The notes under the pieces are model-generated. The model worked only from the letters and a program-made list of their open reading frames with translations, did not search any database and was not told where the DNA came from. The translations under genes and the position numbers were made by a program. A DNA stretch of 64,000 nucleotides from Kiloniellaceae bacterium (GTDB taxonomy: Bacteria; Pseudomonadota; Alphaproteobacteria; Kiloniellales; J153), in the NCBI GenBank assembly GCA_021776115.1, contig JAJFGN010000070.1:62001-126000 (forward strand), read 5' to 3'. Each line of letters starts with the position of its first letter. The stretch's first letter is position 1. This document shows positions 1-64,000 of the stretch, in pieces.

Positions 1-302
1 GCCAAGGCGACCACGGGCCGGAAGCTGGGATCGAGGCGGAGCAGCACCGCGGCGCCCCAACCCAGGGCCATAAGAACAAAGAACTGTCCAATCGTGAAAA
101 GTACTGTCGCCTGAATCTCGGCCGCCGGCAGGTCCGCGCGCGCCAGACTTATGATTAGGAGGGCGGGCAAGGTAGCGTAAACGACCAGCCGACCGAGCGT
201 GGTTACATCGAAGCCGACCCGGGTTTGAAGCACGAAGCCCAAGCCGATCAGCAGCACCAGGGGAATCGTGATGCCGGTGACGACATCGAGGAACAGGCTC
301 AT
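1..302 (-). CDS. AEC family (auxin efflux carrier-like) transporter, partial
   Basis: The minus strand reads an ATG at 302 and stays open to the window edge, so only about 100 N-terminal residues are present. The translation begins MSLFLDVVTGITIPLVLLIG, then a second hydrophobic stretch (VVYATLPALLIISLA) and a third (LFTIGQFFVLMALGWGA). This Pro-containing first helix followed by a 'TLPALL' helix is typical of AEC permeases, which export or import carboxylates and other small anions across the inner membrane. It starts 10 bases after the stop of the AmpG-like gene and probably shares its transcript. Substrate cannot be told. The family call is by resemblance, moderate confidence. Confidence 0.7.
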   Translation of the reverse strand, partial: MSLFLDVVTGITIPLVLLIGLGFVLQTRVGFDVTTLGRLVVYATLPALLIISLARADLPAAEIQATVLFTIGQFFVLMALGWGAAVLLRLDPSFRPVVAL

Positions 303-312
303 GACTGGGCCG

Positions 313-1614
313 TCATCGCACGCCTTCCCTGACCGGCCGCAAACCCGCCAGGCGCATGAGCCAGAACAACAACAGCAAGCCCGGCACCGCGAGGCCGGTG
401 GTCAGCACGAAGAACGTCACCCAATCCATCTGGTCGGCCAGCCAGCCGCCGCCGGAGGAAAGCACGGTGCGGCCGAAGGCCATGAAGGAGGTTAGCAGGG
501 CATACTGCGTTCCGGTGAAGGCGACATTGCACAGGCTGGAAAGATAAGCGACGAAGGCGGCCGACCCCAGGCCGCCGGTGAAGTTGTCGGCCCCGATGGT
601 CAGCGCCAGGAAGGCGATGTCGGGACCGATTGCCGCCTGCGCCGCGAACAAGAGATTGCTCGCAGCCTGCAGAATACCGCCGGCCAACAAGGCGCGAAAG
701 ACGCCATAGCGGGCGACTAGAACGCCCCCGGCGAAGACTCCAAGCAGAGTCGCGATCATGCCGAAGACCTTGGTCACACTGGCGATCTCCACACCGGAAA
801 ATCCCAGCTCGACATAAAAGGGATTGGCCATGACGCCGCCAATCGCGTCGCCGAATTTATAGAGCAGAACGAAACCCAGAATCGCGAGCCAGCCGGGCCG
901 GTGCAGGAGATCGGCGAGCGGCGCGACCACCGCCCTCTCGAACCAGTCGACACGCCCTCTTGGCCGCTCGGGCGCGTCGCGCGCGGGTTCGATCCCAGGG
1001 TGGGGCGCTAGGATCACGACGATCATGCTGAGAAGCACAAGACCCGCGAGGGCCGCGAAAACCATAGGCCAGCCAACGAAATCGGACAGGGCGATGGCGC
1101 CCGCCCCGGCCGTTAGCAAGCCTACACGGTAACCCGTTTGGGTCGCGGCGGCGCCGGCGCCTTGCTCCGGCTCGGTCAGAATTTCGATCCGGTAGGCGTC
1201 GATCACGATGTCTTGACTGGCGGAGAAGAAAGCCACGGCGAAGGCGGCGGCGGCGGTTGACCAGGGGGCGGTGGCCGGATCGGTGCCGCCCAGCGCTAGG
1301 ACTGCGATGGCCAAGGCGGCCTGAAGCACCAGAGCCCAGGCACGCCGCCGCCCCAGGCGTGCCGACAGCCAAGGTATCCGCATGTGATCCAGGAATGGTG
1401 CCCAGAGGAACTTAATGCTGTAAGGCAGACCGACCAGAGCGAAGAGGCCGATAGCGGTCTTGTCGACCCCGACGCTGGCGAGCCAATACGATAGCGTCGA
1501 TAGCGTCAGCAGCAGCGGGAGGCCGCTGGCGAAACCCATAAAAAGAATGAAGAGCATCCGCCGGTCTTTGTAGACCAGCAGGGCGTCGCGCCAGCGATCC
1601 GGGCGCGTCGTCAT
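313..1614 (-). CDS. MFS permease of the AmpG (muropeptide transporter) family
   Basis: A 433-residue polytopic membrane protein of the major facilitator type. The N-terminus after the first basic stretch reads LFILFMGFASGLPLLLTLST followed by YWLASVGVDKTAIGLFALVGLPYSIKF with FLWAPFLDHM, the pattern of AmpG permeases (G-x-P-L-L-L; K-F-x-W-A-P-x-D). About 12 hydrophobic segments are visible, plus the SQDIVIDAYRIE motif around residue 130 that is common in AmpG. AmpG proteins bring GlcNAc-anhydroMurNAc peptides into the cytoplasm for wall recycling, which fits the amgK/murU genes later in the window. I chose ATG 1614 over a TTG at 1632. The start codon lies in the arm of an inverted repeat (1611-1649). 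Exact substrate is not proven. Confidence 0.8.
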   Translation of the reverse strand: MTTRPDRWRDALLVYKDRRMLFILFMGFASGLPLLLTLSTLSYWLASVGVDKTAIGLFALVGLPYSIKFLWAPFLDHMRIPWLSARLGRRRAWALVLQAALAIAVLALGGTDPATAPWSTAAAAFAVAFFSASQDIVIDAYRIEILTEPEQGAGAAATQTGYRVGLLTAGAGAIALSDFVGWPMVFAALAGLVLLSMIVVILAPHPGIEPARDAPERPRGRVDWFERAVVAPLADLLHRPGWLAILGFVLLYKFGDAIGGVMANPFYVELGFSGVEIASVTKVFGMIATLLGVFAGGVLVARYGVFRALLAGGILQAASNLLFAAQAAIGPDIAFLALTIGADNFTGGLGSAAFVAYLSSLCNVAFTGTQYALLTSFMAFGRTVLSSGGGWLADQMDWVTFFVLTTGLAVPGLLLLFWLMRLAGLRPVREGVR

Positions 1615-1649
1615 CCCGGAAAGAGCTGGCAAGCGCTTATCCGGGATGA
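1611..1649 (-). promoter_or_regulatory. Stem-loop over the ampG-like start codon
   Basis: Perfect 10-base arms TCATCCCGGA (1611-1620) and TCCGGGATGA (1640-1649) enclose 19 bases. The start ATG of the permease gene (1614-1612) is inside one arm, and the stop of typA lies 20 bases upstream. It could limit translation of the permease relative to typA or be a weak intergenic processing site. There is no T-run, so a plain intrinsic terminator is unlikely. Confidence 0.45.
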
Positions 1650-1668
1650 CCGGAAAAGTTCGTCGATC

Positions 1669-3501
1669 TTATCCCGCATCCTTCAGGCGGCTTTGCTTCT
1701 TGCGCTCGTGCGGGTCGAGTTCGGCCTTACGCAAGCGGATCGACTTGGGCGTGACCTCGACCAGTTCGTCATCGGCGATATAGGCGATGGCTTGCTCCAG
1801 GGTCATGATCCTTGGCGTGGTCAGGCGCACCGCCTCGTCCTTGCCCGAGGCGCGCATATTGGTCAGTTGCTTGGCCTTCAAGGGGTTGACCTCAAGGTCG
1901 TTACCGCGGCTGTGTTCGCCGATGATCATGCCCTGGTAGATGGGGGTTCCCGCGCCGATGAACATGAAGCCGCGCTCTTCCAAATTCCACAACGCATAAG
2001 GTACGGCGGTGCCCTGCCCGGTGGAAATGAGGACACCCGTACGCCGCCCCTGGATCGCCCCCTTATAAGGCGCGTAGCCGTGAAATACCCGGTTCATGAT
2101 TCCGGTGCCGCGCGTCGTGGTCAGGAACTCGCCATGATAGCCGATTAGGCCGCGCGAGGGCGCGAGGAAGCTGATCCGCACCTTGCCGCCGCTGGAGGGG
2201 GCCATGCCCGTCATCTCGGCCTTGCGGACGCTCATACCTTCGACCACGATGCCGGCGAAATCCTCGTCGACGTCGATCTGGACTTCTTCGATCGGCTCCT
2301 GGCGCTGGCCGGTCTCCGGGTCCTCCCGGTAGAGGACGCGCGGGCGGCTGATGGACAACTCATAGCCTTCGCGGCGCATGGTCTCGATCAGAACGCCAAG
2401 CTGCAGCTCACCGCGCCCGGCGACCTCGAAGGCATCCTTGTCGGCCGTTTCGCTCACGCGGAGCGCGACATTACCTTCGGCTTCGCGCATGAGACGGGCG
2501 CGGATCATGCGGCTGGTCACCTTGTCGCCCTCGCGCCCCGCGAGCGGCGAATCGTTGATCGAGAAGGTCATGGCCAGCGTCGGCGGATCGACGGGCTGGG
2601 CTGCGATGGCGCCCTCGAACTCGGGCGCGCAGATGGTGTCGGCGACGGTCGCTTCGGCCAAGCCCGCGATGGCGACGATGTCGCCTGCCTCGGCCTCTTC
2701 GACCGGTACACGTTTTAGCCCGCGAAAGGCGAGCAGCTTGGTCAGGCGGCCATCCTCGACCGGATCGCCGAACTGATGCCGCGCCTTGATCGCCATGTTC
2801 ATGCGTGCGACGCCCGAAAGAATCCGCCCGGTCAACACGCGGCCGAGGTAAGGATCGGCCTCCAAGAGCGTGACCAGCATGGCGAAGGGTTTGTCGCGGT
2901 TGCCCTTGGGCGCGGGGACATGCCGCAGGATCAAGTCGAACAGCGGCGCCAAGGTCTCACGCGGATCGGCCAGGTCGTCGACCGCCCAACCCTGCTTGGC
3001 CGAGGCGAAGACCGTGGGGAAGTCGAGCTGTTCGTCGCTGGCGCCGAGCGCGGCGAAGAGATCGAAGACCTTGCTATGGGAGTCGTGCGGGTCGGCGTCG
3101 GGACGGTCGGCCTTGTTGATCACCACGATCGGCCGCAGGCCACGGGCGAGCGCCTTCATGGTGACGAACTTGGTCTGAGGCATCGGGCCCTCGGCGGCGT
3201 CGACCAGTAACACCACACCGTCGACCATGGAAAGGATGCGCTCGACCTCGCCGCCGAAGTCGGCGTGGCCCGGCGTATCGACAATGTTAACGCGCACGCC
3301 GTTCCACTCGACCGCGGTGCACTTGGCCAGGATCGTGATGCCGCGCTCGCGCTCCAGCTCGTTGCTATCCATGGCGCGCTCGGCGACCTGTTCCTTTTCG
3401 TGGAAGGTGCCCGATTGGCGCAGCAACTGATCGACCAGGGTCGTCTTGCCGTGATCGACATGGGCGATGATCGCCACGTTACGCAGCGCTTTCGAAGTCA
3501 T
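1669..3501 (-). CDS. typA: Ribosome-associated GTPase TypA/BipA
   Basis: 610 residues, the normal length of TypA/BipA, a translational GTPase related to EF-G that binds ribosomes and helps growth under stress and cold. G1 AHVDHGKT is at residues 13-20, RGITI (switch I) at 53-57, DTPGH (G3) at 75-79 and NKAD (G4) at 129-132. The C-terminal half holds the BipA signature regions [20 protein letters not shown] and [12 protein letters not shown], and the last residues are basic (KSIRLRK, KKQSRL). The start [20 protein letters not shown] matches the family closely. It is followed by the AmpG-like gene on the same strand and preceded by adenosine kinase 150 bases away with a repeat between them. Confidence 0.97.
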
Positions 3502-3564
3502 AATGTCAAACTCTGTGTCCGAAGGGTTTTCGGGCCGGCGCGCCCTTCGCGCCTGGCCTCTTCT

Positions 3565-3607
3565 TTCGACAGGCTCAAAAATGGGTCCTCACGCCGAGCC
3601 TGTCGAA
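3565..3607. repeat. REP-like inverted repeat between adk-like kinase and typA
   Basis: Arms TTCGACAGGCTC (3565-3576) and GAGCCTGTCGAA (3596-3607) are perfect 12-base complements with 19 bases between. The TTCGACAGGCTCA core is of a kind seen as a dispersed intergenic palindrome in many GC-rich proteobacterial genomes (recollection, not searched). It lies between the stop of the PfkB kinase and the start of typA on the same strand, so it would form a hairpin in any read-through transcript. Confidence 0.65.
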
Positions 3608-3652
3608 GCACGAGGAGTCGGGTCGCGCGCGACCCTAGACCAAGAAGGTTAC

Positions 3653-4651
3653 TTAGGTATGGCCGAGGCGTTTTTCGACCAGGCCGGCCAGAGATACCTC
3701 GGGCCGGGCGCCAAAGTGCGAAATTACCTCGGCGGCGGCGATCGCGCCGATCCGGCCGCAATCGTAGAGGCTCTTGCCCCGGGTGTAGCCGAACAGGAAC
3801 CCGGCCGCATAGAGGTCGCCGGCCCCGGTGGTATCGACGACGCGCGCGACCGGCTCGGCATCGACGACGTGGATCTCCTCGCCCGACAAGACGACCGCGC
3901 CGTGCGCGCTGCGGGTCAGGATCGCGACCTCGCAATGGCCGCGGACCCTCTGTAGCGCGTCGTCGAAGTCGGCGACCTCGTAAAGCGAGCGGATTTCCAC
4001 CTCGTTGGCGAACAAGAGGTCGACATGCTCCTCGACCAGCTTCAGGAAGGATTCGCGGTGACGCTCCACGCAGAAGGGGTCGGACAGGGTCAGCGCCACC
4101 CGCCGCCCGGCGTCGTGGGCGATGCGGGCGGCCTGGACGAAGGCGTCCTTGGCGGCCGGCGCGTCCCAGAGATAACCTTCCAAATAGGTGATCTTGGCGC
4201 GCGCGATGAGCTCCGCGTCCAAATCGTCGGGGCCGAGGGCGACCGAGGCGCCCAGAAAGGTGTTCATGGTGCGCTGCGCGTCGGGGGTGACGAAGATCAG
4301 GCAACGCGCGGTTGGCTCGCCTTCGGTGGCGGCGGGAGTATCGAAGATCAGGCCGTTGGCGCGGATATCGTGGCGGAAGATGCCGCCCAACTGGTCGTTG
4401 CGCACCTTGCCGATGAAGGCGCCCTGACCGCCCAGGGATGCCAGGCCGGCCATGGTGTTGGCCGCCGATCCGCCCGACATCTCGACCCCCGAGCCCATGG
4501 CGGCGTAAAGCACCTCCGCCCGGGCGGTGTCGATCAGGGTCATGGCCCCTTTGGGCAGGCCCTGGGCCTCCAGAAAGGCGTCGTCCGATTGGGAAAGCAC
4601 GTCGACAATAGCGTTGCCGATGCCGAGGACGTCGATGGCCGATCCGGTCAT
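3653..4651 (-). CDS. PfkB-family adenosine kinase
   Basis: A 332-residue ribokinase-fold sugar/nucleoside kinase. The N-terminus DVLGIGNAIVDVL, the GGSAANT motif (60-66), the S-DPFC segment near 190 and the C-terminal DTTGAGD anion-hole motif (273-279, catalytic Asp 279) are all present. The GNAIVDVLS start and the long acidic LEAQGLPKGAMTLID segment are typical of alphaproteobacterial proteins annotated as adenosine kinase, which convert adenosine to AMP. That would complement ahcY (52392), which releases adenosine. ATG 4651 is preferred to an in-frame TTG at 4681 because homologues begin just before the DVLGIGNA strand. A fructokinase-like role cannot be excluded. Confidence 0.82.
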   Translation of the reverse strand: MTGSAIDVLGIGNAIVDVLSQSDDAFLEAQGLPKGAMTLIDTARAEVLYAAMGSGVEMSGGSAANTMAGLASLGGQGAFIGKVRNDQLGGIFRHDIRANGLIFDTPAATEGEPTARCLIFVTPDAQRTMNTFLGASVALGPDDLDAELIARAKITYLEGYLWDAPAAKDAFVQAARIAHDAGRRVALTLSDPFCVERHRESFLKLVEEHVDLLFANEVEIRSLYEVADFDDALQRVRGHCEVAILTRSAHGAVVLSGEEIHVVDAEPVARVVDTTGAGDLYAAGFLFGYTRGKSLYDCGRIGAIAAAEVISHFGARPEVSLAGLVEKRLGHT

Positions 4652-4803
4652 AATCGGGGTATCCGTTGCGTTCAGGAGCAAACATCAAGGGCGGTGCCGA
4701 TCTTAGGACCGCCCCGCGCGCCGGGAGTATAGCCAGAGGAAAGGCCGGGGCAAGGGAGGCGAATTGCCGGATTTCTGATTGTCGCGCGCCGAAGAGAATT
4801 TTC

Positions 4804-4832
4804 TTGATAAAAATCTGAAATCTACTATATCT
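4804..4832 (+). promoter_or_regulatory. Candidate promoter of the mntA/hepT pair
   Basis: TTGATA at 4804-4809 resembles a -35 box. Possible -10 boxes are TATATC (4826-4831, spacing 16) or TATCTT (4828-4833, spacing 18). The region is clearly AT-richer than its surroundings. The proposed -10 overlaps the palindrome at 4828-4847, as expected for an autoregulated toxin-antitoxin promoter. A GGAG (4858-4861) stands 9 bases before the ATG at 4871. Confidence 0.45.
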
Positions 4833-4847
4833 TACGTTCGTAAGATA
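4828..4847. promoter_or_regulatory. Perfect palindrome, probable antitoxin operator
   Basis: TATCTTACG (4828-4836) and CGTAAGATA (4839-4847) are perfect 9-base inverted arms separated by TT. The site is 23 bases upstream of the antitoxin ATG and covers the likely -10. The antitoxin carries a ribbon-helix-helix segment and an HTH-like segment, both of which usually bind such short palindromes, so self-repression is the simplest reading. Confidence 0.6.
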
Positions 4848-4870
4848 GTTGCGATACGGAGATCCAAGTC

Positions 4871-5728
4871 ATGATGAAGCACCAGACCGTCGATCAGCTG
4901 CTGCATGTGTTCCGCTTGTTTCGCGAGAGATATGCAGGGGGCGAGCCTCTTCAAAAATCCTATCGACAGGCCGTTCGGGAGGTCGCGAAACTTCATTCCC
5001 TAACCTACCAAACCATTGGGGACGGGTGCCGGCGGCGCCTGAAGCTGGATAACATTCGGGAGCTTTACGACCTCTTGCATAACTGGATGGAGGGGCGTCC
5101 CGAACCCTTGATGGAACAACTCAAGAGTGCTTCCGATCCGTCCACTCACGACGAAATCGCGGATTTCTTCGGCGCTTCTTCCAGCGCGGCCCAGACGGTG
5201 GCTAGGCAAGGTCCACCCGCCATTCCGGGGGCCAAGTTCGCCACGTTCTCATTCCAACTTCGCGAACACGATGCACGTATGTTGCGGGCCCTTGCTGAAA
5301 TCGAAGGCATGTCGCCACCGGAGTTACTCAGAGGTTTGGTCGGTTCCGCTGTCGCGGAGAGGATGAAACGTGTGGCTCAAGCGATGCTTCGCGATTCGGG
5401 GACACCGGGATACCGGAGCGCCAACCGTCAGGAAATTCTTAGTATTATTCGCGACCACAAGGCGGAGTTGCGCGGACTGGGAGTCGAGCGCCTTTCCCTC
5501 TTCGGCTCGGTGGCGCGCGGCGATTGGGACGCTACCTCCGATGTCGATCTAGCGGTTCGCCTGACGCCAGAATTCTCCAGGGGCGGATTAGACTATTTCG
5601 GGCGGATCGAGGCACTACAAGAACGCCTGACGCAAATCCTGGGTCGCCCGGTTGACCTGATCGAGGAACCGGCGGAGGCGACACACCTCCAAGAGCGGAT
5701 CGATGAGGAGCGGGCCGTTGCCTTCTAA
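4871..5728 (+). CDS. MntA-type nucleotidyltransferase antitoxin with HTH-like and RHH domains
   Basis: 285 residues in three parts. Residues 1-100 are helical and contain an HTH-like run (REVAKLHSLTYQTIGDGC, 36-53). Residues 122-168 (ATFSFQL strand, then two helices ending RGLVGSAVAERMKRV) look like a ribbon-helix-helix. Residues 187-285 form a minimal nucleotidyltransferase: the GSx10DxD motif is complete (G212 S213, D224, D226). MntA antitoxins AMPylate and so silence HepT toxins. The gene overlaps the HepT gene by 26 bases and has a palindrome at its promoter. Known MntA antitoxins are usually only the ~100-140-residue catalytic domain, so the DNA-binding N-terminal extension is unusual. 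The MNT call is firm; the other two domains are inferred from pattern only. Confidence 0.78.
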   Translation: MMKHQTVDQLLHVFRLFRERYAGGEPLQKSYRQAVREVAKLHSLTYQTIGDGCRRRLKLDNIRELYDLLHNWMEGRPEPLMEQLKSASDPSTHDEIADFFGASSSAAQTVARQGPPAIPGAKFATFSFQLREHDARMLRALAEIEGMSPPELLRGLVGSAVAERMKRVAQAMLRDSGTPGYRSANRQEILSIIRDHKAELRGLGVERLSLFGSVARGDWDATSDVDLAVRLTPEFSRGGLDYFGRIEALQERLTQILGRPVDLIEEPAEATHLQERIDEERAVAF

Positions 5729-6101
5729 AAGGCCACAGCTTCGTTTTAAAGATATCGTAGAAAACATTCAATTGATCGAACGCTACACCGACGGGATGGA
5801 CATGCCCGATTTCATGTCGGACACCAAGACTCGCGACGCCGTCGAGCGCTGTCTCGAGAGGATCAGCGAGGCAGCGGCTAAGCTCGGCGATACCGCCGCC
5901 ACACTCGCGCCCGACCAGCCGTGGCAACAAATCCGCGCGCTTGGGAACCGGATACGGCATGAGTACGACCGGCTGCGCGCCGAGCGGATTTGGGAGATCG
6001 TGGAACGCGATCTTCCGGCCCTGAAGGGGGCATGCGAACAAGTGCTCGAAAAGCTATGCGGGCGACAATCGCCTCGGACGAGCGAACCAAGGGAACAATA
6101 A
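5703..6101 (+). CDS. HepT-like ribonuclease toxin (DUF86 family)
   Basis: 132 residues, the usual size of a HepT/DUF86 all-helical HEPN toxin. The hallmark HxY is present as H86-E87-Y88, within IRALGNRIRHEYDR, followed by IWEIVERDLPAL, typical of the family C-terminus. The canonical Rx4-6HxY arginine is missing: the aligned residue is G81, with arginines instead at 78, 83 and 85. Y88 would be the tyrosine AMPylated by MntA. The start overlaps the antitoxin stop by 26 bases, so translation is probably coupled. Function as an RNase is inferred from the family; the altered motif makes activity uncertain. Confidence 0.78.
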   Translation: MRSGPLPSKRPQLRFKDIVENIQLIERYTDGMDMPDFMSDTKTRDAVERCLERISEAAAKLGDTAATLAPDQPWQQIRALGNRIRHEYDRLRAERIWEIVERDLPALKGACEQVLEKLCGRQSPRTSEPREQ

Positions 6102-6178
6102 TAACGAGCGGCCACGCGCGAAGAGCCGCCGCCACCCGCCTTGCCCTCCGTCCCCAGCTCGCGCTAAACCCTCGCCTT

Positions 6179-6928
6179 ATGTTTTCCGCTCTGGCCAAGT
6201 CAATCGCGCAGGTGGGCGATCCGGCGTTTCGCCAGGTGTTCTTGCGGTCTATCGGGTTGTCACTCGGGGTCTTCGCCGCCCTCTGGGCGCTGTCCTGGTT
6301 CGGACTGGCCTGGCTGGGCGAGGACTTGGCCGCCTGGATCGCCCAGAGTGACCCCGAAAGCGCCTGGGTGCGGGTCTTCGAGTGGGCCTACGGCGCCGCC
6401 GCGGTGGCCGGGGTGCTGGTCGCCAGCCTGTTCCTGTTTCCCGCCGTCATGGCCGGGGTCATGTCGATCCTCCTGGACGAAATCGCGGCGGCGGTCGAAC
6501 GGAAGCACTATCCCGGACTGGAGCCGGCGCGCGCGCAACCGGTCGGCGAGGCGATTCTGGCGGGGCTCGCCTTCGCGGCTGCCGCGCTTGTGGTCAATCT
6601 GCTCGCTTTGCCGGTCTATCTCATTTTGTTGTTCGTACCGCCCTTCAATCTTTTTGTTTTCTATCTGCTCAACGGCTATCTTTTGGGTCGGGAGTATTTT
6701 GAGCTTGTGGCCGTGCGCCGGACCGATATGGCGACGGCAAAGCGATTGCGCCGGGCATATCGGGGGCGGGTGCTTTTGGCGGGGGCCGTGATTGCTTTCC
6801 TGCTGACCTTGCCGCTGATCAATCTGGTCATGCCGATCGTGGCCACTGGTTTTATGCTCCATGTGTTCGAAGGTTTGCGGCGGCGTGCGGACGCCCAGCA
6901 CGTCTTCAGCGCTAAGCCCGGCATATAG
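6179..6928 (+). CDS. EI24 domain-containing (CysZ-like) inner-membrane protein
   Basis: 249 residues. The N-terminus MFSALAKSIAQVGDPAFRQV, a first helix SLGVFAALWALSWFGLAWL, the PAVMAGVMSILLDEIAAAVE segment with KHYPGL, and the pair ALVVNLLALPVYLILLFVPP / LFVFYLLNGYLLGREYFELV match EI24/CysZ-type proteins. Four to six membrane segments are visible. CysZ proteins take up sulfate; for this alphaproteobacterial branch the role is unknown. Start ATG 6179 is chosen because the in-frame sequence upstream to 5990 lies over hepT and has no family character. The bactofilin gene follows 24 bases later. Confidence 0.75.
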   Translation: MFSALAKSIAQVGDPAFRQVFLRSIGLSLGVFAALWALSWFGLAWLGEDLAAWIAQSDPESAWVRVFEWAYGAAAVAGVLVASLFLFPAVMAGVMSILLDEIAAAVERKHYPGLEPARAQPVGEAILAGLAFAAAALVVNLLALPVYLILLFVPPFNLFVFYLLNGYLLGREYFELVAVRRTDMATAKRLRRAYRGRVLLAGAVIAFLLTLPLINLVMPIVATGFMLHVFEGLRRRADAQHVFSAKPGI

Positions 6929-6952
6929 ACCCGGGGCATAGAAAGGTGCGGT

Positions 6953-7813
6953 ATGTTCAAGAAGCTACGACCGGGCAAGCCTTGCGAGCCCACCAAAGGC
7001 AAGGCAGATGGGGCCTCGAGCCGGGACGAGGCGCCGCCGCCGCGCCTTGAGTTGCCGCGGCACAGAACGGCTCCCTCCTTCGATGCCGCCCCGAGACCCG
7101 GCGCCCTCAAGCCCGCGCATCTGAAGTCCGTCGACCCGGCCGCCATTCCTGGCCGCACCGAGATGCAGAATCGTTCGCGCGCGTCCTCGATGCCAAACGA
7201 TTCACGCGATTCCGCGCGGCCGGTCTCGCGCCCTGTCGCGCAACCCTTGCAAGCCTCGCAACCGGCGCGCCCGGTAATTCCGCCCTATCCCGTGTCCGGC
7301 GCGCGTAGCGCGGCCATGACGCCTGCCATGCCCGCCCAGGGGCCGCAGATATCGGGGCCCCAGCCCGCGCGCACGGCCGAGGTGCAAAGCTTTGGGCGTC
7401 TCATGCTGGTCGGCCCCCAAATTCGCCTCAGTGGCGAGATCAGGGCCTGCGAGCGGCTCGTCGTGGAAGGCTTCGTGGAGGGCGAGGTGAGCGATACCGA
7501 GCGCCTGGAGGTCGCGCGCGGCGGCCATTTTCAGGGCGCGGCCCAAATCGAAAGCTGCGCCATCGACGGGGTCTTCGAGGGCGAGTTGGATGTCCGCGGT
7601 GTGCTCAGTCTAAAGGCGAACGGCCGGGTCGCCGGCAAGGTGCGCTACGGCGAGATCGAGATCGAGCGCGGCGGCATCATCGCTGGCGACTTTGGCGCGC
7701 GCGGCGCGGCCGAGGCTTCGGGCCAAGCCGCCGCGGCTCAACCTGGGCGCCTCCCATCGGGGCGTCCTCAAAACGCCCGACCCCCGAGTTCCGACGGCCC
7801 ACGGTCCGCTTGA
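6953..7813 (+). CDS. Bactofilin (polymer-forming cytoskeletal protein)
   Basis: 286 residues. Residues 1-140 are Pro/Ala/Arg-rich and look disordered. Residues about 143-245 form the bactofilin domain, a right-handed beta-helix: repeated short strands such as LMLVGPQIRLSGEIRACERL, VVEGFVEGEV, LEVARGGHFQGAAQIESCAI, VLSLKANGRVAGKVRYGEIEI and GGIIAGDF. Bactofilins polymerise without nucleotide and position cell-wall and polarity factors at the membrane. The long N-terminal tail (usually 20-60 residues) and Pro-rich C-terminal tail are longer than in the shortest family members. It lies between the EI24 gene and a lipoprotein gene on the same strand and may be co-expressed with them. Confidence 0.88.
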   Translation: MFKKLRPGKPCEPTKGKADGASSRDEAPPPRLELPRHRTAPSFDAAPRPGALKPAHLKSVDPAAIPGRTEMQNRSRASSMPNDSRDSARPVSRPVAQPLQASQPARPVIPPYPVSGARSAAMTPAMPAQGPQISGPQPARTAEVQSFGRLMLVGPQIRLSGEIRACERLVVEGFVEGEVSDTERLEVARGGHFQGAAQIESCAIDGVFEGELDVRGVLSLKANGRVAGKVRYGEIEIERGGIIAGDFGARGAAEASGQAAAAQPGRLPSGRPQNARPPSSDGPRSA

Positions 7814-7833
7814 GCAGCGGGGCGTTAAATCGC

Positions 7834-8370
7834 ATGTCTTTCCGATGCCCCGGTAAATATGTGGCGGCATTGACCTTGGCGGTCTTTCTTGCCGCCTGCG
7901 AGACCGTGCCGGAGGAGGCTCTCGTAGCCGAGACTGAGCCGGCGCTTGAGGGTGAATCGGCGGTGCCGGGCGCCGCGGATGCCGGCGATGGGGATGCCGG
8001 AGATACCGGGAGCGACCCGGCACAAGGGATGGCGCAGGGGCTTGTGATCGAAACCGGCGCCACGGCGCCGGAAGTCGCGGTTCTACCCCCCGAGCCGGTG
8101 ATCGACGACGACCCACAGCAGCTTTACGGTCTGGATACGGCGGCGCTCGACGAATTGCTCGGCCAGCCCAGCTTGATCCGCACCGAGCTCCCGGCGCAGA
8201 TTTGGCAGTACCGCAGCCAGACCTGCGTGTTCGATATTTTTCTCTATGAGGAAGCAGGCGAGTCGCGTGTGACTTACATCGAAGCGCGCGACGGCGCGGC
8301 GGCGCAGATCGAAGCCCGGCGTTGTCTGAACGAGCTCCTCCGCGCGCGCAAGGGCCTGCCGCTCGGCTGA
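7834..8370 (+). CDS. Hypothetical lipoprotein
   Basis: 178 residues from ATG 7834 (an in-frame TTG at 7810 is less likely). The N-terminus MSFRCPGKYVAALTLAVFLA followed by AC-E is a lipoprotein signal peptide with lipobox FLAAC. After it comes an acidic, Ala/Gly/Asp-rich stretch of about 65 residues, then a compact C-terminal region (LYGLDTAALDELLGQPSLIRTELPAQIWQYRSQTCVFDIFLYEE) with two further cysteines. This C-terminal pattern resembles small uncharacterised alphaproteobacterial envelope proteins related to SmpA/OmlA-type folds, but I cannot name it. It ends 8 bases from the convergent nth stop. Confidence 0.7.
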   Translation: MSFRCPGKYVAALTLAVFLAACETVPEEALVAETEPALEGESAVPGAADAGDGDAGDTGSDPAQGMAQGLVIETGATAPEVAVLPPEPVIDDDPQQLYGLDTAALDELLGQPSLIRTELPAQIWQYRSQTCVFDIFLYEEAGESRVTYIEARDGAAAQIEARRCLNELLRARKGLPLG

Positions 8371-8378
8371 GGCTTCGG

Positions 8379-9047
8379 TCACGCTGATTTCTTTGCCCGC
8401 TTCGCCGGCGCTTCCAACGTTGTCTTGGCCTTGTAACCGCACAAATCGGCGATGACGCAGGCCGGGCAATCCGGCTTACGCGCCTTACAGACATAACGGC
8501 CGTGCAGGATCAGCCAGTGATGGGCATGCCGCTTGCGGTCCTTGGGCACAACCTTTTCCAGCTTGTGCTCGACCTCCAGCGGGTTTTTGCCGGGCGCCAG
8601 GCCGGTGCGATTGCCGACCCGGAAGATATGCGTGTCCACTGCCATGGTCGGCTGGCCGAAGGCGATATTCAGCACGACGTTCGCGGTCTTGCGGCCGACG
8701 CCCGGCAAGCTCTGCAAGACCTCGCGGTCGGCCGGCACTTCGCCGCCGTGGTGCTCGATCAGTATGCGCGACAGGGCGATCACATTCTTCGCCTTGGTGT
8801 TGAACAGGCCGATGGTCTTGATGAAGTCCTTCACCCGCGCCTCACCCAGGGCGACCATCTTTTGTGGCGTGTCCGCGTTTCTGAACAGCGGTCCGGTCGC
8901 CTTATTGACCCCAACATCGGTCGCTTGCGCCGAGAGCACAACGGCGACCAGCAAGGTGTATGGATTTATATAATCCAACTCGCCCTTCGGTTCCGGCAGG
9001 GCGGCGGCTAGGCGATCGAACATCGCGACGATATCGGCTTTTTTCAT
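8379..9047 (-). CDS. nth: Endonuclease III (DNA glycosylase/AP lyase)
   Basis: 222 residues from ATG 9047. The helix-hairpin-helix LPGVGRKTA (114-122) holds catalytic Lys120, and Asp138 lies in MAVDTHIFRV. Cysteines 187, 194, 197 and 203 have the C-x6-C-x2-C-x5-C spacing of the endonuclease III [4Fe-4S] cluster. The enzyme removes oxidised pyrimidines and nicks abasic sites in base excision repair. It is convergent with the lipoprotein gene and divergent from the DUF2244 gene, with an 87-base divergent promoter region. Confidence 0.97.
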   Translation of the reverse strand: MKKADIVAMFDRLAAALPEPKGELDYINPYTLLVAVVLSAQATDVGVNKATGPLFRNADTPQKMVALGEARVKDFIKTIGLFNTKAKNVIALSRILIEHHGGEVPADREVLQSLPGVGRKTANVVLNIAFGQPTMAVDTHIFRVGNRTGLAPGKNPLEVEHKLEKVVPKDRKRHAHHWLILHGRYVCKARKPDCPACVIADLCGYKAKTTLEAPAKRAKKSA

Positions 9048-9134
9048 GGCAAGGCAGTTTAGCTTCGCCAACCGCCGGATGCCAGGCGGCCGCGCCTCTT
9101 TACCCCGCGTCCCCTCGGACTTTATGATCCGCCC

Positions 9135-9632
9135 ATGCCTAGAGGCGATCTTCTTTTCGATGCCGTTTTGACCCCGAACCGGAGCCTGGGTCCGCGTGGT
9201 TTCGTGATTCTGATGGTGGCGGTTTGCACGGTCAGTTTTGCGGCGGGGCTTGCCTTTTTTCTGGCCGGCGCTTGGCCGGTCGTGGGTTTCTTCGGCCTGG
9301 ATGTCGCCCTGATCTATTTGGCTTTCCGCATTAACTACCGGCGCGCCTCAGTGCAAGAAAGCTTACGCCTGACCCGCGACCAACTCACGGTTGAGCGCGT
9401 GGATTACCGGGGCGAGAAAAGGACATGGCGTTTTACCCCGGCCTGGATGCAGGTTGGAGTAGAGGAACCGGCGGGCCCCGGTGGAGGCTTGATCCTGCGC
9501 TCTCACGGCCAGACACTGAAGATCGGCCGTTTCCTGACGTTGGAGGAGCGCCACGATCTGACCAAGGCCTTGCGTCAGGCTTTGGTTCGGGCCCGCGCGG
9601 CGTGCGCCCCTTGCGCCCCGCAAGCAAATTGA
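9135..9632 (+). CDS. DUF2244 family membrane protein
   Basis: 165 residues. Starts DAVLTPNRSLGPRGF, has two adjacent membrane helices (FVILMVAVCTVSFAAGLAFFLAG and WPVVGFFGLDVALIYLAFRI), then a soluble C-terminal part with LTVERVDYRGEKRTWRF and LGR-like 'IGRFLTLEERHDLTKALRQAL'. This is the architecture of DUF2244 proteins, widespread in Alphaproteobacteria beside nth or cytochrome oxidase genes and of unknown function. Its stop TGA (9630-9632) overlaps the proposed TTG start of the following acetyltransferase gene. Confidence 0.8.
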   Translation: MPRGDLLFDAVLTPNRSLGPRGFVILMVAVCTVSFAAGLAFFLAGAWPVVGFFGLDVALIYLAFRINYRRASVQESLRLTRDQLTVERVDYRGEKRTWRFTPAWMQVGVEEPAGPGGGLILRSHGQTLKIGRFLTLEERHDLTKALRQALVRARAACAPCAPQAN

Positions 9633-10162
9633 ACGCCGCCCAATCCCTCACCCCCCTGCGCACGGCGCGCCTGCACCTCTATCCGGCCCGTTTGGAGGAT
9701 TTGGAGGCGCGCGTGGCGATGGACCGCGATCCCCAGGTCATGCGTTATATTCGCCCTATCCCCGAGAATATCGAGACCAGCCGGACCGAGATTCGGGAAC
9801 GAATCCTGGGCCTAAACGGGCCGCCGGGGCCGGTCTGGCATGTTGAGCTCCTGGACCGGCCCGGCTTTCTGGGTTGGTGTTGTCTAATTGCGTTAGAGGA
9901 CAGCGGCCTGATCGAAATTGGCTATCGCTTTACCGTGTCCGCCTGGGGCCAGGGCATTGCCACCGAGGCGTCCCGCGCCGTCCTCGATCATGGGTTCAGG
10001 GTTCTCAAGATCGATCCCATCGTGGCGGTCACGCATCCCGAAAACCGGGCCTCTCAAGGCGTCTTGCGGAAGATCGGCATGCACCGTCTGGGCAACGCCT
10101 TTCACTACGGCCTAGACCTGCCATTCTACCGCTTGTCCCGGAACGAATACTTGGCCGAATAA
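9629..10162 (+). CDS. GNAT family N-acetyltransferase (RimJ/RimL type)
   Basis: 177 residues if translation begins at TTG 9629, which overlaps the upstream stop as TTGA. The sequence LTPLRTARLHLYPARLEDLE, then MRYIRPIPE, is the standard N-terminus of RimJ/RimL-like GNATs that acetylate protein N-termini or small molecules. The acetyl-CoA loop appears as GYRFTVSAWGQGIATEASRAV, followed by IDPIVAVTHPENRASQGVLRKIGMH. No ATG precedes the domain in a usable position, because upstream in-frame sequence lies in the DUF2244 gene. It ends 4 bases from the convergent dapB stop. Confidence 0.8.
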   Translation: MNAAQSLTPLRTARLHLYPARLEDLEARVAMDRDPQVMRYIRPIPENIETSRTEIRERILGLNGPPGPVWHVELLDRPGFLGWCCLIALEDSGLIEIGYRFTVSAWGQGIATEASRAVLDHGFRVLKIDPIVAVTHPENRASQGVLRKIGMHRLGNAFHYGLDLPFYRLSRNEYLAE

Positions 10163-10166
10163 GGTT

Positions 10167-10979
10167 CTAGTTGTGGAGCCCCAGCACGTCCTTCATGGAA
10201 TAAAGGCCGCTGGGCTTACCGCGCGCCCATAGGGCTGCCTTGACGGCGCCGCGCGCGTAGATATCGCGGGACGAGGCCTTGTGGGTAATTTCGATCCGCT
10301 CCCCGTCCGCGGCGAAAGTGACGGTGTGATCGCCGGTCACGTCACCGCCACGCAGGGCCGCGAAACCGATGTCGCCGCGCCGGCGCGCGCCGGTCATGCC
10401 GTCGCGGCCGCGCTGCGCGACCGCGTCCAGCGCGACCCCGCGTCCCGCCGCGGCCGCGCGGCCCAGAGCCAGCGCCGTGCCCGAGGGCGCATCGACCTTC
10501 CAGCGATGGTGCATCTCGACAATTTCTATGTCGTAGTCGGGATCGAGCATGGCGGCCGTGTTTTCGACCAAGGCCAGGAGGACGTTGACACCCAGGCTCA
10601 TATTGGCGGCCTGAACGATAGGGATGTGCACGGCGGCGCGCTCGATCGCCGCCTGTTGTTCGGGGTCGAATCCGGTGGTGCCGACGATATAGGCGACCTG
10701 GCCCTGGGCCGCCAGTTCCGCGTGGCGCACGCTGGCCGTCGGGGCTGTGAAATCGATCACCGCATGCGCGCCGGCAAAAAGCTCCAGGGGATCGGCGATG
10801 ACCGCCTGGCCGAGGGTACCCAACCCGGCCAATTCACCGAGGTCCTTGCCGACGGCTGGGCTGGCCGGGGTTTCGCTGCCACCCGCGATCTCGCAGCCCT
10901 CGGCTTCGGCAATGGTCTTTAGCAGCATGCGCCCCATACGCCCGGCGCAGCCGACGACACCGATCCTGATGGTCTCCAT
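10167..10979 (-). CDS. dapB: 4-hydroxy-tetrahydrodipicolinate reductase
   Basis: 270 residues, the normal size. The NAD(P)H-binding loop GCAGRMGRML (10-19), the VGTTGFDPEQQ segment, and the substrate and catalytic motif EMHHRWKVDAPSGTALALG are all present, the latter with the conserved K-D-APSGTA run. DapB makes tetrahydrodipicolinate in the lysine/diaminopimelate pathway, needed for peptidoglycan and lysine. One visible difference is HHRWK where many homologues have HHxxK. It stands alone between convergent GNAT and divergent rhomboid genes. Confidence 0.97.
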   Translation of the reverse strand: METIRIGVVGCAGRMGRMLLKTIAEAEGCEIAGGSETPASPAVGKDLGELAGLGTLGQAVIADPLELFAGAHAVIDFTAPTASVRHAELAAQGQVAYIVGTTGFDPEQQAAIERAAVHIPIVQAANMSLGVNVLLALVENTAAMLDPDYDIEIVEMHHRWKVDAPSGTALALGRAAAAGRGVALDAVAQRGRDGMTGARRRGDIGFAALRGGDVTGDHTVTFAADGERIEITHKASSRDIYARGAVKAALWARGKPSGLYSMKDVLGLHN

Positions 10980-11187
10980 CCCAGCAGACTCCCCTAGTTT
11001 CAGTGGCCCGGTTTAGCATGGCGCAGGCGGGCGAAGCGAGGGCCAACGGCGGCTCTCACGGCGGTTTCAATCCGTATCCGAAATGATATTGTTCCGGCAC
11101 GGCACCAACACGGTTGCTATTTCGCGGGAGGAGCTTGCCCCAGACCTCCTTGGGAATCGGGACCTGCGGCCCCATCTAGATCAAGAC

Positions 11188-11949
11188 ATGATCCCCTTAC
11201 ACGACGACAATCCGACCAGCAGATTCCCTTTCGTCACGATCGGTCTAATCGCAGCCAGCACCCTGGTTTTTCTGTGGCAGCTATCTCTGCCTCCCGCCGC
11301 GGCGGAGCAGGCGGTTTATAGCTATGGGGTGATTCCGGCGGTGCTTTTCGGCGAAGCGCGCCTGTCGGCCGATCTCGCGGCCGTGCCGCCGATGCTTTCC
11401 GTGCTGACCTCCATGTTCATGCATGGCGGTTGGATGCACTTGATCGGCAACATGCTTTACCTCTGGATCTTCGGGAACAACATCGAAGACGCGACCGGGC
11501 ATGGCCGTTTCATCGTATTCTACCTGCTCAGCGGCGTCGCGGCGGCCATGAGCCAGGCGCTTGTGGATCCGGCTTCGACCGTGCCCATGATCGGGGCCAG
11601 CGGCGCCATCGCCGGTGTGCTCGGCGCCTATGCGCTACTATTCCCGCGCGCCCATGTCCTGGTCCTGGTTCCGCTCGGGTTTTTCATAACGACGATCCGG
11701 GTTCCGGCGATGCTGGTCCTGGGGTTTTGGTTCGTGCTCCAGTTCGTGCAGTCCGCCATGGCCCCGACAGGCGGTGGCGGTGTTGCCTATTGGGCGCATA
11801 TAGGCGGTTTCCTGGCCGGGCTCGCCCTGATCGTGCCGCTAAAGGGCAAGGGTTTCCCTATATTCGGCGGTTCCCGCGCCAAGGCCCGCCGCTCGGCGTC
11901 GCGAATTCCCCAGAGCGGTCGTCGCGGGCGGCGCGGGCCCTGGGCATAA
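11188..11949 (+). CDS. Rhomboid family intramembrane serine protease
   Basis: 253 residues from ATG 11188, chosen because MIPLHDDNP is the typical start; the frame is open back to 11083. Six or more membrane segments. The catalytic serine is S138 in GASG (136-139), the histidine is H204 in YWAHIGGFLAG, and N88 lies in MHLIGNMLYLWIFGNNIED. This is the bacterial rhomboid type with N-terminal DxNP. The C-terminus is a basic tail (KARRSASRIPQSGRRGRRG). Substrates are unknown. It is divergent from dapB with about 200 bases between. Confidence 0.93.
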   Translation: MIPLHDDNPTSRFPFVTIGLIAASTLVFLWQLSLPPAAAEQAVYSYGVIPAVLFGEARLSADLAAVPPMLSVLTSMFMHGGWMHLIGNMLYLWIFGNNIEDATGHGRFIVFYLLSGVAAAMSQALVDPASTVPMIGASGAIAGVLGAYALLFPRAHVLVLVPLGFFITTIRVPAMLVLGFWFVLQFVQSAMAPTGGGGVAYWAHIGGFLAGLALIVPLKGKGFPIFGGSRAKARRSASRIPQSGRRGRRGPWA

Positions 11950-12070
11950 AGCGAGCGGCCATCTGAGCCCGGATTCAGCTTTCGTTAATCCTAATGTCTC
12001 AAACTTGTTGAAGTGTTGAGGTAATTGCTGGATAGCCCCTTTGCGGGCGGATCGGGCCTACGGGGGAACG

Positions 12071-12679
12071 ATGCGTAAGATGACGGCCTTTATGGACACC
12101 ATCCCAAGATTCATGCGCCGACCGCAGGAGCGGGCGGCGGTTAAGCTCGGGATCAAATACGGAACCCGGACCCAGGCGGTACCGGTTCCGCCCGGGCCGC
12201 GAGACGTCATCCATGGTGGCGTACCGCCGGTGCAGCCAGATTTTCTAGCCTTGGATGCGGCCGAAACTGCCGAACCTCTCAATAGTCCAGGAACCGCCGC
12301 GGACGATTCGCCACACAGGGTCCCGGCCACCGGCAAGAATATTTCGCCCGAACTGCCCGCAGCAGATGGCGGGGTGGTCGATCTGACCGCCCGGCGCAGT
12401 GCCGCGGCGCAAACCGAAACCGCCCCGGGCGAGATGAACCGCACTCTCTACGCGGCCTTCGAGGCTGAATCTGGCGATTTCGACGGGGATGACGATGTTG
12501 CCTTTCAAGTCACCCTGCCGCGTAGCGTTATACGCCAGATCCGTGTATTCGCGGCTGAGCAGGGGACCACGCATCGCGCGGTTGTGCTCCGGGCTCTACG
12601 GGGTGCCGGGCTAAACATTCCCGAAGGCGCTGACGTTGACCGGCGCGCGGTCGCGGCAAAGCGGCGCCATCAGGCATAG
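12071..12679 (+). CDS. Unknown protein with C-terminal ribbon-helix-helix-like domain
   Basis: 202 residues from ATG 12071, with GGGGGA at 12062-12067 as a ribosome site. Residues 1-135 look largely disordered (Pro/Ala-rich) with a basic patch at the start (MRKMTAFMDTIPRFMRRPQE). The last 65 residues, VAFQVTLPRSVIRQIRVFAAEQ then GTTHRAVVLRALRGAG, have the strand-helix-helix pattern of an RHH DNA-binding domain, as in ParG or ParD/CopG proteins. No partner ATPase or toxin gene is next to it: the neighbours are rhomboid and a convergent ABC permease gene. Identity is unknown; DNA binding is inference. Confidence 0.55.
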   Translation: MRKMTAFMDTIPRFMRRPQERAAVKLGIKYGTRTQAVPVPPGPRDVIHGGVPPVQPDFLALDAAETAEPLNSPGTAADDSPHRVPATGKNISPELPAADGGVVDLTARRSAAAQTETAPGEMNRTLYAAFEAESGDFDGDDDVAFQVTLPRSVIRQIRVFAAEQGTTHRAVVLRALRGAGLNIPEGADVDRRAVAAKRRHQA

Positions 12680-12694
12680 GTCTCGGAAAATTCT

Positions 12695-13465
12695 CTAGCG
12701 CACTGCGATGGTGACGGGGGCCGGCTGGCCAGCCGGGATTGCACCCTTCCCTGCGGGTGCGGCCTCGTCCATGCCGGCACGTTCGCGCAGGTGGCCCGAT
12801 AGCCGATGCTCGACCCTACGGAAGACGTAGAGGATTCCGTAGGTCACGATCAGGTAGATGACCGCGGCGGCGATGTAGATTTCATAAACGGCAAAGCTGC
12901 GTGCCACGATGATGCGCGCGATCCCGGTAAGGTCGAGCAAGGTGATGATGCTGACCAGCGAGGTTGCCTGGAACAGGAACACGACTTCGTTGGAATAGGC
13001 CGGCAGCGCTAGGCGGAACGCCTTGGGTAGAATGATACGGCGAAAGAGCAGGGCGCGGGACATGCCGCAGGCGCGCGCCGCCTCGACCTCCCCGAAGGGC
13101 ACCGCCCGGATTGCGCCGCGCAGGATCTCCGCCGTATAGGCCGCGGTGTTGAGCGTGAGTGTCAGCACGGCGCAGAAGTAGGGCTCGCGAAAGAAACGCC
13201 AGAGGCCGAGCGCCTCGAACTCCTCGCGGAACTGGCCGCTGCCGTAATAGATCAAGAATATCTGGACCAACAGCGGCGTGCCCCTGAAGTAGAAGATGTA
13301 GCCGTAAACCGGCATCCATAGCGCCGGGTTCTGCGACACGCGCATAAGCGCGATGGGGATCGAGAAAGCCAAGCCGATCACGACGCTCAAGGCCGTGATC
13401 TCGATGGTCAGGACGGCGCCGCTCAGCAGCTTGGGGATGCTCTCTATGACAATTTCATAGTCCAC
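12695..13465 (-). CDS. Basic amino-acid ABC transporter permease (HisM/ArtM type)
   Basis: 256 residues. A polar amino-acid permease with the EAA-type loop EVEAARACGMSRALLFRRIILPKAFRLALPA, preceded by the family's AYTAEILRGAIRAVPFGE. Five membrane helices, starting with LLSGAVLTIEITALSVVIGLAFSIP. The C-terminus RRVEHRLSGHLRER is typical of HisM. It is the last gene of a four-gene operon (ATPase, binding protein, two permeases). The start is 3 bases after the stop of the partner permease. Specificity for histidine, lysine, arginine or ornithine is inferred from the similar binding protein and order. Confidence 0.9.
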   Translation of the reverse strand: MDYEIVIESIPKLLSGAVLTIEITALSVVIGLAFSIPIALMRVSQNPALWMPVYGYIFYFRGTPLLVQIFLIYYGSGQFREEFEALGLWRFFREPYFCAVLTLTLNTAAYTAEILRGAIRAVPFGEVEAARACGMSRALLFRRIILPKAFRLALPAYSNEVVFLFQATSLVSIITLLDLTGIARIIVARSFAVYEIYIAAAVIYLIVTYGILYVFRRVEHRLSGHLRERAGMDEAAPAGKGAIPAGQPAPVTIAVR

Positions 13466-13468
13466 AAT

Positions 13469-14158
13469 TCAGGCCCTGCGGATGCCGCGGTTGGCCCAAG
13501 TCTCGGCACGTTGTAGGGCGAGCATCGAGACGATGGTAATCGCGAGATAGATGAGCGAGGCGGCAAAGTAGAAGGTGAAGGGCAGGCGCACGGCGCGCGC
13601 CGCGATGTCGGCGTTGCGCAAAAGCTCGGGCAATTGAATGACCGAGATAAGCGCGGTCGCCTTGATCAGCACCATCCAGACATTGCCCAAGCCCGGCAGC
13701 GCGAAACGCCAGACTTGCGGCAGCAGAATGCGACGGAAGGCCAAGGCCTTGCTCATGCCGACCGCGCGCGCCGCTTCTATCTGGCCTTTGTCGATGGCGA
13801 GAAACGCACCGCGAAAGACTTCGGTCGCGAAGGCGCCGTAGATGAAGCCAATTGTGATGAAACCCGCGAGGAACGGATTGACGTCGAGAATGACATCGCG
13901 GCCAAAGCTCTCAAGTATGCCCTGGATCAGGGTTGGGGTGCCGTAATAGACGATAAGGATCAGGATCAGTTCCGGCACGCCGCGAATAACGGTCGTATAG
14001 GTATCGGCCGCGGTGCGCGCGGTTCTAGAATGCGATAACTTGCCCCACGCGCCGAGCAAACCCATGAGCAGCGCCAAGGCCATGGCGCAGATGCCGACAA
14101 GCAGGGTGACCTGCACCCCGTCCCACAACATCCATCCATAGCCTTTAAGATCCAGCAC
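13469..14158 (-). CDS. Basic amino-acid ABC transporter permease (HisQ/ArtQ type)
   Basis: 229 residues with five hydrophobic segments. The N-terminus MLDLKGYGWMLWDGVQVTLL and the coupling loop QIEAARAVGMSKALAFRRILLPQVWRFALPG are close to HisQ. The segment TVIRGVPELILILIVYYG is the normal second helix of this family. Together with the adjacent HisM-like protein it forms the membrane channel. The upstream binding-protein gene is 128 bases away, and that gap holds a perfect 10-base inverted repeat. Confidence 0.9.
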   Translation of the reverse strand: MLDLKGYGWMLWDGVQVTLLVGICAMALALLMGLLGAWGKLSHSRTARTAADTYTTVIRGVPELILILIVYYGTPTLIQGILESFGRDVILDVNPFLAGFITIGFIYGAFATEVFRGAFLAIDKGQIEAARAVGMSKALAFRRILLPQVWRFALPGLGNVWMVLIKATALISVIQLPELLRNADIAARAVRLPFTFYFAASLIYLAITIVSMLALQRAETWANRGIRRA

Positions 14159-14214
14159 CGGCCCGGGGATCCTCTTGCGAAGGCTGCCGCCTTAGCGGTC
14201 TTACTCTAAATACT

Positions 14215-14259
14215 GGGAGCGCCCCTCGCGCGATCCAATCTCGCCCTTAGGGCGCTCCC
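14215..14259 (-). repeat. Stem-loop between binding-protein and HisQ-like genes
   Basis: GGGAGCGCCC (14215-14224) and GGGCGCTCCC (14250-14259) pair perfectly over 10 bases with a 25-base loop. No T-run follows on the minus strand, so it is more likely an mRNA-stabilising hairpin than a terminator. Enteric histidine-transport operons have REP hairpins at the same place (between hisJ and hisQ). Confidence 0.6.
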
Positions 14260-14286
14260 TTACCTCAAACGCACAGAAACAGCCCT

Positions 14287-15075
14287 TTAGCTGCCCGCGG
14301 GCTTTCCGTAAACGTCGAAGTCGAAATACTTGTCGTTGATCTTCTTGTAGGTACCATTCTGAAGGATTTGGGTGATCGCCTTGTTGAGGCCCATGCGCAA
14401 GTCGTCCTCGCCTTTGCGCACCGCGATTCCGGCGCCAAGGCCGTGCCACTTCGGAACGTTATAGTCGGGGCCGACAAACTCGAAACCTTTGCCTTGATCG
14501 GTCTCAATGAAACCTTCCAGCAAGGCGATCGAATCGGCGTGGCCCAGATCGACGCGGCCGGAGACGAGATCGGCATTCGCCTCGTCCTGGGTCGCATAAA
14601 CCCGGATGTCGAGGCCCGGGAAGTTGTCGCGCAGAAAGTTCTCGTGGATCGTGGCGCGCTGCACGGCCACACTCTTGCCCTTCAAGCCCTCGGGCGAGAT
14701 ATCGAAATTCATGCCCTTCTTGGCAACGAACTTCGCCGGGGTGTTGTAGTACTTATCCGTGAAGTCGACCTTTTTCTTGCGTTCGTCGGTGATCGACATC
14801 GAGGCAATGATGGCGTCGTACTTCTTAGCCAGAAGGCCCGGAATGATGCCGTCCCAATCCTGGACGACGAATTCGCAATCGTATTTGGCCGCCTCGCATA
14901 GGGCCTTGGCGATATCGACATCGAATCCGATCAGCTTGCCGTCCGAATCGATTGAGTTGAAAGGCGGGTAGGCGCCCTCGGTCCCGATCCTGACCTTCTT
15001 CATCTCGGCCGAGGCGACCCCGGCCACCAGGGTCAGCGCAACCGCCGCCGCGACGCTCGTAAATAACGTTCTCAT
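14287..15075 (-). CDS. Periplasmic basic amino-acid binding protein (ArgT/HisJ type)
   Basis: 262 residues. Signal peptide MRTLFTSVAAAVALTLVAGV cut after ASA, then KKVRIGTEGAYPPFNSIDSDGKLIGFDVDIAKALCEAAK, the standard start of lysine/arginine/ornithine/histidine binding proteins. Further family features are FVVQDWDGIIPGLLAKKYDAIIASMSITDERKKKVDFTDKYY and the GR-VDLGHADSIA segment. It delivers substrate to the HisQM-type permease. The gene lies second in the operon, 88 bases after the ATPase gene, an order different from enteric hisJQMP. Confidence 0.93.
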   Translation of the reverse strand: MRTLFTSVAAAVALTLVAGVASAEMKKVRIGTEGAYPPFNSIDSDGKLIGFDVDIAKALCEAAKYDCEFVVQDWDGIIPGLLAKKYDAIIASMSITDERKKKVDFTDKYYNTPAKFVAKKGMNFDISPEGLKGKSVAVQRATIHENFLRDNFPGLDIRVYATQDEANADLVSGRVDLGHADSIALLEGFIETDQGKGFEFVGPDYNVPKWHGLGAGIAVRKGEDDLRMGLNKAITQILQNGTYKKINDKYFDFDVYGKPAGS

Positions 15076-15163
15076 GATACAGGCTCCCTATCGTTGACCA
15101 ATTTCGTGTCAGGTTAACTATCTTACAGTCCATCCCCCTTAACGCGCATCCACGGCCAAGCTG

Positions 15164-15958
15164 TCACAGGTTGCTGGCCATGAATTGCCGGAACCGATCC
15201 GACTTCGGATTGCCGAATACCTCCCGGGGCGGTCCCTGTTCCTCGATCCGGCCTTCGTGCAGGAATACCACCTCGTTCGAAACCTCGCGCGCGAAGCCCA
15301 TCTCGTGGGTGACCACGATCATGGTCCGGCCTTCCTCCGCGAGCCGACGGATGACGCGTAGCACTTCGCCAACCAGTTCGGGGTCGAGCGCCGAGGTCGG
15401 CTCGTCGAACAGCATGAGCGCTGGCTCCATGGCAAGCGCGCGGGCAATCGCCGCGCGTTGCTGCTGTCCACCGGAGAGATGCGAGGGATAGTAATCCAGC
15501 TTGTCGTCCAGGCCGACCTTGTTCAACACCGCATGTGCCCGCTCGATCGCCTCGGCCTTCGGCACCTTGAGAACATGGACCGGTGCCTCGATGACGTTTT
15601 GCAGCACGGTCATGTGCGACCAGAGATTGAATTGCTGGAACACCATGCCCAGGCGCGAGCGGATGCGATCGACTTGGTTTTGATCGGCCGGCACGGTCTT
15701 GCCCGAGCGGATCTTGGTCATGCGGATCAGCTCGCCCGCCACACTGACCCGGCCAGAGTCCGGTGTCTCAAGCAAATTGACGCAGCGCAGGAACGTGCTC
15801 TTGCCCGATCCGCTCGACCCGAGCATGGCAATCACGTCGCCCTCGCGCGCATCCAGTGAGATACCCTTTAGAACTTCGAGTGGCCCGAAGCTCTTGTGGA
15901 CATCTTCACAGACCAGCATCGCTTCCGCAGCGGATACCGCCGCGGCTGTCTCAGCCAT
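15164..15958 (-). CDS. Polar amino-acid ABC transporter ATPase (HisP type)
   Basis: 264 residues. Walker A GSSGSGKSTFLRC, signature LSGGQQQRAAIARALA, Walker B LMLFDEPTSALDPELVGEVL, and the switch THEMGFAREVSNEV are all intact. The region PDSGRVSVAGELIRM followed by a long DQNQVDRIRSRLGMVFQQFNLWSHMTVLQNV is typical of HisP-class ATPases. It is the first gene of the four-gene amino-acid uptake operon. It begins 124 bases after the ccmH stop, and the ccm terminator lies in that gap, so the two operons are separate transcripts running the same way. Confidence 0.95.
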   Translation of the reverse strand: MAETAAAVSAAEAMLVCEDVHKSFGPLEVLKGISLDAREGDVIAMLGSSGSGKSTFLRCVNLLETPDSGRVSVAGELIRMTKIRSGKTVPADQNQVDRIRSRLGMVFQQFNLWSHMTVLQNVIEAPVHVLKVPKAEAIERAHAVLNKVGLDDKLDYYPSHLSGGQQQRAAIARALAMEPALMLFDEPTSALDPELVGEVLRVIRRLAEEGRTMIVVTHEMGFAREVSNEVVFLHEGRIEEQGPPREVFGNPKSDRFRQFMASNL

Positions 15959-16035
15959 TAACCAAACTCGCTCCCTGCGGCTTCTTTTTTCGTATTATTT
16001 CGAGCAGGGTAGATGGCTTTCGCTCGTATTCAAAG

Positions 16036-16080
16036 GCAAAAATCGCGCGCCCGAAGGGGCGAAAAAACGGTCGGGCGCGC
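16036..16080 (-). terminator. Intrinsic terminator of the ccm operon
   Basis: GCGCGCCCGA (16045-16054) and TCGGGCGCGC (16071-16080) form a perfect 10-base GC-rich stem with a 16-base loop. On the minus strand the stem is followed at once by GATTTTTG (T-run 16042-16038). It begins 3 bases after the ccmH stop. Confidence 0.85.
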
Positions 16081-16082
16081 GG

Positions 16083-16574
16083 TCAGCTTTTGGGCGCGAG
16101 GCCATCTTCGTCGTCCAGCAGCCGCGCCAGACGGGCCTGCTCTTCCGGGTCGAGGGGCGCGAACCCATGTGCGCTGGCGGCCGGGCGGCGGCGCAGGTAG
16201 ACCGCGACTCCGATCACCCCCAGCGCCAGGATCAAGCCTGGCCCGAACCACAGAAAATAGGTTTCCGGTTTGAACGGCGGCCTCAGGAGGACGAAATCGC
16301 CGTAACGCGCAACGATGTAGGCGCGCACCTCGTCGTCGCTGTCGCCCGCCACTAAGCGCTCGCGCACCAGCAGGCGCAGGTCGCGGGCCAGCCCCGCGTT
16401 CGAATTGTCGATCGATTGGTTCTGACACACCAGGCAACGCAAACCGGTGGAGATATCGCGCGCGCGCGCCTCCAGGACCGGGTCGTCCAGCATTTCGTCG
16501 GGGTTGACCGCGCCGGCGGGAGCTGCGGCGAAAGCCAAAACAATCAGCAGAATGGTGGCGAGCCCACGTCTCAT
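16083..16574 (-). CDS. ccmH: Cytochrome c maturation protein CcmH (CycL)
   Basis: 163 residues from ATG 16574, which overlaps the ccmG stop as ATGA. Signal peptide MRRGLATILLIVLAFAAAPA, then ARDISTGLRCLVCQNQSI with the LRCxxCQN motif (C47, C50), then a helix YFLWFGPGLILALGVIGVAVYL and RRRP. CcmH is a membrane-anchored thiol-disulfide protein that keeps apocytochrome c haem-binding cysteines reduced. This is the short form without the CcmI/TPR part found in E. coli CcmH. No ccmI follows: the operon ends here at a strong terminator. Confidence 0.95.
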   Translation of the reverse strand: MRRGLATILLIVLAFAAAPAGAVNPDEMLDDPVLEARARDISTGLRCLVCQNQSIDNSNAGLARDLRLLVRERLVAGDSDDEVRAYIVARYGDFVLLRPPFKPETYFLWFGPGLILALGVIGVAVYLRRRPAASAHGFAPLDPEEQARLARLLDDEDGLAPKS

Positions 16575-17155
16575 CCGCGCAACTCCTCGATCAGGGGAAG
16601 GATAGTCCGCTCCAAGGCATCCTTGTCGATGGGCCCCCAATGGCGGTAGCGGATGCGGCCGGTCCCGTCGATCACAAAGGTCTCCGGCACACCGGAAACG
16701 CCCCAATCGATACCGATTCGCCCCTTCTCGTCGGTGCCGATGCGCGTGTAGGGATTGCCCAGATCCCGCAACCACGCGCTCGCCTCCTCGGGCTTGTTCT
16801 TATAATTGAGACCGAAAATCGCAACTTCCCCACGCTGCGCCAGATCCATCAGGAAGGGATGTTCGGCCCGGCAGGGGATGCACCAAGAAGCGAAGACGTT
16901 GAACAGAGTGACTTGGCCCGATTTCAGATCGGCCGTCGCCAGACCCGGCACCGCCGTTCCCGCGAGTGGGCCGGCCGTAAACTCGGGCGCTGGCTTGTCG
17001 ATCATCACCGACGGCAGGACGCGTGGGTCGCGCTCCGGATTTAGGCCCCAAAGGAAATATCCCGACACGACAACGAAGAACAAGATCGGCGCCAGATAAA
17101 TCAAGCGCCGCGCCACTATTCCGTCCTTGATAGTGTCTTTCGCTGTTGCACTCAT
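16571..17155 (-). CDS. ccmG: Thiol:disulfide interchange protein CcmG/DsbE
   Basis: 194 residues. One N-terminal membrane anchor (YLAPILFFVVVSGYFLWGL) and a periplasmic thioredoxin domain with active site WCIPC (C92, C95), preceded by GQVTLFNVFAS. The family's GVSGVPETFVIDGTGRIRYRHWGPI stretch is present. CcmG reduces apocytochrome c or CcmH during haem attachment. It overlaps ccmF upstream (ATGA) and ccmH downstream (ATGA), so the genes are translationally coupled. Confidence 0.95.
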   Translation of the reverse strand: MSATAKDTIKDGIVARRLIYLAPILFFVVVSGYFLWGLNPERDPRVLPSVMIDKPAPEFTAGPLAGTAVPGLATADLKSGQVTLFNVFASWCIPCRAEHPFLMDLAQRGEVAIFGLNYKNKPEEASAWLRDLGNPYTRIGTDEKGRIGIDWGVSGVPETFVIDGTGRIRYRHWGPIDKDALERTILPLIEELRG

Positions 17156-19128
17156 GCCTGCGCCGCCGCAAGCGTCGGGGGCCGTTTGCGCCTGGGCGCG
17201 CCGACCCGCAGCCGCCGGTCGCTAAGCGAGATCACGCCACCCAGCATCATCATCAGCGAGCCGATCCAAATCCAGGGCACCAGGGGCTCGAAGAAGATGC
17301 GTACGGTCTGGCCGCCCTTGCCGTCCGGGTCGCCGATCGCGGTATAAAGGTCGGCCAAGGCCGTCGTGTAGATGGCCGCCTCTGTCGTCGGCGTGTTCTG
17401 CACCGTGTAGATGCGCTTCTCGGGCTTTTGCTCGGTGACGGCTTTACCGTCGCGCGTGACAGTAATGGTGGCGGTATCGCTAATGTAATTCGGGCCTTTG
17501 ATGCGCTCGACTTTCTCGAGGCGGTAATCGTATCCCGCGACCGAGGTGGTATCGCCCGGGCGCATGATAAGAATTTCCTCAACCTTCCAGGTCGAGGAAG
17601 CGACCATGCCGGCGATGACGACCGCCATGCCGGCATGGGCAAGGGTCATGCCGTGGGCGGAGCGCGGCAATCCGATAGCGCGGCGCAGGGAATCGCCCGG
17701 TGCCGTTTGAAACAGCTTTATCCGCCCGCTCCATTCGATAACGGCGCCGGCGAACAACCACACCGCCAAGCCCATGGCTAAGACGGGGATGACGGGCCCC
17801 TGTTGCATATAAAGCGTGATGGCGGTGGCAAGGATCGCGGCCAGGAACGCGAATTTAAGGCGTCCGACGACACCGGCGAGGTCGGTGCGTTTCCACGACA
17901 GGAACGGCCCGAGCGCCATCGCAGCGACCAGCGGGGTCATGATCGGCAAGAAGGTCAGATTGAAGAAAGGCGCCCCGACCGTGGCCTTGTAACCGAAAGT
18001 TTCGGCGATGAGCGGGTACATCGTGCCCAGAAAAACGGTCGCGCAAGCGACCGAGAGCAGCAGGTTGTTCAAGATCAAGCCGCCTTCGCGGCTGACCGGC
18101 GCGAAAAGGCCGCCGGCTTTCAAGGCCGGTGCCCGCACGGCGTAAAGGATCAGCGATCCGCCGATGGTCACAACCAGCAATGCCAGAATGAAGAGCCCGC
18201 GTTCCGGATCGGTCGCGAAGGCATGAACCGAGGTTAGCAGGCCGGAGCGCACGACGAAGGTGCCGATCAGGGACAAGGAGAATGTCAGGATCGCGAGCAA
18301 TATGGTCCAGGATTTCAACGCGTCCCGTTTCTCGACCACGATCGCGGAATGCAGCAGGGCCGTGCCCATCAGCCAGGGCATGAAGGAGACGTTTTCGACC
18401 GGATCCCAGAACCACCAGCCGCCCCAACCCAACTCGTAATATGCCCACCAGCTACCCAGCGCGATACCCCCGGTTAGGAAACACCAGGCCGCCAAGGTCC
18501 AGGGCCGCACCCAGCGTGCCCAGGCGGCGTCGACGCGGCCCTCGATTAAGGCCGCGATGGCGAAAGAAAAAGCGATCGAGAAGCCGACATAGCCCATGTA
18601 GAGCATGGGCGGATGGAACGCGAGGCCGGGATCCTGCAACAGCGGGTTCAGGTCGTTGCCGTCGAGCGGCGGCGGAAACACGCGCTCGAATGGGTTCGAG
18701 GTGAAGAGACTGAAAGTCAAGAAGCCGATCGCGATCCAGGCCTGCACCGACAGCACCCGGGCGCGCAGGGCCGGCGGCAAGTTACCGCCGAACAGCGCGA
18801 CGGCGGCGCCGAAAACGGCCAGGATTACGACCCACAGGAGCATGGAGCCCTCATGGTTGCCCCAGGTCGCGCTAATCTTGTAGAGCATCGGCATGGCCGA
18901 ATTCGAGTTAAGCGCGACGTTAACCACGGTGAAGTCGGAGGTCACATACGCATGCATCAAGGCCAGGAATGCGGCCAGGGCGAAAGCGAGCTGAAGGATC
19001 GCGGTCGGCACCGCCGAGGCCATCCAGGCGTCGTGGCCGCGCGCCGCGCCGATCATCGGCAGGGTGCCCTGCACTAGTGCGACCGCCAAGGCCAGAATCA
19101 GGGCGAACAAACCAATTTCTGGAATCAT
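17152..19128 (-). CDS. ccmF: Haem lyase subunit CcmF
   Basis: 658 residues from ATG 19128, overlapping the ccmE stop as ATGA; an in-frame start at 19152 would lie inside ccmE. Polytopic membrane protein with the WWD haem-handling motif (WGGWWFWDPVENVSFMPWLMGTALLHS) and about 14 hydrophobic segments, beginning MIPEIGLFALILALAVALVQ. With CcmH it forms the haem lyase that attaches haem from CcmE to apocytochrome c. The C-terminal periplasmic part (DYRLEKVERIKGPNYI...) and final helix are complete. Confidence 0.96.
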   Translation of the reverse strand: MIPEIGLFALILALAVALVQGTLPMIGAARGHDAWMASAVPTAILQLAFALAAFLALMHAYVTSDFTVVNVALNSNSAMPMLYKISATWGNHEGSMLLWVVILAVFGAAVALFGGNLPPALRARVLSVQAWIAIGFLTFSLFTSNPFERVFPPPLDGNDLNPLLQDPGLAFHPPMLYMGYVGFSIAFSFAIAALIEGRVDAAWARWVRPWTLAAWCFLTGGIALGSWWAYYELGWGGWWFWDPVENVSFMPWLMGTALLHSAIVVEKRDALKSWTILLAILTFSLSLIGTFVVRSGLLTSVHAFATDPERGLFILALLVVTIGGSLILYAVRAPALKAGGLFAPVSREGGLILNNLLLSVACATVFLGTMYPLIAETFGYKATVGAPFFNLTFLPIMTPLVAAMALGPFLSWKRTDLAGVVGRLKFAFLAAILATAITLYMQQGPVIPVLAMGLAVWLFAGAVIEWSGRIKLFQTAPGDSLRRAIGLPRSAHGMTLAHAGMAVVIAGMVASSTWKVEEILIMRPGDTTSVAGYDYRLEKVERIKGPNYISDTATITVTRDGKAVTEQKPEKRIYTVQNTPTTEAAIYTTALADLYTAIGDPDGKGGQTVRIFFEPLVPWIWIGSLMMMLGGVISLSDRRLRVGAPRRKRPPTLAAAQA

Positions 19129-19574
19129 TTTGAACCCTCTTCGTCGCGCCATACACCGGATTCTTTCAAGGCGTCGGCCACCTCGCGCGGCATATAAGTT
19201 TCATCGTGCTTGGCCAGGACCTCTCGTGCGACAAAAGTCCCGTCCGTGCCCAGGTCGCCTTCGGTAATGACACCTTGGCCCTCGCGGAACAGGTCGGGCA
19301 GGATGCCGCGATAGGTCACCGGCACGCTGACCGCCATATCTGTGATACTGAACTCGACCGTCAGGCCGTCACCCTGTTTCTTGACCGAGCCCTCCTCGAC
19401 CAAACCACCCAGGCGAAAGGCTCGGCCTTGGGGCGGCGCCCCGGCTTGAACCTCGCTTGGGCTATAGAAGAAGGTCACCGTTTCCTTGAGGCCGTAGAGA
19501 ACCAGGGCCACGGCAGCCGAAAGCGCCGTCAAGCCCGCCAGGACCAAGACCATGCGCCGGCGCTTGCGCGTCAT
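19125..19574 (-). CDS. ccmE: Haem chaperone CcmE
   Basis: 149 residues. Starts MTRKRRRMVLVLAGLTALSA with an N-terminal anchor, followed by an OB-fold domain. The haem-binding motif AKHDETYMP holds covalent haem ligand His123 and Tyr127. VTYRGILPDLFREGQGVITEG is the usual preceding sequence. CcmE receives haem from CcmC and carries it to the CcmF/H lyase in the periplasm. It overlaps ccmD and ccmF by 4 bases each. Confidence 0.97.
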   Translation of the reverse strand: MTRKRRRMVLVLAGLTALSAAVALVLYGLKETVTFFYSPSEVQAGAPPQGRAFRLGGLVEEGSVKKQGDGLTVEFSITDMAVSVPVTYRGILPDLFREGQGVITEGDLGTDGTFVAREVLAKHDETYMPREVADALKESGVWRDEEGSK

Positions 19575-19777
19575 GACGCCCTGCCTTCGGCGCCGGCGCG
19601 ACCGGCTTGCCGTCGAGGAGTCGTGGCCTGCATTTGCTTCAAGAGGTTCTCGTTCTCACGCAAGCGGCGCAAACTGGCGGCCAGCAGCCAGATCATGATC
19701 AGGGCGGTCACGCCGAAGGCGGGCCACACGTAGCCGCCATATCCGCCCATGGTAAAAAACTCGTTTGCCTGCTGCAT
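19571..19777 (-). CDS. ccmD: Haem exporter protein CcmD
   Basis: 68 residues, one membrane helix (VWPAFGVTALIMIWLLAASLRR) preceded by FFTMGGYGGYVWPA, the sequence typical of CcmD, and a basic C-terminal tail. CcmD is a small subunit of the CcmABCD complex and is needed to release holo-CcmE. It overlaps ccmE as ATGA. A 118-base gap separates it from ccmC upstream, longer than the other spacings in this operon. Confidence 0.93.
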   Translation of the reverse strand: MQQANEFFTMGGYGGYVWPAFGVTALIMIWLLAASLRRLRENENLLKQMQATTPRRQAGRAGAEGRAS

Positions 19778-19895
19778 AGTCCTGTTCCGCTATCTTGTTT
19801 GGCGCCTATCATTAAGTTTTTGCAGGCGCGCCTGTCACTGATCTAGCGCAAAAGTGTCCATTTCGTGGCACACCGTGGTTGCTTTGCCTGGATCG

Positions 19896-20618
19896 CTAGG
19901 AAAGCTGTGCCGCGGTGGCCGCCCGCGCGTTCAGGCGCGCGGCGATTAGCTCGCTTTTGACGCGCACCAGCATTAAGGCAAGGTAATACAGCTTGAAGCC
20001 CAGGCCCATGGCCAGCAAGGGCCACAGCATAGAGGGGTGGATGCTGGGGCCGTCCAGGCGCAAGACGCTCGCGGGTTGGTGCAGCGTGCTCCACCACTCG
20101 ACCGAGAACTTGATAATGGGCACGTTGACGAAGCCGACGAGGGCCAGAATTGCCGCGGCGCGGGCGCCACGCGTCGCGCTGTCGAAGGCGCCCATGAGGG
20201 CCATGTGCCCGAGATAGAGGAAAAACAGCACCAGGACGGATGTTAGGCGGGCATCCCAGACCCACCAGGTGCCCCACATCGGTTTTCCCCACAATGAACC
20301 TGTGACCAGGGCCAGGAAGGTGAAGCAAGCGCCGATCGGCGATGATGCTTTAGCCACCAGATCGGCGAGAGGATGGCGCCAAATCAGGGAAGAGGCGCTG
20401 GCCGCCGCGATGACGGTGTAAATGAACATTGCCATCCAGGCCGAAGGTACGTGTACGTACATAATCCGCACGCTCTCGCCCTGTTGATAATCGGCCGGCG
20501 AGACGAATAACGCCAAATACAGGCCGACCGCGATCAAGCCGGCCGCCAGCACGGCGATCCACGGCAGGATTACGTTCGACAGCCGCAGGAAGCGGCCAGG
20601 GTTAGCGAAACGATGCAT
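19896..20618 (-). CDS. ccmC: Haem transporter CcmC
   Basis: 240 residues, six membrane helices. The WWD motif is seen as GKPMWGTWWVWDARLTSVLVL, and VRIMYVHVPSAWMAMFIY is the typical conserved helix with a haem-ligand histidine. CcmC loads haem on CcmE in the periplasm. It starts MHRFANPGRFLRLSNVILPW. A strong perfect hairpin lies between ccmB and this gene (20629-20652). Confidence 0.96.
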   Translation of the reverse strand: MHRFANPGRFLRLSNVILPWIAVLAAGLIAVGLYLALFVSPADYQQGESVRIMYVHVPSAWMAMFIYTVIAAASASSLIWRHPLADLVAKASSPIGACFTFLALVTGSLWGKPMWGTWWVWDARLTSVLVLFFLYLGHMALMGAFDSATRGARAAAILALVGFVNVPIIKFSVEWWSTLHQPASVLRLDGPSIHPSMLWPLLAMGLGFKLYYLALMLVRVKSELIAARLNARAATAAQLS

Positions 20619-20628
20619 ACCGTACCTT

Positions 20629-20652
20629 ATACCAAGGAGCGTTCCTTGGTAT
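20629..20652 (-). repeat. Perfect hairpin between ccmB and ccmC
   Basis: ATACCAAGGA (20629-20638) and TCCTTGGTAT (20643-20652) are perfect 10-base arms with a 4-base loop. It stands 10 bases upstream of the ccmC start on the minus strand and has no T-run. It partly overlaps a GGTATTACC 9-mer (20648-20656) that recurs in two other intergenic places. It may affect processing of the ccm mRNA or initiation of ccmC. Confidence 0.55.
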
Positions 20653-20700
20653 TACCTTTGCGGCCCTTATTGGGCCCGGATTTGCTGCCTTGTAACCTAG

Positions 20701-21366
20701 TCATTCCATGGCCTGCCGCAAGGCCGCCGCGCCTGCGATCGGCGCCAAAACCAGGGATCCCAGGAACAAGGCACCTAGGAACATGATATGGGGCCTGGGG
20801 TTGAGGCCGCCCAGGGCGGCATCCAGCGCCGCAACTCCGAAAATCAGGATCGGAATGTTGAGAGGCAAAACCAGCAAGGGAATCAGCACCCCCCCGCGCC
20901 GCGCGCCCAAGGTCAAGGCGGCGCCGATCGCGCCGATCAGGCTCAGGCTTGGGGTGCCCAGGGCCATGGCCAGGATCAACATGGGCAGGCCTGCCGGATC
21001 CATGTTGTACAGGAGCGCCAATAGCGGCGCGGCGGCGATCAACGGCAGGCCGGTGGTGAGCCAGTGCGCCAGCGCCTTTGCTAGAACCGTCAATTCCAGG
21101 GGTTGGGGCGCCAGGACCATGAGTTCCAGCGAGCCGTCCTCGTAGTCGGCCAGAAACAGGCGCTCCAGCGATAGGAGCACGGCCAGGAGCGCGGTCACCC
21201 AGATCACGCCGGGGGCCATGCGGGCCAGCAAGTTGGCCTCCGGCCCAACGCCAAAGGGGAACAGGGCGGCGGACAGCACGAAGAACAGCACGGCCAGACT
21301 GGCATCGGCGCGCCGGCGGAGGGCCAGGCGCAGGTCGCGCGTGAGCAGGCCCAGAAAACCGCTCAC
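20701..21366 (-). CDS. ccmB: Haem exporter permease CcmB
   Basis: 221 residues from GTG 21366, which overlaps the ccmA stop as GTGA; a TTG at 21369 is an alternative. Sequence DLRLALRRRADASLAVLFFVLSAALFPFGVGPE and the LSLERLFLADYEDGSLELMVLAPQPLELTVLAK segment are characteristic of CcmB. Six membrane helices. It pairs with the CcmA ATPase in the ABC-type complex that drives release of CcmE from CcmC. The first residues VSGFLGLLTRDL fit the family start. Confidence 0.95.
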   Translation of the reverse strand: MSGFLGLLTRDLRLALRRRADASLAVLFFVLSAALFPFGVGPEANLLARMAPGVIWVTALLAVLLSLERLFLADYEDGSLELMVLAPQPLELTVLAKALAHWLTTGLPLIAAAPLLALLYNMDPAGLPMLILAMALGTPSLSLIGAIGAALTLGARRGGVLIPLLVLPLNIPILIFGVAALDAALGGLNPRPHIMFLGALFLGSLVLAPIAGAAALRQAME

Positions 21367-22031
21367 CAAGCGAACTCCGCGCCTAAGTCCGCCTCGGCGG
21401 ACCGTGCCGCCTGGGCGAAGGGCGCCAAAGCCAAGGTTTGCGCGTCTTCCAGGTCCAGCGGCGTATGGGTCGCTGCGACTACGCGTCCCCCGGCCTCGCG
21501 ATGCGCGGCAATCGCCGCGGTCAGGCGCCCCTGCGCGGCTGTATCCAGACCGACTGTCGGTTCATCGAGCAGCCATAGTTCGCCCGGCGACGCCGCCAAG
21601 CGGGCCAAGGCCAGGCGGTGCCTCTGCCCGGCGGAAAGAACCCGCCCCGGCATGTCCGCCAATTTTTCAAGGGCGAAGGCCTCAAGGCCCCGGCGCACCT
21701 CGCCCGCCGCCGCCGGGCCGTGCAGGCCTGCCCAGAAACTCAGATTCTCACGCACGCTCAGGACTGCTTTGATGCAGTCGAGGTGGCCGACATAGCGGAC
21801 CCGGGCCCGGTGCGCCTCCGGATCGTCGCCGATCGGGGTTCCGGCCCAGGACAGGCCGCCGGACGCGGGACGAATCAAGCCAGCCATAAGACGCAACAGG
21901 CTGGACTTGCCGCATCCGTTCGGCCCCACCAACACCAGCGCGCCGCCTGTGGGCACCGCAAAGCCGAGCCCAGCGAAGACGTGACGCTCGCCACGGATAC
22001 AGATCAGGTCGTGTCCTTCGAACAAGCTCAT
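21363..22031 (-). CDS. ccmA: Haem exporter ATPase CcmA
   Basis: 222 residues from ATG 22031 (MSLFEGHDLICIRGERHVFA); the frame is open further upstream but without family character. Walker A GPNGCGKSSLLRL, signature LSAGQRHRLALARLA, Walker B LWLLDEPTVGLDTAAQ, and AATHTPLDL at the switch. Hydrolyses ATP for the CcmABCD complex. It is the first gene of the ccmABCDEFGH operon; its promoter should lie in 22032-22315. Confidence 0.94.
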   Translation of the reverse strand: MSLFEGHDLICIRGERHVFAGLGFAVPTGGALVLVGPNGCGKSSLLRLMAGLIRPASGGLSWAGTPIGDDPEAHRARVRYVGHLDCIKAVLSVRENLSFWAGLHGPAAAGEVRRGLEAFALEKLADMPGRVLSAGQRHRLALARLAASPGELWLLDEPTVGLDTAAQGRLTAAIAAHREAGGRVVAATHTPLDLEDAQTLALAPFAQAARSAEADLGAEFAW

Positions 22032-22095
22032 GGGGCCTCGGCACGCGGGGTCGGCAGGCGCAGGAATCGGCGAGGCAGGGTATAGCAGACCGGGG

Positions 22096-22136
22096 CGGCC
22101 CAAAAAAGGAACGGCGGCCGCCGGGCTTTTGGGCCG
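22096..22136 (-). terminator. Candidate terminator-like hairpin upstream of ccmA
   Basis: CGGCCCAAAA (22096-22105) and TTTTGGGCCG (22127-22136) are perfect 10-base arms around 21 bases that include a second small palindrome (GGCGGCCGCC). On the minus strand the second arm contains TTTTTT. It is about 180 bases after the CoA-ligase stop at 22316 and 65 bases before ccmA, so it probably separates the two operons, though its T-run is part of the stem. Confidence 0.45.
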
Positions 22137-22315
22137 ACTGCCGCCAGAAGTTCCCAGCCAATTGGGGGGCTATCTATCGAGGCGGGCTGGACGCCTCTTC
22201 AGAGAGGGGAAGTCTCCGTACCAGAGACTATGGCCGGCCTTTGTGGTCCAACTTGGCCGCAATTAAGGCGCAAATGTGGAATTTCGATCTCGCTGGGCGG
22301 ACGCCTCCGAGAACT

Positions 22316-23575
22316 TCACTCGTAGCTTCGAGCGTACTCGATGACATTTCCGTCGTTGGCGAGGGTGCCCAGGGCATGTAGCTCGACCGCGCCCTTCATC
22401 TTGGTAACATCGTGAAGTGTTGTGGCGAGGGTCGCGGCCAAGTCCTCTTCTTGCGACAGGGCGGTGTGCGGCCCGACCTCGCAGTGCAGGGTCATGGTGT
22501 CGCTCTCGCCCGAACGGGTGACAACCAAGCGCGCCTTGGTAACCTCGGGGTGACGCTTGACGACGGTGGCGACCTGAGCCGGGTGGACGAACATGCCCTT
22601 GACCTTGGTTGTCTGGTCGGCCCGGCCCATCCAACCCTTGAGCCGCCCGTTGGTGCGCCCGCAAGGGCTTGAACCTGGCATTAGGGCCGAAAGGTCGCCG
22701 GTCGCGAAACGGATCAAGGGCGCCTCGCGGTTGAAGGTGGTGACCACGACCTCGCCGACCTCGCCCTCGGGCACGGGGTTGCCGGTGCCCGGGCGGACGA
22801 TCTCCATAATCAGGCCCTCATTGATGATCATGCCCTGATCCGCCGCCGATTCGTAGGCGATAACGCCCAGATCTCCGACCGCATAGGCCTGTAAGACCGC
22901 GATGCCGCGCTCAACGTAGTCCGCCCGTTGGCTTGGAAACAGGGCGCCGCCCGAAACCACCGCCTTTGTGATGCTGGAGCAATCGAGGCCGAGTTCGTCG
23001 CCTTTGTCGAGCAGGGTTTTCAGGAAGTCCGGGGTTCCGGTATAGCCGGCCGGGCGAAGCTGCGCGATCGCCTGAACTTGCATTTCGGTATTGCCGACAC
23101 CGGCCGCCACCACGGCGCAGCCGAGCGCGCGCAAGCCCCCATCGAGGATCCAGCCGCCCGGCGCGAGATGATATGAAAAACTGTTGTGGGCAATATCGCC
23201 GCGGCGGAACCCGGCGGCATAGAGGGCACGCGCGCAAGCCCAATAATCGTCGCGCACCGCTTCCAGCTCGTATATCGGCCCGGGCGACGCGAAAATGCGA
23301 CCAGCCGCGCCGGGCGCGATAGCGTTAAAGCCGCCCAGAGGCGGGGCGTCCGCCTGCAGGCCGGTCAGGTCGGATTTGCGGGTAAGCGGCAGGCGGGCCA
23401 AGGCATCGCGGTCGATCACCGTGGCGGGATCGATTTCCGCTAAGGTACGGGCATAAGCCGGAGCCTTGGCTATGGCGTGCGCGATTTGATCCGGCAAAGC
23501 GGCCATGAGCGCCGCCTCGCGGAGCGCCGGGTCGCGAGTTTCCAAGTCGTCGAAATGGTCATGAGGCGCGGCCAT
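22316..23575 (-). CDS. Phenylacetate-CoA ligase family (PaaK-like) protein
   Basis: 419 residues, near the normal PaaK size. Seen features: PLTRKSDL, then FASPGPIYELEAVRDDYWACARALYAAGFRRGDI, the segment GVGNTEMQVQAI..PAGYTGTPDFLKTLLDK, EGLIMEIVRPGTGNPVPEGEVGEVVVTTFNREAPLIRFATGDLSAL, and the C-terminal domain RADQTTKVKGMFVHPAQV. The usual AMP-binding loop SSGTTG is replaced by FASPGPIYE. Proteins of this family activate aromatic acids as CoA thioesters. It is the last gene of the liv-type cluster, 5 bases after livF, so its substrate is probably what that transporter brings in. Confidence 0.85.
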   Translation of the reverse strand: MAAPHDHFDDLETRDPALREAALMAALPDQIAHAIAKAPAYARTLAEIDPATVIDRDALARLPLTRKSDLTGLQADAPPLGGFNAIAPGAAGRIFASPGPIYELEAVRDDYWACARALYAAGFRRGDIAHNSFSYHLAPGGWILDGGLRALGCAVVAAGVGNTEMQVQAIAQLRPAGYTGTPDFLKTLLDKGDELGLDCSSITKAVVSGGALFPSQRADYVERGIAVLQAYAVGDLGVIAYESAADQGMIINEGLIMEIVRPGTGNPVPEGEVGEVVVTTFNREAPLIRFATGDLSALMPGSSPCGRTNGRLKGWMGRADQTTKVKGMFVHPAQVATVVKRHPEVTKARLVVTRSGESDTMTLHCEVGPHTALSQEEDLAATLATTLHDVTKMKGAVELHALGTLANDGNVIEYARSYE

Positions 23576-23580
23576 GGCGG

Positions 23581-24441
23581 TTATGCCAGCCAGCGCTTGC
23601 GCCGTTTGTAGTGCTTCACGTCGCGATAGCTACGCCGCCCGCTGGCGGATAGGCCAAGGTAGAATTCCTTGACGTCCTCGTTCGCGCGCAACGACGCGGC
23701 ATCGCCGTCCATGACGATGCGGCCGTTCTCCAGAATGTAGCCGTAGGTCGCGTATTTTAGGGCAATGTTGGTGTTCTGCTCGGCGAGCAGGAAAGTGACG
23801 CCCTCTTTTTCGTTTAGGCGTTTCACTGTCTCGAAGATCAGTTCCACCAATTGCGGCGCCAAGCCCATGGAGGGCTCATCGAGCAAGATGGTCTCGGGGC
23901 GGCTCATGAGTGCGCGGCCGATCGCGCACATCTGCTGTTCGCCGCCGGAGGTGTAGCCGGCGAGGCTGCTGCGCCGCTCCTTCAAACGCGGGAAGTAATC
24001 GTAGACCATCTCCAGGTCGCGCGCGATCGCGGCGCGCGCGCCACCGCGCGTGTAGGCGCCGGTCAGCAGGTTTTCCTCAATGGTCAAATGTTCGAAGCAG
24101 TGGCGTCCCTCCATGACTTGGATGACCCCGCGCTTGACCAATTCGTTGGGCGTGAGCTGGTCGATACGCGTGCCTTCGAACTCGATCGAACCCTTGGTAA
24201 TATCGCCGCGTTCGGCGCGCAACAGGTTGGATACCGCTTTCAAGGTCGTCGTCTTGCCGGCCCCGTTGGCGCCCAGCAGCGCAACGATTCCGCCCTTGGG
24301 CACGGTCAAGGATACGCCCTTCAGCACCAGGATGACGTGATCGTAAATGACTTCGATATTGTTGACGGCCAGCAAGGGAGCCGCGGGCGCGGCCTGCGGC
24401 GCGGTGTCGTGGGTTGCTTCTTGGATGCCAGTCATGGACAT
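23581..24441 (-). CDS. Liv-type ABC transporter ATPase (LivF class)
   Basis: 286 residues. Walker A GANGAGKTTTLKAV, signature TSGGEQQMCAIGRALM, Walker B ILLDEPSMGLAPQLVE, and LLAEQNTNIALKYATYGYILENGRIV, all standard LivF features. There is an extra C-terminal tail (GRRSYRDVKHYKRRKRWLA) seen in a subgroup of these ATPases linked to CoA-ligase genes. One of two ATPases of the transporter. Starts ATG 24441 or 24435. A strong hairpin stands between it and the binding-protein gene upstream. Confidence 0.92.
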   Translation of the reverse strand: MSMTGIQEATHDTAPQAAPAAPLLAVNNIEVIYDHVILVLKGVSLTVPKGGIVALLGANGAGKTTTLKAVSNLLRAERGDITKGSIEFEGTRIDQLTPNELVKRGVIQVMEGRHCFEHLTIEENLLTGAYTRGGARAAIARDLEMVYDYFPRLKERRSSLAGYTSGGEQQMCAIGRALMSRPETILLDEPSMGLAPQLVELIFETVKRLNEKEGVTFLLAEQNTNIALKYATYGYILENGRIVMDGDAASLRANEDVKEFYLGLSASGRRSYRDVKHYKRRKRWLA

Positions 24442-24468
24442 AGCAATCTTCGTTCAAACTAGGAGGCG

Positions 24469-24522
24469 AAAAAAAATGTCACGGAAGCCGCGGCCTCTTC
24501 CCCAAGGGGAGAGGAGGCCGCG
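24469..24522 (-). terminator. Hairpin after the Liv-type binding-protein gene
   Basis: Outer arms CGCGGCCTC (24489-24497) and GAGGCCGCG (24514-24522) plus an inner stem TCCCC/GGGGA form a long GC-rich hairpin. On the minus strand a run of eight T's (24476-24469) follows 12 bases later. It lies just 12 bases after the binding-protein stop. It may attenuate transcription into livF or protect the binding-protein mRNA end. Confidence 0.6.
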
Positions 24523-24534
24523 CACCCGATCGGA

Positions 24535-25848
24535 TTACTTGCAGTCGCGCAGGGTGATGCCCTTTTCCGCGGCATACTGTGCGGCGGAGGCCTCGTACTG
24601 CTGACGCAAGGCGTCGCGGCGTGGCGCGATGAAATCCGTGATCGCGTTCCACTCACTGCCGTTCCACTGCTGGACCACGGCGGATCCGCCGCCCTCATGG
24701 TCCATGCAAGATAGTTTCACCGGACTCAGCAACCCGGTCATGCCGGCCGCGTCGATCTTGGCTTGCGAGACGTCCAGGTTCTCGAAGCCCCACTGGATCT
24801 GCTCGCCGGTCATTGCTTTCTTGCCGAACTTGGCTTGTGCCGTGCGCAGCGCTTCGGTGAAGTAGAAGCTGTTCACCAAGGCCCGGTTGTACAACACCGT
24901 GCCGATGTTGGCCTTGTCGGCGAGGCCCTTGCCATCGGCGTGCATCTTCTGGATGTCCCTGAAGATCGGTGCCGAGGTGCCGACGCCGGTGATATTCAGC
25001 GACTTGTAGCCCTTGGCGGAATCGCCGGCGGGGACAACATCGGCTTCGGAGGCCGACCACCAGATGCCGACGAACTTCTCCATCGGGAAGCCAACCGCGG
25101 CCGCTTCTTTGATCGCGGTCGAGTTCATGACGCCCCAGCCCCACATGAAGACCCAGTCGGGACGCAATTGACGGCCGATTTGCAGCCAAGTCGCCTTTTG
25201 CTCCAGACCCGGATGGGCGACCGGGAATTTAGAAAACTCGAAGCCCTCTTCCTTGGCCAGGCGCTCCAGGGTCGCGATCGGCTCCTTGCCGTAGGCGCTA
25301 TCGTGATAGACGAGGGCGATCTTCTTGCCCTTCAGGCTGCCCCCGGTTTCTTTCTTGGCGTACTGCATCATCACGTCGGCGCCGGCCCAATAGGTGATCG
25401 GCATGGTGAAGACGTAAGGGAAGACGCGCCCATCCGAGGCATCGGCGCGGCCATAACCCATGGACAGGACCGGGACCTTGTCGGCCGTGGCCCGTTCGAT
25501 CAGGGCGTAAGTGATGCCGGTCGAGTAGGGATTGACGAGGCTGGCACCAGTGGAGCCCATGCCTTTGAGGCGCTCGTAGCACTCAACGCCGCGGTCGTTG
25601 TTGTATTGGGTTTCGCACTCCTCCCATGCAAGCTTGACGCCGTTGACGCCGCCATCGCGCAAATTGACGAGTTGCATGTAATCGTCGAAGCCGTCGGCCA
25701 AGGGGATACCGTTCGGCGCGTAGGGGCCTGTCCGGTATACCAAGAGCGGCACGAACTGCTCTTCCGCCGCGCCGACCGGCGGCGTGGCGACGGCGCTGGC
25801 GAGCAGGGTCGCACCCAACGCGGCCAGGCCAAGTGTCTTAAATCTCAT
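24535..25848 (-). CDS. Periplasmic binding protein of a Liv-type ABC transporter
   Basis: 437 residues. Signal peptide MRFKTLGLAALGATLLASAV ending about AA at 27-28. The mature part begins EEQFVPLLVYRTGPYAPNGIPLADGFDDYMQLVN, a type I periplasmic binding-protein (Leu/Ile/Val-binding) fold. This subclass, with LVYRTGPYAPNG instead of the usual GP-TG start, is commonly next to CoA-ligase genes and probably binds carboxylic acids rather than amino acids (inference). Gene order livG-H-M-SBP-livF with CoA ligases on both ends supports this. Confidence 0.88.
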   Translation of the reverse strand: MRFKTLGLAALGATLLASAVATPPVGAAEEQFVPLLVYRTGPYAPNGIPLADGFDDYMQLVNLRDGGVNGVKLAWEECETQYNNDRGVECYERLKGMGSTGASLVNPYSTGITYALIERATADKVPVLSMGYGRADASDGRVFPYVFTMPITYWAGADVMMQYAKKETGGSLKGKKIALVYHDSAYGKEPIATLERLAKEEGFEFSKFPVAHPGLEQKATWLQIGRQLRPDWVFMWGWGVMNSTAIKEAAAVGFPMEKFVGIWWSASEADVVPAGDSAKGYKSLNITGVGTSAPIFRDIQKMHADGKGLADKANIGTVLYNRALVNSFYFTEALRTAQAKFGKKAMTGEQIQWGFENLDVSQAKIDAAGMTGLLSPVKLSCMDHEGGGSAVVQQWNGSEWNAITDFIAPRRDALRQQYEASAAQYAAEKGITLRDCK

Positions 25849-25964
25849 CCTGAAGTCCTCCCTTTGTGGCGGGCAGTTTCGCCCTGATTACATTGCTCTA
25901 AACTAACATCGCCGATCAACCGCGGCAAACCACCCCGTGCCAAACCGCCCGGAAGCGGCCCGCC

Positions 25965-27044
25965 TCAATATGGAAACGGCCAGAGCCGCAGCTTCTCCTT
26001 GCCGATTTGCCACAGCCGGGCCAGGCCGCTCGGCTCGACGATTAGGAAAAAGATGATCAAAGCGCCGAAGATCATGAATTCCATGTGCGACACCAACTCG
26101 ACCGATATATGCAGGCCCAAGGCCGCCGGCGCGTTGCTCAGGAAGATCGGCATGAGCACGATGAAGGCTGCGCCCAGGAAAGAGCCTAGGATTGATCCCA
26201 AACCGCCGACGATGATCATAAACAAGACCTGGAACGAGCGGTTGATGTCGAAAGCCAGCGCTTCGACCGAGCCGGTATAGACGAAGGCCCAAAGCGCGCC
26301 GGAAATGCCGATGTAAAAGGACGAGATGGCAAAGGCCGACAGCTTCGCGAACAGGGGCCGGATCCCGATGATCTCGGCCGCGATGTCCATGTCGCGGATT
26401 GCCATCCAGGATCGGCCGATCCTGCTGCGCGTCAAATTCTTGGCCAGCAGCGCCATGACACTGACGAAGGCGAGCAGGAACAGATACTTGATCTCTGGCG
26501 TCGCCTGCGTTCCGGTCAGGTAAAAATCGCCAAAGACCGCGCGCGGCGGCGCCGATATCACGCCTGAGGGGCTGTAATTATTCCACCACGGGAACTTGTT
26601 GAACATCCAGACCAGGAAGAACTGCGCCGCCAGGGTCGCGACCGCGAGGTAGAAGCCCTTGATGCGCAGACTGGGGATGCCGAAGAGGATACCGACGAAG
26701 GCGGTGCCCAGGCCCGAGAGCAGGAATACCAGCACGATGTGCAGTTCGGGAAACGCGGTCGAAAGCTTGTAGGCGAAGAAGGCGCCGCAAGCCATGAAGC
26801 CGCCGGTGCCCAGACTTAACTGGCCGCAATACCCGGTCAGCAGGTTGAGGCCGATCGCCGCCATGGAAAAAACCAGGAACGGGACCAGGATGGTCTCCAA
26901 CCAGTAGGGGCCGGCGACCAGGGGAATGACGACGACGGCGATGGCGAGCATGATCGCCACGGCGATCCGGTCCTGCAGGATCGGGAAGATCGCCTGATCG
27001 GCACCGTAGCTGGATTTGAACTGACCGGCCTCGCGGTAAATCAC
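25965..27044 (-). CDS. Liv-type ABC transporter permease (LivM class)
   Basis: 359 residues from GTG 27044 (VIYREAGQFKSSYGADQAIF), 4 bases after the LivH-type stop; the frame is open further but would lie inside that gene. LivM features: FSMAAIGLNLLTGYCGQLSLGTGGFMACGAFF, FGIPSLRIKGFYLAVATLAAQFF, and the coupling segment GRSWMAIRDMDIAAEIIGI. About ten membrane helices. Forms the channel with the LivH-type partner. Confidence 0.92.
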   Translation of the reverse strand: MIYREAGQFKSSYGADQAIFPILQDRIAVAIMLAIAVVVIPLVAGPYWLETILVPFLVFSMAAIGLNLLTGYCGQLSLGTGGFMACGAFFAYKLSTAFPELHIVLVFLLSGLGTAFVGILFGIPSLRIKGFYLAVATLAAQFFLVWMFNKFPWWNNYSPSGVISAPPRAVFGDFYLTGTQATPEIKYLFLLAFVSVMALLAKNLTRSRIGRSWMAIRDMDIAAEIIGIRPLFAKLSAFAISSFYIGISGALWAFVYTGSVEALAFDINRSFQVLFMIIVGGLGSILGSFLGAAFIVLMPIFLSNAPAALGLHISVELVSHMEFMIFGALIIFFLIVEPSGLARLWQIGKEKLRLWPFPY

Positions 27045-27048
27045 GGCC

Positions 27049-28059
27049 CTATACCCTTTCGATGATCTTCTCGCCGAACAGGCCTTGGGGCCGGAACAGT
27101 AGAACGACAAGTGCCAGCATGTAGGCGAACCAGTCCTGGATCGCGCCGCCGACCAGCGAACCTAGGAAGACCTCGGCGACCTGCTCGCCGGCGCCGATGA
27201 TCAAGCCGCCGACGATCGCGCCGGGAATTGAGGTGAAGCCGCCCAGGATCAGCACCGGCAGGGCCTTGAGCGCGATTAGCGCCAGCGTGAACTGTACACC
27301 CGCCTTACCGCCCCACATGATTCCGGCGACCAGGGCGACGATGCCCGCGACCGACCAAACCACGACCCAGATGGTCTTGAGCGGAATACCGACCGACTGT
27401 GCCGCCTGATGATCGTCGGCGACCGCACGCAGGGCCCGGCCAATCCGGGTGTATTGGAAAAACACCGCCAGGACGGCGACCAAGACCGCGCCGACGATGG
27501 CGGCGACCAGGTCGAAGCTGTTCACCAGCATGCCGCCTTCGACCAATCCCGTGAGCACGAAAATCGGGTCCTTGGGAATCCCGATGTCCAGGACCTTGAC
27601 ATTCGAGCCCCAGATCGTTTGGCCGAAGCCGTCCAGGAAATAGAAAATTCCGATCGTCGCCATGAACATGATGATGTGCGGTTGGTTGACCATGGGCCGC
27701 AGCACGACGCGCTCAATGACAATCGCCAGCAGCACCATGACCGCGGCGGTGACGACGAAGGCCAAGGTCCAGTGCAGGCCCATCTCGATCAGCCCGACCA
27801 TGGTCAGGGCGGCGAACAGGACCATCGAGCCTTGCGCGAAGTTGAACACGCTGGAGGCCTTGAAAATAAGCACGAAGCCGAGCGCGACCAGGGAGTACAT
27901 GACGCCCTGCAGCAAGCCCGCGCTCAAGACCTCCAGAAAATACGGCCAAGTGAAATAGAAACTCGGACTGAGGCTGGCCAGAAAGCTGAAGAAGAAGCCG
28001 ATCGCGGCGATTGCCAGTGGCACGCCAGTCATCCAGATCGAGATGGTGCGTATGGGCAT
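27049..28059 (-). CDS. Liv-type ABC transporter permease (LivH class)
   Basis: 336 residues. The conserved LivH run GLLQGVMYSLVALGFVLIFKASSVFNFAQGSMVLFAAL is present, as is the coupling segment GRALRAVADDHQAAQSVGIPLKTIWVVVW and the C-terminal VGGAIQDWFAYMLALVVLLFRPQGLFGEK. Before this there is an extra first helix of about 45 residues (IWMTGVPLAIAAIGFFFSFLASLSPSFYF) not found in short LivH proteins. It follows the LivG-type gene by 25 bases. Confidence 0.92.
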   Translation of the reverse strand: MPIRTISIWMTGVPLAIAAIGFFFSFLASLSPSFYFTWPYFLEVLSAGLLQGVMYSLVALGFVLIFKASSVFNFAQGSMVLFAALTMVGLIEMGLHWTLAFVVTAAVMVLLAIVIERVVLRPMVNQPHIIMFMATIGIFYFLDGFGQTIWGSNVKVLDIGIPKDPIFVLTGLVEGGMLVNSFDLVAAIVGAVLVAVLAVFFQYTRIGRALRAVADDHQAAQSVGIPLKTIWVVVWSVAGIVALVAGIMWGGKAGVQFTLALIALKALPVLILGGFTSIPGAIVGGLIIGAGEQVAEVFLGSLVGGAIQDWFAYMLALVVLLFRPQGLFGEKIIERV

Positions 28060-28084
28060 GACTAGCGATTCTCCTCGCGCCGGC

Positions 28085-28876
28085 TCAATGCGAAACGCCC
28101 AAATAGGCGTCGATGACTTGTTGATCGGCGCGCACCGCGTCCGGCGTGCCGTCGGCTATCTTGCGTCCGTAGTCGAGAACCACGACCCGGTCGGAAATAT
28201 CCATGACCACGCCCATGTCGTGTTCGATCAGCGCGATGGTGGTGCCGAACTCGTCGTTCACGTCCAGGATGAAGCGGCACATGTCCTCTTTCTCCTCGAC
28301 GTTCATGCCGGCCATGGGCTCGTCCAGGAGTAATATCTCCGGCTCCGCCGCCAGCGCCCGGCCAAGCTCGACCCGTTTTTGCAGGCCATAGGGCAAGCGC
28401 CCGACCGGCGTTTTCCGGATCGCCTGAATCTCCAGAAAGTCGATGACCTTCTCGCAAAATTCGCGGTTTTCGATTTCTTCCTTAAGCGCGGGGCCCCAGT
28501 AAAGCGCCTGCCATAAGAAGTTGCGCTTCATCTTCAACATGCGCCCGGTCATGATGTTATCGAGCGTACTCATGCCCTTGAACAACGCGATGTTTTGAAA
28601 GGTCCGCGCGATGCCTTGTTTAGCCGCGACGTACGGGCGCATTCGTTTGCGCTCCCGCCCCTTGAAGGAAATTGTGCCTTCCTGCGGATGATAAAATCCG
28701 TTGATCACGTTTAGCATCGAACTCTTCCCGGCGCCGTTCGGGCCGATGATTGCGAGAATTTCGTGCTCCTTGATCTCGAAGCTTACGTCGTTGAGCGCGC
28801 GCACGCCGCCAAAGGATAGGGTGATGCCTTCGACCCGCAGCAGGGTGTCCCCGATTCTCTTGGCTTGCTCTGACAT
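28085..28876 (-). CDS. Liv-type ABC transporter ATPase (LivG class)
   Basis: 263 residues. Walker A GPNGAGKSSMLNVINGFY, LivG-specific IARTFQNIALFKGMSTLDNIMTGR, signature LPYGLQKRVELGRALA, Walker B ILLLDEPMAGMNVEEKEDM, and the switch IEHDMGVVMDISDRVVVLDYG. Starts 11 bases after the stop of the long-chain CoA-ligase gene, so both are probably on one mRNA. Confidence 0.93.
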   Translation of the reverse strand: MSEQAKRIGDTLLRVEGITLSFGGVRALNDVSFEIKEHEILAIIGPNGAGKSSMLNVINGFYHPQEGTISFKGRERKRMRPYVAAKQGIARTFQNIALFKGMSTLDNIMTGRMLKMKRNFLWQALYWGPALKEEIENREFCEKVIDFLEIQAIRKTPVGRLPYGLQKRVELGRALAAEPEILLLDEPMAGMNVEEKEDMCRFILDVNDEFGTTIALIEHDMGVVMDISDRVVVLDYGRKIADGTPDAVRADQQVIDAYLGVSH

Positions 28877-28887
28877 GGGAAGCTTGC

Positions 28888-30894
28888 TCAGCCCACCATT
28901 TTCAGGGGTTCGCTTTGGCCAAAGGTCTGGGCCGCGAGAATTTTTAGGTCCGCCTTGACGACGCCCTTGCGGCCATCCTCGAAGGTCATCTCCGTTTCGA
29001 CATGAACCTGGTCTTGGTTGGAATAGAGCGCCTCCACGAGCGGCCCGTATTTGTCGGCGACGAAGCTGCGCCGCACTTTACGGGTACGGGTTAACTCGCC
29101 GTCGTCGGCGTCGAGCTCCTTATGCAGGACCAGGAAGCGCTTGATCTGCGAAGAGGCCAGCCGAGGGTCTTGGCTCAGGTCGCGGTTGACCGCCTCGACA
29201 TGATTGGTAATCGTTTTCAAGACGTCGGGGTTTGCCGCCAATTCCTGATAGCTCGCGTAGGCCACGTTGTTCCGTTCGGCCCAACTGCCGACCGCTTCCA
29301 GATCGATGTTGATGAAGGCGGCGCAATAATTGCGCTGGTGGCCGTAGGCGACCGCTTCCTTGATGTCGGGGAAGAACTTTAGTTTGTTCTCGATGTACTT
29401 CGGCGCGAACAGTCCGCCGTCGTTCAGATGGCCGACGTCCTTGGCCCGGTCGATGATCTTCAGGTGGCCGTTGTCGTCCATGAAACCGGCGTCGCCGGTG
29501 TGGACCCAGCCGTCCGCCGTCTTGGTCGAAGCGGTCGCCTCCGGGTTTTTGTAATACTCCACGAAGACGCCGGGGCTGCGAAACATGACCTCGCCATCCT
29601 CGGCGATCTTGATCTCGACGCCGGGCGCCGGACGGCCCACGGTGTCGGGCAGGATCTCGCCGTCCGGCTGCATGGTGATGTACACGCTTGCTTCCGTGCT
29701 GCCGTATAGCTGCTTCAAGTTGATTCCGATGGAGCGGTAAAAGTCGAAGATGTCGGGGCCGATCGCTTCGCCCGCCGTGTACGCCAGGCGAATTCGGGTG
29801 AAGCCCAGGGTGTTGCGCAAGGGGGCGAAGACCATGACGTTGCCCAGTGCATACAAAAGGCGGTCGCTCAACGCCACCGGCTTGCCGTCGAGGACCCGTG
29901 TGCCGCAGCGCTTCGCGACCGTCATGAAATATTTGAACATACGCCGCTTCAGCCAGCCCCCGTCTTCCATGCGGATCATCACGGTCGTCAGGATGTTCTC
30001 GAATATGCGGGGCGGGGCGAAGAAATACGTCGGGCCCAACTCGCGCAGGTCAAGCAGCACCGTATCGCTGGATTCCGGGCACGAGACACAGAACCCGGCG
30101 ACGTAGCTCTGGCCGTAGGAGAATAAATGATCGCCGACCCAGGCCATGGGCAGATAGGCAAGCACCTCGTCGTCCGCGTTCAAGGCGTCGAAGGCGATTC
30201 CATTGGCGGCGGTCTTGATCAGGTTGTCGAAGCTCAGCACCACCCCCTTGGGCTGGCCGGTGGTGCCCGAGGTGTAGAGGAAGATCGCGGTATCGGCGCC
30301 CGATGCCGCGGCCACCGCGTCGTCGTAAAATCCCGGGTGGCGGGCGTCGTAGTCCCGGCCCTGCGCCTGCACCGAGGCGAAGTCGCGCACGAAATCTTGT
30401 CCGTAATGGCGCAGCCCGCGGGCGTCGTCGTAAAAGATCCGCTCGAGCTTGGGATAGCTCTCCCGGACCGTCAGCATCTTGTCGACCTGTTCTTGATCCT
30501 CGGCCATGACGAAGCGAATTTCGGCATGTTCGATCACGAAGGACAACTCGCTGGCCCCCGAATCCTGGTACAGCGGCACCGGGATTGCGCCGACCGCCTG
30601 GGCCGCGGTCATGGTCCAATACAGGCGAGGCCGGTTGTCGCCGATGATCCCGATCTTGTCGCCGCGCTTCAGGCCAAGCGCGGCCAGCCCGCAGGCCAGG
30701 GCGCGGATCTCCTGGGCGACCTGGTCCCAGGTCCAGCTCTGCCAGATGCCGTATTCTTTCTCGCGGATCGCCGGCTGATCGCCGCGCCGCTTGGCCATGT
30801 CGAGCAGTAACTTGGGGAAGGTGTCGCCCGCAAGCTTGGGCGCGCCCGCGGCCCCAAGGTCTTGCGACGCGGTGGCGTCCAGGGGGCCGCTCAC
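28888..30894 (-). CDS. AMP-dependent long-chain acyl-CoA synthetase
   Basis: 668 residues from GTG 30894, supported by GGAG at 30905-30902 seven bases before it; the frame stays open to 31035. AMP-binding motif YTSGTTGQPKGVVLSFDNL, YGSTEASVYI, and the late motifs VHTGDAGFMDDNGHLKIIDRAKDVGHLNDG and APKYIENKLKFFPDIKEAV. Note VGHLNDGG where many have K-D..LS-G. The long insertion type with TFPKLLLDMAKRRGDQPAIREKEYGIWQSWTW is characteristic of the ligases placed at the start of Liv-like transporter clusters. It likely activates a carboxylic acid imported by that system. Confidence 0.9.
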   Translation of the reverse strand: MSGPLDATASQDLGAAGAPKLAGDTFPKLLLDMAKRRGDQPAIREKEYGIWQSWTWDQVAQEIRALACGLAALGLKRGDKIGIIGDNRPRLYWTMTAAQAVGAIPVPLYQDSGASELSFVIEHAEIRFVMAEDQEQVDKMLTVRESYPKLERIFYDDARGLRHYGQDFVRDFASVQAQGRDYDARHPGFYDDAVAAASGADTAIFLYTSGTTGQPKGVVLSFDNLIKTAANGIAFDALNADDEVLAYLPMAWVGDHLFSYGQSYVAGFCVSCPESSDTVLLDLRELGPTYFFAPPRIFENILTTVMIRMEDGGWLKRRMFKYFMTVAKRCGTRVLDGKPVALSDRLLYALGNVMVFAPLRNTLGFTRIRLAYTAGEAIGPDIFDFYRSIGINLKQLYGSTEASVYITMQPDGEILPDTVGRPAPGVEIKIAEDGEVMFRSPGVFVEYYKNPEATASTKTADGWVHTGDAGFMDDNGHLKIIDRAKDVGHLNDGGLFAPKYIENKLKFFPDIKEAVAYGHQRNYCAAFINIDLEAVGSWAERNNVAYASYQELAANPDVLKTITNHVEAVNRDLSQDPRLASSQIKRFLVLHKELDADDGELTRTRKVRRSFVADKYGPLVEALYSNQDQVHVETEMTFEDGRKGVVKADLKILAAQTFGQSEPLKMVG

Positions 30895-31333
30895 TGACAG
30901 TCTCCGCGCGGCCACGAAGCATCGCGCGCAACCTGGCCCCGGCGCCCAATCTTTCCAGATGGGTTCACCCGCCGATCCTCCCTTTTGTCTTGTCGGCTTA
31001 TTATTGGTAATCCAACTTACTATACATGACAGCAAGGCAGAAAACGGCCGTTAGGTAAGTCCAATTCCGCCGGGGCGTCAAGGTTCACGTGGCGTGCTCG
31101 GCAGGGTTCGCGGCCCGAGAGCCGAGAGAACCTCATGTTTGAAGCTTAACGCCCAAAAACGCGAAGCGGGCTTCCCGCTCCTGGACCGCCGCTTTTCCGC
31201 ACAGTGCCAAATTTCGCTTCTTAACCGTGAACGAGCTTTGGTGCGACCAGGTCGTTTGCCGTCATTGGCCGAAATCGGACCTTATCATCCATGGCGGCTC
31301 GTTCAAACTTCCACGATTTGTTAAGATGGACGA
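30895..31333. other. Intergenic region between acyl-CoA synthetase and ada-like gene
   Basis: 439 bases with no convincing gene. It must hold two divergent promoters. The part near 31001-31035 is AT-rich (TTATTATTGGTAATCCAACTT) and contains the palindrome TTGGTAATCCAA (31004-31015), a possible regulator site for the CoA-ligase/liv operon. Nothing else recognisable. Confidence 0.5.
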
Positions 31334-31906
31334 ATGTTGGACTTCGATACCTGCAATGCTGCGCGATTGCGACGCGATCCCGCGTATGACGGTCTCTTTT
31401 TCACCGCCGTGAGAACGACGCGGATTTATTGCCGCCCAGTCTGCCCGGCTAAACAGCCGCTGACGAAAAACGTCATCTATTATCCGAGCGCGCCGGCGGC
31501 GGAGCGCGCTGGTTATCGGCCCTGCCTGCGGTGCCGTCCGGAGACGGCGCCCTTCTGCCCCGCCTGGAACGGTGCGAAAACCACTGTCGAGCGCGCGCTG
31601 AGGCTGATCGAGGGGGGCGCGCTAAATAACGCGGGGGTGGGGGAACTGGCGGACCGTCTCGGAATTGGCCAGCGTCATGTATCGCGCCTGTTCCAACGAT
31701 ATGTCGGGGCCAGCCCACTTCAGACCGCAAGGACCTTTCGCCTCCAGCGCGCGAAGCGCCTGTTGAACGATACCGACCTTCCGGTTACAGAAATCGCCTA
31801 CCGCGCGGGCTTCAGGAGCGTTCGCCGGTTCAACGCGACGTTCGTGGAGATTTACGGCCGCCCGCCCACGGCTCTTCGAGGGCGCTCGCGGGCTTTGGAT
31901 AGCTAA
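31334..31906 (+). CDS. Ada-type metal-binding/AraC regulator (methylation response)
   Basis: 190 residues. The N-terminal Ada zinc domain has cysteines 33, 37, 64 and 67 (IYCRPVCPAK, CLRCRPE); in Ada the first one accepts methyl groups from phosphotriesters. An AraC-type double HTH follows (LADRLGIGQRHVSRLFQRYVG, then LPVTEIAYRAGFRSVRRFNATF ending YGRPPTALR). This HTH wording is the one usually found in front of an AlkA glycosylase domain in Ada-AlkA fusions, but here the protein stops soon after. The methyltransferase gene follows after 19 bases. Probably activates itself and its neighbour on alkylation damage. Confidence 0.85.
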   Translation: MLDFDTCNAARLRRDPAYDGLFFTAVRTTRIYCRPVCPAKQPLTKNVIYYPSAPAAERAGYRPCLRCRPETAPFCPAWNGAKTTVERALRLIEGGALNNAGVGELADRLGIGQRHVSRLFQRYVGASPLQTARTFRLQRAKRLLNDTDLPVTEIAYRAGFRSVRRFNATFVEIYGRPPTALRGRSRALDS

Positions 31907-31925
31907 GCAACGAACCTAAATGCCC

Positions 31926-32465
31926 ATGTCTGACGCGGCGCTTGCATATGGATATTTCGACAGTCCGGTCGGACGACTGCTGGTGGCTGGGGACGAGGAA
32001 CATTTACACCTCGTCAGTTTTCCCACGGGTAGTCGCGCGCGGGAGCCACAAAGCAACTGGCGCCGAGACGATTCCCTTTTCGGCGGCGCGTTTGCCCAAC
32101 TAAGCGCTTATTTTGCTGGCGAATTGACGCAGTTTGCTTTGCCCTTGTTTTTTGCGGGCACCGCTTTCCAGAACACCGTTTGGACCGCGCTGCGTGACAT
32201 CCCCTTCGGCGAGACCACGTCCTATGGCATGCTTGCGGCGCGTATTGGAAGGCCGACGGCGAGCCGTGCGGTGGGCGCCGCGAACGGCGCGAACCCGCTG
32301 CCGATCATTGTTCCGTGCCACCGGGTAATCGGTTCGAACCGCTCACTGACGGGATTTGGCGGCGGTATTGCAACCAAACGGTTCTTACTCTCCCACGAAC
32401 GAAGGGCGCGCTCGGCAGGGGGATCGCGGGGCGATGAGCCCTGGCCCGGCGGCGCGTCAAGCTGA
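31926..32465 (+). CDS. ogt: Methylated-DNA--protein-cysteine methyltransferase
   Basis: 179 residues from ATG 31926 (an ATG at 31920 is possible). The active site PCHRVIG holds Cys131; the HTH-like FQNTVWTALRDIPFGETTSYGMLA and the C-terminal LTGFGGGIATKRFLLSHE complete the family pattern. It takes methyl groups from O6-methylguanine in a suicide reaction. Placed just after the Ada-like activator, it forms a split Ada, comparable in logic to adaA-adaB. An Ala/Gly/Arg-rich tail of about 25 residues follows the domain. Confidence 0.92.
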   Translation: MSDAALAYGYFDSPVGRLLVAGDEEHLHLVSFPTGSRAREPQSNWRRDDSLFGGAFAQLSAYFAGELTQFALPLFFAGTAFQNTVWTALRDIPFGETTSYGMLAARIGRPTASRAVGAANGANPLPIIVPCHRVIGSNRSLTGFGGGIATKRFLLSHERRARSAGGSRGDEPWPGGASS

Positions 32466-32474
32466 GGCGCGGCT

Positions 32475-32629
32475 AAGCGCCGCGACCTCTGGGCAGGGTC
32501 GGGAGTATGGTAAATGCGCCGCCGCACGCGTACCGCATATCCGCCACCTCGGAACCGTAAGGGCCGCCAGCCGTGGGCATGGATAGTCTCGAGATCCGCC
32601 GACCCTGAAGGTCAAGGACCCTTCCTACG
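32475..32629 (+). pseudogene. Decayed copy of the acnA leader and first codons
   Basis: This 155-base stretch matches the acnA leader (34565-34720) at roughly 80% by eye. The shared part includes TCGGGAGTATGGTAAATGC (19 identical bases), CCGCACGCGTAC, ATCCGCCACC and GGGCATGGATAGTCTC with the start codon. Here the ATG at 32579 runs into a stop after nine codons, and a one-base deletion breaks the frame, while the nucleotide match continues through GTCAAGGAC..CTTCCTACG. The histidine-kinase gene follows. It is best read as the remnant of a duplicated acnA 5' end. Confidence 0.7.
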
Positions 32630-32744
32630 GCACCTTCGGCCCGGACCCCGAGGCGGCAACGCAAATCCCTCATTAAGGGAAAATTGAAGCATTCTCGTCA
32701 ACTTATCGGATGGACCGTACTGCGCGTGCTTCACGAGGGCCGGG

Positions 32745-34436
32745 ATGGCAAATATAGCGACACCGTCGGCGGGCGCCGGCGACGACGCCATCGAGCCTAC
32801 ACTCCGTGGACGAACCGAAATCGCACGGCCTTATGGCCTGACGACACAGATCCGCCTGCTGGCCGGCTTGCTGGTGTTCAGCTTGGCGCTGACACTGGCG
32901 CTTCTGTTCTGGTCAGCCAAGAGCCAGGATAAGATCGCGGTCGAAGACTCTCGCCATCTTACCAGCACCGCGCTGAGCGTGCAGCTCAGTAACCTGAAAA
33001 AAATCCTGACCGATTACACCTACTGGGACGAGGCCTATCAGAAAACGGTCGAGACCGTCGATCCCGACTTTTTCGATGAGAACTTTGGCTCCGGCGATTA
33101 TCTCCGGGATACCTTCGGTATTACCGCCAGCTTCGTTATCGGGCCGGACAATCGGATCCTACGCCTGATGCTGGACTCGGCGATCGTCGAGGACGCGCAG
33201 GCCCAGAATTTCGCCAGCCAGGTGGAAGGCGGCCTCGGTCAGCTCATCGAAGCGGCGCGCCGCACGGTCGACGGCGAGTTCCAGGCGGCGGGCGGCTTGG
33301 TCAAGATGGCGGGCCAGTTGTACTTCGTGGCGGTCCGGGCCATCCATCCTCATACCGAAGACTTGCTGGCAAAGGCCGCGATCACGCCAGCCAACGCCCA
33401 TGTCGCCGCCTTCATGCGGCCGCTCGACGAAGAATTGCTGGACACCCTCGCGACCGATTTCGGTCTGAGAAATCTCCACCACGTTGCCGATTTCGACCTA
33501 CCCAAGGGCCTGGCACAGCCACTCTATAGCGCGGATGACCAGCCCCTTGGCGCCTTGACGTGGCAGATCGATCTGCCTAGCCGCGATGTGCTTTACGTTG
33601 TCTTGCCCGCCTTGTTGGCTGTCGTCTTATGCGTTGGCTTGCTGAGCTGGTATGTTCTGAATAGCTTGCGCCGCGGCCAAATGGTTTTGTGGCATGCGAT
33701 GCAACGGGCGCAATCGGCCGACCAGACCAAGACCGAGTTCCTGGCCAACATGAGCCACGAATTGCGCACCCCGCTGAACGCGATCATCGGGTTTTCGGAG
33801 ATGATACGAAGCGAAGCCTTCGGTTCGCTGGGCAATGAACGTTATGCCGAGTACAACGCCAACATCCACGACAGTGGCCGGCACCTCCTCGACATCATCG
33901 ACGATGTCCTGGAGCTGTCCAAGATCGAGGCTGGGAAGTTTGTTCTTCAGGAGACGGAAATCGCCGTGCCGGAAACGATCGAGTCGATTCGCCGGCTGAT
34001 CGCGCCACGAGCCGCCGACAAGAGAATTACAGTCGACGTTAAAGTCGCGCCAAATCTGCCGGCTTTGTACGCTGACGAACACGCGCTAAAGCAAATCCTG
34101 CTCAATCTTCTTTCCAATGCCGTCAAGTTCACGCCTAGCGGCGGTCGCGTCGTCGTGGAGGCGGCTCACGACACCGAGGGACCGCTTCGGCTGAGTGTCT
34201 CGGACACCGGCGTTGGAATACCCAAGGAACAAATATCTTTTTTAATGGAGCCCTTCCATCAAGTCGCGGGGCCGCTGATCGCGTCGGAAGGTGGCGCTGG
34301 CTTGGGGCTGCCTTTGATAGCTTCGTTGGCCGCCCTCCATGGTGCCGCCCTCCGCGTTGAGAGCGAGGTCGGCAAGGGAACCGCTGTCTTTGTCGATTTT
34401 CCTCCCGGCCGGGTTGCTTTGCCGAAAGCGGCCTGA
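32745..34436 (+). CDS. CHASE4-type sensor histidine kinase
   Basis: 563 residues. First membrane helix about 37-57 (IRLLAGLLVFSLALTLALLF), a periplasmic sensor with the CHASE4 hallmark LTDYTYWDEAYQ, a second helix about 283-303 (LYVVLPALLAVVLCVGLLSW), then HisKA with SHELRTPLNAIIGFSEMI (His338) and an ATPase domain with LLNLLSNAVKFTPSGG, DTGVGIP and GGAGLGLPL. It has no adjacent response regulator, so it is an orphan kinase. It stands between a decayed acnA leader and acnA itself. The ligand is unknown. ATG 32745 has only a weak ribosome site. Confidence 0.88.
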   Translation: MANIATPSAGAGDDAIEPTLRGRTEIARPYGLTTQIRLLAGLLVFSLALTLALLFWSAKSQDKIAVEDSRHLTSTALSVQLSNLKKILTDYTYWDEAYQKTVETVDPDFFDENFGSGDYLRDTFGITASFVIGPDNRILRLMLDSAIVEDAQAQNFASQVEGGLGQLIEAARRTVDGEFQAAGGLVKMAGQLYFVAVRAIHPHTEDLLAKAAITPANAHVAAFMRPLDEELLDTLATDFGLRNLHHVADFDLPKGLAQPLYSADDQPLGALTWQIDLPSRDVLYVVLPALLAVVLCVGLLSWYVLNSLRRGQMVLWHAMQRAQSADQTKTEFLANMSHELRTPLNAIIGFSEMIRSEAFGSLGNERYAEYNANIHDSGRHLLDIIDDVLELSKIEAGKFVLQETEIAVPETIESIRRLIAPRAADKRITVDVKVAPNLPALYADEHALKQILLNLLSNAVKFTPSGGRVVVEAAHDTEGPLRLSVSDTGVGIPKEQISFLMEPFHQVAGPLIASEGGAGLGLPLIASLAALHGAALRVESEVGKGTAVFVDFPPGRVALPKAA

Positions 34437-34663
34437 AACGCCATGCCGCTACCGGCGGTCGTCAGCCCGGCTTGCGCCTGATCTTTCGCTTTGGGGGACC
34501 CGCGGAAGTGCAGATGGTCCCACGCCGGTGCCCGGCCCTTGGGCACGAATTAGATAGATCCGCCAAGCGCCGTGGCCCCTGGACAGGCTTCGGGAGTATG
34601 GTAAATGCTACACCGCACGCGTACTGCGTATCCGCCACCCCGAATTCGTAAAGGCCGTCAAGC

Positions 34664-37336
<2,673 letters not shown>

Positions 37337-37405
37337 TAGGACGGTGTTCCGGTGGTTCGGGTCAGTCCTGGGTGTTTTCGTCCCACCTCATAGCCGGGCT
37401 GCCCA

Positions 37406-37957
37406 TCATAGTAGGACGCGGGTCTGGCAGGCGTGCGGGGAGGGCCGCCACGCTTTGGCAAGGCGTTCACCTTCGGCGCGTTCGGCCGGGGTGAGGTGTT
37501 CCCGGGTCGTTGAGAGTAATCTTGCAATGTATCGTTTGTCGTTGTCATAGCCAGCAAATCTCTCCGCCAAGAGATACCACTTGTAGGACGTTGCCGGATC
37601 CTTCTCGCAGTCGTCGCTACACCAATAGTTGGTTCCATATTCGCGGCTGCCATACATATCACCGAGCGAAAACTGCGCGCGTGGTTGCCCTTGGTTGGCA
37701 GCTATCCGCCACCAAGATATAGCTGTCTCCAAGTTGACTTCTACGGCGCGCCCTTCGATGTAGAGAGTGCCCATGCGAAAGGCGGCATCGCAGTCTCCGG
37801 CCTCCGCCATTGGTTGCCAAAGCTCCTTCGCAGTTACGTAATCACCTCGGTCATAGAACCGGACGCCACGCACATAATTGTCACTGGGATCGTAATAGGT
37901 TCCACAAGCGCCAAGAAATGCAACCGTAAGCAAGATGAAAAGCCGGACGGCACTCAT
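37406..37957 (-). CDS. Sel1/TPR-repeat lipoprotein
   Basis: 183 residues from ATG 37957, overlapping the upstream gene stop as ATGA. Signal peptide MSAVRLFILLTVAFLGAC with lipobox LGAC. The mature part carries Sel1-like helical repeats: GVRFYDRGDYVTAKELWQPMAEAG, DAAFRMGTLYIEGRAVEVNLETAISWWRIAANQG, PRAQFSLGDMYGS and ATSYKWYLLAERFAG. Two cysteines (WCSDDC) lie in an insertion before the last repeat. Sel1 proteins are scaffolds for protein contacts in the envelope. Sequence is AT-richer than the neighbours and is coupled to a second lipoprotein gene. Confidence 0.8.
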   Translation of the reverse strand: MSAVRLFILLTVAFLGACGTYYDPSDNYVRGVRFYDRGDYVTAKELWQPMAEAGDCDAAFRMGTLYIEGRAVEVNLETAISWWRIAANQGQPRAQFSLGDMYGSREYGTNYWCSDDCEKDPATSYKWYLLAERFAGYDNDKRYIARLLSTTREHLTPAERAEGERLAKAWRPSPHACQTRVLL

Positions 37958-38754
37958 TGCCAATCCACCAACTTGATGACCAGATCACCACCGTGCCATC
38001 GACGCAATACTATCCATCCGAGTGAGGTAGAAAAATACAAATCCAATAAGAATTCCGTGGAATTTTCTAAGATTTGTTTTTGGCGAATTATGAAGACTTC
38101 ACCCACATCTTTACCGTTGCCCAGCCGGTATGAATCAAGGTGCTCAACAACTTCGTATTGCCCGTCCAATGATCGCTCTCGGTCAGATATTCCAGCGGCT
38201 GGATTGCCCCAACTACCATCGTCATTTTTCAGAAGCTCACGATATGAATATGACTGCTTATTTCCGACGGCGAGCGGGAACATTTGGCCGGAAACATTTG
38301 TTACCTCGACGATCTCGGTCCGCGAAACGGAATCTCCAATATTTGGGCATCGTGGGGATGAAATATGGCTGGTCATCAGAAAATCCATTATGCCTGCCAG
38401 CGTCACAGCTTTCGTAGCCGTCTCCGGGTTGCACCGTATGTTTCTAACAGCGTCACTAATAATCAATGAGTAGCCGTTCACTGTTTCGATGACCTGCGTT
38501 GAAATTTGCTCGTATACCGTTCCGGTCGCCTCATCGACGAGTATTGTGTTCGCGATCCTGAACCCCGGAACCGGGGCATCCCCGGCGTCCGGAAAGCGCG
38601 CCTCGGGGCGCAGGCCGGCGAGTGTGGGATCGTCGCGGAATATAGGTTTGCGGGCTTCGTGGCCGTCAAACGGGTCATTCACCGAGCATCCCTGGATCAG
38701 AAACGCCAAGAGGAGCCAGACAATATTTGTCCGCTTCAAAGGTAATGCCGTCAT
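37954..38754 (-). CDS. Hypothetical lipoprotein
   Basis: 266 residues from ATG 38754 (MTALPLKRTNIVWLLLAFLI), with lipobox IQGC; the frame is open to 38823. No family is recognised. The mature protein has three cysteines and a beta-rich look (TGTVYEQISTQVIETVNGYSLI, FLLDLYFSTSLGWIVLRRW). Base composition is markedly lower in G+C than the window: positions 38041-38100 have 19 G+C of 60. Stop overlaps the next lipoprotein start, so the two are one unit, perhaps recently acquired. Confidence 0.65.
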   Translation of the reverse strand: MTALPLKRTNIVWLLLAFLIQGCSVNDPFDGHEARKPIFRDDPTLAGLRPEARFPDAGDAPVPGFRIANTILVDEATGTVYEQISTQVIETVNGYSLIISDAVRNIRCNPETATKAVTLAGIMDFLMTSHISSPRCPNIGDSVSRTEIVEVTNVSGQMFPLAVGNKQSYSYRELLKNDDGSWGNPAAGISDRERSLDGQYEVVEHLDSYRLGNGKDVGEVFIIRQKQILENSTEFLLDLYFSTSLGWIVLRRWHGGDLVIKLVDWQ

Positions 38755-38818
38755 GGCCGTCTCCTCCCGCCAGGAGAATCGATCAGAACGAGGCATGATG
38801 CATGGTGCTTCTTCAGGA

Positions 38819-38842
38819 GGCAACGCCCCTCCGGACGTTGCC
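38819..38842 (-). terminator. Stem-loop after the ketopantoate-reductase-like gene
   Basis: GGCAACG (38819-38825) and CGTTGCC (38836-38842) form a 7-base stem with a 10-base loop, about 85 bases after the stop of the reductase gene on the minus strand. No clear T-run. It also marks the edge of the AT-rich lipoprotein island. Confidence 0.4.
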
Positions 38843-38927
38843 CGCGCAGATCGTGCAGGGCCGAATCAGGCCGCAACCTCTCCTTAGAACGCGGGGTTGG
38901 GGAAAGACGGCGCGGGGTTGCCGCCCC

Positions 38928-39938
38928 TCACGCCGCGTCGCCGAGTTTCACGCCCCCGCCTTCGAGCAGCATGGTCTTGTTGAGCAGCTTGACGCAGGCA
39001 TAGACTGCGGCGATCGACGGTGCCGGCGTTTCGGTGATGCGGCCGAGTTCCAGCACCGCGCCGACGATGGCCTCGATCTCGAGCGAACGGCCGAGTTCCA
39101 CGTCTTGCAGCATCGAGGTCTTGTGCGCGCCGACGCCTTCCGCGCCTTCGATGCGTTTTTCGATCGTGTGGCGGAAGGCGATCCCTAGCTTGCCGGCGAT
39201 GTCCTGCGCCTCCTGCATCATGGTCGCCGCTAACTTCCGGGTTTCGGGAAACTGGTAGATCGCGGCCAGCGTTGCGTGGGTCAAGGCGCTGATCGGATTG
39301 AACGACAGATTGCCCCAGGCCTTGAGCCAGATCTCCGAACGTATGTTGTCGAGGATGCGCGAGCGGAACCCGGCCTTGACCAGCACGTCATAGAGCCGCT
39401 GGACCCGCTCGGTTTCGCTCCCGTCCAGTTCGCCTATGGGGAAGCGGTCGCCCTCGACATGGTGGATGACGCCCGGTTCCGGCACGTCGGCGGCGGGATA
39501 AACGACACAGCCGATGAGGCGCGCGGCGTCGATGTTCTTCGCCAGAACGCCGCTCGGGTCGAGGGAGTCCAGACGCTGGCCGTCGTGGGGCCCGCCGTGG
39601 CGCTGGAAATACCACCAGGGTATACCGTTCTGCACCGTGACGATCATGGTCCCCGCGCCCAGGAGCGAGGGCACCTTGGGCGCGATCGATTCCAGGTAGT
39701 GCGCCTTGAGCGCCAGGATCACCAGGTCCTGCGGATCGATTTCCTCGAAGCTGTCGGTGGCGGCGATATTTTTTACGACGTGCTCGCTGCCATCCTGCCA
39801 GATTAATTTCAGACCGTTCTTCTTAATCGCGGCCAGGTGCGCGCCCTGGTCGATGACGGTGACCTCTTCGTCCGCCAGCGCGAATTTCGCCGCCATCAGG
39901 CCGCCGATGGCGCCGGCGCCTACAACACAAATCTTCAT
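38928..39938 (-). CDS. Ketopantoate reductase-family dehydrogenase
   Basis: 336 residues from ATG 39938 (MKICVVGAGAIGGLMAAKFA); SD-like GGGAGGAGACC lies just upstream. N-terminal Rossmann fold with GAGAIGG (8-14), the ALKAHYLESIAPKVPSLLG segment and TVQNGIPWWYFQ, then the C-terminal helical domain with WLKAWGNLSFNPISALTHATLA and the KTSMLQDVELGRSLEIEAIVGAVLELG motif. This matches the PanE/ApbA superfamily. Since a separate panE cannot be judged here and the length is above the ~300 of PanE, it may act on another 2-oxoacid. The neighbour FAH-family gene suggests a catabolic role. Confidence 0.82.
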   Translation of the reverse strand: MKICVVGAGAIGGLMAAKFALADEEVTVIDQGAHLAAIKKNGLKLIWQDGSEHVVKNIAATDSFEEIDPQDLVILALKAHYLESIAPKVPSLLGAGTMIVTVQNGIPWWYFQRHGGPHDGQRLDSLDPSGVLAKNIDAARLIGCVVYPAADVPEPGVIHHVEGDRFPIGELDGSETERVQRLYDVLVKAGFRSRILDNIRSEIWLKAWGNLSFNPISALTHATLAAIYQFPETRKLAATMMQEAQDIAGKLGIAFRHTIEKRIEGAEGVGAHKTSMLQDVELGRSLEIEAIVGAVLELGRITETPAPSIAAVYACVKLLNKTMLLEGGGVKLGDAA

Positions 39939-39973
39939 GGTCTCCTCCCGTCCGTATTGGCTCGCGCTCCGCT

Positions 39974-40747
39974 CTATTGCTCGAAGACGTTGCTGAGCGT
40001 GCCGATCCCTTCGATGCTCACCTCGACCGTGTTGCGCGCTTCCTTCATGGACCCGACGCCGAGCGAGGTACCGCAGCAAATGACGTCGCCCGGCATCAGT
40101 GTCATGTCATGCGAGAGCAGGCTGACGATGCGGCGCGGCGGGATGATCATATCGCTCAATGGATAGTTCTGCCGCTCGGTGCCGTTCAGGACCGTTCGCA
40201 CGGAAAGCTGCTCAGGATTTACCTCGGTCGCGATCGCCGGGCCGAAGACGCCGAAGCCATCGAAGCTTTTGGACCGCGTCCACTGGGCGAAAGTGGCATC
40301 CTCGCCGATGAGCTTGGCGGCGGTCACATCATTGATACATGTATAGCCGAAAATACATACGCCAGCGTCTTTTTCCGATACATCCTTGCACACTTTTCCT
40401 ATGACGATTCCCAGCTCACCCTCATAGACCACGGGCCCGTCGTAGCTTCGCGGCCGCCGGATCGTCTCCCCGGTGCCGAGGAAAGAGCTGCTGGCCTTGA
40501 GGAAATAGAGCGGAGACTTGGGCTCCGGCTTCTCCATCTTCGCGGCCAGGGCGTGGAAGTTGTTCCACAGCGCGATCATCTTGCCCGGCTCGCAAGGCGT
40601 CAAAATCTTGACCTCGTTCAAGGGCAGCAGGCGCGGCGTCTCAACGGGTTTGGCGAACATCTCACCCTCGTAAATCCGAACCGCGTCGCCTTCCAGCGTG
40701 CCGAACCCAGTTTCATCCTGGTGTGTGTAGCGAACCCAAAGTGGCAT
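39974..40747 (-). CDS. Fumarylacetoacetate hydrolase-family protein
   Basis: 257 residues. Features: PGKMIALWNNFHALAAK, PLYFLKASSSFLGTGETIRRP, the metal-binding E-x-E as VVYEGELGIVIGK, the FGYTCINDVTA segment and KSFDGFGVFGPAI, ending MLMPGDVICCGTSLGVG. This is the FAH C-terminal fold (hydrolases, decarboxylases and isomerases of beta-diketo acids, Mg-dependent). Its start codon is 3 bases after a GGTATTACC palindromic 9-mer that overlaps the place of the ribosome site. It is followed 35 bases later by the ketopantoate-reductase-like gene; the two are probably one operon. Confidence 0.87.
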   Translation of the reverse strand: MPLWVRYTHQDETGFGTLEGDAVRIYEGEMFAKPVETPRLLPLNEVKILTPCEPGKMIALWNNFHALAAKMEKPEPKSPLYFLKASSSFLGTGETIRRPRSYDGPVVYEGELGIVIGKVCKDVSEKDAGVCIFGYTCINDVTAAKLIGEDATFAQWTRSKSFDGFGVFGPAIATEVNPEQLSVRTVLNGTERQNYPLSDMIIPPRRIVSLLSHDMTLMPGDVICCGTSLGVGSMKEARNTVEVSIEGIGTLSNVFEQ

Positions 40748-40911
40748 GGTGGTAATACCAATTTCGATTGGAAAGCCCGAAGGTTAACGCCCGAGGCGTT
40801 TCCGGTCCAGAGGCTAAATGCGCGCGCATGTCACCTGGGCGTGACCGGGCGCGCGTTTTGCCTTCGCGAAGACAGCCGCGGACGACACCCAATGGCGAAA
40901 AAGATTGCGTC

Positions 40912-42522
40912 TCAGGCCGCGGCGTAGATCCCGGCGGCTTTCACGTCCTCGCCGACATAGGCTTCGAATTGCTTGAAATTGGCTTCGAAGCGGCCGGAGA
41001 GGTCGCGGGCCGTTTGGTCGTAGGCGTTCTTGTCGGCCCATGTATTACGTGGGTCGAGAACCTCGCCCGGCACGTCCGGGCACGATTCTGGCATCGCCAC
41101 ACCGAAGTTCGGATGGGCCTTGGTCGGGACCTGAGCCAAGCGGCCATCGAGCGCGGCGCGCACGAGGGCGCGGGTGTGTTCGATGCGCATGCGCGCGCCG
41201 ACGCCGTAGGATCCGCCGCTCCAGCCGGTGTTGACCAGCCAGCAATTCGCGCCCGTACGCTCCATCTTCTCGCCCAGCAGCTTGGCGTACGCCGAGGGGT
41301 GGCGCGGCATGAAAGGGGCCCCGAAGCAGGTCGAGAAGGTCGCCTTGGGCTCATTGCCCAATCCCTTTTCGGTGCCCGCGACGCGCGCGGTATAGCCGGA
41401 CAGGAAATGGTACATGGCCTGGCTGGGGCTTAGCCGGCTGATCGGCGGCAGGACGCCAAAGGCGTCGGCGGTCAGCATGACGATGTTCTTGGGGTGCCCG
41501 CCGCGCCCGCTTTCGCTCACGTTCGGGATAAAGTCGATGGGGTAACTGGCGCGCGTGTTTTCGGTAAAGCGGTTGTCGTCGAGGTCGAGCTCGCCCGTCA
41601 CCTCGTTCATCGCGACGTTTTCCAGGATCGTTCCAAAGCGCCGCGTCGTGGCGTAGATCTCGGGCTCTGCCTTCTCCGAAAGGTGGATCACCTTGGCGTA
41701 GCAACCGCCCTCGAAATTGAACACACCGTTGTCCGACCAGCCGTGCTCGTCGTCGCCAATCAGATGTCGCGTGCTATCTGCGGACAGCGTCGTTTTGCCG
41801 GTGCCTGAAAGGCCGAAGAAGATCGCGGTATCGTCGGCGGGCCCGATGTTCGCCGAACAATGCATCGGCAAAACATTGCGCAAAGGCAGCATGTAATTCA
41901 GGACCGAGAAGATCGACTTCTTAATTTCCCCGGCGTAGCTGGTGCCACCCACCAGCACCAGGCGGCGGCCGAAGTGCACCACGATAAAGGTTTGGGAATT
42001 AGTGCCATCGCGCTCCGGGTCCGCATGCAGGTAGGGGGCATGCAGGACCGTGAAGCCGGGCGTGAAATCCTTTAGCCGATCGTGCCCAGGTTGAATGAAC
42101 ATGTTGGCCGCGAACATTGCGTGCCAGGCACTTTCGCTCACCACGCGTACGGGCAACCGGTAGTCGGGATCGGCGCCAGCGTAAAGATCCTGCACGAACA
42201 GATCGCGGTTCTGGAAATACGCCAGCACCTTGGCATGCAGGCGCTCGAAGCGTTCCTCGCTGGTCGCAACGTTAACGTCGCCCCACCAGATGTCGTCGGT
42301 GGTGGTCGGCTCATCGACGATGAACTTGTCGAGTGGAGAGCGTCCCGTGTGCTGGCCGGTATAGACGACCAGCGCGCCGCCGGGCGCCAGGCGGCCATGG
42401 CCGCCCTTGAGGGTGTGCTCGTACAGCGCCGGGGCGCTTAAGTTCCAATGGGCGGTCGCGGGATTCGCGATGCCATGACGCGCCAAGCCGTGCCGGCTGA
42501 CGACCGGTCCGATATCGCTCAC
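40912..42522 (-). CDS. pckA: Phosphoenolpyruvate carboxykinase (ATP)
   Basis: 536 residues from GTG 42522 (SDIGPVVSRHGL), chosen because AGGGAGGG stands 5 bases before it and the length then fits the family (about 530). The frame is open to 42798. P-loop GLSGTGKTTLSAD, kinase-2 like FFGLSG region, the substrate run HTGRSPLDKFIVDEP, KKSIFSVLNYMLP and GGTSYAGEIKKS are all present. It converts oxaloacetate to PEP in gluconeogenesis. In many Alphaproteobacteria pckA sits directly beside chvI/chvG; here three other genes stand between (42624-45395). Confidence 0.97.
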   Translation of the reverse strand: MSDIGPVVSRHGLARHGIANPATAHWNLSAPALYEHTLKGGHGRLAPGGALVVYTGQHTGRSPLDKFIVDEPTTTDDIWWGDVNVATSEERFERLHAKVLAYFQNRDLFVQDLYAGADPDYRLPVRVVSESAWHAMFAANMFIQPGHDRLKDFTPGFTVLHAPYLHADPERDGTNSQTFIVVHFGRRLVLVGGTSYAGEIKKSIFSVLNYMLPLRNVLPMHCSANIGPADDTAIFFGLSGTGKTTLSADSTRHLIGDDEHGWSDNGVFNFEGGCYAKVIHLSEKAEPEIYATTRRFGTILENVAMNEVTGELDLDDNRFTENTRASYPIDFIPNVSESGRGGHPKNIVMLTADAFGVLPPISRLSPSQAMYHFLSGYTARVAGTEKGLGNEPKATFSTCFGAPFMPRHPSAYAKLLGEKMERTGANCWLVNTGWSGGSYGVGARMRIEHTRALVRAALDGRLAQVPTKAHPNFGVAMPESCPDVPGEVLDPRNTWADKNAYDQTARDLSGRFEANFKQFEAYVGEDVKAAGIYAAA

Positions 42523-42623
42523 TCTTACCCTCCCTCTAGCCGGCTTATGGCCGGCCCCTAGTCTTTTCGCCATTTCCGGCACACTGGCATATCGGTACCT
42601 GGGCTGCCAAGCGCCAGGTACAG

Positions 42624-43106
42624 TTAATCCGAAGCAAGGCCCAGGACTTCGCCCGCGCTCAGCCAATGCACTTGACCAAAGCCGGCCACCAGATGGGCTC
42701 TCTCGACGCTCATGCGGTAGAGCTTGAAATCGCCGAAACCGGCATAGGTACGCGCACTTGGATGGCGCGCCAGAAACCGGCTCTTCAGACGGTCGCATTC
42801 ATCGCCCTCTTCGACCACGCTTACTTGGCCTAGAAGCGTCACGCGCGGTAACGCCAGCGGGTCCGACTCGCTTTGCCGGATGCCTGTATCCTCAAACAGG
42901 AGGGCGGCGCGCGGATCGGCTTTCAGGTTTTTCGCGTGATCGGCCAGATCGGACAGCAGCAAGACCGGGCTGTGGTTCGGATCGACACAAACCAGCACCA
43001 GCGAGACATAGGGCCACCCGCTTCCGTCGCGTACCAGGGCGGTGGCGAGCGCCGCTTGACCGGCGTCGCGCAGCAGCGCTCGGGTCTGGTCGGCCATTTT
43101 CTCCAT
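42624..43106 (-). CDS. Pyridoxamine 5'-phosphate oxidase-family (HugZ-like) protein
   Basis: 160 residues. The split-barrel FMN-binding pattern is visible: LLRDAGQAALATALVRDGSGWPYVSLVLVCVDPNHSPVLLLSDLADHAKNLKADPRAALLFEDTG, followed by LPRVTLLGQVSVVEE and YAGFGDFKLYRMSVERAHLVAGFGQVHWL. This resembles the N-terminal part of HugZ/HutZ-type haem-degrading proteins. The C-terminal DUF2470 domain of the longer type is absent. Between pckA and a GlxA-type regulator on the same strand; role unknown. A short inverted repeat (42595-42602 / 42614-42621) lies after its stop. Confidence 0.82.
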   Translation of the reverse strand: MEKMADQTRALLRDAGQAALATALVRDGSGWPYVSLVLVCVDPNHSPVLLLSDLADHAKNLKADPRAALLFEDTGIRQSESDPLALPRVTLLGQVSVVEEGDECDRLKSRFLARHPSARTYAGFGDFKLYRMSVERAHLVAGFGQVHWLSAGEVLGLASD

Positions 43107-43124
43107 GGCGCACGGCCTCTCGTC

Positions 43125-44120
43125 TTACTCGGCGGCCAGCGTGCCGCTCTGTGTCGGAGGTATCGCGCCGGTCTGACGCGTGCTTTTGGGGACTTGCTTG
43201 TACTGCTCCCGATAACACTTGGCGAAATGGGACGGCGACACGAAACCGCAGGCCAAAGCGACCTCCATGACCGGGAGCGAGCTTTCGTTCAGCAGACGAC
43301 GGGCCCGTTGCAGGCGCAATTGCAAATAATACCGCCGGGGGGTGCGCGCCAGGTACTTGCGGAACAGGCGCTCCATTTGGCGCGAAGATATGCCGCAACC
43401 CTCAGCCAGCTCGACGCAGGATAACGGTTCCTCCAGGTTTTCCTCCATCAGCGCTATGACCTCCAGGACCTTGGGATGCCCCAAGCCCAGGCGCACACGC
43501 AACGGCATGCGCTGGCGGTGATCGTCCTCACGGATGCGTTCATGCAGTAACTGCTCCGCGACCGCGATCGCCAGTTCGCGGCCGTGGTCGATTTCGATCA
43601 TGTGCAGCATCAGGTCGAGGGTCGCGGTCCCGCCGGAAGCGGTGAAACGGGTTCGGTCTATGCGGTAAAGCTCGGCGCCGACCTCGATATCGGGAAAGGT
43701 CTCGACAAAACCGGGTAGGCATTGCCAATGGATGGTACAGCGATATCCGGTCAGGAGACCAGCGCGGGCCAGAATAAATGCGCCGTCCGACAAGGCGCCG
43801 ACCCGCGCACCTTCGCGGGCCGCACGGCGCAGCCAAGCAAAGACAGCCTTGTCCTTGAAGAGGTGCGCGTCGAGGCCGCTGCATACGGCGATATCGTCGA
43901 ATCCCCCGGCGGCCTCGGTCGAGGCCTCGGCGACGACCTGCAGGCCGTTCGAAGCCGCGACCGGCCGGCCGTCGCGGGAGATCGCGCGCCAGCGGTACAA
44001 CTCTTGCCCACTCAATAGGTTGGCCGCGCGCAGCGGTTCGACCGCCGAGGTGAAGGCCAACATGGCGAACTTGGGGACGAGGAAGAACCCGAAAGTTCGC
44101 GGTGCGCGGATACGAGCCAT
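43125..44120 (-). CDS. GlxA-family transcriptional regulator (DJ-1/PfpI + AraC)
   Basis: 331 residues. Residues about 8-190 are an amidotransferase-like DJ-1/PfpI domain (FFLVPKFAMLAFTSAVEPLRAAN; ARVGALSDGAFILARAGLL, with SD in place of the nucleophile Cys, so non-catalytic as in this regulator class). Residues about 225-320 form an AraC HTH pair (LSCVELAEGCGISSRQMERLFRKYL, LPVMEVALACGFVSPSHFAKCYREQY). Relatives such as GbdR and CdhR control betaine and carnitine breakdown. It stands just downstream of a Rieske oxygenase gene, which is probably its target. Confidence 0.87.
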   Translation of the reverse strand: MARIRAPRTFGFFLVPKFAMLAFTSAVEPLRAANLLSGQELYRWRAISRDGRPVAASNGLQVVAEASTEAAGGFDDIAVCSGLDAHLFKDKAVFAWLRRAAREGARVGALSDGAFILARAGLLTGYRCTIHWQCLPGFVETFPDIEVGAELYRIDRTRFTASGGTATLDLMLHMIEIDHGRELAIAVAEQLLHERIREDDHRQRMPLRVRLGLGHPKVLEVIALMEENLEEPLSCVELAEGCGISSRQMERLFRKYLARTPRRYYLQLRLQRARRLLNESSLPVMEVALACGFVSPSHFAKCYREQYKQVPKSTRQTGAIPPTQSGTLAAE

Positions 44121-44174
44121 GCGGCCAGTCTATCCGACTTCGCACCGCTGGCCCAGGACCGGCGGGCCCGACGG

Positions 44175-45395
44175 TCAGGCCGCGCCCGCGCCGTCGGCCG
44201 CGGCCCCTGCGCTTTCGGCTGTTGCCAGTGACCGCGCCATCCAACGATGGAAGCAATGGGTCGGCGGTTCCAAGACCGGGGTAAAGACACCGCCCTGGAA
44301 CGCCGGCGAGGCGCGGCCGCGCTGCATTTCCTCGACCACGTTGACATCCTCGGCGAAAACCGCGCGCCAGTTCTCGGCATTCGCCGCGCGCACGCCGGCG
44401 AAATCGGGGCCCAGGGGCGTTTCGCCCACATAATAGATCTCGAAATGCTCGATCGTGCGGTCCGGCCCCAATGGCTCCAGCCGCACCGCATAGAAGTGAT
44501 CGCAGTGCAGGCCGAGCAGGAGGTTGGGAAACAGGGCGATGTATTCGGCCGCTCCGTCCCATTTCGCCGGCAGCTTTGGGAAGCGGTTCAGTGCCGGGTC
44601 AGCATTTGACGTTTGCGGCTTGTAGGCGGTGCTACCCTGGCCGGCGAAAAAGCCGTCTTCCGCAATGTTGTAATGATCTTCAAGGCGCGAGTAGGCGTTC
44701 AGGCCGGGATGAATCCAGGGCAGGTGATAGGCCTCACAGTAGTTTTCGACGGCGAGCTTCCAGTTGCATCCTACCTCGAAACGCAGGGAGGAATCCGGCC
44801 CGCCGTGGCGAATCAGGCTTAGGTCGAAATCGGCCCAGCGCGCGGCAAGGGGCGCGACGTGATCCTCGAAGGCTGGAGCGTCACCCGAGAGATTGACGAA
44901 AATTTGGTCCAGCCACACGGTGCTGCGCACCTCACGCAGGCCATGCCGGGACTTGTCGAAGCCCTCGACGTTGTTCTTCCTAACCCCGCCGACCGACGGC
45001 GTGGCGCGCAGCCGCCCCTCGAAATCGTAGGCCCATGAGTGGTAGGGGCAACGCAGGGTCGTCAGGCTCTTGCAGGGCTGCGTCACCAGGCGGTGGCCGC
45101 GATGGCTGCACACGTTGTGGAAGACGCGCACCTTGCCGTCGCGCCCGCGTACGCTCATCAGCGGCAGGCCCACAAGGTCGGCCGGGCGCGCGTCGCCCGG
45201 ATCGGGGATGGCGCTGGCCATGCCGATGCAGGTCCAGGTCCGCGCCAGAACGCCGTCGCGCTCCTGAAGCGCGAAATCCGGCCCCGTGTAGGCCACGTTG
45301 GGCAGGCCCTTGGCCTGCTCGATCGGCCTGTCGATTCCCGCTAGAACCTCGGCCCAGGTGATTGCCTGCGGTCCGATAGCGATTTCTTGTACCAT
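44175..45395 (-). CDS. Rieske aromatic-ring-hydroxylating/betaine-type oxygenase alpha subunit
   Basis: 406 residues from ATG 45395 (MVQEIAIGPQAITWAEVL). The Rieske [2Fe-2S] motif is NVCSHRGH..CPYHSW, and the mononuclear iron site is NYCEAYHLPWIHPGL. The C-terminal catalytic domain is of the choline-monooxygenase/glycine-betaine-demethylase style (FPNLLLGLHCDHFYAVRLEPLGPD; ED-VNVVEEMQRG). With the adjacent GlxA-type regulator, a role in demethylating a quaternary amine such as betaine or stachydrine is plausible but unproven. No reductase partner gene is adjacent. Confidence 0.85.
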   Translation of the reverse strand: MVQEIAIGPQAITWAEVLAGIDRPIEQAKGLPNVAYTGPDFALQERDGVLARTWTCIGMASAIPDPGDARPADLVGLPLMSVRGRDGKVRVFHNVCSHRGHRLVTQPCKSLTTLRCPYHSWAYDFEGRLRATPSVGGVRKNNVEGFDKSRHGLREVRSTVWLDQIFVNLSGDAPAFEDHVAPLAARWADFDLSLIRHGGPDSSLRFEVGCNWKLAVENYCEAYHLPWIHPGLNAYSRLEDHYNIAEDGFFAGQGSTAYKPQTSNADPALNRFPKLPAKWDGAAEYIALFPNLLLGLHCDHFYAVRLEPLGPDRTIEHFEIYYVGETPLGPDFAGVRAANAENWRAVFAEDVNVVEEMQRGRASPAFQGGVFTPVLEPPTHCFHRWMARSLATAESAGAAADGAGAA

Positions 45396-45722
45396 GTCCC
45401 GACTCCAGTCCGGCATGGGGTCCCTCGGATCGAGGGCCCGACCACCCAGGTATTCCGTTACATCTAGGTCAAGGCAGGCCGGTATTCCTGCGGATTCGCG
45501 TCAAGTTTCTGTCGCAAATTCGCGAGGATTTGGGGCGTAAACCCGCAGGAATGATGGCCCCAAACGTGCCTCAGAAGCGCCATAGTCTGGGGCTAGCAAA
45601 TACCCGCCACCGGCCGATCCGCCGGGGTCTAAGCGCACGACATCCTCGTAGGAATCAAGGACCCCTGGTTCCTGTCCGGTAGGTCGTGGTATCCCAAAGC
45701 GGCCTGGAACAGGAGGGTGGCC
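45396..45722. other. Divergent intergenic region Rieske gene / chvI
   Basis: 327 bases without a gene. It contains an inverted repeat ATTCCTGCGG (45484-45493) / CCGCAGGAAT (45543-45552) with 49 bases between, and inside it a near-palindrome TCGCAAATTCGCGA (45512-45525). These lie about 90-160 bases upstream of the Rieske gene and could bind the GlxA-type regulator. AGGAGG at 45711-45716 sets the chvI start. Confidence 0.5.
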
Positions 45723-46424
45723 ATGCAGCACACCATCGCCCTGGTTGACGACGACCGGAACATTCTTACTTCAGTCTCAATCGCCTTGGAGGCGGAAGGA
45801 TTTAAGGTGCGGACCTATGCGGACGGCGCGGAGGCCTTGCGCGGCCTCTCGGCCAGTCCGGCGGACGTTGCCATTCTGGATATCAAGATGCCGCGCATGG
45901 ACGGGATGGAGTTGCTTGGCCGCCTGCGTAGTTCCTCGAACATGCCGGTAATTTTCCTGACCTCGAAGGACGACGAGGTAGACGAGGTTCTGGGGTTGCG
46001 CCTCGGCGCCGACGACTACATCACCAAGCCGTTCTCGCAGCGCCTCTTGATCGAACGAATTCGTGTCCTGCTGCGCCGCGAGCGTGGTGCGAAGGATGAC
46101 TCGGGCGCGGGGTCCGGTGAAAAACCCATGTTGCGGGGCGATCTGGTGCTCGATCCGGCGCGTCATCTGTGCACTTGGAAGGACCAGCCCGTCAATTTGA
46201 CTGTAACTGAGTTCTTAATTCTCAAAGCCTTGGCCGCGCGGCCGGGACACGTGAAGAGCCGCGATCAGCTGATGGATTCGGCTTACGGCGAATCGATTTA
46301 CGTCGATGACCGGACCATCGATAGTCATATCAAACGGCTGCGCAAAAAATTTAAAGACCTCGACGACGATTTCAACGAGATCGAAACTCTTTACGGTGTC
46401 GGCTATCGTTATAAGGATCGATAG
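45723..46424 (+). CDS. chvI: Response regulator ChvI
   Basis: 233 residues from ATG 45723 (AGGAGG six bases before). Receiver domain with DDDRN near the start, the phospho-acceptor Asp in [13 protein letters not shown] (about residue 51) and the LTSKDDE...[10 protein letters not shown] run; C-terminal winged helix ([62 protein letters not shown]). The sequence is that of ChvI/BatR, the partner of ChvG. This pair governs envelope, acid and host-contact responses in Alphaproteobacteria. The kinase gene follows 74 bases later. Confidence 0.94.
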
Positions 46425-46498
46425 CGGCGGCGCCAGCGGTGTGGGGGAGCCGCTTCGCCGATTTCCCGCGGCGCCTCCGGTGCTGTATTCTGGAAGCC

Positions 46499-48202
46499 AT
46501 GAGCGCCGATCATGACACCAAAGGACGGTCCACGGGTCCGGCCGCGGGCAGGCGGATGCGCGCTCCGCAGCCCGCAGCCGCCGAGCGCGCGACGGCGCGG
46601 GTGCGGCGCAGACGTCGGCGGCCTGGGGTTCGCTCGCCGCTGATCAGGCGGATTCTTCTGCTCAATGTCTTGGTGCTGGTGATTCCCGTGTTGGGCCTAC
46701 TGCACCTCGACCAATACCGCCATACGCTGATTGCCTCCGCACTGGACGGCCTGCGCGTCCAGGCGCGTACCTTCGCTTTGACCCTGGGGAGCGCCGCCGT
46801 GGTCGGCACCCCGCTCGGCGAGGAGCGTCTAATGGCCGAATCGGCCCGCCACTTGATGCGCGTCTTACTATACGACACCGGCGTGCGGGCGCGCATTTTC
46901 GACCGTGGCGGCGACCTCGTGGCCGATAGTTTCGTATTGGTAGGGCCGGGCGGTTTGGTTCAGGTGGTGGAGCTTCCGGCTGCCGACAAAAGCGGCTTAC
47001 TGGCCGCGTTAGAGCGCTGGTACGACAGGGTCACCGACTGGCTGCCGTCAAGCGATGAACTGCCTCTCTACACGGAGTCGCGCACGCAAACTGCAGCCGA
47101 TTATGAGGAAGTTCAGCGGGCCCTGAATGGCGAGGCGCTCGGCGTGGCTAGGGCCGACCGCCGGGGCCGCCTGATGCTCTCGGTCGCCGTACCGGTCCAG
47201 CGCTACCGCCAGGTGCTGGGCGGGCTCATGGTGTCCATGGACGGGGCCGAGGTCGACGCCGCCGTGAGCGCTCGCCGCTTGGATATTTTGCTTGTTTTCG
47301 GTGTTGCCTTGGCGGTTACCGTGCTTTTGTCGTTGTATCTGGCCGGGACCATCGCCCGGCCGATCCGCCGGTTGGCCCTGGCGGCCGATCAGGTACGCTA
47401 CGGTAAAGGCCGCAAGTATGAAATTCCGGATTTCACCCGCCGGGGCGACGAAGTTGGCGACCTTTCAGCCGCTTTACGGGACATGACGGCCGCATTGTGG
47501 GCCCGGCTCGACGCCATCGAGGGCTTCGCCGCCGACGTGGCGCATGAGATCAAGAACCCGCTGACGTCTTTGCGCAGCGCGGTCGAAACCGTGGCCCGGG
47601 TCGAAGATCCGGATCAGCAAAAACGCCTCATGTCGATTATTCTCGACGACGTGCAGCGCCTGGACCGATTGATCAGCGATATATCCGGAGCTTCTCGCCT
47701 CGACGCCGAACTGTCGCGGGCCGAGAGCACGCCAGTAGATATCGCCCACTTGCTCACGACCCTGGTCGAAGCGCACGACGCCACGGCGCCGGCCGACGGC
47801 CCGCGTTTCCGGCTGGAGGTCGATTCCAGGGAGGACCTGACCGTTCTGGGTATGGAAGACCGGCTCGGTCAAGTGTTGCGCAATCTCATTAGCAACGCGA
47901 TCACTTTCAGCCCGTCCAACGGCGAGATCGTGCTCTCCGCCCGGCGCGACGGGTTCTGGGTCGTCATGACTGTCGAGGACGCGGGCCCCGGTATTCCCGA
48001 AACCAAGCTCTCGGCTATCTTCGATCGATTCTATACCGAACGGCCCAGCAGTGAGAAATTCGGCACCCACTCGGGATTGGGCCTGAGCATCTCGAAGCAG
48101 ATCGTCGAGGCCCACGGCGGCACGATCGCGGCGGAGAACCGGTGCGGCGACGATGGTAGGCCACGCGGAGCGGCATTTACGGTTCGCTTGCCGGCGGCCT
48201 AA
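46499..48202 (+). CDS. chvG: Sensor histidine kinase ChvG
   Basis: 567 residues from ATG 46499. A basic N-tail, then TM1 (RRILLLNVLVLVIPVLGLLHLDQYR), a periplasmic domain of about 210 residues beginning HTLIASALDGLRVQARTFA (typical ChvG), TM2 (ILLVFGVALAVTVLLSLYLAG), HAMP (IARPIRRLALAADQVR), HisKA with VAHEIKNPLTSLRSAVE, and ATPase motifs NLISNAITFSP, DAGPGIP and HSGLGLSISKQ. In relatives the periplasmic inhibitor ExoR controls ChvG; no exoR is in this window. The HprK-RapZ gene follows 64 bases later. Confidence 0.94.
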   Translation: MSADHDTKGRSTGPAAGRRMRAPQPAAAERATARVRRRRRRPGVRSPLIRRILLLNVLVLVIPVLGLLHLDQYRHTLIASALDGLRVQARTFALTLGSAAVVGTPLGEERLMAESARHLMRVLLYDTGVRARIFDRGGDLVADSFVLVGPGGLVQVVELPAADKSGLLAALERWYDRVTDWLPSSDELPLYTESRTQTAADYEEVQRALNGEALGVARADRRGRLMLSVAVPVQRYRQVLGGLMVSMDGAEVDAAVSARRLDILLVFGVALAVTVLLSLYLAGTIARPIRRLALAADQVRYGKGRKYEIPDFTRRGDEVGDLSAALRDMTAALWARLDAIEGFAADVAHEIKNPLTSLRSAVETVARVEDPDQQKRLMSIILDDVQRLDRLISDISGASRLDAELSRAESTPVDIAHLLTTLVEAHDATAPADGPRFRLEVDSREDLTVLGMEDRLGQVLRNLISNAITFSPSNGEIVLSARRDGFWVVMTVEDAGPGIPETKLSAIFDRFYTERPSSEKFGTHSGLGLSISKQIVEAHGGTIAAENRCGDDGRPRGAAFTVRLPAA

Positions 48203-48266
48203 ACTGTGGCTGCCCGCCAGGAAACCCGAATTGCGCCGCTTGGACGGCAGGGAAACGGATTCGCCG

Positions 48267-49637
48267 ATGAAAACGCAGACTGTTCACGCGACCTGCGTCG
48301 CGCTCGATGGGACGTCAGGCCGGTGTGGGATCCTGCTACGCGGTCCCTCCGGGGCGGGTAAATCCGATCTGGCGCTTCGATTGATTGACGAGGGCGCGCG
48401 CCTGGTCGCCGACGATCGGTGCGAGCTCAGTCTGGACGAATCGGGCCAAGGTGTAGCGCCGCGTGTGATCGCACGGGCCCCGGCCGCTCTGGCTGGGCGG
48501 ATCGAAGCGCGTGGACTGGGCATCGTCGAGGCGCCCCGCGTCGCCGAGGCGCAGGTCGTGTTGATCGTCGATCTCGTTCGCGGCGACGCGGTTGAACGCC
48601 TGCCGGAGCCTTTGTGCGAGGACCTTATGGGCGTCGCGCTGCCGTGCCTGGCGCTCGATCCGTTCCAAGTCTCGGCGCCGGCCAAGCTGCGCCTGGCTCT
48701 GGGCCAATTGGCGGCGCCCGGCTCCGCCGCTGTGCCCGGCACGGCTGCCGAATCAAAGACCAAGATCGAGCGCAGGCGCGTTGTTTTGGTCACAGGCATG
48801 TCCGGCGCGGGGCATTCTACGGCCCTGAAAGTCTTGGAAGATGCGGGTTACGAGGCCATCGACAACCTGCCGCTCAGCCTGCTCGACGCGGTCTTGTTTG
48901 AAGCCGAATCGACCCGGCCTCTCGCCGTTGGCATCGATACCCGCACCCGCCGCTTTGCCGCCGCGACCGTGATCAATCACCTACACAGTCTGACCACCCA
49001 TACCGACTTGGCTGTGACTCTGGTGTTTCTCGACTGCCAGGACGATGTCCTTGTGCGCCGCTTCACCGAGACACGCCGGCGCCACCCCCTGGCGCGGGAC
49101 CGCCCCGTGGCCGATGGCATTTCGGCCGAACGTGGACTAATCGCGCCGCTTAAAGCGCGTGCCGACCTGATGCTCGATACCTCCGTATATTCTCCGGGAG
49201 AGCTCGGCCGTGTCTTGGCTGGGCATCTTGGCCTGGGGGAGGGTATGGGCATGACGCTATTCGTGACCTCCTTTTCATTTCGTCACGGCCTGCCACGCGA
49301 GGCCGATCTGGTGTTCGATGTGCGATTCTTAACCAATCCCCACTACGAACCCGCGCTTCGGCCCTTCGACGGACGCGACCCCAGAGTTGCCGCTTATATA
49401 GAAAAAGACCCAGAATTCGCGGATTTCATGGCCCGCCTGACCGGCATGCTTGCGCCGCTGCTCCCGAGGTACGAGCGCGAGGGGAAGAGCTATCTGACGA
49501 TCGCCGTTGGATGTACCGGCGGCCGCCATCGCTCGGTCTTGGTCGCGGAGCGGCTTGGCGCCTGGTTTCAAGAGCTGGGCCGGCCGGCGGAGATCAGCCA
49601 CCGCGATGTTGAGTCAGGCGGCAATCCCGCGCACTAG
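48267..49637 (+). CDS. Fused HPr kinase/phosphorylase and RNase adapter RapZ
   Basis: 456 residues from ATG 48267. Residues 1-147 are a short alphaproteobacterial HprK: Walker A GPSGAGKS (26-33), LVADDR (47-51) and the EARGLGIVEAP signature (80-90). A linker of about 22 residues (APGSAAVPGTAAESKTKIER) joins it to a full RapZ/YvcJ protein (171-456): P-loop-like GMSGAGHS (177-184), AIDNLP (198-203), DTSVYSPGELG and GCTGGRHRSVLVAERL. The genes are usually separate and adjacent. The RapZ P-loop Lys is His183. HprK phosphorylates or dephosphorylates HPr on Ser; RapZ senses sugar-amine or nucleotide signals. No frameshift or stop is seen at the junction. Confidence 0.9.
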   Translation: MKTQTVHATCVALDGTSGRCGILLRGPSGAGKSDLALRLIDEGARLVADDRCELSLDESGQGVAPRVIARAPAALAGRIEARGLGIVEAPRVAEAQVVLIVDLVRGDAVERLPEPLCEDLMGVALPCLALDPFQVSAPAKLRLALGQLAAPGSAAVPGTAAESKTKIERRRVVLVTGMSGAGHSTALKVLEDAGYEAIDNLPLSLLDAVLFEAESTRPLAVGIDTRTRRFAAATVINHLHSLTTHTDLAVTLVFLDCQDDVLVRRFTETRRRHPLARDRPVADGISAERGLIAPLKARADLMLDTSVYSPGELGRVLAGHLGLGEGMGMTLFVTSFSFRHGLPREADLVFDVRFLTNPHYEPALRPFDGRDPRVAAYIEKDPEFADFMARLTGMLAPLLPRYEREGKSYLTIAVGCTGGRHRSVLVAERLGAWFQELGRPAEISHRDVESGGNPAH

Positions 49638-49707
49638 GCATTACGGGGATGATTTGCGGGCTGATTCGCGCTAGAACCCGGCGGTTTGCTATTCAAAGGA
49701 TCGTGAA

Positions 49708-50112
49708 ATGATCGGAATGGTGCTCGTTACCCATGGGCGGCTCGCCTCGGAATTCGTTGCCGCTCTGGAGCACGTCGTGGGGCCGCAGAAGAATATTGCC
49801 GCTATTTGCATCGGTCCAGACGACGATATGGAACAGCGCCGCCGCGAAATAATCGAAAGTGTCGGCAAGGCGGACAAAGGCCGGGGGGTCGTACTCTTGA
49901 CCGACATGTTCGGGGGCACCCCATCCAATTTGGCGATCTCCGTGCTCGACCAGGGGCGGGTCGAGGTTATTGCCGGGGTCAATTTACCGATGCTCATCAA
50001 GCTAGCGAGCTTGCGCGAGAGCGAGACTTTGACGTCGGCGGTGGCGCAAGCGCAGGAAGCGGGCCGAAAATACATCAACGTCGCGTCGCAGTTGCTGGCG
50101 GACAAGAGCTGA
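49708..50112 (+). CDS. PTS EIIA component, mannose type
   Basis: 134 residues. EIIA-Man fold: MIGMVLVTHG with active His9, then DMEQRRREIIESVGKADKGRGVVLLTDMFGGTPSNLAISVLD and INLPML-like 'GVNLPMLIKLASLRES'. It accepts phosphate from HPr. No EIIB, C or D genes are near, so it belongs to the regulatory, transport-free PTS of Alphaproteobacteria. It lies 70 bases after the HprK-RapZ gene and 16 before HPr. Confidence 0.93.
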   Translation: MIGMVLVTHGRLASEFVAALEHVVGPQKNIAAICIGPDDDMEQRRREIIESVGKADKGRGVVLLTDMFGGTPSNLAISVLDQGRVEVIAGVNLPMLIKLASLRESETLTSAVAQAQEAGRKYINVASQLLADKS

Positions 50113-50128
50113 AGACACGGGGGGTCAT

Positions 50129-50407
50129 ATGACTGTGACGCCCGCGACGATCCGTGCGACGATCCGCAATCGGCGGGGTTTGCACGCCCGCGCGGCGGCG
50201 AAATTCGTTAAATTGGCCGGCACCTTCGACGCCGAGGTCATGGTGCAGGCCAATGGAACCGAGGTGCCGGGCTCGTCGATCATGGGTCTGATGATGCTCG
50301 CGGCCTCGACTGGATGCGAACTTTTGTTGACGGCTAGGGGCCCCGAGGCCCGCGCCGCTGTCGAGGCCCTGGCGGCCTTGGTCGGAAAGAAATTCGATGA
50401 AGACTGA
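50129..50407 (+). CDS. Phosphocarrier protein HPr
   Basis: 92 residues. NRRGLHARAAAKF carries His19, phosphorylated by EI, and VPGSSIMGLMMLA carries Ser50 before IMG, the site expected for the HprK domain encoded nearby. Both sites together with HprK imply dual control of the pathway. Its last codons overlap the start of the EI gene by 11 bases. Confidence 0.95.
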   Translation: MTVTPATIRATIRNRRGLHARAAAKFVKLAGTFDAEVMVQANGTEVPGSSIMGLMMLAASTGCELLLTARGPEARAAVEALAALVGKKFDED

Positions 50408-52247
50408 AAAGCCCGCAAAAAAAGCCAAGCGTGCTGCGCCAAAAACGCGTGGGGCGGAAAAGCCGCGCGCAAAGGCCAAGGCTCCAGTCGCCGATCCGCG
50501 CGGGCAAAGTGTATTCGAAGGTCTTGGCGTTTCGCCGGGAATCGCGATTGGCCAAGCGCATCAGCGCGACGGTGGCGATGTCCAGGTGATCGAGCGCCAG
50601 ATCGCCAAAAGCGAGGTTGAGAGCGAACTAGAGCGGTTTCAGGGTGCCGTCGCGCAGTCCCTGCGTCAGGTCGCGAAGCTCAAAACCAAGGCCAAGACGT
50701 TTCACGGCACGGCGGCCGAAGAACTGGGATTTCTGCTAGACGCGCACACTCACATGCTCGAGAGCCGCAGCCTTGTCGGTGGAATTAGGCAGCGCATCCA
50801 GGCCAGATTGTGCAACGCCGAAGCGGCGGTCATGGCCGAGATCGGTGTTATCGCGCGAAACTTCGCCGAAATGGACGATGCCTATTTACGCTCGCGCGGC
50901 CAGGAGGTGCGTGAAGTCGGCCTGAGAATCGTGCGGAATCTAGCCAAGGCGACTTTCAGTGGGTTCGATCACCTAGAGCCGGGCAGCATCGTCATCGCGG
51001 AAGAAATCACCCCCGCCGACACAGCCTTGATGAACCCGCGCATCGTAGGTGGATTCGCTTGTGCGATCGGCGGTGCGGAAGGGCATACCGCGATTATGGC
51101 GCGCTCGCTGGGCCTGCCGGCGGTCCTAGGTGTCGGCGCATTGATCGGCGCCGTGCACAGTGGCGACACCGTGATTGTCGACGGCTCGAACGGCGTGGTG
51201 GTGATCAATCCATCGGCGGCTTGCCGGAGCGATTACGAACGCCGGCGCAAGGCGATGGAGCGTGAGACTCAGGCCTTGGGCCGCCTGCGCAACGTCGCGC
51301 CGGTGACGCGCGACGGTATCCGTGTGACCTTGCAGGCGAACCTAGAATTGCCGCGCGAAGTTGGCCAAGCGGTCGCGGCAGGGGCGGAGGGCATAGGCCT
51401 TTTGCGCACAGAGTTCCTGTTTATGAATCGCGACGACTTACCGAGCGAGGACGAACAGACAGCGGCCCTAACCGAAATCGTCGAAGCCATGCCGGGGCGC
51501 CCGGTTACCGTGCGCACCCTGGATATCGGGGGTGAGAAGTTGACCTCCTCCCTGGGGGCGCATTTCGCCGAAACATCGAACCCGGCGCTTGGCTTGCGCG
51601 CGATTCGCCTGTCGCTTAAGGAACCCAAGCTATTGGAAACGCAGCTTGCCGCCATGTTGCGTGCCAGCGCGAAGGGTAATCTGCGCATCCTCCTACCCAT
51701 GATATCGACCGTCTCGGAAGTTAAGGAAGTCCGCAAGATTCTGGCCAACGTCGCGGCCCGGCTCAAGCGTCGGGGTGTGCGGATTGCCGATCCTCTTCCG
51801 CCGCTCGGCGTTATGATCGAAATACCGGGCGCCGCCCTTACGGCTGACGCCTTGGCCAAGGTCGCGGATTTCTTCGCCATCGGCAGCAACGATCTGACGA
51901 TGTACACACTGGCGATCGACCGTGGCGAGGAAAGCGTTGCCCATCTTTATAACCCGCTCCATCCCAGCGTCCTGAGGTTGATGCAATTCGCCGTTCAGGC
52001 AGCGCTGCGCGCCCGCATCCCGATCTCGATCTGCGGTGAGATTGCCGGCGATGTGCGTTTCACGGCCCTAAACCTGGGGTTGGGTGTGCGCGAGTTGTCG
52101 ATGGGGGCGAACGCCTTGCCGCGCATTAAAAGCCGTATTCTGAACCTGGATATGCAGGCCGCGACTCAGCGGGCGGACATGATCATGGACCAGTACGACG
52201 CGGGCCGAATCGCAGCCTTGCTCGACGATTTCAACGATGCCAGCTAA
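50397..52247 (+). CDS. ptsI: Phosphoenolpyruvate-protein phosphotransferase (EI)
   Basis: 616 residues. The EI fold begins at VFEGLGVSPGIAIG (residue 39). The phospho-histidine is His230 in GGAEGHTAIMARSLGLPAV; PEP-binding parts are GIGLLRTEFLFMNRD, VTVRTLDIGGEK, IGSNDLTMYTLAIDR and ICGEIAGD. No GAF domain precedes it, so it is EI rather than PtsP. Residues 1-36 are an unusual Lys/Ala/Pro-rich tail (KTEKPAKKAKRAAPKTRG...). The start overlaps HPr, and no other ATG fits. Donates phosphate to HPr and EIIA. Confidence 0.95.
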   Translation: MKTEKPAKKAKRAAPKTRGAEKPRAKAKAPVADPRGQSVFEGLGVSPGIAIGQAHQRDGGDVQVIERQIAKSEVESELERFQGAVAQSLRQVAKLKTKAKTFHGTAAEELGFLLDAHTHMLESRSLVGGIRQRIQARLCNAEAAVMAEIGVIARNFAEMDDAYLRSRGQEVREVGLRIVRNLAKATFSGFDHLEPGSIVIAEEITPADTALMNPRIVGGFACAIGGAEGHTAIMARSLGLPAVLGVGALIGAVHSGDTVIVDGSNGVVVINPSAACRSDYERRRKAMERETQALGRLRNVAPVTRDGIRVTLQANLELPREVGQAVAAGAEGIGLLRTEFLFMNRDDLPSEDEQTAALTEIVEAMPGRPVTVRTLDIGGEKLTSSLGAHFAETSNPALGLRAIRLSLKEPKLLETQLAAMLRASAKGNLRILLPMISTVSEVKEVRKILANVAARLKRRGVRIADPLPPLGVMIEIPGAALTADALAKVADFFAIGSNDLTMYTLAIDRGEESVAHLYNPLHPSVLRLMQFAVQAALRARIPISICGEIAGDVRFTALNLGLGVRELSMGANALPRIKSRILNLDMQAATQRADMIMDQYDAGRIAALLDDFNDAS

Positions 52248-52391
52248 ACGACGCTCGCGGCTTGCCGTAACCGCGTGCGGCTGATAAAGGACCGGCCCAA
52301 GAGAGCCCGGATTCGAGCCGAGTCCCGCAGCGCCAGCCTCCGATTCCGGACCGCCCCCTGAGAGCCCCAATGCAGAAGGATTGAGACCCGC
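52248..52391. other. Leader region of ahcY
   Basis: 144 bases between EI and ahcY, holding the ahcY promoter or leader. GAAGGATTGAGACC (52375 on) precedes the ATG. I compared it by eye with the SAH riboswitch and found no convincing match. A tRNA T-loop-like GATTCGAGCC occurs near 52310 but has no pairing arms. Confidence 0.4.
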
Positions 52392-53792
52392 ATGACCAAG
52401 TTCACCGATTTCGAGATCAAAGATATCTCGCTCGCCGACTGGGGCCGCAAGGAACTTAATATAGCGGAATCCGAGATGCCGGGCCTGATGGCGCTGCGTG
52501 ACGAGTTCGGGACCAAGAAGCCGCTCAAGGGCGCGCGTGTGGCCGGCTCGCTGCACATGACGATCCAGACCGCGGTCTTGATCGAAACGCTCAAGATCTT
52601 GGGCGCGGATCTTCGTTGGGTGTCGTGCAATATTTATTCGACCCAAGACCATGCCGCGGCTGCGATCGCCAAGGCCGGGATCCCGGTTTTTGCCTACAAG
52701 GGCGAATCGCTTGAGGAATATTGGGACTTTACCCACCGCCTTTTCGAGTGGGGCGATGGCGGTGCACCGAACATGATTCTGGACGACGGTGGCGACGCCA
52801 CCTTATTGGTCCATCTGGGTAAGCGCGCGGAAAAGGATATTTCGCTCGTGTCCAAACCGGAGACCGAGGAAGAGGAGTTCATGTTCGCCGCCATCAAGAA
52901 GCGGTTGGAAAGTCAGCCGGGTTGGTATTCGAAAATCGGCAAGGACATACGTGGCGTCACCGAAGAAACGACGACGGGCGTGCACCGGCTCTATCAAATG
53001 GAAAAGCAAGGCAGCCTTCTTTTTCCGGCCATCAACGTCAACGACTCCGTGACCAAATCGAAGTTCGATAATCTTTACGGCTGCCGGGAAAGCCTGGTCG
53101 ACGGTATCCGCCGGGCGACAGACGTCATGATGTCGGGCAAGGTCGCGGTGGTCGCCGGTTTTGGCGATGTTGGCAAGGGGTCTTCCGCTTCTCTACGCAA
53201 CGCCGGGTGCCGGGTGCTAGTCACTGAAATCGACCCGATCTGCGCCTTGCAGGCGGCGATGGAAGGCTACGAGGTCGTCACCATGGAAGATGCCGCGCCG
53301 CGCGGCGATATCTTCGTCACCACGACCGGCAACCTCGACGTCATCACCATCGACCACATGCGCGCCATGAAAGACCGCGCGATCGTGTGTAACATCGGCC
53401 ACTTCGATAACGAGATTCAGGTCGGCGCGCTGCGCAACTTGAAGTGGACCAACATCAAGCCGCAAGTCGACGAGATCGCTTTTGCCGACGATAAGCGGAT
53501 CATTTTGCTGGCCGAGGGGCGCCTGGTGAATCTGGGTTGCGCGACCGGGCATCCCAGCTTCGTGATGAGCGCCTCCTTCACCAATCAGGTGTTGGCGCAG
53601 ATCGAGCTTTGGACCAAGCCCGACGCTTATGAAAAGAAAGTCTATGTCCTGCCCAAGCATTTGGACGAAAAGGTCGCAGCGTTGCATCTGGCCAAGGTCG
53701 GGGCGCACTTGAGTAAGTTGAGCCAGCAGCAGGCTGACTATATCGGCGTTTCGGTCACAGGACCGTTCAAGCCGGAACAATACCGTTACTAA
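52392..53792 (+). CDS. ahcY: Adenosylhomocysteinase
   Basis: 466 residues, the long alphaproteobacterial type with the ~40-residue insertion ([33 protein letters not shown]). NAD-binding [17 protein letters not shown], active-site region [13 protein letters not shown] and [13 protein letters not shown], and the C-terminal KPEQYRY that reaches the partner subunit are complete. It hydrolyses S-adenosylhomocysteine to adenosine and homocysteine, relieving inhibition of methyltransferases. The following gene is a DivL-type kinase. Confidence 0.98.
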
Positions 53793-53969
53793 CGCCTAGG
53801 GTAATGGACTAAGGTAATACCCTGCGCGTGGTGTCTTGTCGGCGCCGTGCGAAAGACCTAGACTCTCGACAGATCGACGATTCGGCAGGATGCCGGTCAA
53901 AACGGGGGGCCAGGCCGCGCTGCCGCGAAGCACCGAATCGCATGGCCCCGAGGGATTCGCGTCGCACCG

Positions 53970-56369
53970 ATGCCGTCGGGCATAATTGCAATCAATCTGC
54001 TGGCACAGTATGGCGGCTGGGCCGCAGTGGCCCTATGCGTAATCCTTGCCACCTTCGCCCTGATTTATCGCGCCCGTTGGCGCCGCGCGGAGGATGCGCG
54101 GTCGCAGGCTGAGCAGCGTGTGGATTCCGCTGAGATTGCTTTGTCGGCGGCGCCCTTGGGCTGTCTGGCTTTTTCCCACCTTGACGGGACCATTCAAGCG
54201 TCTCCGCGCCTGATCGAGACCTTGGAGTTGAACGAGAATGAGCCCACGGTCGCTCTGTCGGGCGTGTTGGGCGCGTTCGAGGATGCGAGCGCGCGAAAGC
54301 TTTCGATCGCCCTCGAGGCGCTGCTCGCGCAAGGCGGTGGATTCGCGCACAAGCTGCACGCCGCCGACGGCGCCCGCACATTCGACGTTACGGGTACACG
54401 CGCTCACGCTACCGACGGCGAGGCGGCAGTCGATTTCGTTTGGTTCCACGACACGACAAAGAGTGTGGACGCCTTAACCCAAGCGGAGGCCGAGCGGGAC
54501 GCGCTGACCGGTATTCTGGATACCTTGCCCCTGCCGGTGTGGCGGCGCGATGAGGGTTTGAGCCTAGTTTATTGCAACGCCGCGTACGCCCGGGCAGTGG
54601 ACGCAGAGCGGCCGGCTGTATTGAGCCAGGCGATCGAGCTTTTGGGCAAGGCCAAGTCGGAATCCGCTCTGGCGCTCGCGCGCCGAGCCGCACAGAGCGA
54701 GGCGCCCGCGAGCGAATCCCATCATGTTGTGATCGACGGCGCGCGGCGTCTTCTGGAGATTGGGGAAAGCCCGCTGGGCGACGGAACCCTGGTCGGTCAC
54801 GCGGTGGACCGCACGGACGCCGAGGACTTGGCGGGCGAGCTAAAGCGCCACGTCGAAGCTCACGACGACGTGCTGGAGAACCTGGGCAGCGCCATTGCCA
54901 TCTTCGGCAAGGATTTGCATCTGAGATTTTTCAATACGGCCTATGCCCGCCTGTGGCACCTGGAAGAGTCTTTCCTGAGTACGGAGCCGGGGCTGGGAGA
55001 TATTCTGGAGGTTCTGCGCGAGCAGCGGCGCCTTCCGGAGCATCCCAACTTCCCCGAATACAAGCGCGACTGGATTCGCAGCTTGCAAACCATGATCGAC
55101 ACCATGGAGGAATTGGTTCACCTGCCGGACGGAACGACGCTGCGCAGCCTAGCCAGCCCACATCCCTTCGGTGGCGTGCTCTTCATCTACGAAGACGTAA
55201 CCGACCGTCTGACGTTGGAGCGTTCCTACAACACCCTGATTGAGGTACAGCGCGAGACGCTAGACAATCTTTACGAGGGTGTTGCGGTGTTTGGCGCGGA
55301 CGGTAGGCTCAAGCTCTTCAATCCTGCTTATTCGCGCATCTGGAACCTGGCCACGGACCTGCTGGAACAGAAACCGCACGTGCGGCAATTGTTGGAGCAA
55401 GGGCGGCCATTCTTCGAAGCCGGCGCGCAGCCCTGGGACGAATACGTCGAATCGCGGGCGGCGCGCGCGACCGAGGCGGAGCCGCGCAGCGGGCGGCGCG
55501 CCCGGGCGGACGATTCCGTAATCGATTGGACCCAAGTACCTCTGCCGGACGGTGCTTCGCTGTTCACCTTCCTGGACGTGACCGATTCGAACCGGGTCGA
55601 ACGGGCTCTGCGCGACCGCAACGATGCTCTGGAGACGACCGATCGTTTGAAATCGGAGTTCGTGGCCAATATCTCTTACGAGCTGCGCACGCCGCTTAAC
55701 GCCATCGTCGGTTTTGCCGAAATTCTGGAGAACCAATTCTTCGGCGCCTTGAACGAAAGGCAACTGGAATACAGCCGCGGCATCGTCGAAGCCTCTCAGC
55801 GTCTGATTGCCCTGATCAACGATATCCTCGACTTGGCCACGATCGAGGCCGGTTACATGGAGCTCGACCTCGGCACGGTGGATGTGAAGGGAATTCTCGA
55901 GAGCATCCAGACCCTGGGCCACGAACGCGCGCGTACCCAGAATATTTCGCTACGTGTGGAATGCCCCGAGGGTATCGGCACCGTGATCGCGGATGGGCGG
56001 CGTTTGAAGCAGGCTTTGTTCAACCTGTTGTCCAATGCCTTTAAATTTACGCCGGACGGTGGATCGGTCACGGTGTCGGCGTTGCGTACAGATAACGAGA
56101 TCCAGCTCATTGTCGCCGACAGCGGTGTCGGAATCAGCGAAGAAGATCTAGGCCGGGTCTTTAGAAAATTCGAGCGCGGCGCATCCCAGGCCGGGCAAGG
56201 GGGACAGACGGGGGCTGGACTAGGCCTTTCGCTGGTAAAAAGCCTGGTCGAATTGCACGGCGGTCGGGTCGATCTGCGCTCCACCCCGCAAGAGGGGACG
56301 CAGGTGATTTGCCATATCCCCCTACAGGCGGCGGGTGAGGCAACGCCGCCCCTCGGCGCGACCGCCTAG
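53970..56369 (+). CDS. divL: DivL-like PAS histidine kinase with Tyr in the H-box
   Basis: 799 residues. One membrane helix near the N-terminus (LAQYGGWAAVALCVILATFALIY), then three PAS-like regions starting near 179 (ILDTLPLPVWRRDEG), 299 (VLENLGSAIAIFGKD) and 429 (TLDNLYEGVAVFGAD), a HisKA region and an ATPase domain (LFNLLSNAFKFTPDGG, DSGVGIS, GAGLGLSLV). The phosphoacceptor is Tyr570 (NISYELRTPLNAIVGF) instead of His, as in Caulobacter DivL, which tunes CckA and so CtrA. Length, topology and the nearby tsaE gene also fit DivL. The symbol is by architecture, not by alignment. Confidence 0.82.
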   Translation: MPSGIIAINLLAQYGGWAAVALCVILATFALIYRARWRRAEDARSQAEQRVDSAEIALSAAPLGCLAFSHLDGTIQASPRLIETLELNENEPTVALSGVLGAFEDASARKLSIALEALLAQGGGFAHKLHAADGARTFDVTGTRAHATDGEAAVDFVWFHDTTKSVDALTQAEAERDALTGILDTLPLPVWRRDEGLSLVYCNAAYARAVDAERPAVLSQAIELLGKAKSESALALARRAAQSEAPASESHHVVIDGARRLLEIGESPLGDGTLVGHAVDRTDAEDLAGELKRHVEAHDDVLENLGSAIAIFGKDLHLRFFNTAYARLWHLEESFLSTEPGLGDILEVLREQRRLPEHPNFPEYKRDWIRSLQTMIDTMEELVHLPDGTTLRSLASPHPFGGVLFIYEDVTDRLTLERSYNTLIEVQRETLDNLYEGVAVFGADGRLKLFNPAYSRIWNLATDLLEQKPHVRQLLEQGRPFFEAGAQPWDEYVESRAARATEAEPRSGRRARADDSVIDWTQVPLPDGASLFTFLDVTDSNRVERALRDRNDALETTDRLKSEFVANISYELRTPLNAIVGFAEILENQFFGALNERQLEYSRGIVEASQRLIALINDILDLATIEAGYMELDLGTVDVKGILESIQTLGHERARTQNISLRVECPEGIGTVIADGRRLKQALFNLLSNAFKFTPDGGSVTVSALRTDNEIQLIVADSGVGISEEDLGRVFRKFERGASQAGQGGQTGAGLGLSLVKSLVELHGGRVDLRSTPQEGTQVICHIPLQAAGEATPPLGATA

Positions 56370-56400
56370 CCGCAAGCGCCCGGCTCTTTCAAGCATTTTG

Positions 56401-57417
56401 TCAACCGTGCCCTGGCACACCCTTGGTGGTCGAGTATTCCCAGTGCAGGGCCTGGTCCGGGTAAACCAGGGCATGGATTGCGTGCGCCGCCATCGCCGCT
56501 TCGGAAAAACCGCAGAGGATGAGCTTCAGCTTGCCCGGATAGCTCGCGATATCGCCGATCGCGAACACGCCCGGCGCGCTGCTCTGGCAGGTTTTCGGAT
56601 CGATGGTGACGTGATTGTGGTCGAGATCCAGCCCCCATTGGGCGATTGGCCCCAGGTTCATGGATAGACCGAAGAAGGGCAGAAGAACATCGGCTTCCAG
56701 GCGGCGCATTTCGCCGTCCAGGGTTTTCACGGTCACGGCCTCCAGCCGGCCGCCCTCGCCCTCCAGTCCGGCCAACTGATAGGGCACGACTAACTCGACA
56801 ACCTCCCCGCTTTCGGCCAAAGCGTGCAGGCGCCCGACGCTTTCCGGTGCGCCGCGGAATTTGGGCCGGCGGTGCACGACATAAATTTTGCTCGCCAGTT
56901 CCGCGAGCGATAGCACCCAGTCGAGCGCCGAGTCGCCGCCGCCCGCGATCACAACGCGCTTACCGCGAAAATTTTCTCGCCGCTTGACCGTGTAGAACAC
57001 GCTGGTGCCCTCGAACTCCGCAAGGTGCGCCAGGGGTGGCCGGTTTGCGCCAAAGGCGCCGCCGCCCGCCGCGATCATCACGGCGCAGGCGTCGATCCGG
57101 GTGCCGGCCGAGGTTTCGACCAACCAGCGTTCGCCATTTCTCGTCAGGCCCGTGACTTGCTGACCCAGGTGATACACTGGATCGAAGGGCGCCGCCTGTT
57201 CGGCCAAGCGCGTGACGATATCCTCGGCCAGAATTTTAGGGAATCCGGGGATATCGTAGATCGGCTTTTCCGGATAGAGCGCGGCGCATTGCCCACCCAC
57301 GGCCTCCAGGGTATCGATCACATGGCAACGCATTTTCAGCATGCCGCATTCGAAGACGGCGAAGAGGCCAACCGGGCCGGCGCCGATAATAGCGATGTCT
57401 GTGGTATGCTCGGTCAT
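56401..57417 (-). CDS. Ferredoxin/flavodoxin-NADP reductase, thioredoxin-reductase-like
   Basis: 338 residues from ATG 57417 (MTEHTTDIAIIGAGPVGLFA). FAD motif IGAGPVG (11-17), VGGQCAALYPEKPIYDIPG (40 on), NADPH motif AGGGDSALDWVLSL, and the C-terminal GVFAIGDIASYPGKLKLILCGFSEAAMAAHA. The redox CxxC of thioredoxin reductase is absent, which identifies the YumC-type ferredoxin-NADP reductases. The last residues HWEYSTTKGVPGHG include the C-terminal aromatic stacking region. It converges with the DivL gene (31 bases apart) and is divergent from tsaE. Confidence 0.92.
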   Translation of the reverse strand: MTEHTTDIAIIGAGPVGLFAVFECGMLKMRCHVIDTLEAVGGQCAALYPEKPIYDIPGFPKILAEDIVTRLAEQAAPFDPVYHLGQQVTGLTRNGERWLVETSAGTRIDACAVMIAAGGGAFGANRPPLAHLAEFEGTSVFYTVKRRENFRGKRVVIAGGGDSALDWVLSLAELASKIYVVHRRPKFRGAPESVGRLHALAESGEVVELVVPYQLAGLEGEGGRLEAVTVKTLDGEMRRLEADVLLPFFGLSMNLGPIAQWGLDLDHNHVTIDPKTCQSSAPGVFAIGDIASYPGKLKLILCGFSEAAMAAHAIHALVYPDQALHWEYSTTKGVPGHG

Positions 57418-57551
57418 GGCACCCCGCTTGTTCGCCAAGCAGAACCACGGGCGGCGTGGTTTTGCAAGTCTTGCCAGTACGTAACGCGCGCTACCGCCGC
57501 CACCGCCTCTCCGGTTGCCGCTTTGCGCCTTGGCCGGTAAAAGCTCGGGTT

Positions 57552-58040
57552 ATGGCCGCGCCGCTTTCGCGCTCTATCAGTCTTAGTCTGGACTTGCCCG
57601 ATGTGGCGGCAACCGCCGCCTTGGCGCAAGCCGTGGCCGGCCGCGTGCGTCCGGGCGACGTCGTCGCCTTGTTCGGCGATCTGGGCACGGGCAAGACGAC
57701 CTTCGCGCGGGCCTTTATCCATGCGCTATCCGGCGCCGCCGAGGAAGACGTGCCCAGCCCAACCTTCACACTGGTGCAAGTTTACGAACGCGCGCCCGCG
57801 CCGGTCTGGCACTTCGATCTCTATCGCCTGGAGCGGCCGGAAGAGGTCTATGAGTTGGGCTTCGAGGACGCCTTGGCGCAAGGCATATCGCTGATCGAGT
57901 GGCCGGAACGTCTTGGTCCGCTTCTGCCGCGTGACCGGCTCGACCTGAGACTGAATTTCGCCGCGGATCCTAACGCGCGCCTGGCCGAACTGAGCGGCCA
58001 CGGAAGCTGGGCGACGCGGTGCGGGGAGTTGTCTTTATGA
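57552..58040 (+). CDS. tsaE: tRNA t6A biosynthesis ATPase TsaE
   Basis: 162 residues from ATG 57552; upstream in-frame residues have no family character. Walker A GDLGTGKT (42-49), then SPTFTLVQVYE, the WHFDLYRLERPEEVYELGFEDAL stretch and SLIEWPERLG, all standard in TsaE/YjeE. With TsaB, TsaC and TsaD it makes threonylcarbamoyladenosine-37 in tRNA. Its stop overlaps the amgK-like start as ATGA. In Caulobacter and relatives tsaE also sits near divL (recollection). Confidence 0.94.
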   Translation: MAAPLSRSISLSLDLPDVAATAALAQAVAGRVRPGDVVALFGDLGTGKTTFARAFIHALSGAAEEDVPSPTFTLVQVYERAPAPVWHFDLYRLERPEEVYELGFEDALAQGISLIEWPERLGPLLPRDRLDLRLNFAADPNARLAELSGHGSWATRCGELSL

Positions 58041-59056
58041 CCGCAAATCGCGCCCCGCTGATCGACGCGTTTCTCGCGGCTGCGGGTTGGTCCGGGTCGT
58101 CGCGCCGCTTATTGGCCGCCGACGCTTCCTTCCGCCGCTATGACCGGGTCACGCGTGGAGACGCGCGGGCGGTCCTTATGGATGCCCCGCCGCCCAAGGA
58201 AAGTGTGACGGCCTTTCTGCGGGTAGCAACGCGGCTGATCGATCTGGGGCTCAGCGCGCCACGTCCGCTGCATGTCGATGAGTCCGCCGGCTTGCTGCTG
58301 CTGGAAGATTTCGGCGACCGTACCTTCACCCGAGCCCTGGCGGAGGGAGTGGAAGACTCCACGCTTTATCCCTTGGCGATCGATACCTTGATCGCGTTGC
58401 ATCGTGCCTGGCAATCTGCGACGCATGACGCTACAGGCTTGCCGCCTTATGACGACGTGCGCCTGCTCGAGGAAGCGGCGCTTTTCGCCGTGTGGTTTCT
58501 GCCCGCGGTGCGGGGCGTGGAGACACCGGATGTCCTCAAGGTCTCGTACCTCGAGGCGTGGCGCGCTGTTTTGCCCGGTGCGCACGGCGTGCCCGATACC
58601 CTGGTTTTGCGCGATTATCACGTCGATAATCTCATGCTGCTCCAGGATCGCGCCGGAATCGCGGCCTGCGGTGTGCTCGATTTTCAGGACGCGGTTATCG
58701 GGCCTTGTTCTTATGACGTCGTTTCCTTGTTGGAGGACGCCCGGCGCGATATCGCGCCCGCCATCGTGGAGGCCATGCTGACCCGCTACCTCGACGCATT
58801 CCCGGATCTGAACCGGGCCGCGTTCCAGGACTCCTACGCCGTCCTGGGAGCGCAGCGCGCGGCCAAGATCATCGGGATATTTACGCGTCTGCAGCGGCGC
58901 GATTCCAAGGCGCAGTACTTGCGCCACATCCCGCGATTGTGGCGATTGCTCGAGGCGGGTTTGGAAGGACCGGTACTGGCCCCGGTCAAGGCATGGTTCG
59001 ATCGTGAGGTGCCGGCCGAACAGCGTATAACGCCGCCCGTCGAGGTGCGGCCATGA
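58037..59056 (+). CDS. amgK: Cell-wall sugar kinase AmgK (aminoglycoside phosphotransferase family)
   Basis: 339 residues from ATG 58037. APH fold: ASFRRYDRV and VLMDAPPPKESV near the start, the catalytic LRDYHVDNLML and the metal-binding VLDFQDAVIGP, ending with LQRRDSKAQYLRHIPRLWRLL. Proteins of this type followed directly by a nucleotidyltransferase are AmgK (anomeric N-acetylmuramate/N-acetylglucosamine kinase) with MurU. They turn recovered MurNAc into UDP-MurNAc and bypass de novo synthesis. Overlaps both neighbours by 4 bases, so the three genes are tightly coupled. Confidence 0.87.
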   Translation: MTANRAPLIDAFLAAAGWSGSSRRLLAADASFRRYDRVTRGDARAVLMDAPPPKESVTAFLRVATRLIDLGLSAPRPLHVDESAGLLLLEDFGDRTFTRALAEGVEDSTLYPLAIDTLIALHRAWQSATHDATGLPPYDDVRLLEEAALFAVWFLPAVRGVETPDVLKVSYLEAWRAVLPGAHGVPDTLVLRDYHVDNLMLLQDRAGIAACGVLDFQDAVIGPCSYDVVSLLEDARRDIAPAIVEAMLTRYLDAFPDLNRAAFQDSYAVLGAQRAAKIIGIFTRLQRRDSKAQYLRHIPRLWRLLEAGLEGPVLAPVKAWFDREVPAEQRITPPVEVRP

Positions 59057-59826
59057 GGGGCGCCACGAAAAAGCCCCCGGCCCAGAAGAATAAAACGGTC
59101 ATCCCAAAACGGGCCATGATCCTGGCCGCCGGCCTGGGTGAGCGAATGCGGCCCCTGACCGCCACCCGGCCCAAGCCTCTGATCGAAGTGCGGGGGCGCG
59201 CGATGATCGATTCCGTCCTCGATCGTCTGGAGACAGCCGGTGTGAACGAGGCGGTCGTGAACCTGCACTACCTCGGACATATGATCGAGGCGCATCTAAA
59301 GGACCGCACGCATCCGCGCGTCTCCTTCTCACCCGAAGCCGAGCGTTTGGAAACCGGCGGCGGCGTGCGCAACGCCCTGCCGTTGCTTGGCGAGGAGACG
59401 TTTTTCGTCATCAATGGCGACATTTGTTGGCTCGACGGCTGCACGCCGGCTTTGGACCGCTTGGCGGCCGCTTGGGACGACGCCCGAATGGACGCGCTGC
59501 TACTGGTGCACCCCACGGCCTTCGCGGTTGGCTACGAAGGACGCGGCGACTTTTTCCTGGATCCCCACGGGCGTCTGCGCCGCCGTGGGGAGCGCGAAGT
59601 TGCCCCCTTTGTCTTCGCCGGTATGCAAATTCTCCACCCGCGCTTGTTCGACGATGCGCCGGATGGTGCCTTTTCACTCAACCGCTTGTATAACGCGGCG
59701 GCCGAGCGGGAACGCCTCTGGGGTCTGCGCCACGACGGCGATTGGTTTCACGTCGGAACGCCCGAACAGCTCGCCGAGGTCGAGGATGAACTGCATCATC
59801 TGAGCATTCACTCGGTGCACCGGTGA
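59053..59826 (+). CDS. murU: N-acetylmuramate-1-phosphate uridylyltransferase MurU
   Basis: 257 residues. The nucleotidyltransferase signature AMILAAGLGERMRPLT begins at residue 21 and is followed by TRPKPLIEVRGRAMIDSVLDRL; FSPEAERLETGGGVRNALPLL and FFVINGDICW complete the sugar-1-phosphate uridylyltransferase pattern. Residues 1-20 (GATKKPPAQKNKTVIPK) are a basic extension; an alternative start at the second Met would remove it. The ATG overlaps the amgK stop as ATGA. Supports peptidoglycan recycling with AmgK. Confidence 0.88.
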   Translation: MRGATKKPPAQKNKTVIPKRAMILAAGLGERMRPLTATRPKPLIEVRGRAMIDSVLDRLETAGVNEAVVNLHYLGHMIEAHLKDRTHPRVSFSPEAERLETGGGVRNALPLLGEETFFVINGDICWLDGCTPALDRLAAAWDDARMDALLLVHPTAFAVGYEGRGDFFLDPHGRLRRRGEREVAPFVFAGMQILHPRLFDDAPDGAFSLNRLYNAAAERERLWGLRHDGDWFHVGTPEQLAEVEDELHHLSIHSVHR

Positions 59827-59844
59827 GCGTTCCGTGAGCGCCCT

Positions 59845-62800
59845 ATGAACTCTGGGGCATTTGCGTCAAGCAGGGACGCGCCGGCGTTCTATAACATCGC
59901 GCCCAACGTTTCCTTCGTCGATGCCCTGGCTCGGGGCTTGTTGGCGCGCAGCGCCGGCGATCCGCTGACCCTCGCCCGGCACATGATCCTCCTGCCGACC
60001 CGGCGCGCCTGCCGCGCGTTGCAGGAGGCTTTCCTGCGTGCCAGCGAAGGCCGGCCCCTGTTGCTGCCGCGCCTGGTACCGCTGGGCGACATCGATGCCG
60101 AGGAATTGATCCTGGCCGGCGACGACGCCAGAACCGGGACCATCGATGCCTTGACCCTGCCACCCGCGATTCCGGTCCTGCGCCGGCAGCTTTTGCTCGC
60201 GCGCCTGATCCAGCATTGGGCCCAGGTGCGTGGCCAAACGCCGAGCGAGGATCTGGCCGTGCGCCTGGCCGGAGAGTTGGCCCGCCTGCTCGATCAGGTC
60301 GAGACGGAGGGCCTCGATTTCACCGGCCTGGAAGGCCTGGCCCCGGCCGACTACGCCGATCATTGGCAGATCACCCTGCGCTTCCTGGTCATCCTGACCG
60401 AACGCTGGCCGGCGGTTCAGGCCGAGCTGGGATGCATCGGTCCGGCCGAGCGCCGCCGCCGCTTGCTGGAGTTGCAAGCCGAGGCGTGGACCGGCGCCCC
60501 GCCCGATCATCCGGTCGTTGCCGCCGGCTCGACCGGCAGTATTCCTGCGACCGCCGCACTTTTGGGTGTGATCGCGCGCTTGCCGCAGGGGGCCGTAGTC
60601 TTGCCCGGTTTAGACCGCACCTGCGACGATGCAACCTGGGGGGCCATTCAAGAAGACCCCTCACACGCACAGCATGGCTTGGCCGCCCTGCTCGCCCGCC
60701 TGGAGGTCCCGCGCGAGGCGGTCCGGGACTGGCCGGGCGGAGAGCCGCCCGGTGCGCCAGACAGCAGAGTCCGCTTGGCCAACCTCGCGCTCGCCCCCGC
60801 CTCTGCCACCGCCGAGTGGCATGCGGCAAGCAAGGGAGTCGCACCCAAGGAGCTCGAGACGGCCTTGGGCGGCGTGCGGCGTATCGATTGTCCCGGGCCG
60901 GGCGAGGAGGCTGGGACTATCGCGCTGTTGTTGCGCGAGGCGCTGGAGGAGCCGGGCCGCCGGGCCGCCTTGGTCACGCCCGACCGGATTCTGGCGCGCC
61001 GGGTCGCCTCGGCCTTGGGCCGTTGGGGCATAGCGGTCGACGATTCCGCCGGAACTCCCTTGGCCGACACACCGTTGGGCGCCTTTATGCGCTTGACGGC
61101 GGAGATGGTAGCCGAAGGTCTGGCCCCGCTGGGGCTGCTCGCCGCGCTCAAGCATCCGCTCGCGGCTGGTGGGCGGTCGCCGGGCGGTTTTCGTAGCCGC
61201 GTCCGCGCTCTCGAGCGGTGTATCCTGCGTGGAGCCAGGCCGGCACCGGGCTTCGCCGGCCTGAGACCGGCGTTGCGCGCCACCCGTGCGGATAAGGCGC
61301 TGATCGCCTGGCTGAAGGATTTGGAGGCCCTGTGCGCGCCGCTGGTGAAGGCGATGCGCGGCGCGCGCTCGCTAAGCGAGTTGATCGATGCGCATATAGG
61401 CGTCGCTGAGGGCCTGGCGGCGACGTCCGAAGAGACCGGGGCGGAGCGCCTCTGGGCCGGTGAGGCAGGCGAGGCCATGGCCGAATTCCTGGCCGAGTTG
61501 CGCGGGGCCGCGGCGGAGGTGCCCGATCTGGCCGGCAAGGGTATGGGCGCGCGCTATCCGGCCTTGTTGTCGGCCGTGCTCGTGGGCCAGGCGGTGCGCC
61601 CGCGCTACGGCCGCCATCCGCGCCTGGCGATCTGGGGGCCCTTGGAAGCCCGCCTGCAACATGTCGATCTCGTCATTCTGGGCGGGCTGAATGAAGGTAC
61701 CTGGCCGGCCGAGGTCGAACCTGGCCCCTGGCTCAGCAGGCCCATGCGTGCCGCTTTCGGCCTGCCCGCGCCGGAGCGGCGCATCGGCTTGTCCGCACAC
61801 GATTTCGCCCAGGCGTTTTGCGCGCCGAACGTGGTGTTGACGCGGGCCATTCGGGTTGATGGCACGCCCACTGTGCCCTCCCGTTGGCTCCTGCGGCTCG
61901 ACGCCTTACTCAGCACTTTCGAGGGCCGGCCGAGCTTAAGCGCGGAGGCTCAGTCCCCCATCGCCTGGGCCGAGGCGCTGGATCGGCCCAGGCGTTGGAT
62001 CGACTCCGGGCCACCGGCGCCCCGCCCGCCGCGCGCGGCACGGCCGCGAAAGCTCTCGGTCACAGCGGTCGAGACCTGGATGCGCGATCCTTACGATCTC
62101 TACGCCCGGCGCATTCTGGATCTTGCCGCGCTCGACCCGCTCGACGCCGATCCCGGCGCGGCGGAGTTGGGAACGCTTGTGCACGCGGCGCTCGAATCTT
62201 ACCTCCGCGGTCATCCGGATGGTCCGCCTAACGATCCCGAAGTGGCCTTGATCGCCTGCGGCCGTGCGGTCTTCGAGGCCGATGCCACGCCCCCTGGCAT
62301 TCGTGCCTTCTGGTGGCCTCGTTTCAAACGCATCGCTCAATGGTTCGCGGCTCAGGAGCAGGGCGGCGCGGACATCGGGCGCCGCTTCGCCGAGGTCAAG
62401 GGACGCTTGGTCATCGCTGCGCCCGGCGGCGATTTCGAATTGACCGCGACGGCCGACCGCATCGACCTGCGCGGCGACGAAAGCTTGACGATCCTGGATT
62501 ACAAGACCGGCGGTGTGCCCTCGGCCAAAGAGGTCGAGTTCGGGTTTTCTCCACAACTACCGCTCGAAGCCGCAATCGCGGCGGCGGGCGGCTTCGAATC
62601 CGTGCCCGGTGCACCGGTGGCGCGCTTGGAATACTGGCGTCTAACCGGTGCCGAGCCGCCGGGCATGATCAGGTCCCTCGCGGGCGATCCGAGTGCGCGG
62701 GCGGCGGAAGCGCTGGAGGGGTTGGGGCAACTGATCACAAAGTTCGACGATCCGGCGACGCCCTACCTCGCGCGGCCCCGGCCCAAATGGGCCGGGCGCT

Positions 62801-62874
62801 ACAGCGATTATGGCCACCTCGCGCGGGTCAAGGAGTGGGCGGCCGGAGACGACGGCGGGGACGAAGGCGCATGA
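59845..62874 (+). CDS. addB: Double-strand break repair protein AddB
   Basis: 1009 residues, normal for alphaproteobacterial AddB. N-terminal inactive helicase-like part without a Walker A (HMILLPTRRACRALQEAFLR), a central RADQ-like region with LVILGGLNEGTWPAE and PERRIGLSAHDFAQAFC, and a C-terminal RecB-type nuclease with SVTAVETWMRDPYDLYARRIL, GTLVHAALESYL and LTILDYKTGG near residue 880 (D and K of PD-(D/E)xK). With AddA it forms the helicase-nuclease that processes DNA ends before RecA loading. Its stop overlaps the addA start as ATGA. Confidence 0.95.
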   Translation: MNSGAFASSRDAPAFYNIAPNVSFVDALARGLLARSAGDPLTLARHMILLPTRRACRALQEAFLRASEGRPLLLPRLVPLGDIDAEELILAGDDARTGTIDALTLPPAIPVLRRQLLLARLIQHWAQVRGQTPSEDLAVRLAGELARLLDQVETEGLDFTGLEGLAPADYADHWQITLRFLVILTERWPAVQAELGCIGPAERRRRLLELQAEAWTGAPPDHPVVAAGSTGSIPATAALLGVIARLPQGAVVLPGLDRTCDDATWGAIQEDPSHAQHGLAALLARLEVPREAVRDWPGGEPPGAPDSRVRLANLALAPASATAEWHAASKGVAPKELETALGGVRRIDCPGPGEEAGTIALLLREALEEPGRRAALVTPDRILARRVASALGRWGIAVDDSAGTPLADTPLGAFMRLTAEMVAEGLAPLGLLAALKHPLAAGGRSPGGFRSRVRALERCILRGARPAPGFAGLRPALRATRADKALIAWLKDLEALCAPLVKAMRGARSLSELIDAHIGVAEGLAATSEETGAERLWAGEAGEAMAEFLAELRGAAAEVPDLAGKGMGARYPALLSAVLVGQAVRPRYGRHPRLAIWGPLEARLQHVDLVILGGLNEGTWPAEVEPGPWLSRPMRAAFGLPAPERRIGLSAHDFAQAFCAPNVVLTRAIRVDGTPTVPSRWLLRLDALLSTFEGRPSLSAEAQSPIAWAEALDRPRRWIDSGPPAPRPPRAARPRKLSVTAVETWMRDPYDLYARRILDLAALDPLDADPGAAELGTLVHAALESYLRGHPDGPPNDPEVALIACGRAVFEADATPPGIRAFWWPRFKRIAQWFAAQEQGGADIGRRFAEVKGRLVIAAPGGDFELTATADRIDLRGDESLTILDYKTGGVPSAKEVEFGFSPQLPLEAAIAAAGGFESVPGAPVARLEYWRLTGAEPPGMIRSLAGDPSARAAEALEGLGQLITKFDDPATPYLARPRPKWAGRYSDYGHLARVKEWAAGDDGGDEGA

Positions 62875-64000
62875 GCGCCGAGGCGTCACTCGCGCGCAAT
62901 CGGGCCGCTGCGGCGCAACGTCCGGCGGCGGATCCTGCCGGTTCGGTCTGGGTCGGCGCCTCGGCTGGCACCGGCAAGACCAAGGTGCTGACCGACCGCG
63001 TGCTCAGCCTCATGCTGCACGGGACCGCGCCGGCGCGCATTCTATGTCTGACCTTTACCAAGGCGGCGGCCGCAGAAATGGCGAACCGCCTGGCCAATCG
63101 TTTGGCGCGTTGGACCGCGATCAAAGATGGCGATCTGATCCTTGAGTTGTCCGATCTGCTCGGCCGCGCGCCGGATGAGGTCATGCGCGCCCGCGCGCGG
63201 CAGTTGTTCGCCCGCGTACTGGATGCCCCGGGCGGCATGAAGATTCAAACCATCCATGCTTTCTGCCAATCGTTGCTCGGACGGTTTCCCTTGGAGGCCG
63301 GTATCGCGCCGCACTTTCAGGTCCTCGATGAGCGCTCAGCGGCGGAGATGCTGCGGGCTGCGCGCGAGGAGATTTTGATCGACCCCGCTTTTGCCGGCGA
63401 AATTTCTGAAGTCGCCGTGCATGTGCAGGAACAGAGTTTCACCGAGCTATTGGACGAGTTGGCGCGCGAGCGCGGCCGCGTCGCGCGGCTATGCGCGCGT
63501 CCCGGGGGTATCGACGCCGCCGAGGCGGCGGTTTACCGCCTGCTGAATCTTGACCTGGATGAGACGCCGGAGGGCGTGCTCGGTACTGCGTGCGCCGACG
63601 AGGGCTTTGATCTTGCCGGGCTGCACCGTGCCGTCCAAGCGATGTTGGATGCGGGCGGCAAGAAAGATCGCGAGCATGGTGCGGTGATCGCGTCTTGGTT
63701 GGAGAACTCAACGGGCCGCGTCAAGAGTTTCGATCTCTACCTGGGCGCTTTTTTTACCGAAGGCGGGAAGGGCGATGCCTTCAAGAAGCTTGTCTACAAG
63801 GACGCCCTCGCCGCCGCGCCCGGGATCGATCGGGTTCTCGAAGATGAAGCGCAGCGCCTCATGGTGGTCAGGACCAAGCTGAACGCCCTGACTGTTGCCC
63901 GGGCGACGGCGGCCTTGCTGCGTCTTGGCACCGCGATCCTGGCGGTTTACGACCGGCACAAAAGCGCGCGCGCTTTGCTCGACTATGACGATCTGATTCT
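62871..64000 (+). CDS. addA: Double-strand break repair helicase AddA, partial (5' end)
   Basis: From ATG 62871 the frame is open to the window edge, giving about 376 residues. UvrD/Rep-type helicase start: Q-like motif RNRAAAAQRPAADP, Walker A GASAGTGKT (29-37), motif Ia LCLTFTKAAAAEMANRL, and IQTIHAFCQSLLGRFPLEAGIAPHFQVLDE. Then the family's long insertion up to a motif II-like region beginning LLDYDDLI at the edge. Partner of AddB; the C-terminal nuclease part is outside the window. Confidence 0.95.
   Translation, partial: MSAEASLARNRAAAAQRPAADPAGSVWVGASAGTGKTKVLTDRVLSLMLHGTAPARILCLTFTKAAAAEMANRLANRLARWTAIKDGDLILELSDLLGRAPDEVMRARARQLFARVLDAPGGMKIQTIHAFCQSLLGRFPLEAGIAPHFQVLDERSAAEMLRAAREEILIDPAFAGEISEVAVHVQEQSFTELLDELARERGRVARLCARPGGIDAAEAAVYRLLNLDLDETPEGVLGTACADEGFDLAGLHRAVQAMLDAGGKKDREHGAVIASWLENSTGRVKSFDLYLGAFFTEGGKGDAFKKLVYKDALAAAPGIDRVLEDEAQRLMVVRTKLNALTVARATAALLRLGTAILAVYDRHKSARALLDYDDLI

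Follow-up and report, generated by a model that had tools for sequence, protein, structure and literature searches.

Does an open reading frame that joins an HPr kinase (HprK) to a RapZ-type adapter encode one protein, and if so, what does the joining do? The frame lies within the window (the whole stretch of DNA analysed, 64,000 nucleotides), and its parts and neighbours are collected in Table 1. Translation gave a single uninterrupted frame of 456 codons plus stop encoding HprK and RapZ, just as the first-pass annotation had read it, and Pfam placed three domains on the protein, all above their cut-offs: Hpr_kinase_C (residues 3-91), RapZ-like_N (172-320) and the RapZ C-terminal domain (329-449). 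Upstream of the ATG at 48267 the frame is also free of stops, from 48087, and the conserved region starts at that ATG. The fusion protein was the sole match when used as a query against its own genome (4.3 Mb, 98.7% complete), with no second HprK or RapZ found across the 85 contigs.

Table 1. Features of the hprK-rapZ locus in the window.
Feature	Coordinates	Strand	Basis
Response regulator, ChvI-like	45717..46424	+	Response_reg and Trans_reg_C; the ChvI name rests on position
Sensor kinase, ChvG-like	46439..48202	+	Stimulus_sens_1, Sensor_TM1, HAMP, HisKA, HATPase_c
hprK-rapZ fusion gene	48267..49637	+	Open frame, translation, domains, equal frame in relatives
HprK half, residues 3-149	48273..48713	+	Pfam Hpr_kinase_C, model, Foldseek, residue conservation
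HprK-half sites: Walker A 26-33, DD 49-50, signature EARGLGIVE 80-88, His7, Arg111			
Linker, residues 150-170, Ala/Pro/Ser/Gly-rich, without in-frame ATG	48714..48776	+	Comparison with other fused loci
RapZ N-terminal P-loop domain, residues 172-320	48780..49226	+	Pfam RapZ-like_N, alignments
RapZ C-terminal domain, residues 329-449, pocket His359, Thr417, Gly418, His421, Arg422	49251..49613	+	Pfam, alignment to E. coli RapZ
EIIA of the mannose family	49708..50112	+	EIIA-man
HPr, presumed substrate, 0.5 kb downstream of the fusion	50129..50407	+	PTS-HPr
Enzyme I (EI) without GAF domain match	50397..52247	+	PEP-utilisers domains; TIGR01417 511 bits, above cut-off
Adenosylhomocysteinase, ahcY	52392..53792	+	AdoHcyase, TIGR00936 above cut-off

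The Hpr_kinase_C match scored 54 bits (cut-off 33.3) over positions 6-85 of the 171 in the domain, and the HprK motifs GPSGAGKS, D49-D50 and IEARGLGIV were all present. The Walker A motif sits at residues 26-33 as first annotated, while the EARGLGIVE signature occupies residues 80-88 and not 80-90. Compared with the consensus printed in the available part of a Brucella study, (I/L/M)E(I/V)RG(I/L/M/V)G(I/V)(I/L/M) (PMC2937029), this signature departs at Ala81 (for Ile/Val) and Val87 (for Ile/Leu/Met). An AlphaFold2 model of residues 1-156 had a mean pLDDT of 93.4, and Foldseek returned 26 PDB matches to it with E <= 0.001, every one an HprK chain; as modelled, residues 3-149 are an HprK catalytic-domain fold. 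The fusion reached 57 bits against TIGR00679 (NCBIfam HprK, cut-off 240), a partial score that is expected because alphaproteobacterial HprK is of a short type, described as about 130 residues shorter at the N-terminus and as lacking a conserved region at the C-terminus (PMC2937029, available part). The half observed here is likewise without the extra N-terminal domain and the C-terminal region of firmicute HprK, and since both regions are missing in Alphaproteobacteria generally, we filed it as a short HprK subtype only. Its earlier description as a complete short HprK is right by alphaproteobacterial standards, with the HprK fold and a median length of 146 aa for separate HprK neighbours (an estimate from 155 loci), but does not extend to the missing firmicute N- and C-terminal regions. 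Among the 40 sequences aligned out of 42 fused HprK of the window's order, K32, S33, D49, D50, R82, G83 and G85 were kept in all 40, H7 in 39, and E80 and R111 in 38 each.

The RapZ half matched NF003828 (NCBIfam RapZ) over positions 1-278 of 278 with 324 bits (cut-off 244), and alignment showed it to be full length against E. coli RapZ, in agreement with the first reading of a complete RapZ. E. coli RapZ (5O5O, 5O5Q) is likewise full-length and shares the C-terminal pocket with the fusion (PMC5737377, PMC7073468, available parts). The E. coli pocket residues His190, Thr248, Gly249, His252 and Arg253, taken from the available text of PMC5737377, correspond one for one to His359 (kept in 40 of 41 fused sequences), Thr417 (39 of 41), Gly418 (40 of 41), His421 (40 of 41) and Arg422 (40 of 41), the tally covering 41 aligned of the 42 fused sequences of the window's order, one with gaps at the pocket. 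E. coli RapZ differs from the fusion in having no HprK and in having a Walker A lysine, a basic RNA-binding tail and the GlmY/GlmZ RNAs; in the fusion the lysine is a histidine, three of the four tail residues are non-basic, and GlmY/GlmZ were not detected in the genome. The tail of the fusion carries Ser450, Gly451 and Gly452 at the places of E. coli Lys281, Arg282 and Lys283 (by ungapped extension of the alignment end) and keeps one of the four basic residues, Arg439, aligned with Lys270. Mutating these four E. coli residues abolishes RNA binding, and the RNA-binding part of RapZ is described as restricted to Enterobacteriaceae, with a highly conserved pocket (PMC7073468, available part). 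A search of the window's own genome for GlmY/GlmZ (RF00128) gave 0 matches, and the identical search detects them in E. coli. Outside Enterobacteriaceae, both the GlmY/GlmZ system and the RNA-binding tail of RapZ are said to be absent. The RapZ homologue YvcJ of B. subtilis is, in the available part of PMC7525490, also without evidence of RNA binding.

The lost Walker A lysine of the RapZ half is His183 (codon 48813-48815). This position was Arg or His, and never Lys, in the 59 aligned RapZ of the window's order, fused or separate, and among the other loci fetched from outside the order Lys and Arg were both common. RapZ of the window's order may not be a P-loop NTPase of the classical kind. 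In YvcJ this lysine is needed for UDP-GlcNAc binding (PMC7525490, available part); with it replaced, the N-terminal domain of the RapZ half may not bind nucleotide as YvcJ does, and we claim no NTPase activity for it. We rejected a tie between the fusion and the loss of the lysine, because the separate RapZ of that order, 18 of 18, carry Arg as well.

The first-pass annotation had raised the concern of a stop lost near 48700-48790, and the relatives did not bear it out. The same open frame was found in three other species of the window's genus (75, 79 and 85% identical) and, more widely, in 42 of the 61 genomes searched in the window's order, ruling out a sequencing error or lost stop. A locus was called fused when the HprK and RapZ matches lay in one frame with no stop between, and contig ends cut the sequences behind some of these calls (L061, L073, L078, L088). 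Eighteen of the remaining genomes had separate adjacent genes, and one, with a partial RapZ and no HprK found beside it, was left unclassified. The search for further proteins with both families, suggested at first reading, thus revealed a widespread fusion: the fused state was observed in 8 of the 8 families of the order, with separate genes in genera of three families. Among the 80 loci listed in a scan of named genomes, L098 ('Rhodospirillales bacterium BBD 1991-14') was the sole one to stay fused.

Fusions were also observed beyond this order. Among 289 genomes drawn evenly from the class, at least two uninterrupted two-domain matches lay outside the window's order (G334 and G071), a lower bound, as split matches could hide further fusions. 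None of eleven further class genomes with long frames was fused (eight separate, three without detected HprK). The order of G334 (43 genomes) contained 29 loci with both halves, which were placed on a tree, 3 of them fused (G334, G358, G354) and 26 separate; its 14 other genomes fall outside this classification. When 398 genomes were drawn from the phylum, the matches listed included none that covered both domains without interruption and lay outside the window's order. Two candidates were rejected: G541, whose RapZ frame looked long enough for part of an HprK match but whose HprK lies in another frame (separate), and a Paracoccus locus (L152) with a run of N between its halves.

The linkers of the fused loci range from 14 to 64 codons and are rich in Ala, Pro, Arg, Gly and Ser, and by eye we found no conserved motif in them; in this comparison the window's linker was counted from residue 146. 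The 1,630 linker codons from the 47 loci called fused (a set in which the later rejected L152 gave no codons) contained 0 in-frame stops, versus 41 and 25 in the other two frames, and the linkers therefore look translated.

We built a tree of joined HprK and RapZ pieces with 74 rows (58 of the window's order and 16 others, three short rows having been dropped), on which the fused/separate state changed at least six times. The separate rows of the window's order need four changes (bootstrap 5th-95th percentile 4-4), three of which are forced by well-supported branches alone, and no bootstrap tree out of 200 (0%) had a branch that set the fused rows of the order apart from the rest. For example, the separate L069 is nested among the fused L022 and L078 (support 100/98 and 99/93), and a separate genus (g16) is joined with the fused L066 (98/95). 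The backbone is weak, with support of 32/10 for the window's order itself and an unsettled bootstrap. Quick trees of 119 rows, in which L152 was still included, gave nine changes; L152 is absent from the 74-row tree. Our preferred reading, which is not proof, is a single old fusion that was split again in some lineages, plus a few additional fusions; an alternative history in which fusion rather than splitting recurred is possible. As separate genes recur within the window's order, the fusion looks dispensable.

From these observations, we give about even chances to an old, translated fusion that makes one bifunctional protein, a kinase tethered to an adapter. A passive collapse of the operon, in which the stop between adjacent genes was lost and the domains stay independent, with only equal synthesis gained, has a considerable chance of being the true account, if short of an even one. 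The variable linkers and the six state changes agree with it, as do 9 of the 18 separate loci of the window's order, where nothing more than one in-frame stop parts the halves (elsewhere 22 of 123 and 3 of 26). These single-stop loci (L029, L058-L060, L062, L069, L071, L074, L077) belong to only three genera. The rates of the two halves also conform to passive collapse. In the fused proteins they correlated with a partial r of 0.23 given ChvG (24 rows), compared with 0.43 for one set of 27 separate pairs and a mean of 0.38 (sd 0.15) for 20 random sets of 24, so that the correlated-rate test found no excess coupling of HprK and RapZ in fused proteins over separate pairs. Varying linkers, a fusion that is sometimes absent and the lack of excess rate coupling together make passive collapse a serious rival. 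Against it, the fused state in all eight families is easier to understand with some advantage, which is weak evidence, as a harmless fusion can persist too. Within the preferred reading of a bifunctional protein, the case for tethering is stronger than that for a built-in switch because the linkers vary from 14 to 64 residues and excess rate coupling is lacking. The earlier phrase that the two activities are locked 1:1 is literally true of the chain; as a fine-tuned interlock it is opposed by the variable linkers, the repeated state changes and the rate comparison.

What a tether could serve was considered from the gene neighbourhood, which reads chvI-chvG-(fusion)-EIIA-HPr-EI-ahcY in the window. 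The best NCBIfam match of the sensor kinase is ChvG at 478 bits, below the cut-off of 740. His19 and Ser50 of the neighbouring HPr stand at what we take to be the usual HPr places. The PtsP type of EI carries a GAF domain, for which the EI here gave no match; a second EI is encoded on another contig of the genome (C31), and the genome has one match to the EIIA-Ntr/fructose family. Among the 42 fused loci of the window's order, ChvG was upstream at 40 (the other two near contig ends), EIIA downstream at 39 (two near contig ends, one not found) and HPr downstream at 37 (most others near contig ends). Separate-gene Alphaproteobacteria have the same neighbours at most loci: at 116 separate-gene loci outside both studied orders, three of which repeat other loci and a few of which are not alphaproteobacterial, ChvG was upstream at 88 and EIIA downstream at 112, which supports the earlier statement that separate adjacent hprK and rapZ between chvG and the EIIA gene are a common state elsewhere. 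Azospirillum brasilense, for instance, has the same two families adjoining but as two proteins, annotated 'HPr kinase/phosphatase C-terminal domain-containing protein' and 'RNase adapter RapZ'.

Further genes were observed around this locus. Two genes at 58019-59826 (+), 8-10 kb downstream of the fusion and after a TsaE gene, are most like AmgK (N-acetylmuramate/GlcNAc kinase; best NCBIfam match 262 bits, cut-off 500) and MurU (255 bits, cut-off 370); on these best matches, below the curated cut-offs, they would be peptidoglycan-recycling enzymes. Upstream of chvI, at 43125-45416 (-), are an AraC-type regulator with a DJ-1/PfpI domain and a Rieske ring-hydroxylating oxygenase. The gene pckA is not directly beside the window's locus; in Brucella it neighbours the corresponding one (PMC2937029, available part).

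Among the closest known systems is the truncated HprK/P of Brucella melitensis, at the same locus type as the fusion, where HprK stands alone and the gene order as stated has no rapZ between hprK and the EIIA gene (PMC2937029, available part). There Ser61 of NPr is phosphorylated by the truncated enzyme, whose gene is transcribed together with those for EIIA, NPr and the ChvG/ChvI homologues, and a section on two-hybrid assays reports HprK self-interaction and, in its title, an HprK-NPr contact (same source). By analogy with this short enzyme, the HprK half may phosphorylate the serine of the neighbouring HPr. The RapZ half would bind an amino-sugar phosphate in its C-terminal pocket and act as a protein-binding adapter rather than an RNase adapter, and the flexible linker would tether the kinase to the partner of the RapZ half, most plausibly the adjacent ChvG or PTS proteins. 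One complex near ChvG could in this way handle cell-wall-precursor status together with PTS status. We know of no RapZ-ChvG contact. E. coli RapZ senses glucosamine-6-phosphate (GlcN6P) and, when free of it, binds and stimulates the histidine kinase QseE (PMC7073468, available part), making such a contact reasonable. Osmotic shock and some of the antibiotics aimed at peptidoglycan elicit a response from Caulobacter ChvGI (PMC9731502, available part). It is from the stimulation of QseE, this ChvGI response and the nearby AmgK/MurU-like genes that a kinase-adapter near ChvG is proposed.

A single chain could also integrate these signals, with an amino-sugar phosphate bound by RapZ altering how the attached kinase acts on HPr-Ser, and with ChvG as a further contact of this protein, which we consider unlikely. 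Still more doubtful is the route proposed in the first-pass annotation, in which the RapZ half senses HPr or its phosphorylation via the attached kinase and passes this on to ChvG/ChvI. The gene order chvG-hprK-rapZ-EIIA-HPr kept at most loci, the stimulated autokinase QseE (PMC7073468) and the Brucella co-transcription (PMC2937029) are consistent with this route, but we found no evidence for RapZ binding HPr, in E. coli the signal comes from the amino sugar and not from HPr, and the available part of the Brucella study reports no HprK-BvrS or HprK-BvrR contact in the two-hybrid assays.

Internal starts may add a free RapZ at some loci. An in-frame ATG was observed in or near the linker at 22 of the 47 loci called fused, and in the corresponding stretch of 131 of 158 separate RapZ genes. 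Several ATG-bearing linkers, read by eye, resemble the start of a former RapZ gene, so that extra free RapZ is possible at those loci. The window's linker has only TTG and GTG, no ATG and no detected Shine-Dalgarno site, in a scan so insensitive that only 27 of the 158 separate genes gave an ATG with such a site; the linker of L002, the closest relative by identity, is without any start codon. That the fusion is not one protein in the cell, through an assembly artefact or through internal initiation giving free RapZ alongside or instead, therefore has these ATG codons in its favour and is nonetheless very improbable, given the equal frame in 42 genomes of the window's order, the two linkers without ATG and the fact that internal initiation cannot remove the fused product.

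The fusion apparently has not been reported, the gene pair being what is known, and protein databases may already list the architecture. A search by title and abstract, with most subscription journals outside its reach, found no description of an HprK-RapZ fusion; the available part of a 2026 PTS-Ntr review contains no word beginning 'fusion' or 'fused' (PMC13104625). A 2008 survey of 222 genomes, in its available part, describes HPrK as always alone except for the tandem HPrK-HPrK of Fusobacterium nucleatum, a fusion that includes HPrK but no RapZ part (PMC2405797). The possibility raised at first reading, that the fusion is common and well described, was thus borne out in its first part, for one order, and not in its second within the literature searched.

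A fusion of neighbouring genes is in itself unsurprising. Its recurrence and its retention across the window's order are classical, although not conclusive, evidence of joint action, from which separate HprK and RapZ are predicted to interact, and the value of the finding lies in this prediction that the separate proteins work together. If the single chain does integrate the signals as set out above, then cell-wall precursor supply, PTS state and the ChvG/ChvI envelope response would be set by one molecule, and the separate HprK and RapZ of other Alphaproteobacteria would be partners in one complex. The fusion also offers a handle on the role of RapZ outside Enterobacteriaceae, and on the control of HprK where the PTS seems not to import sugar.
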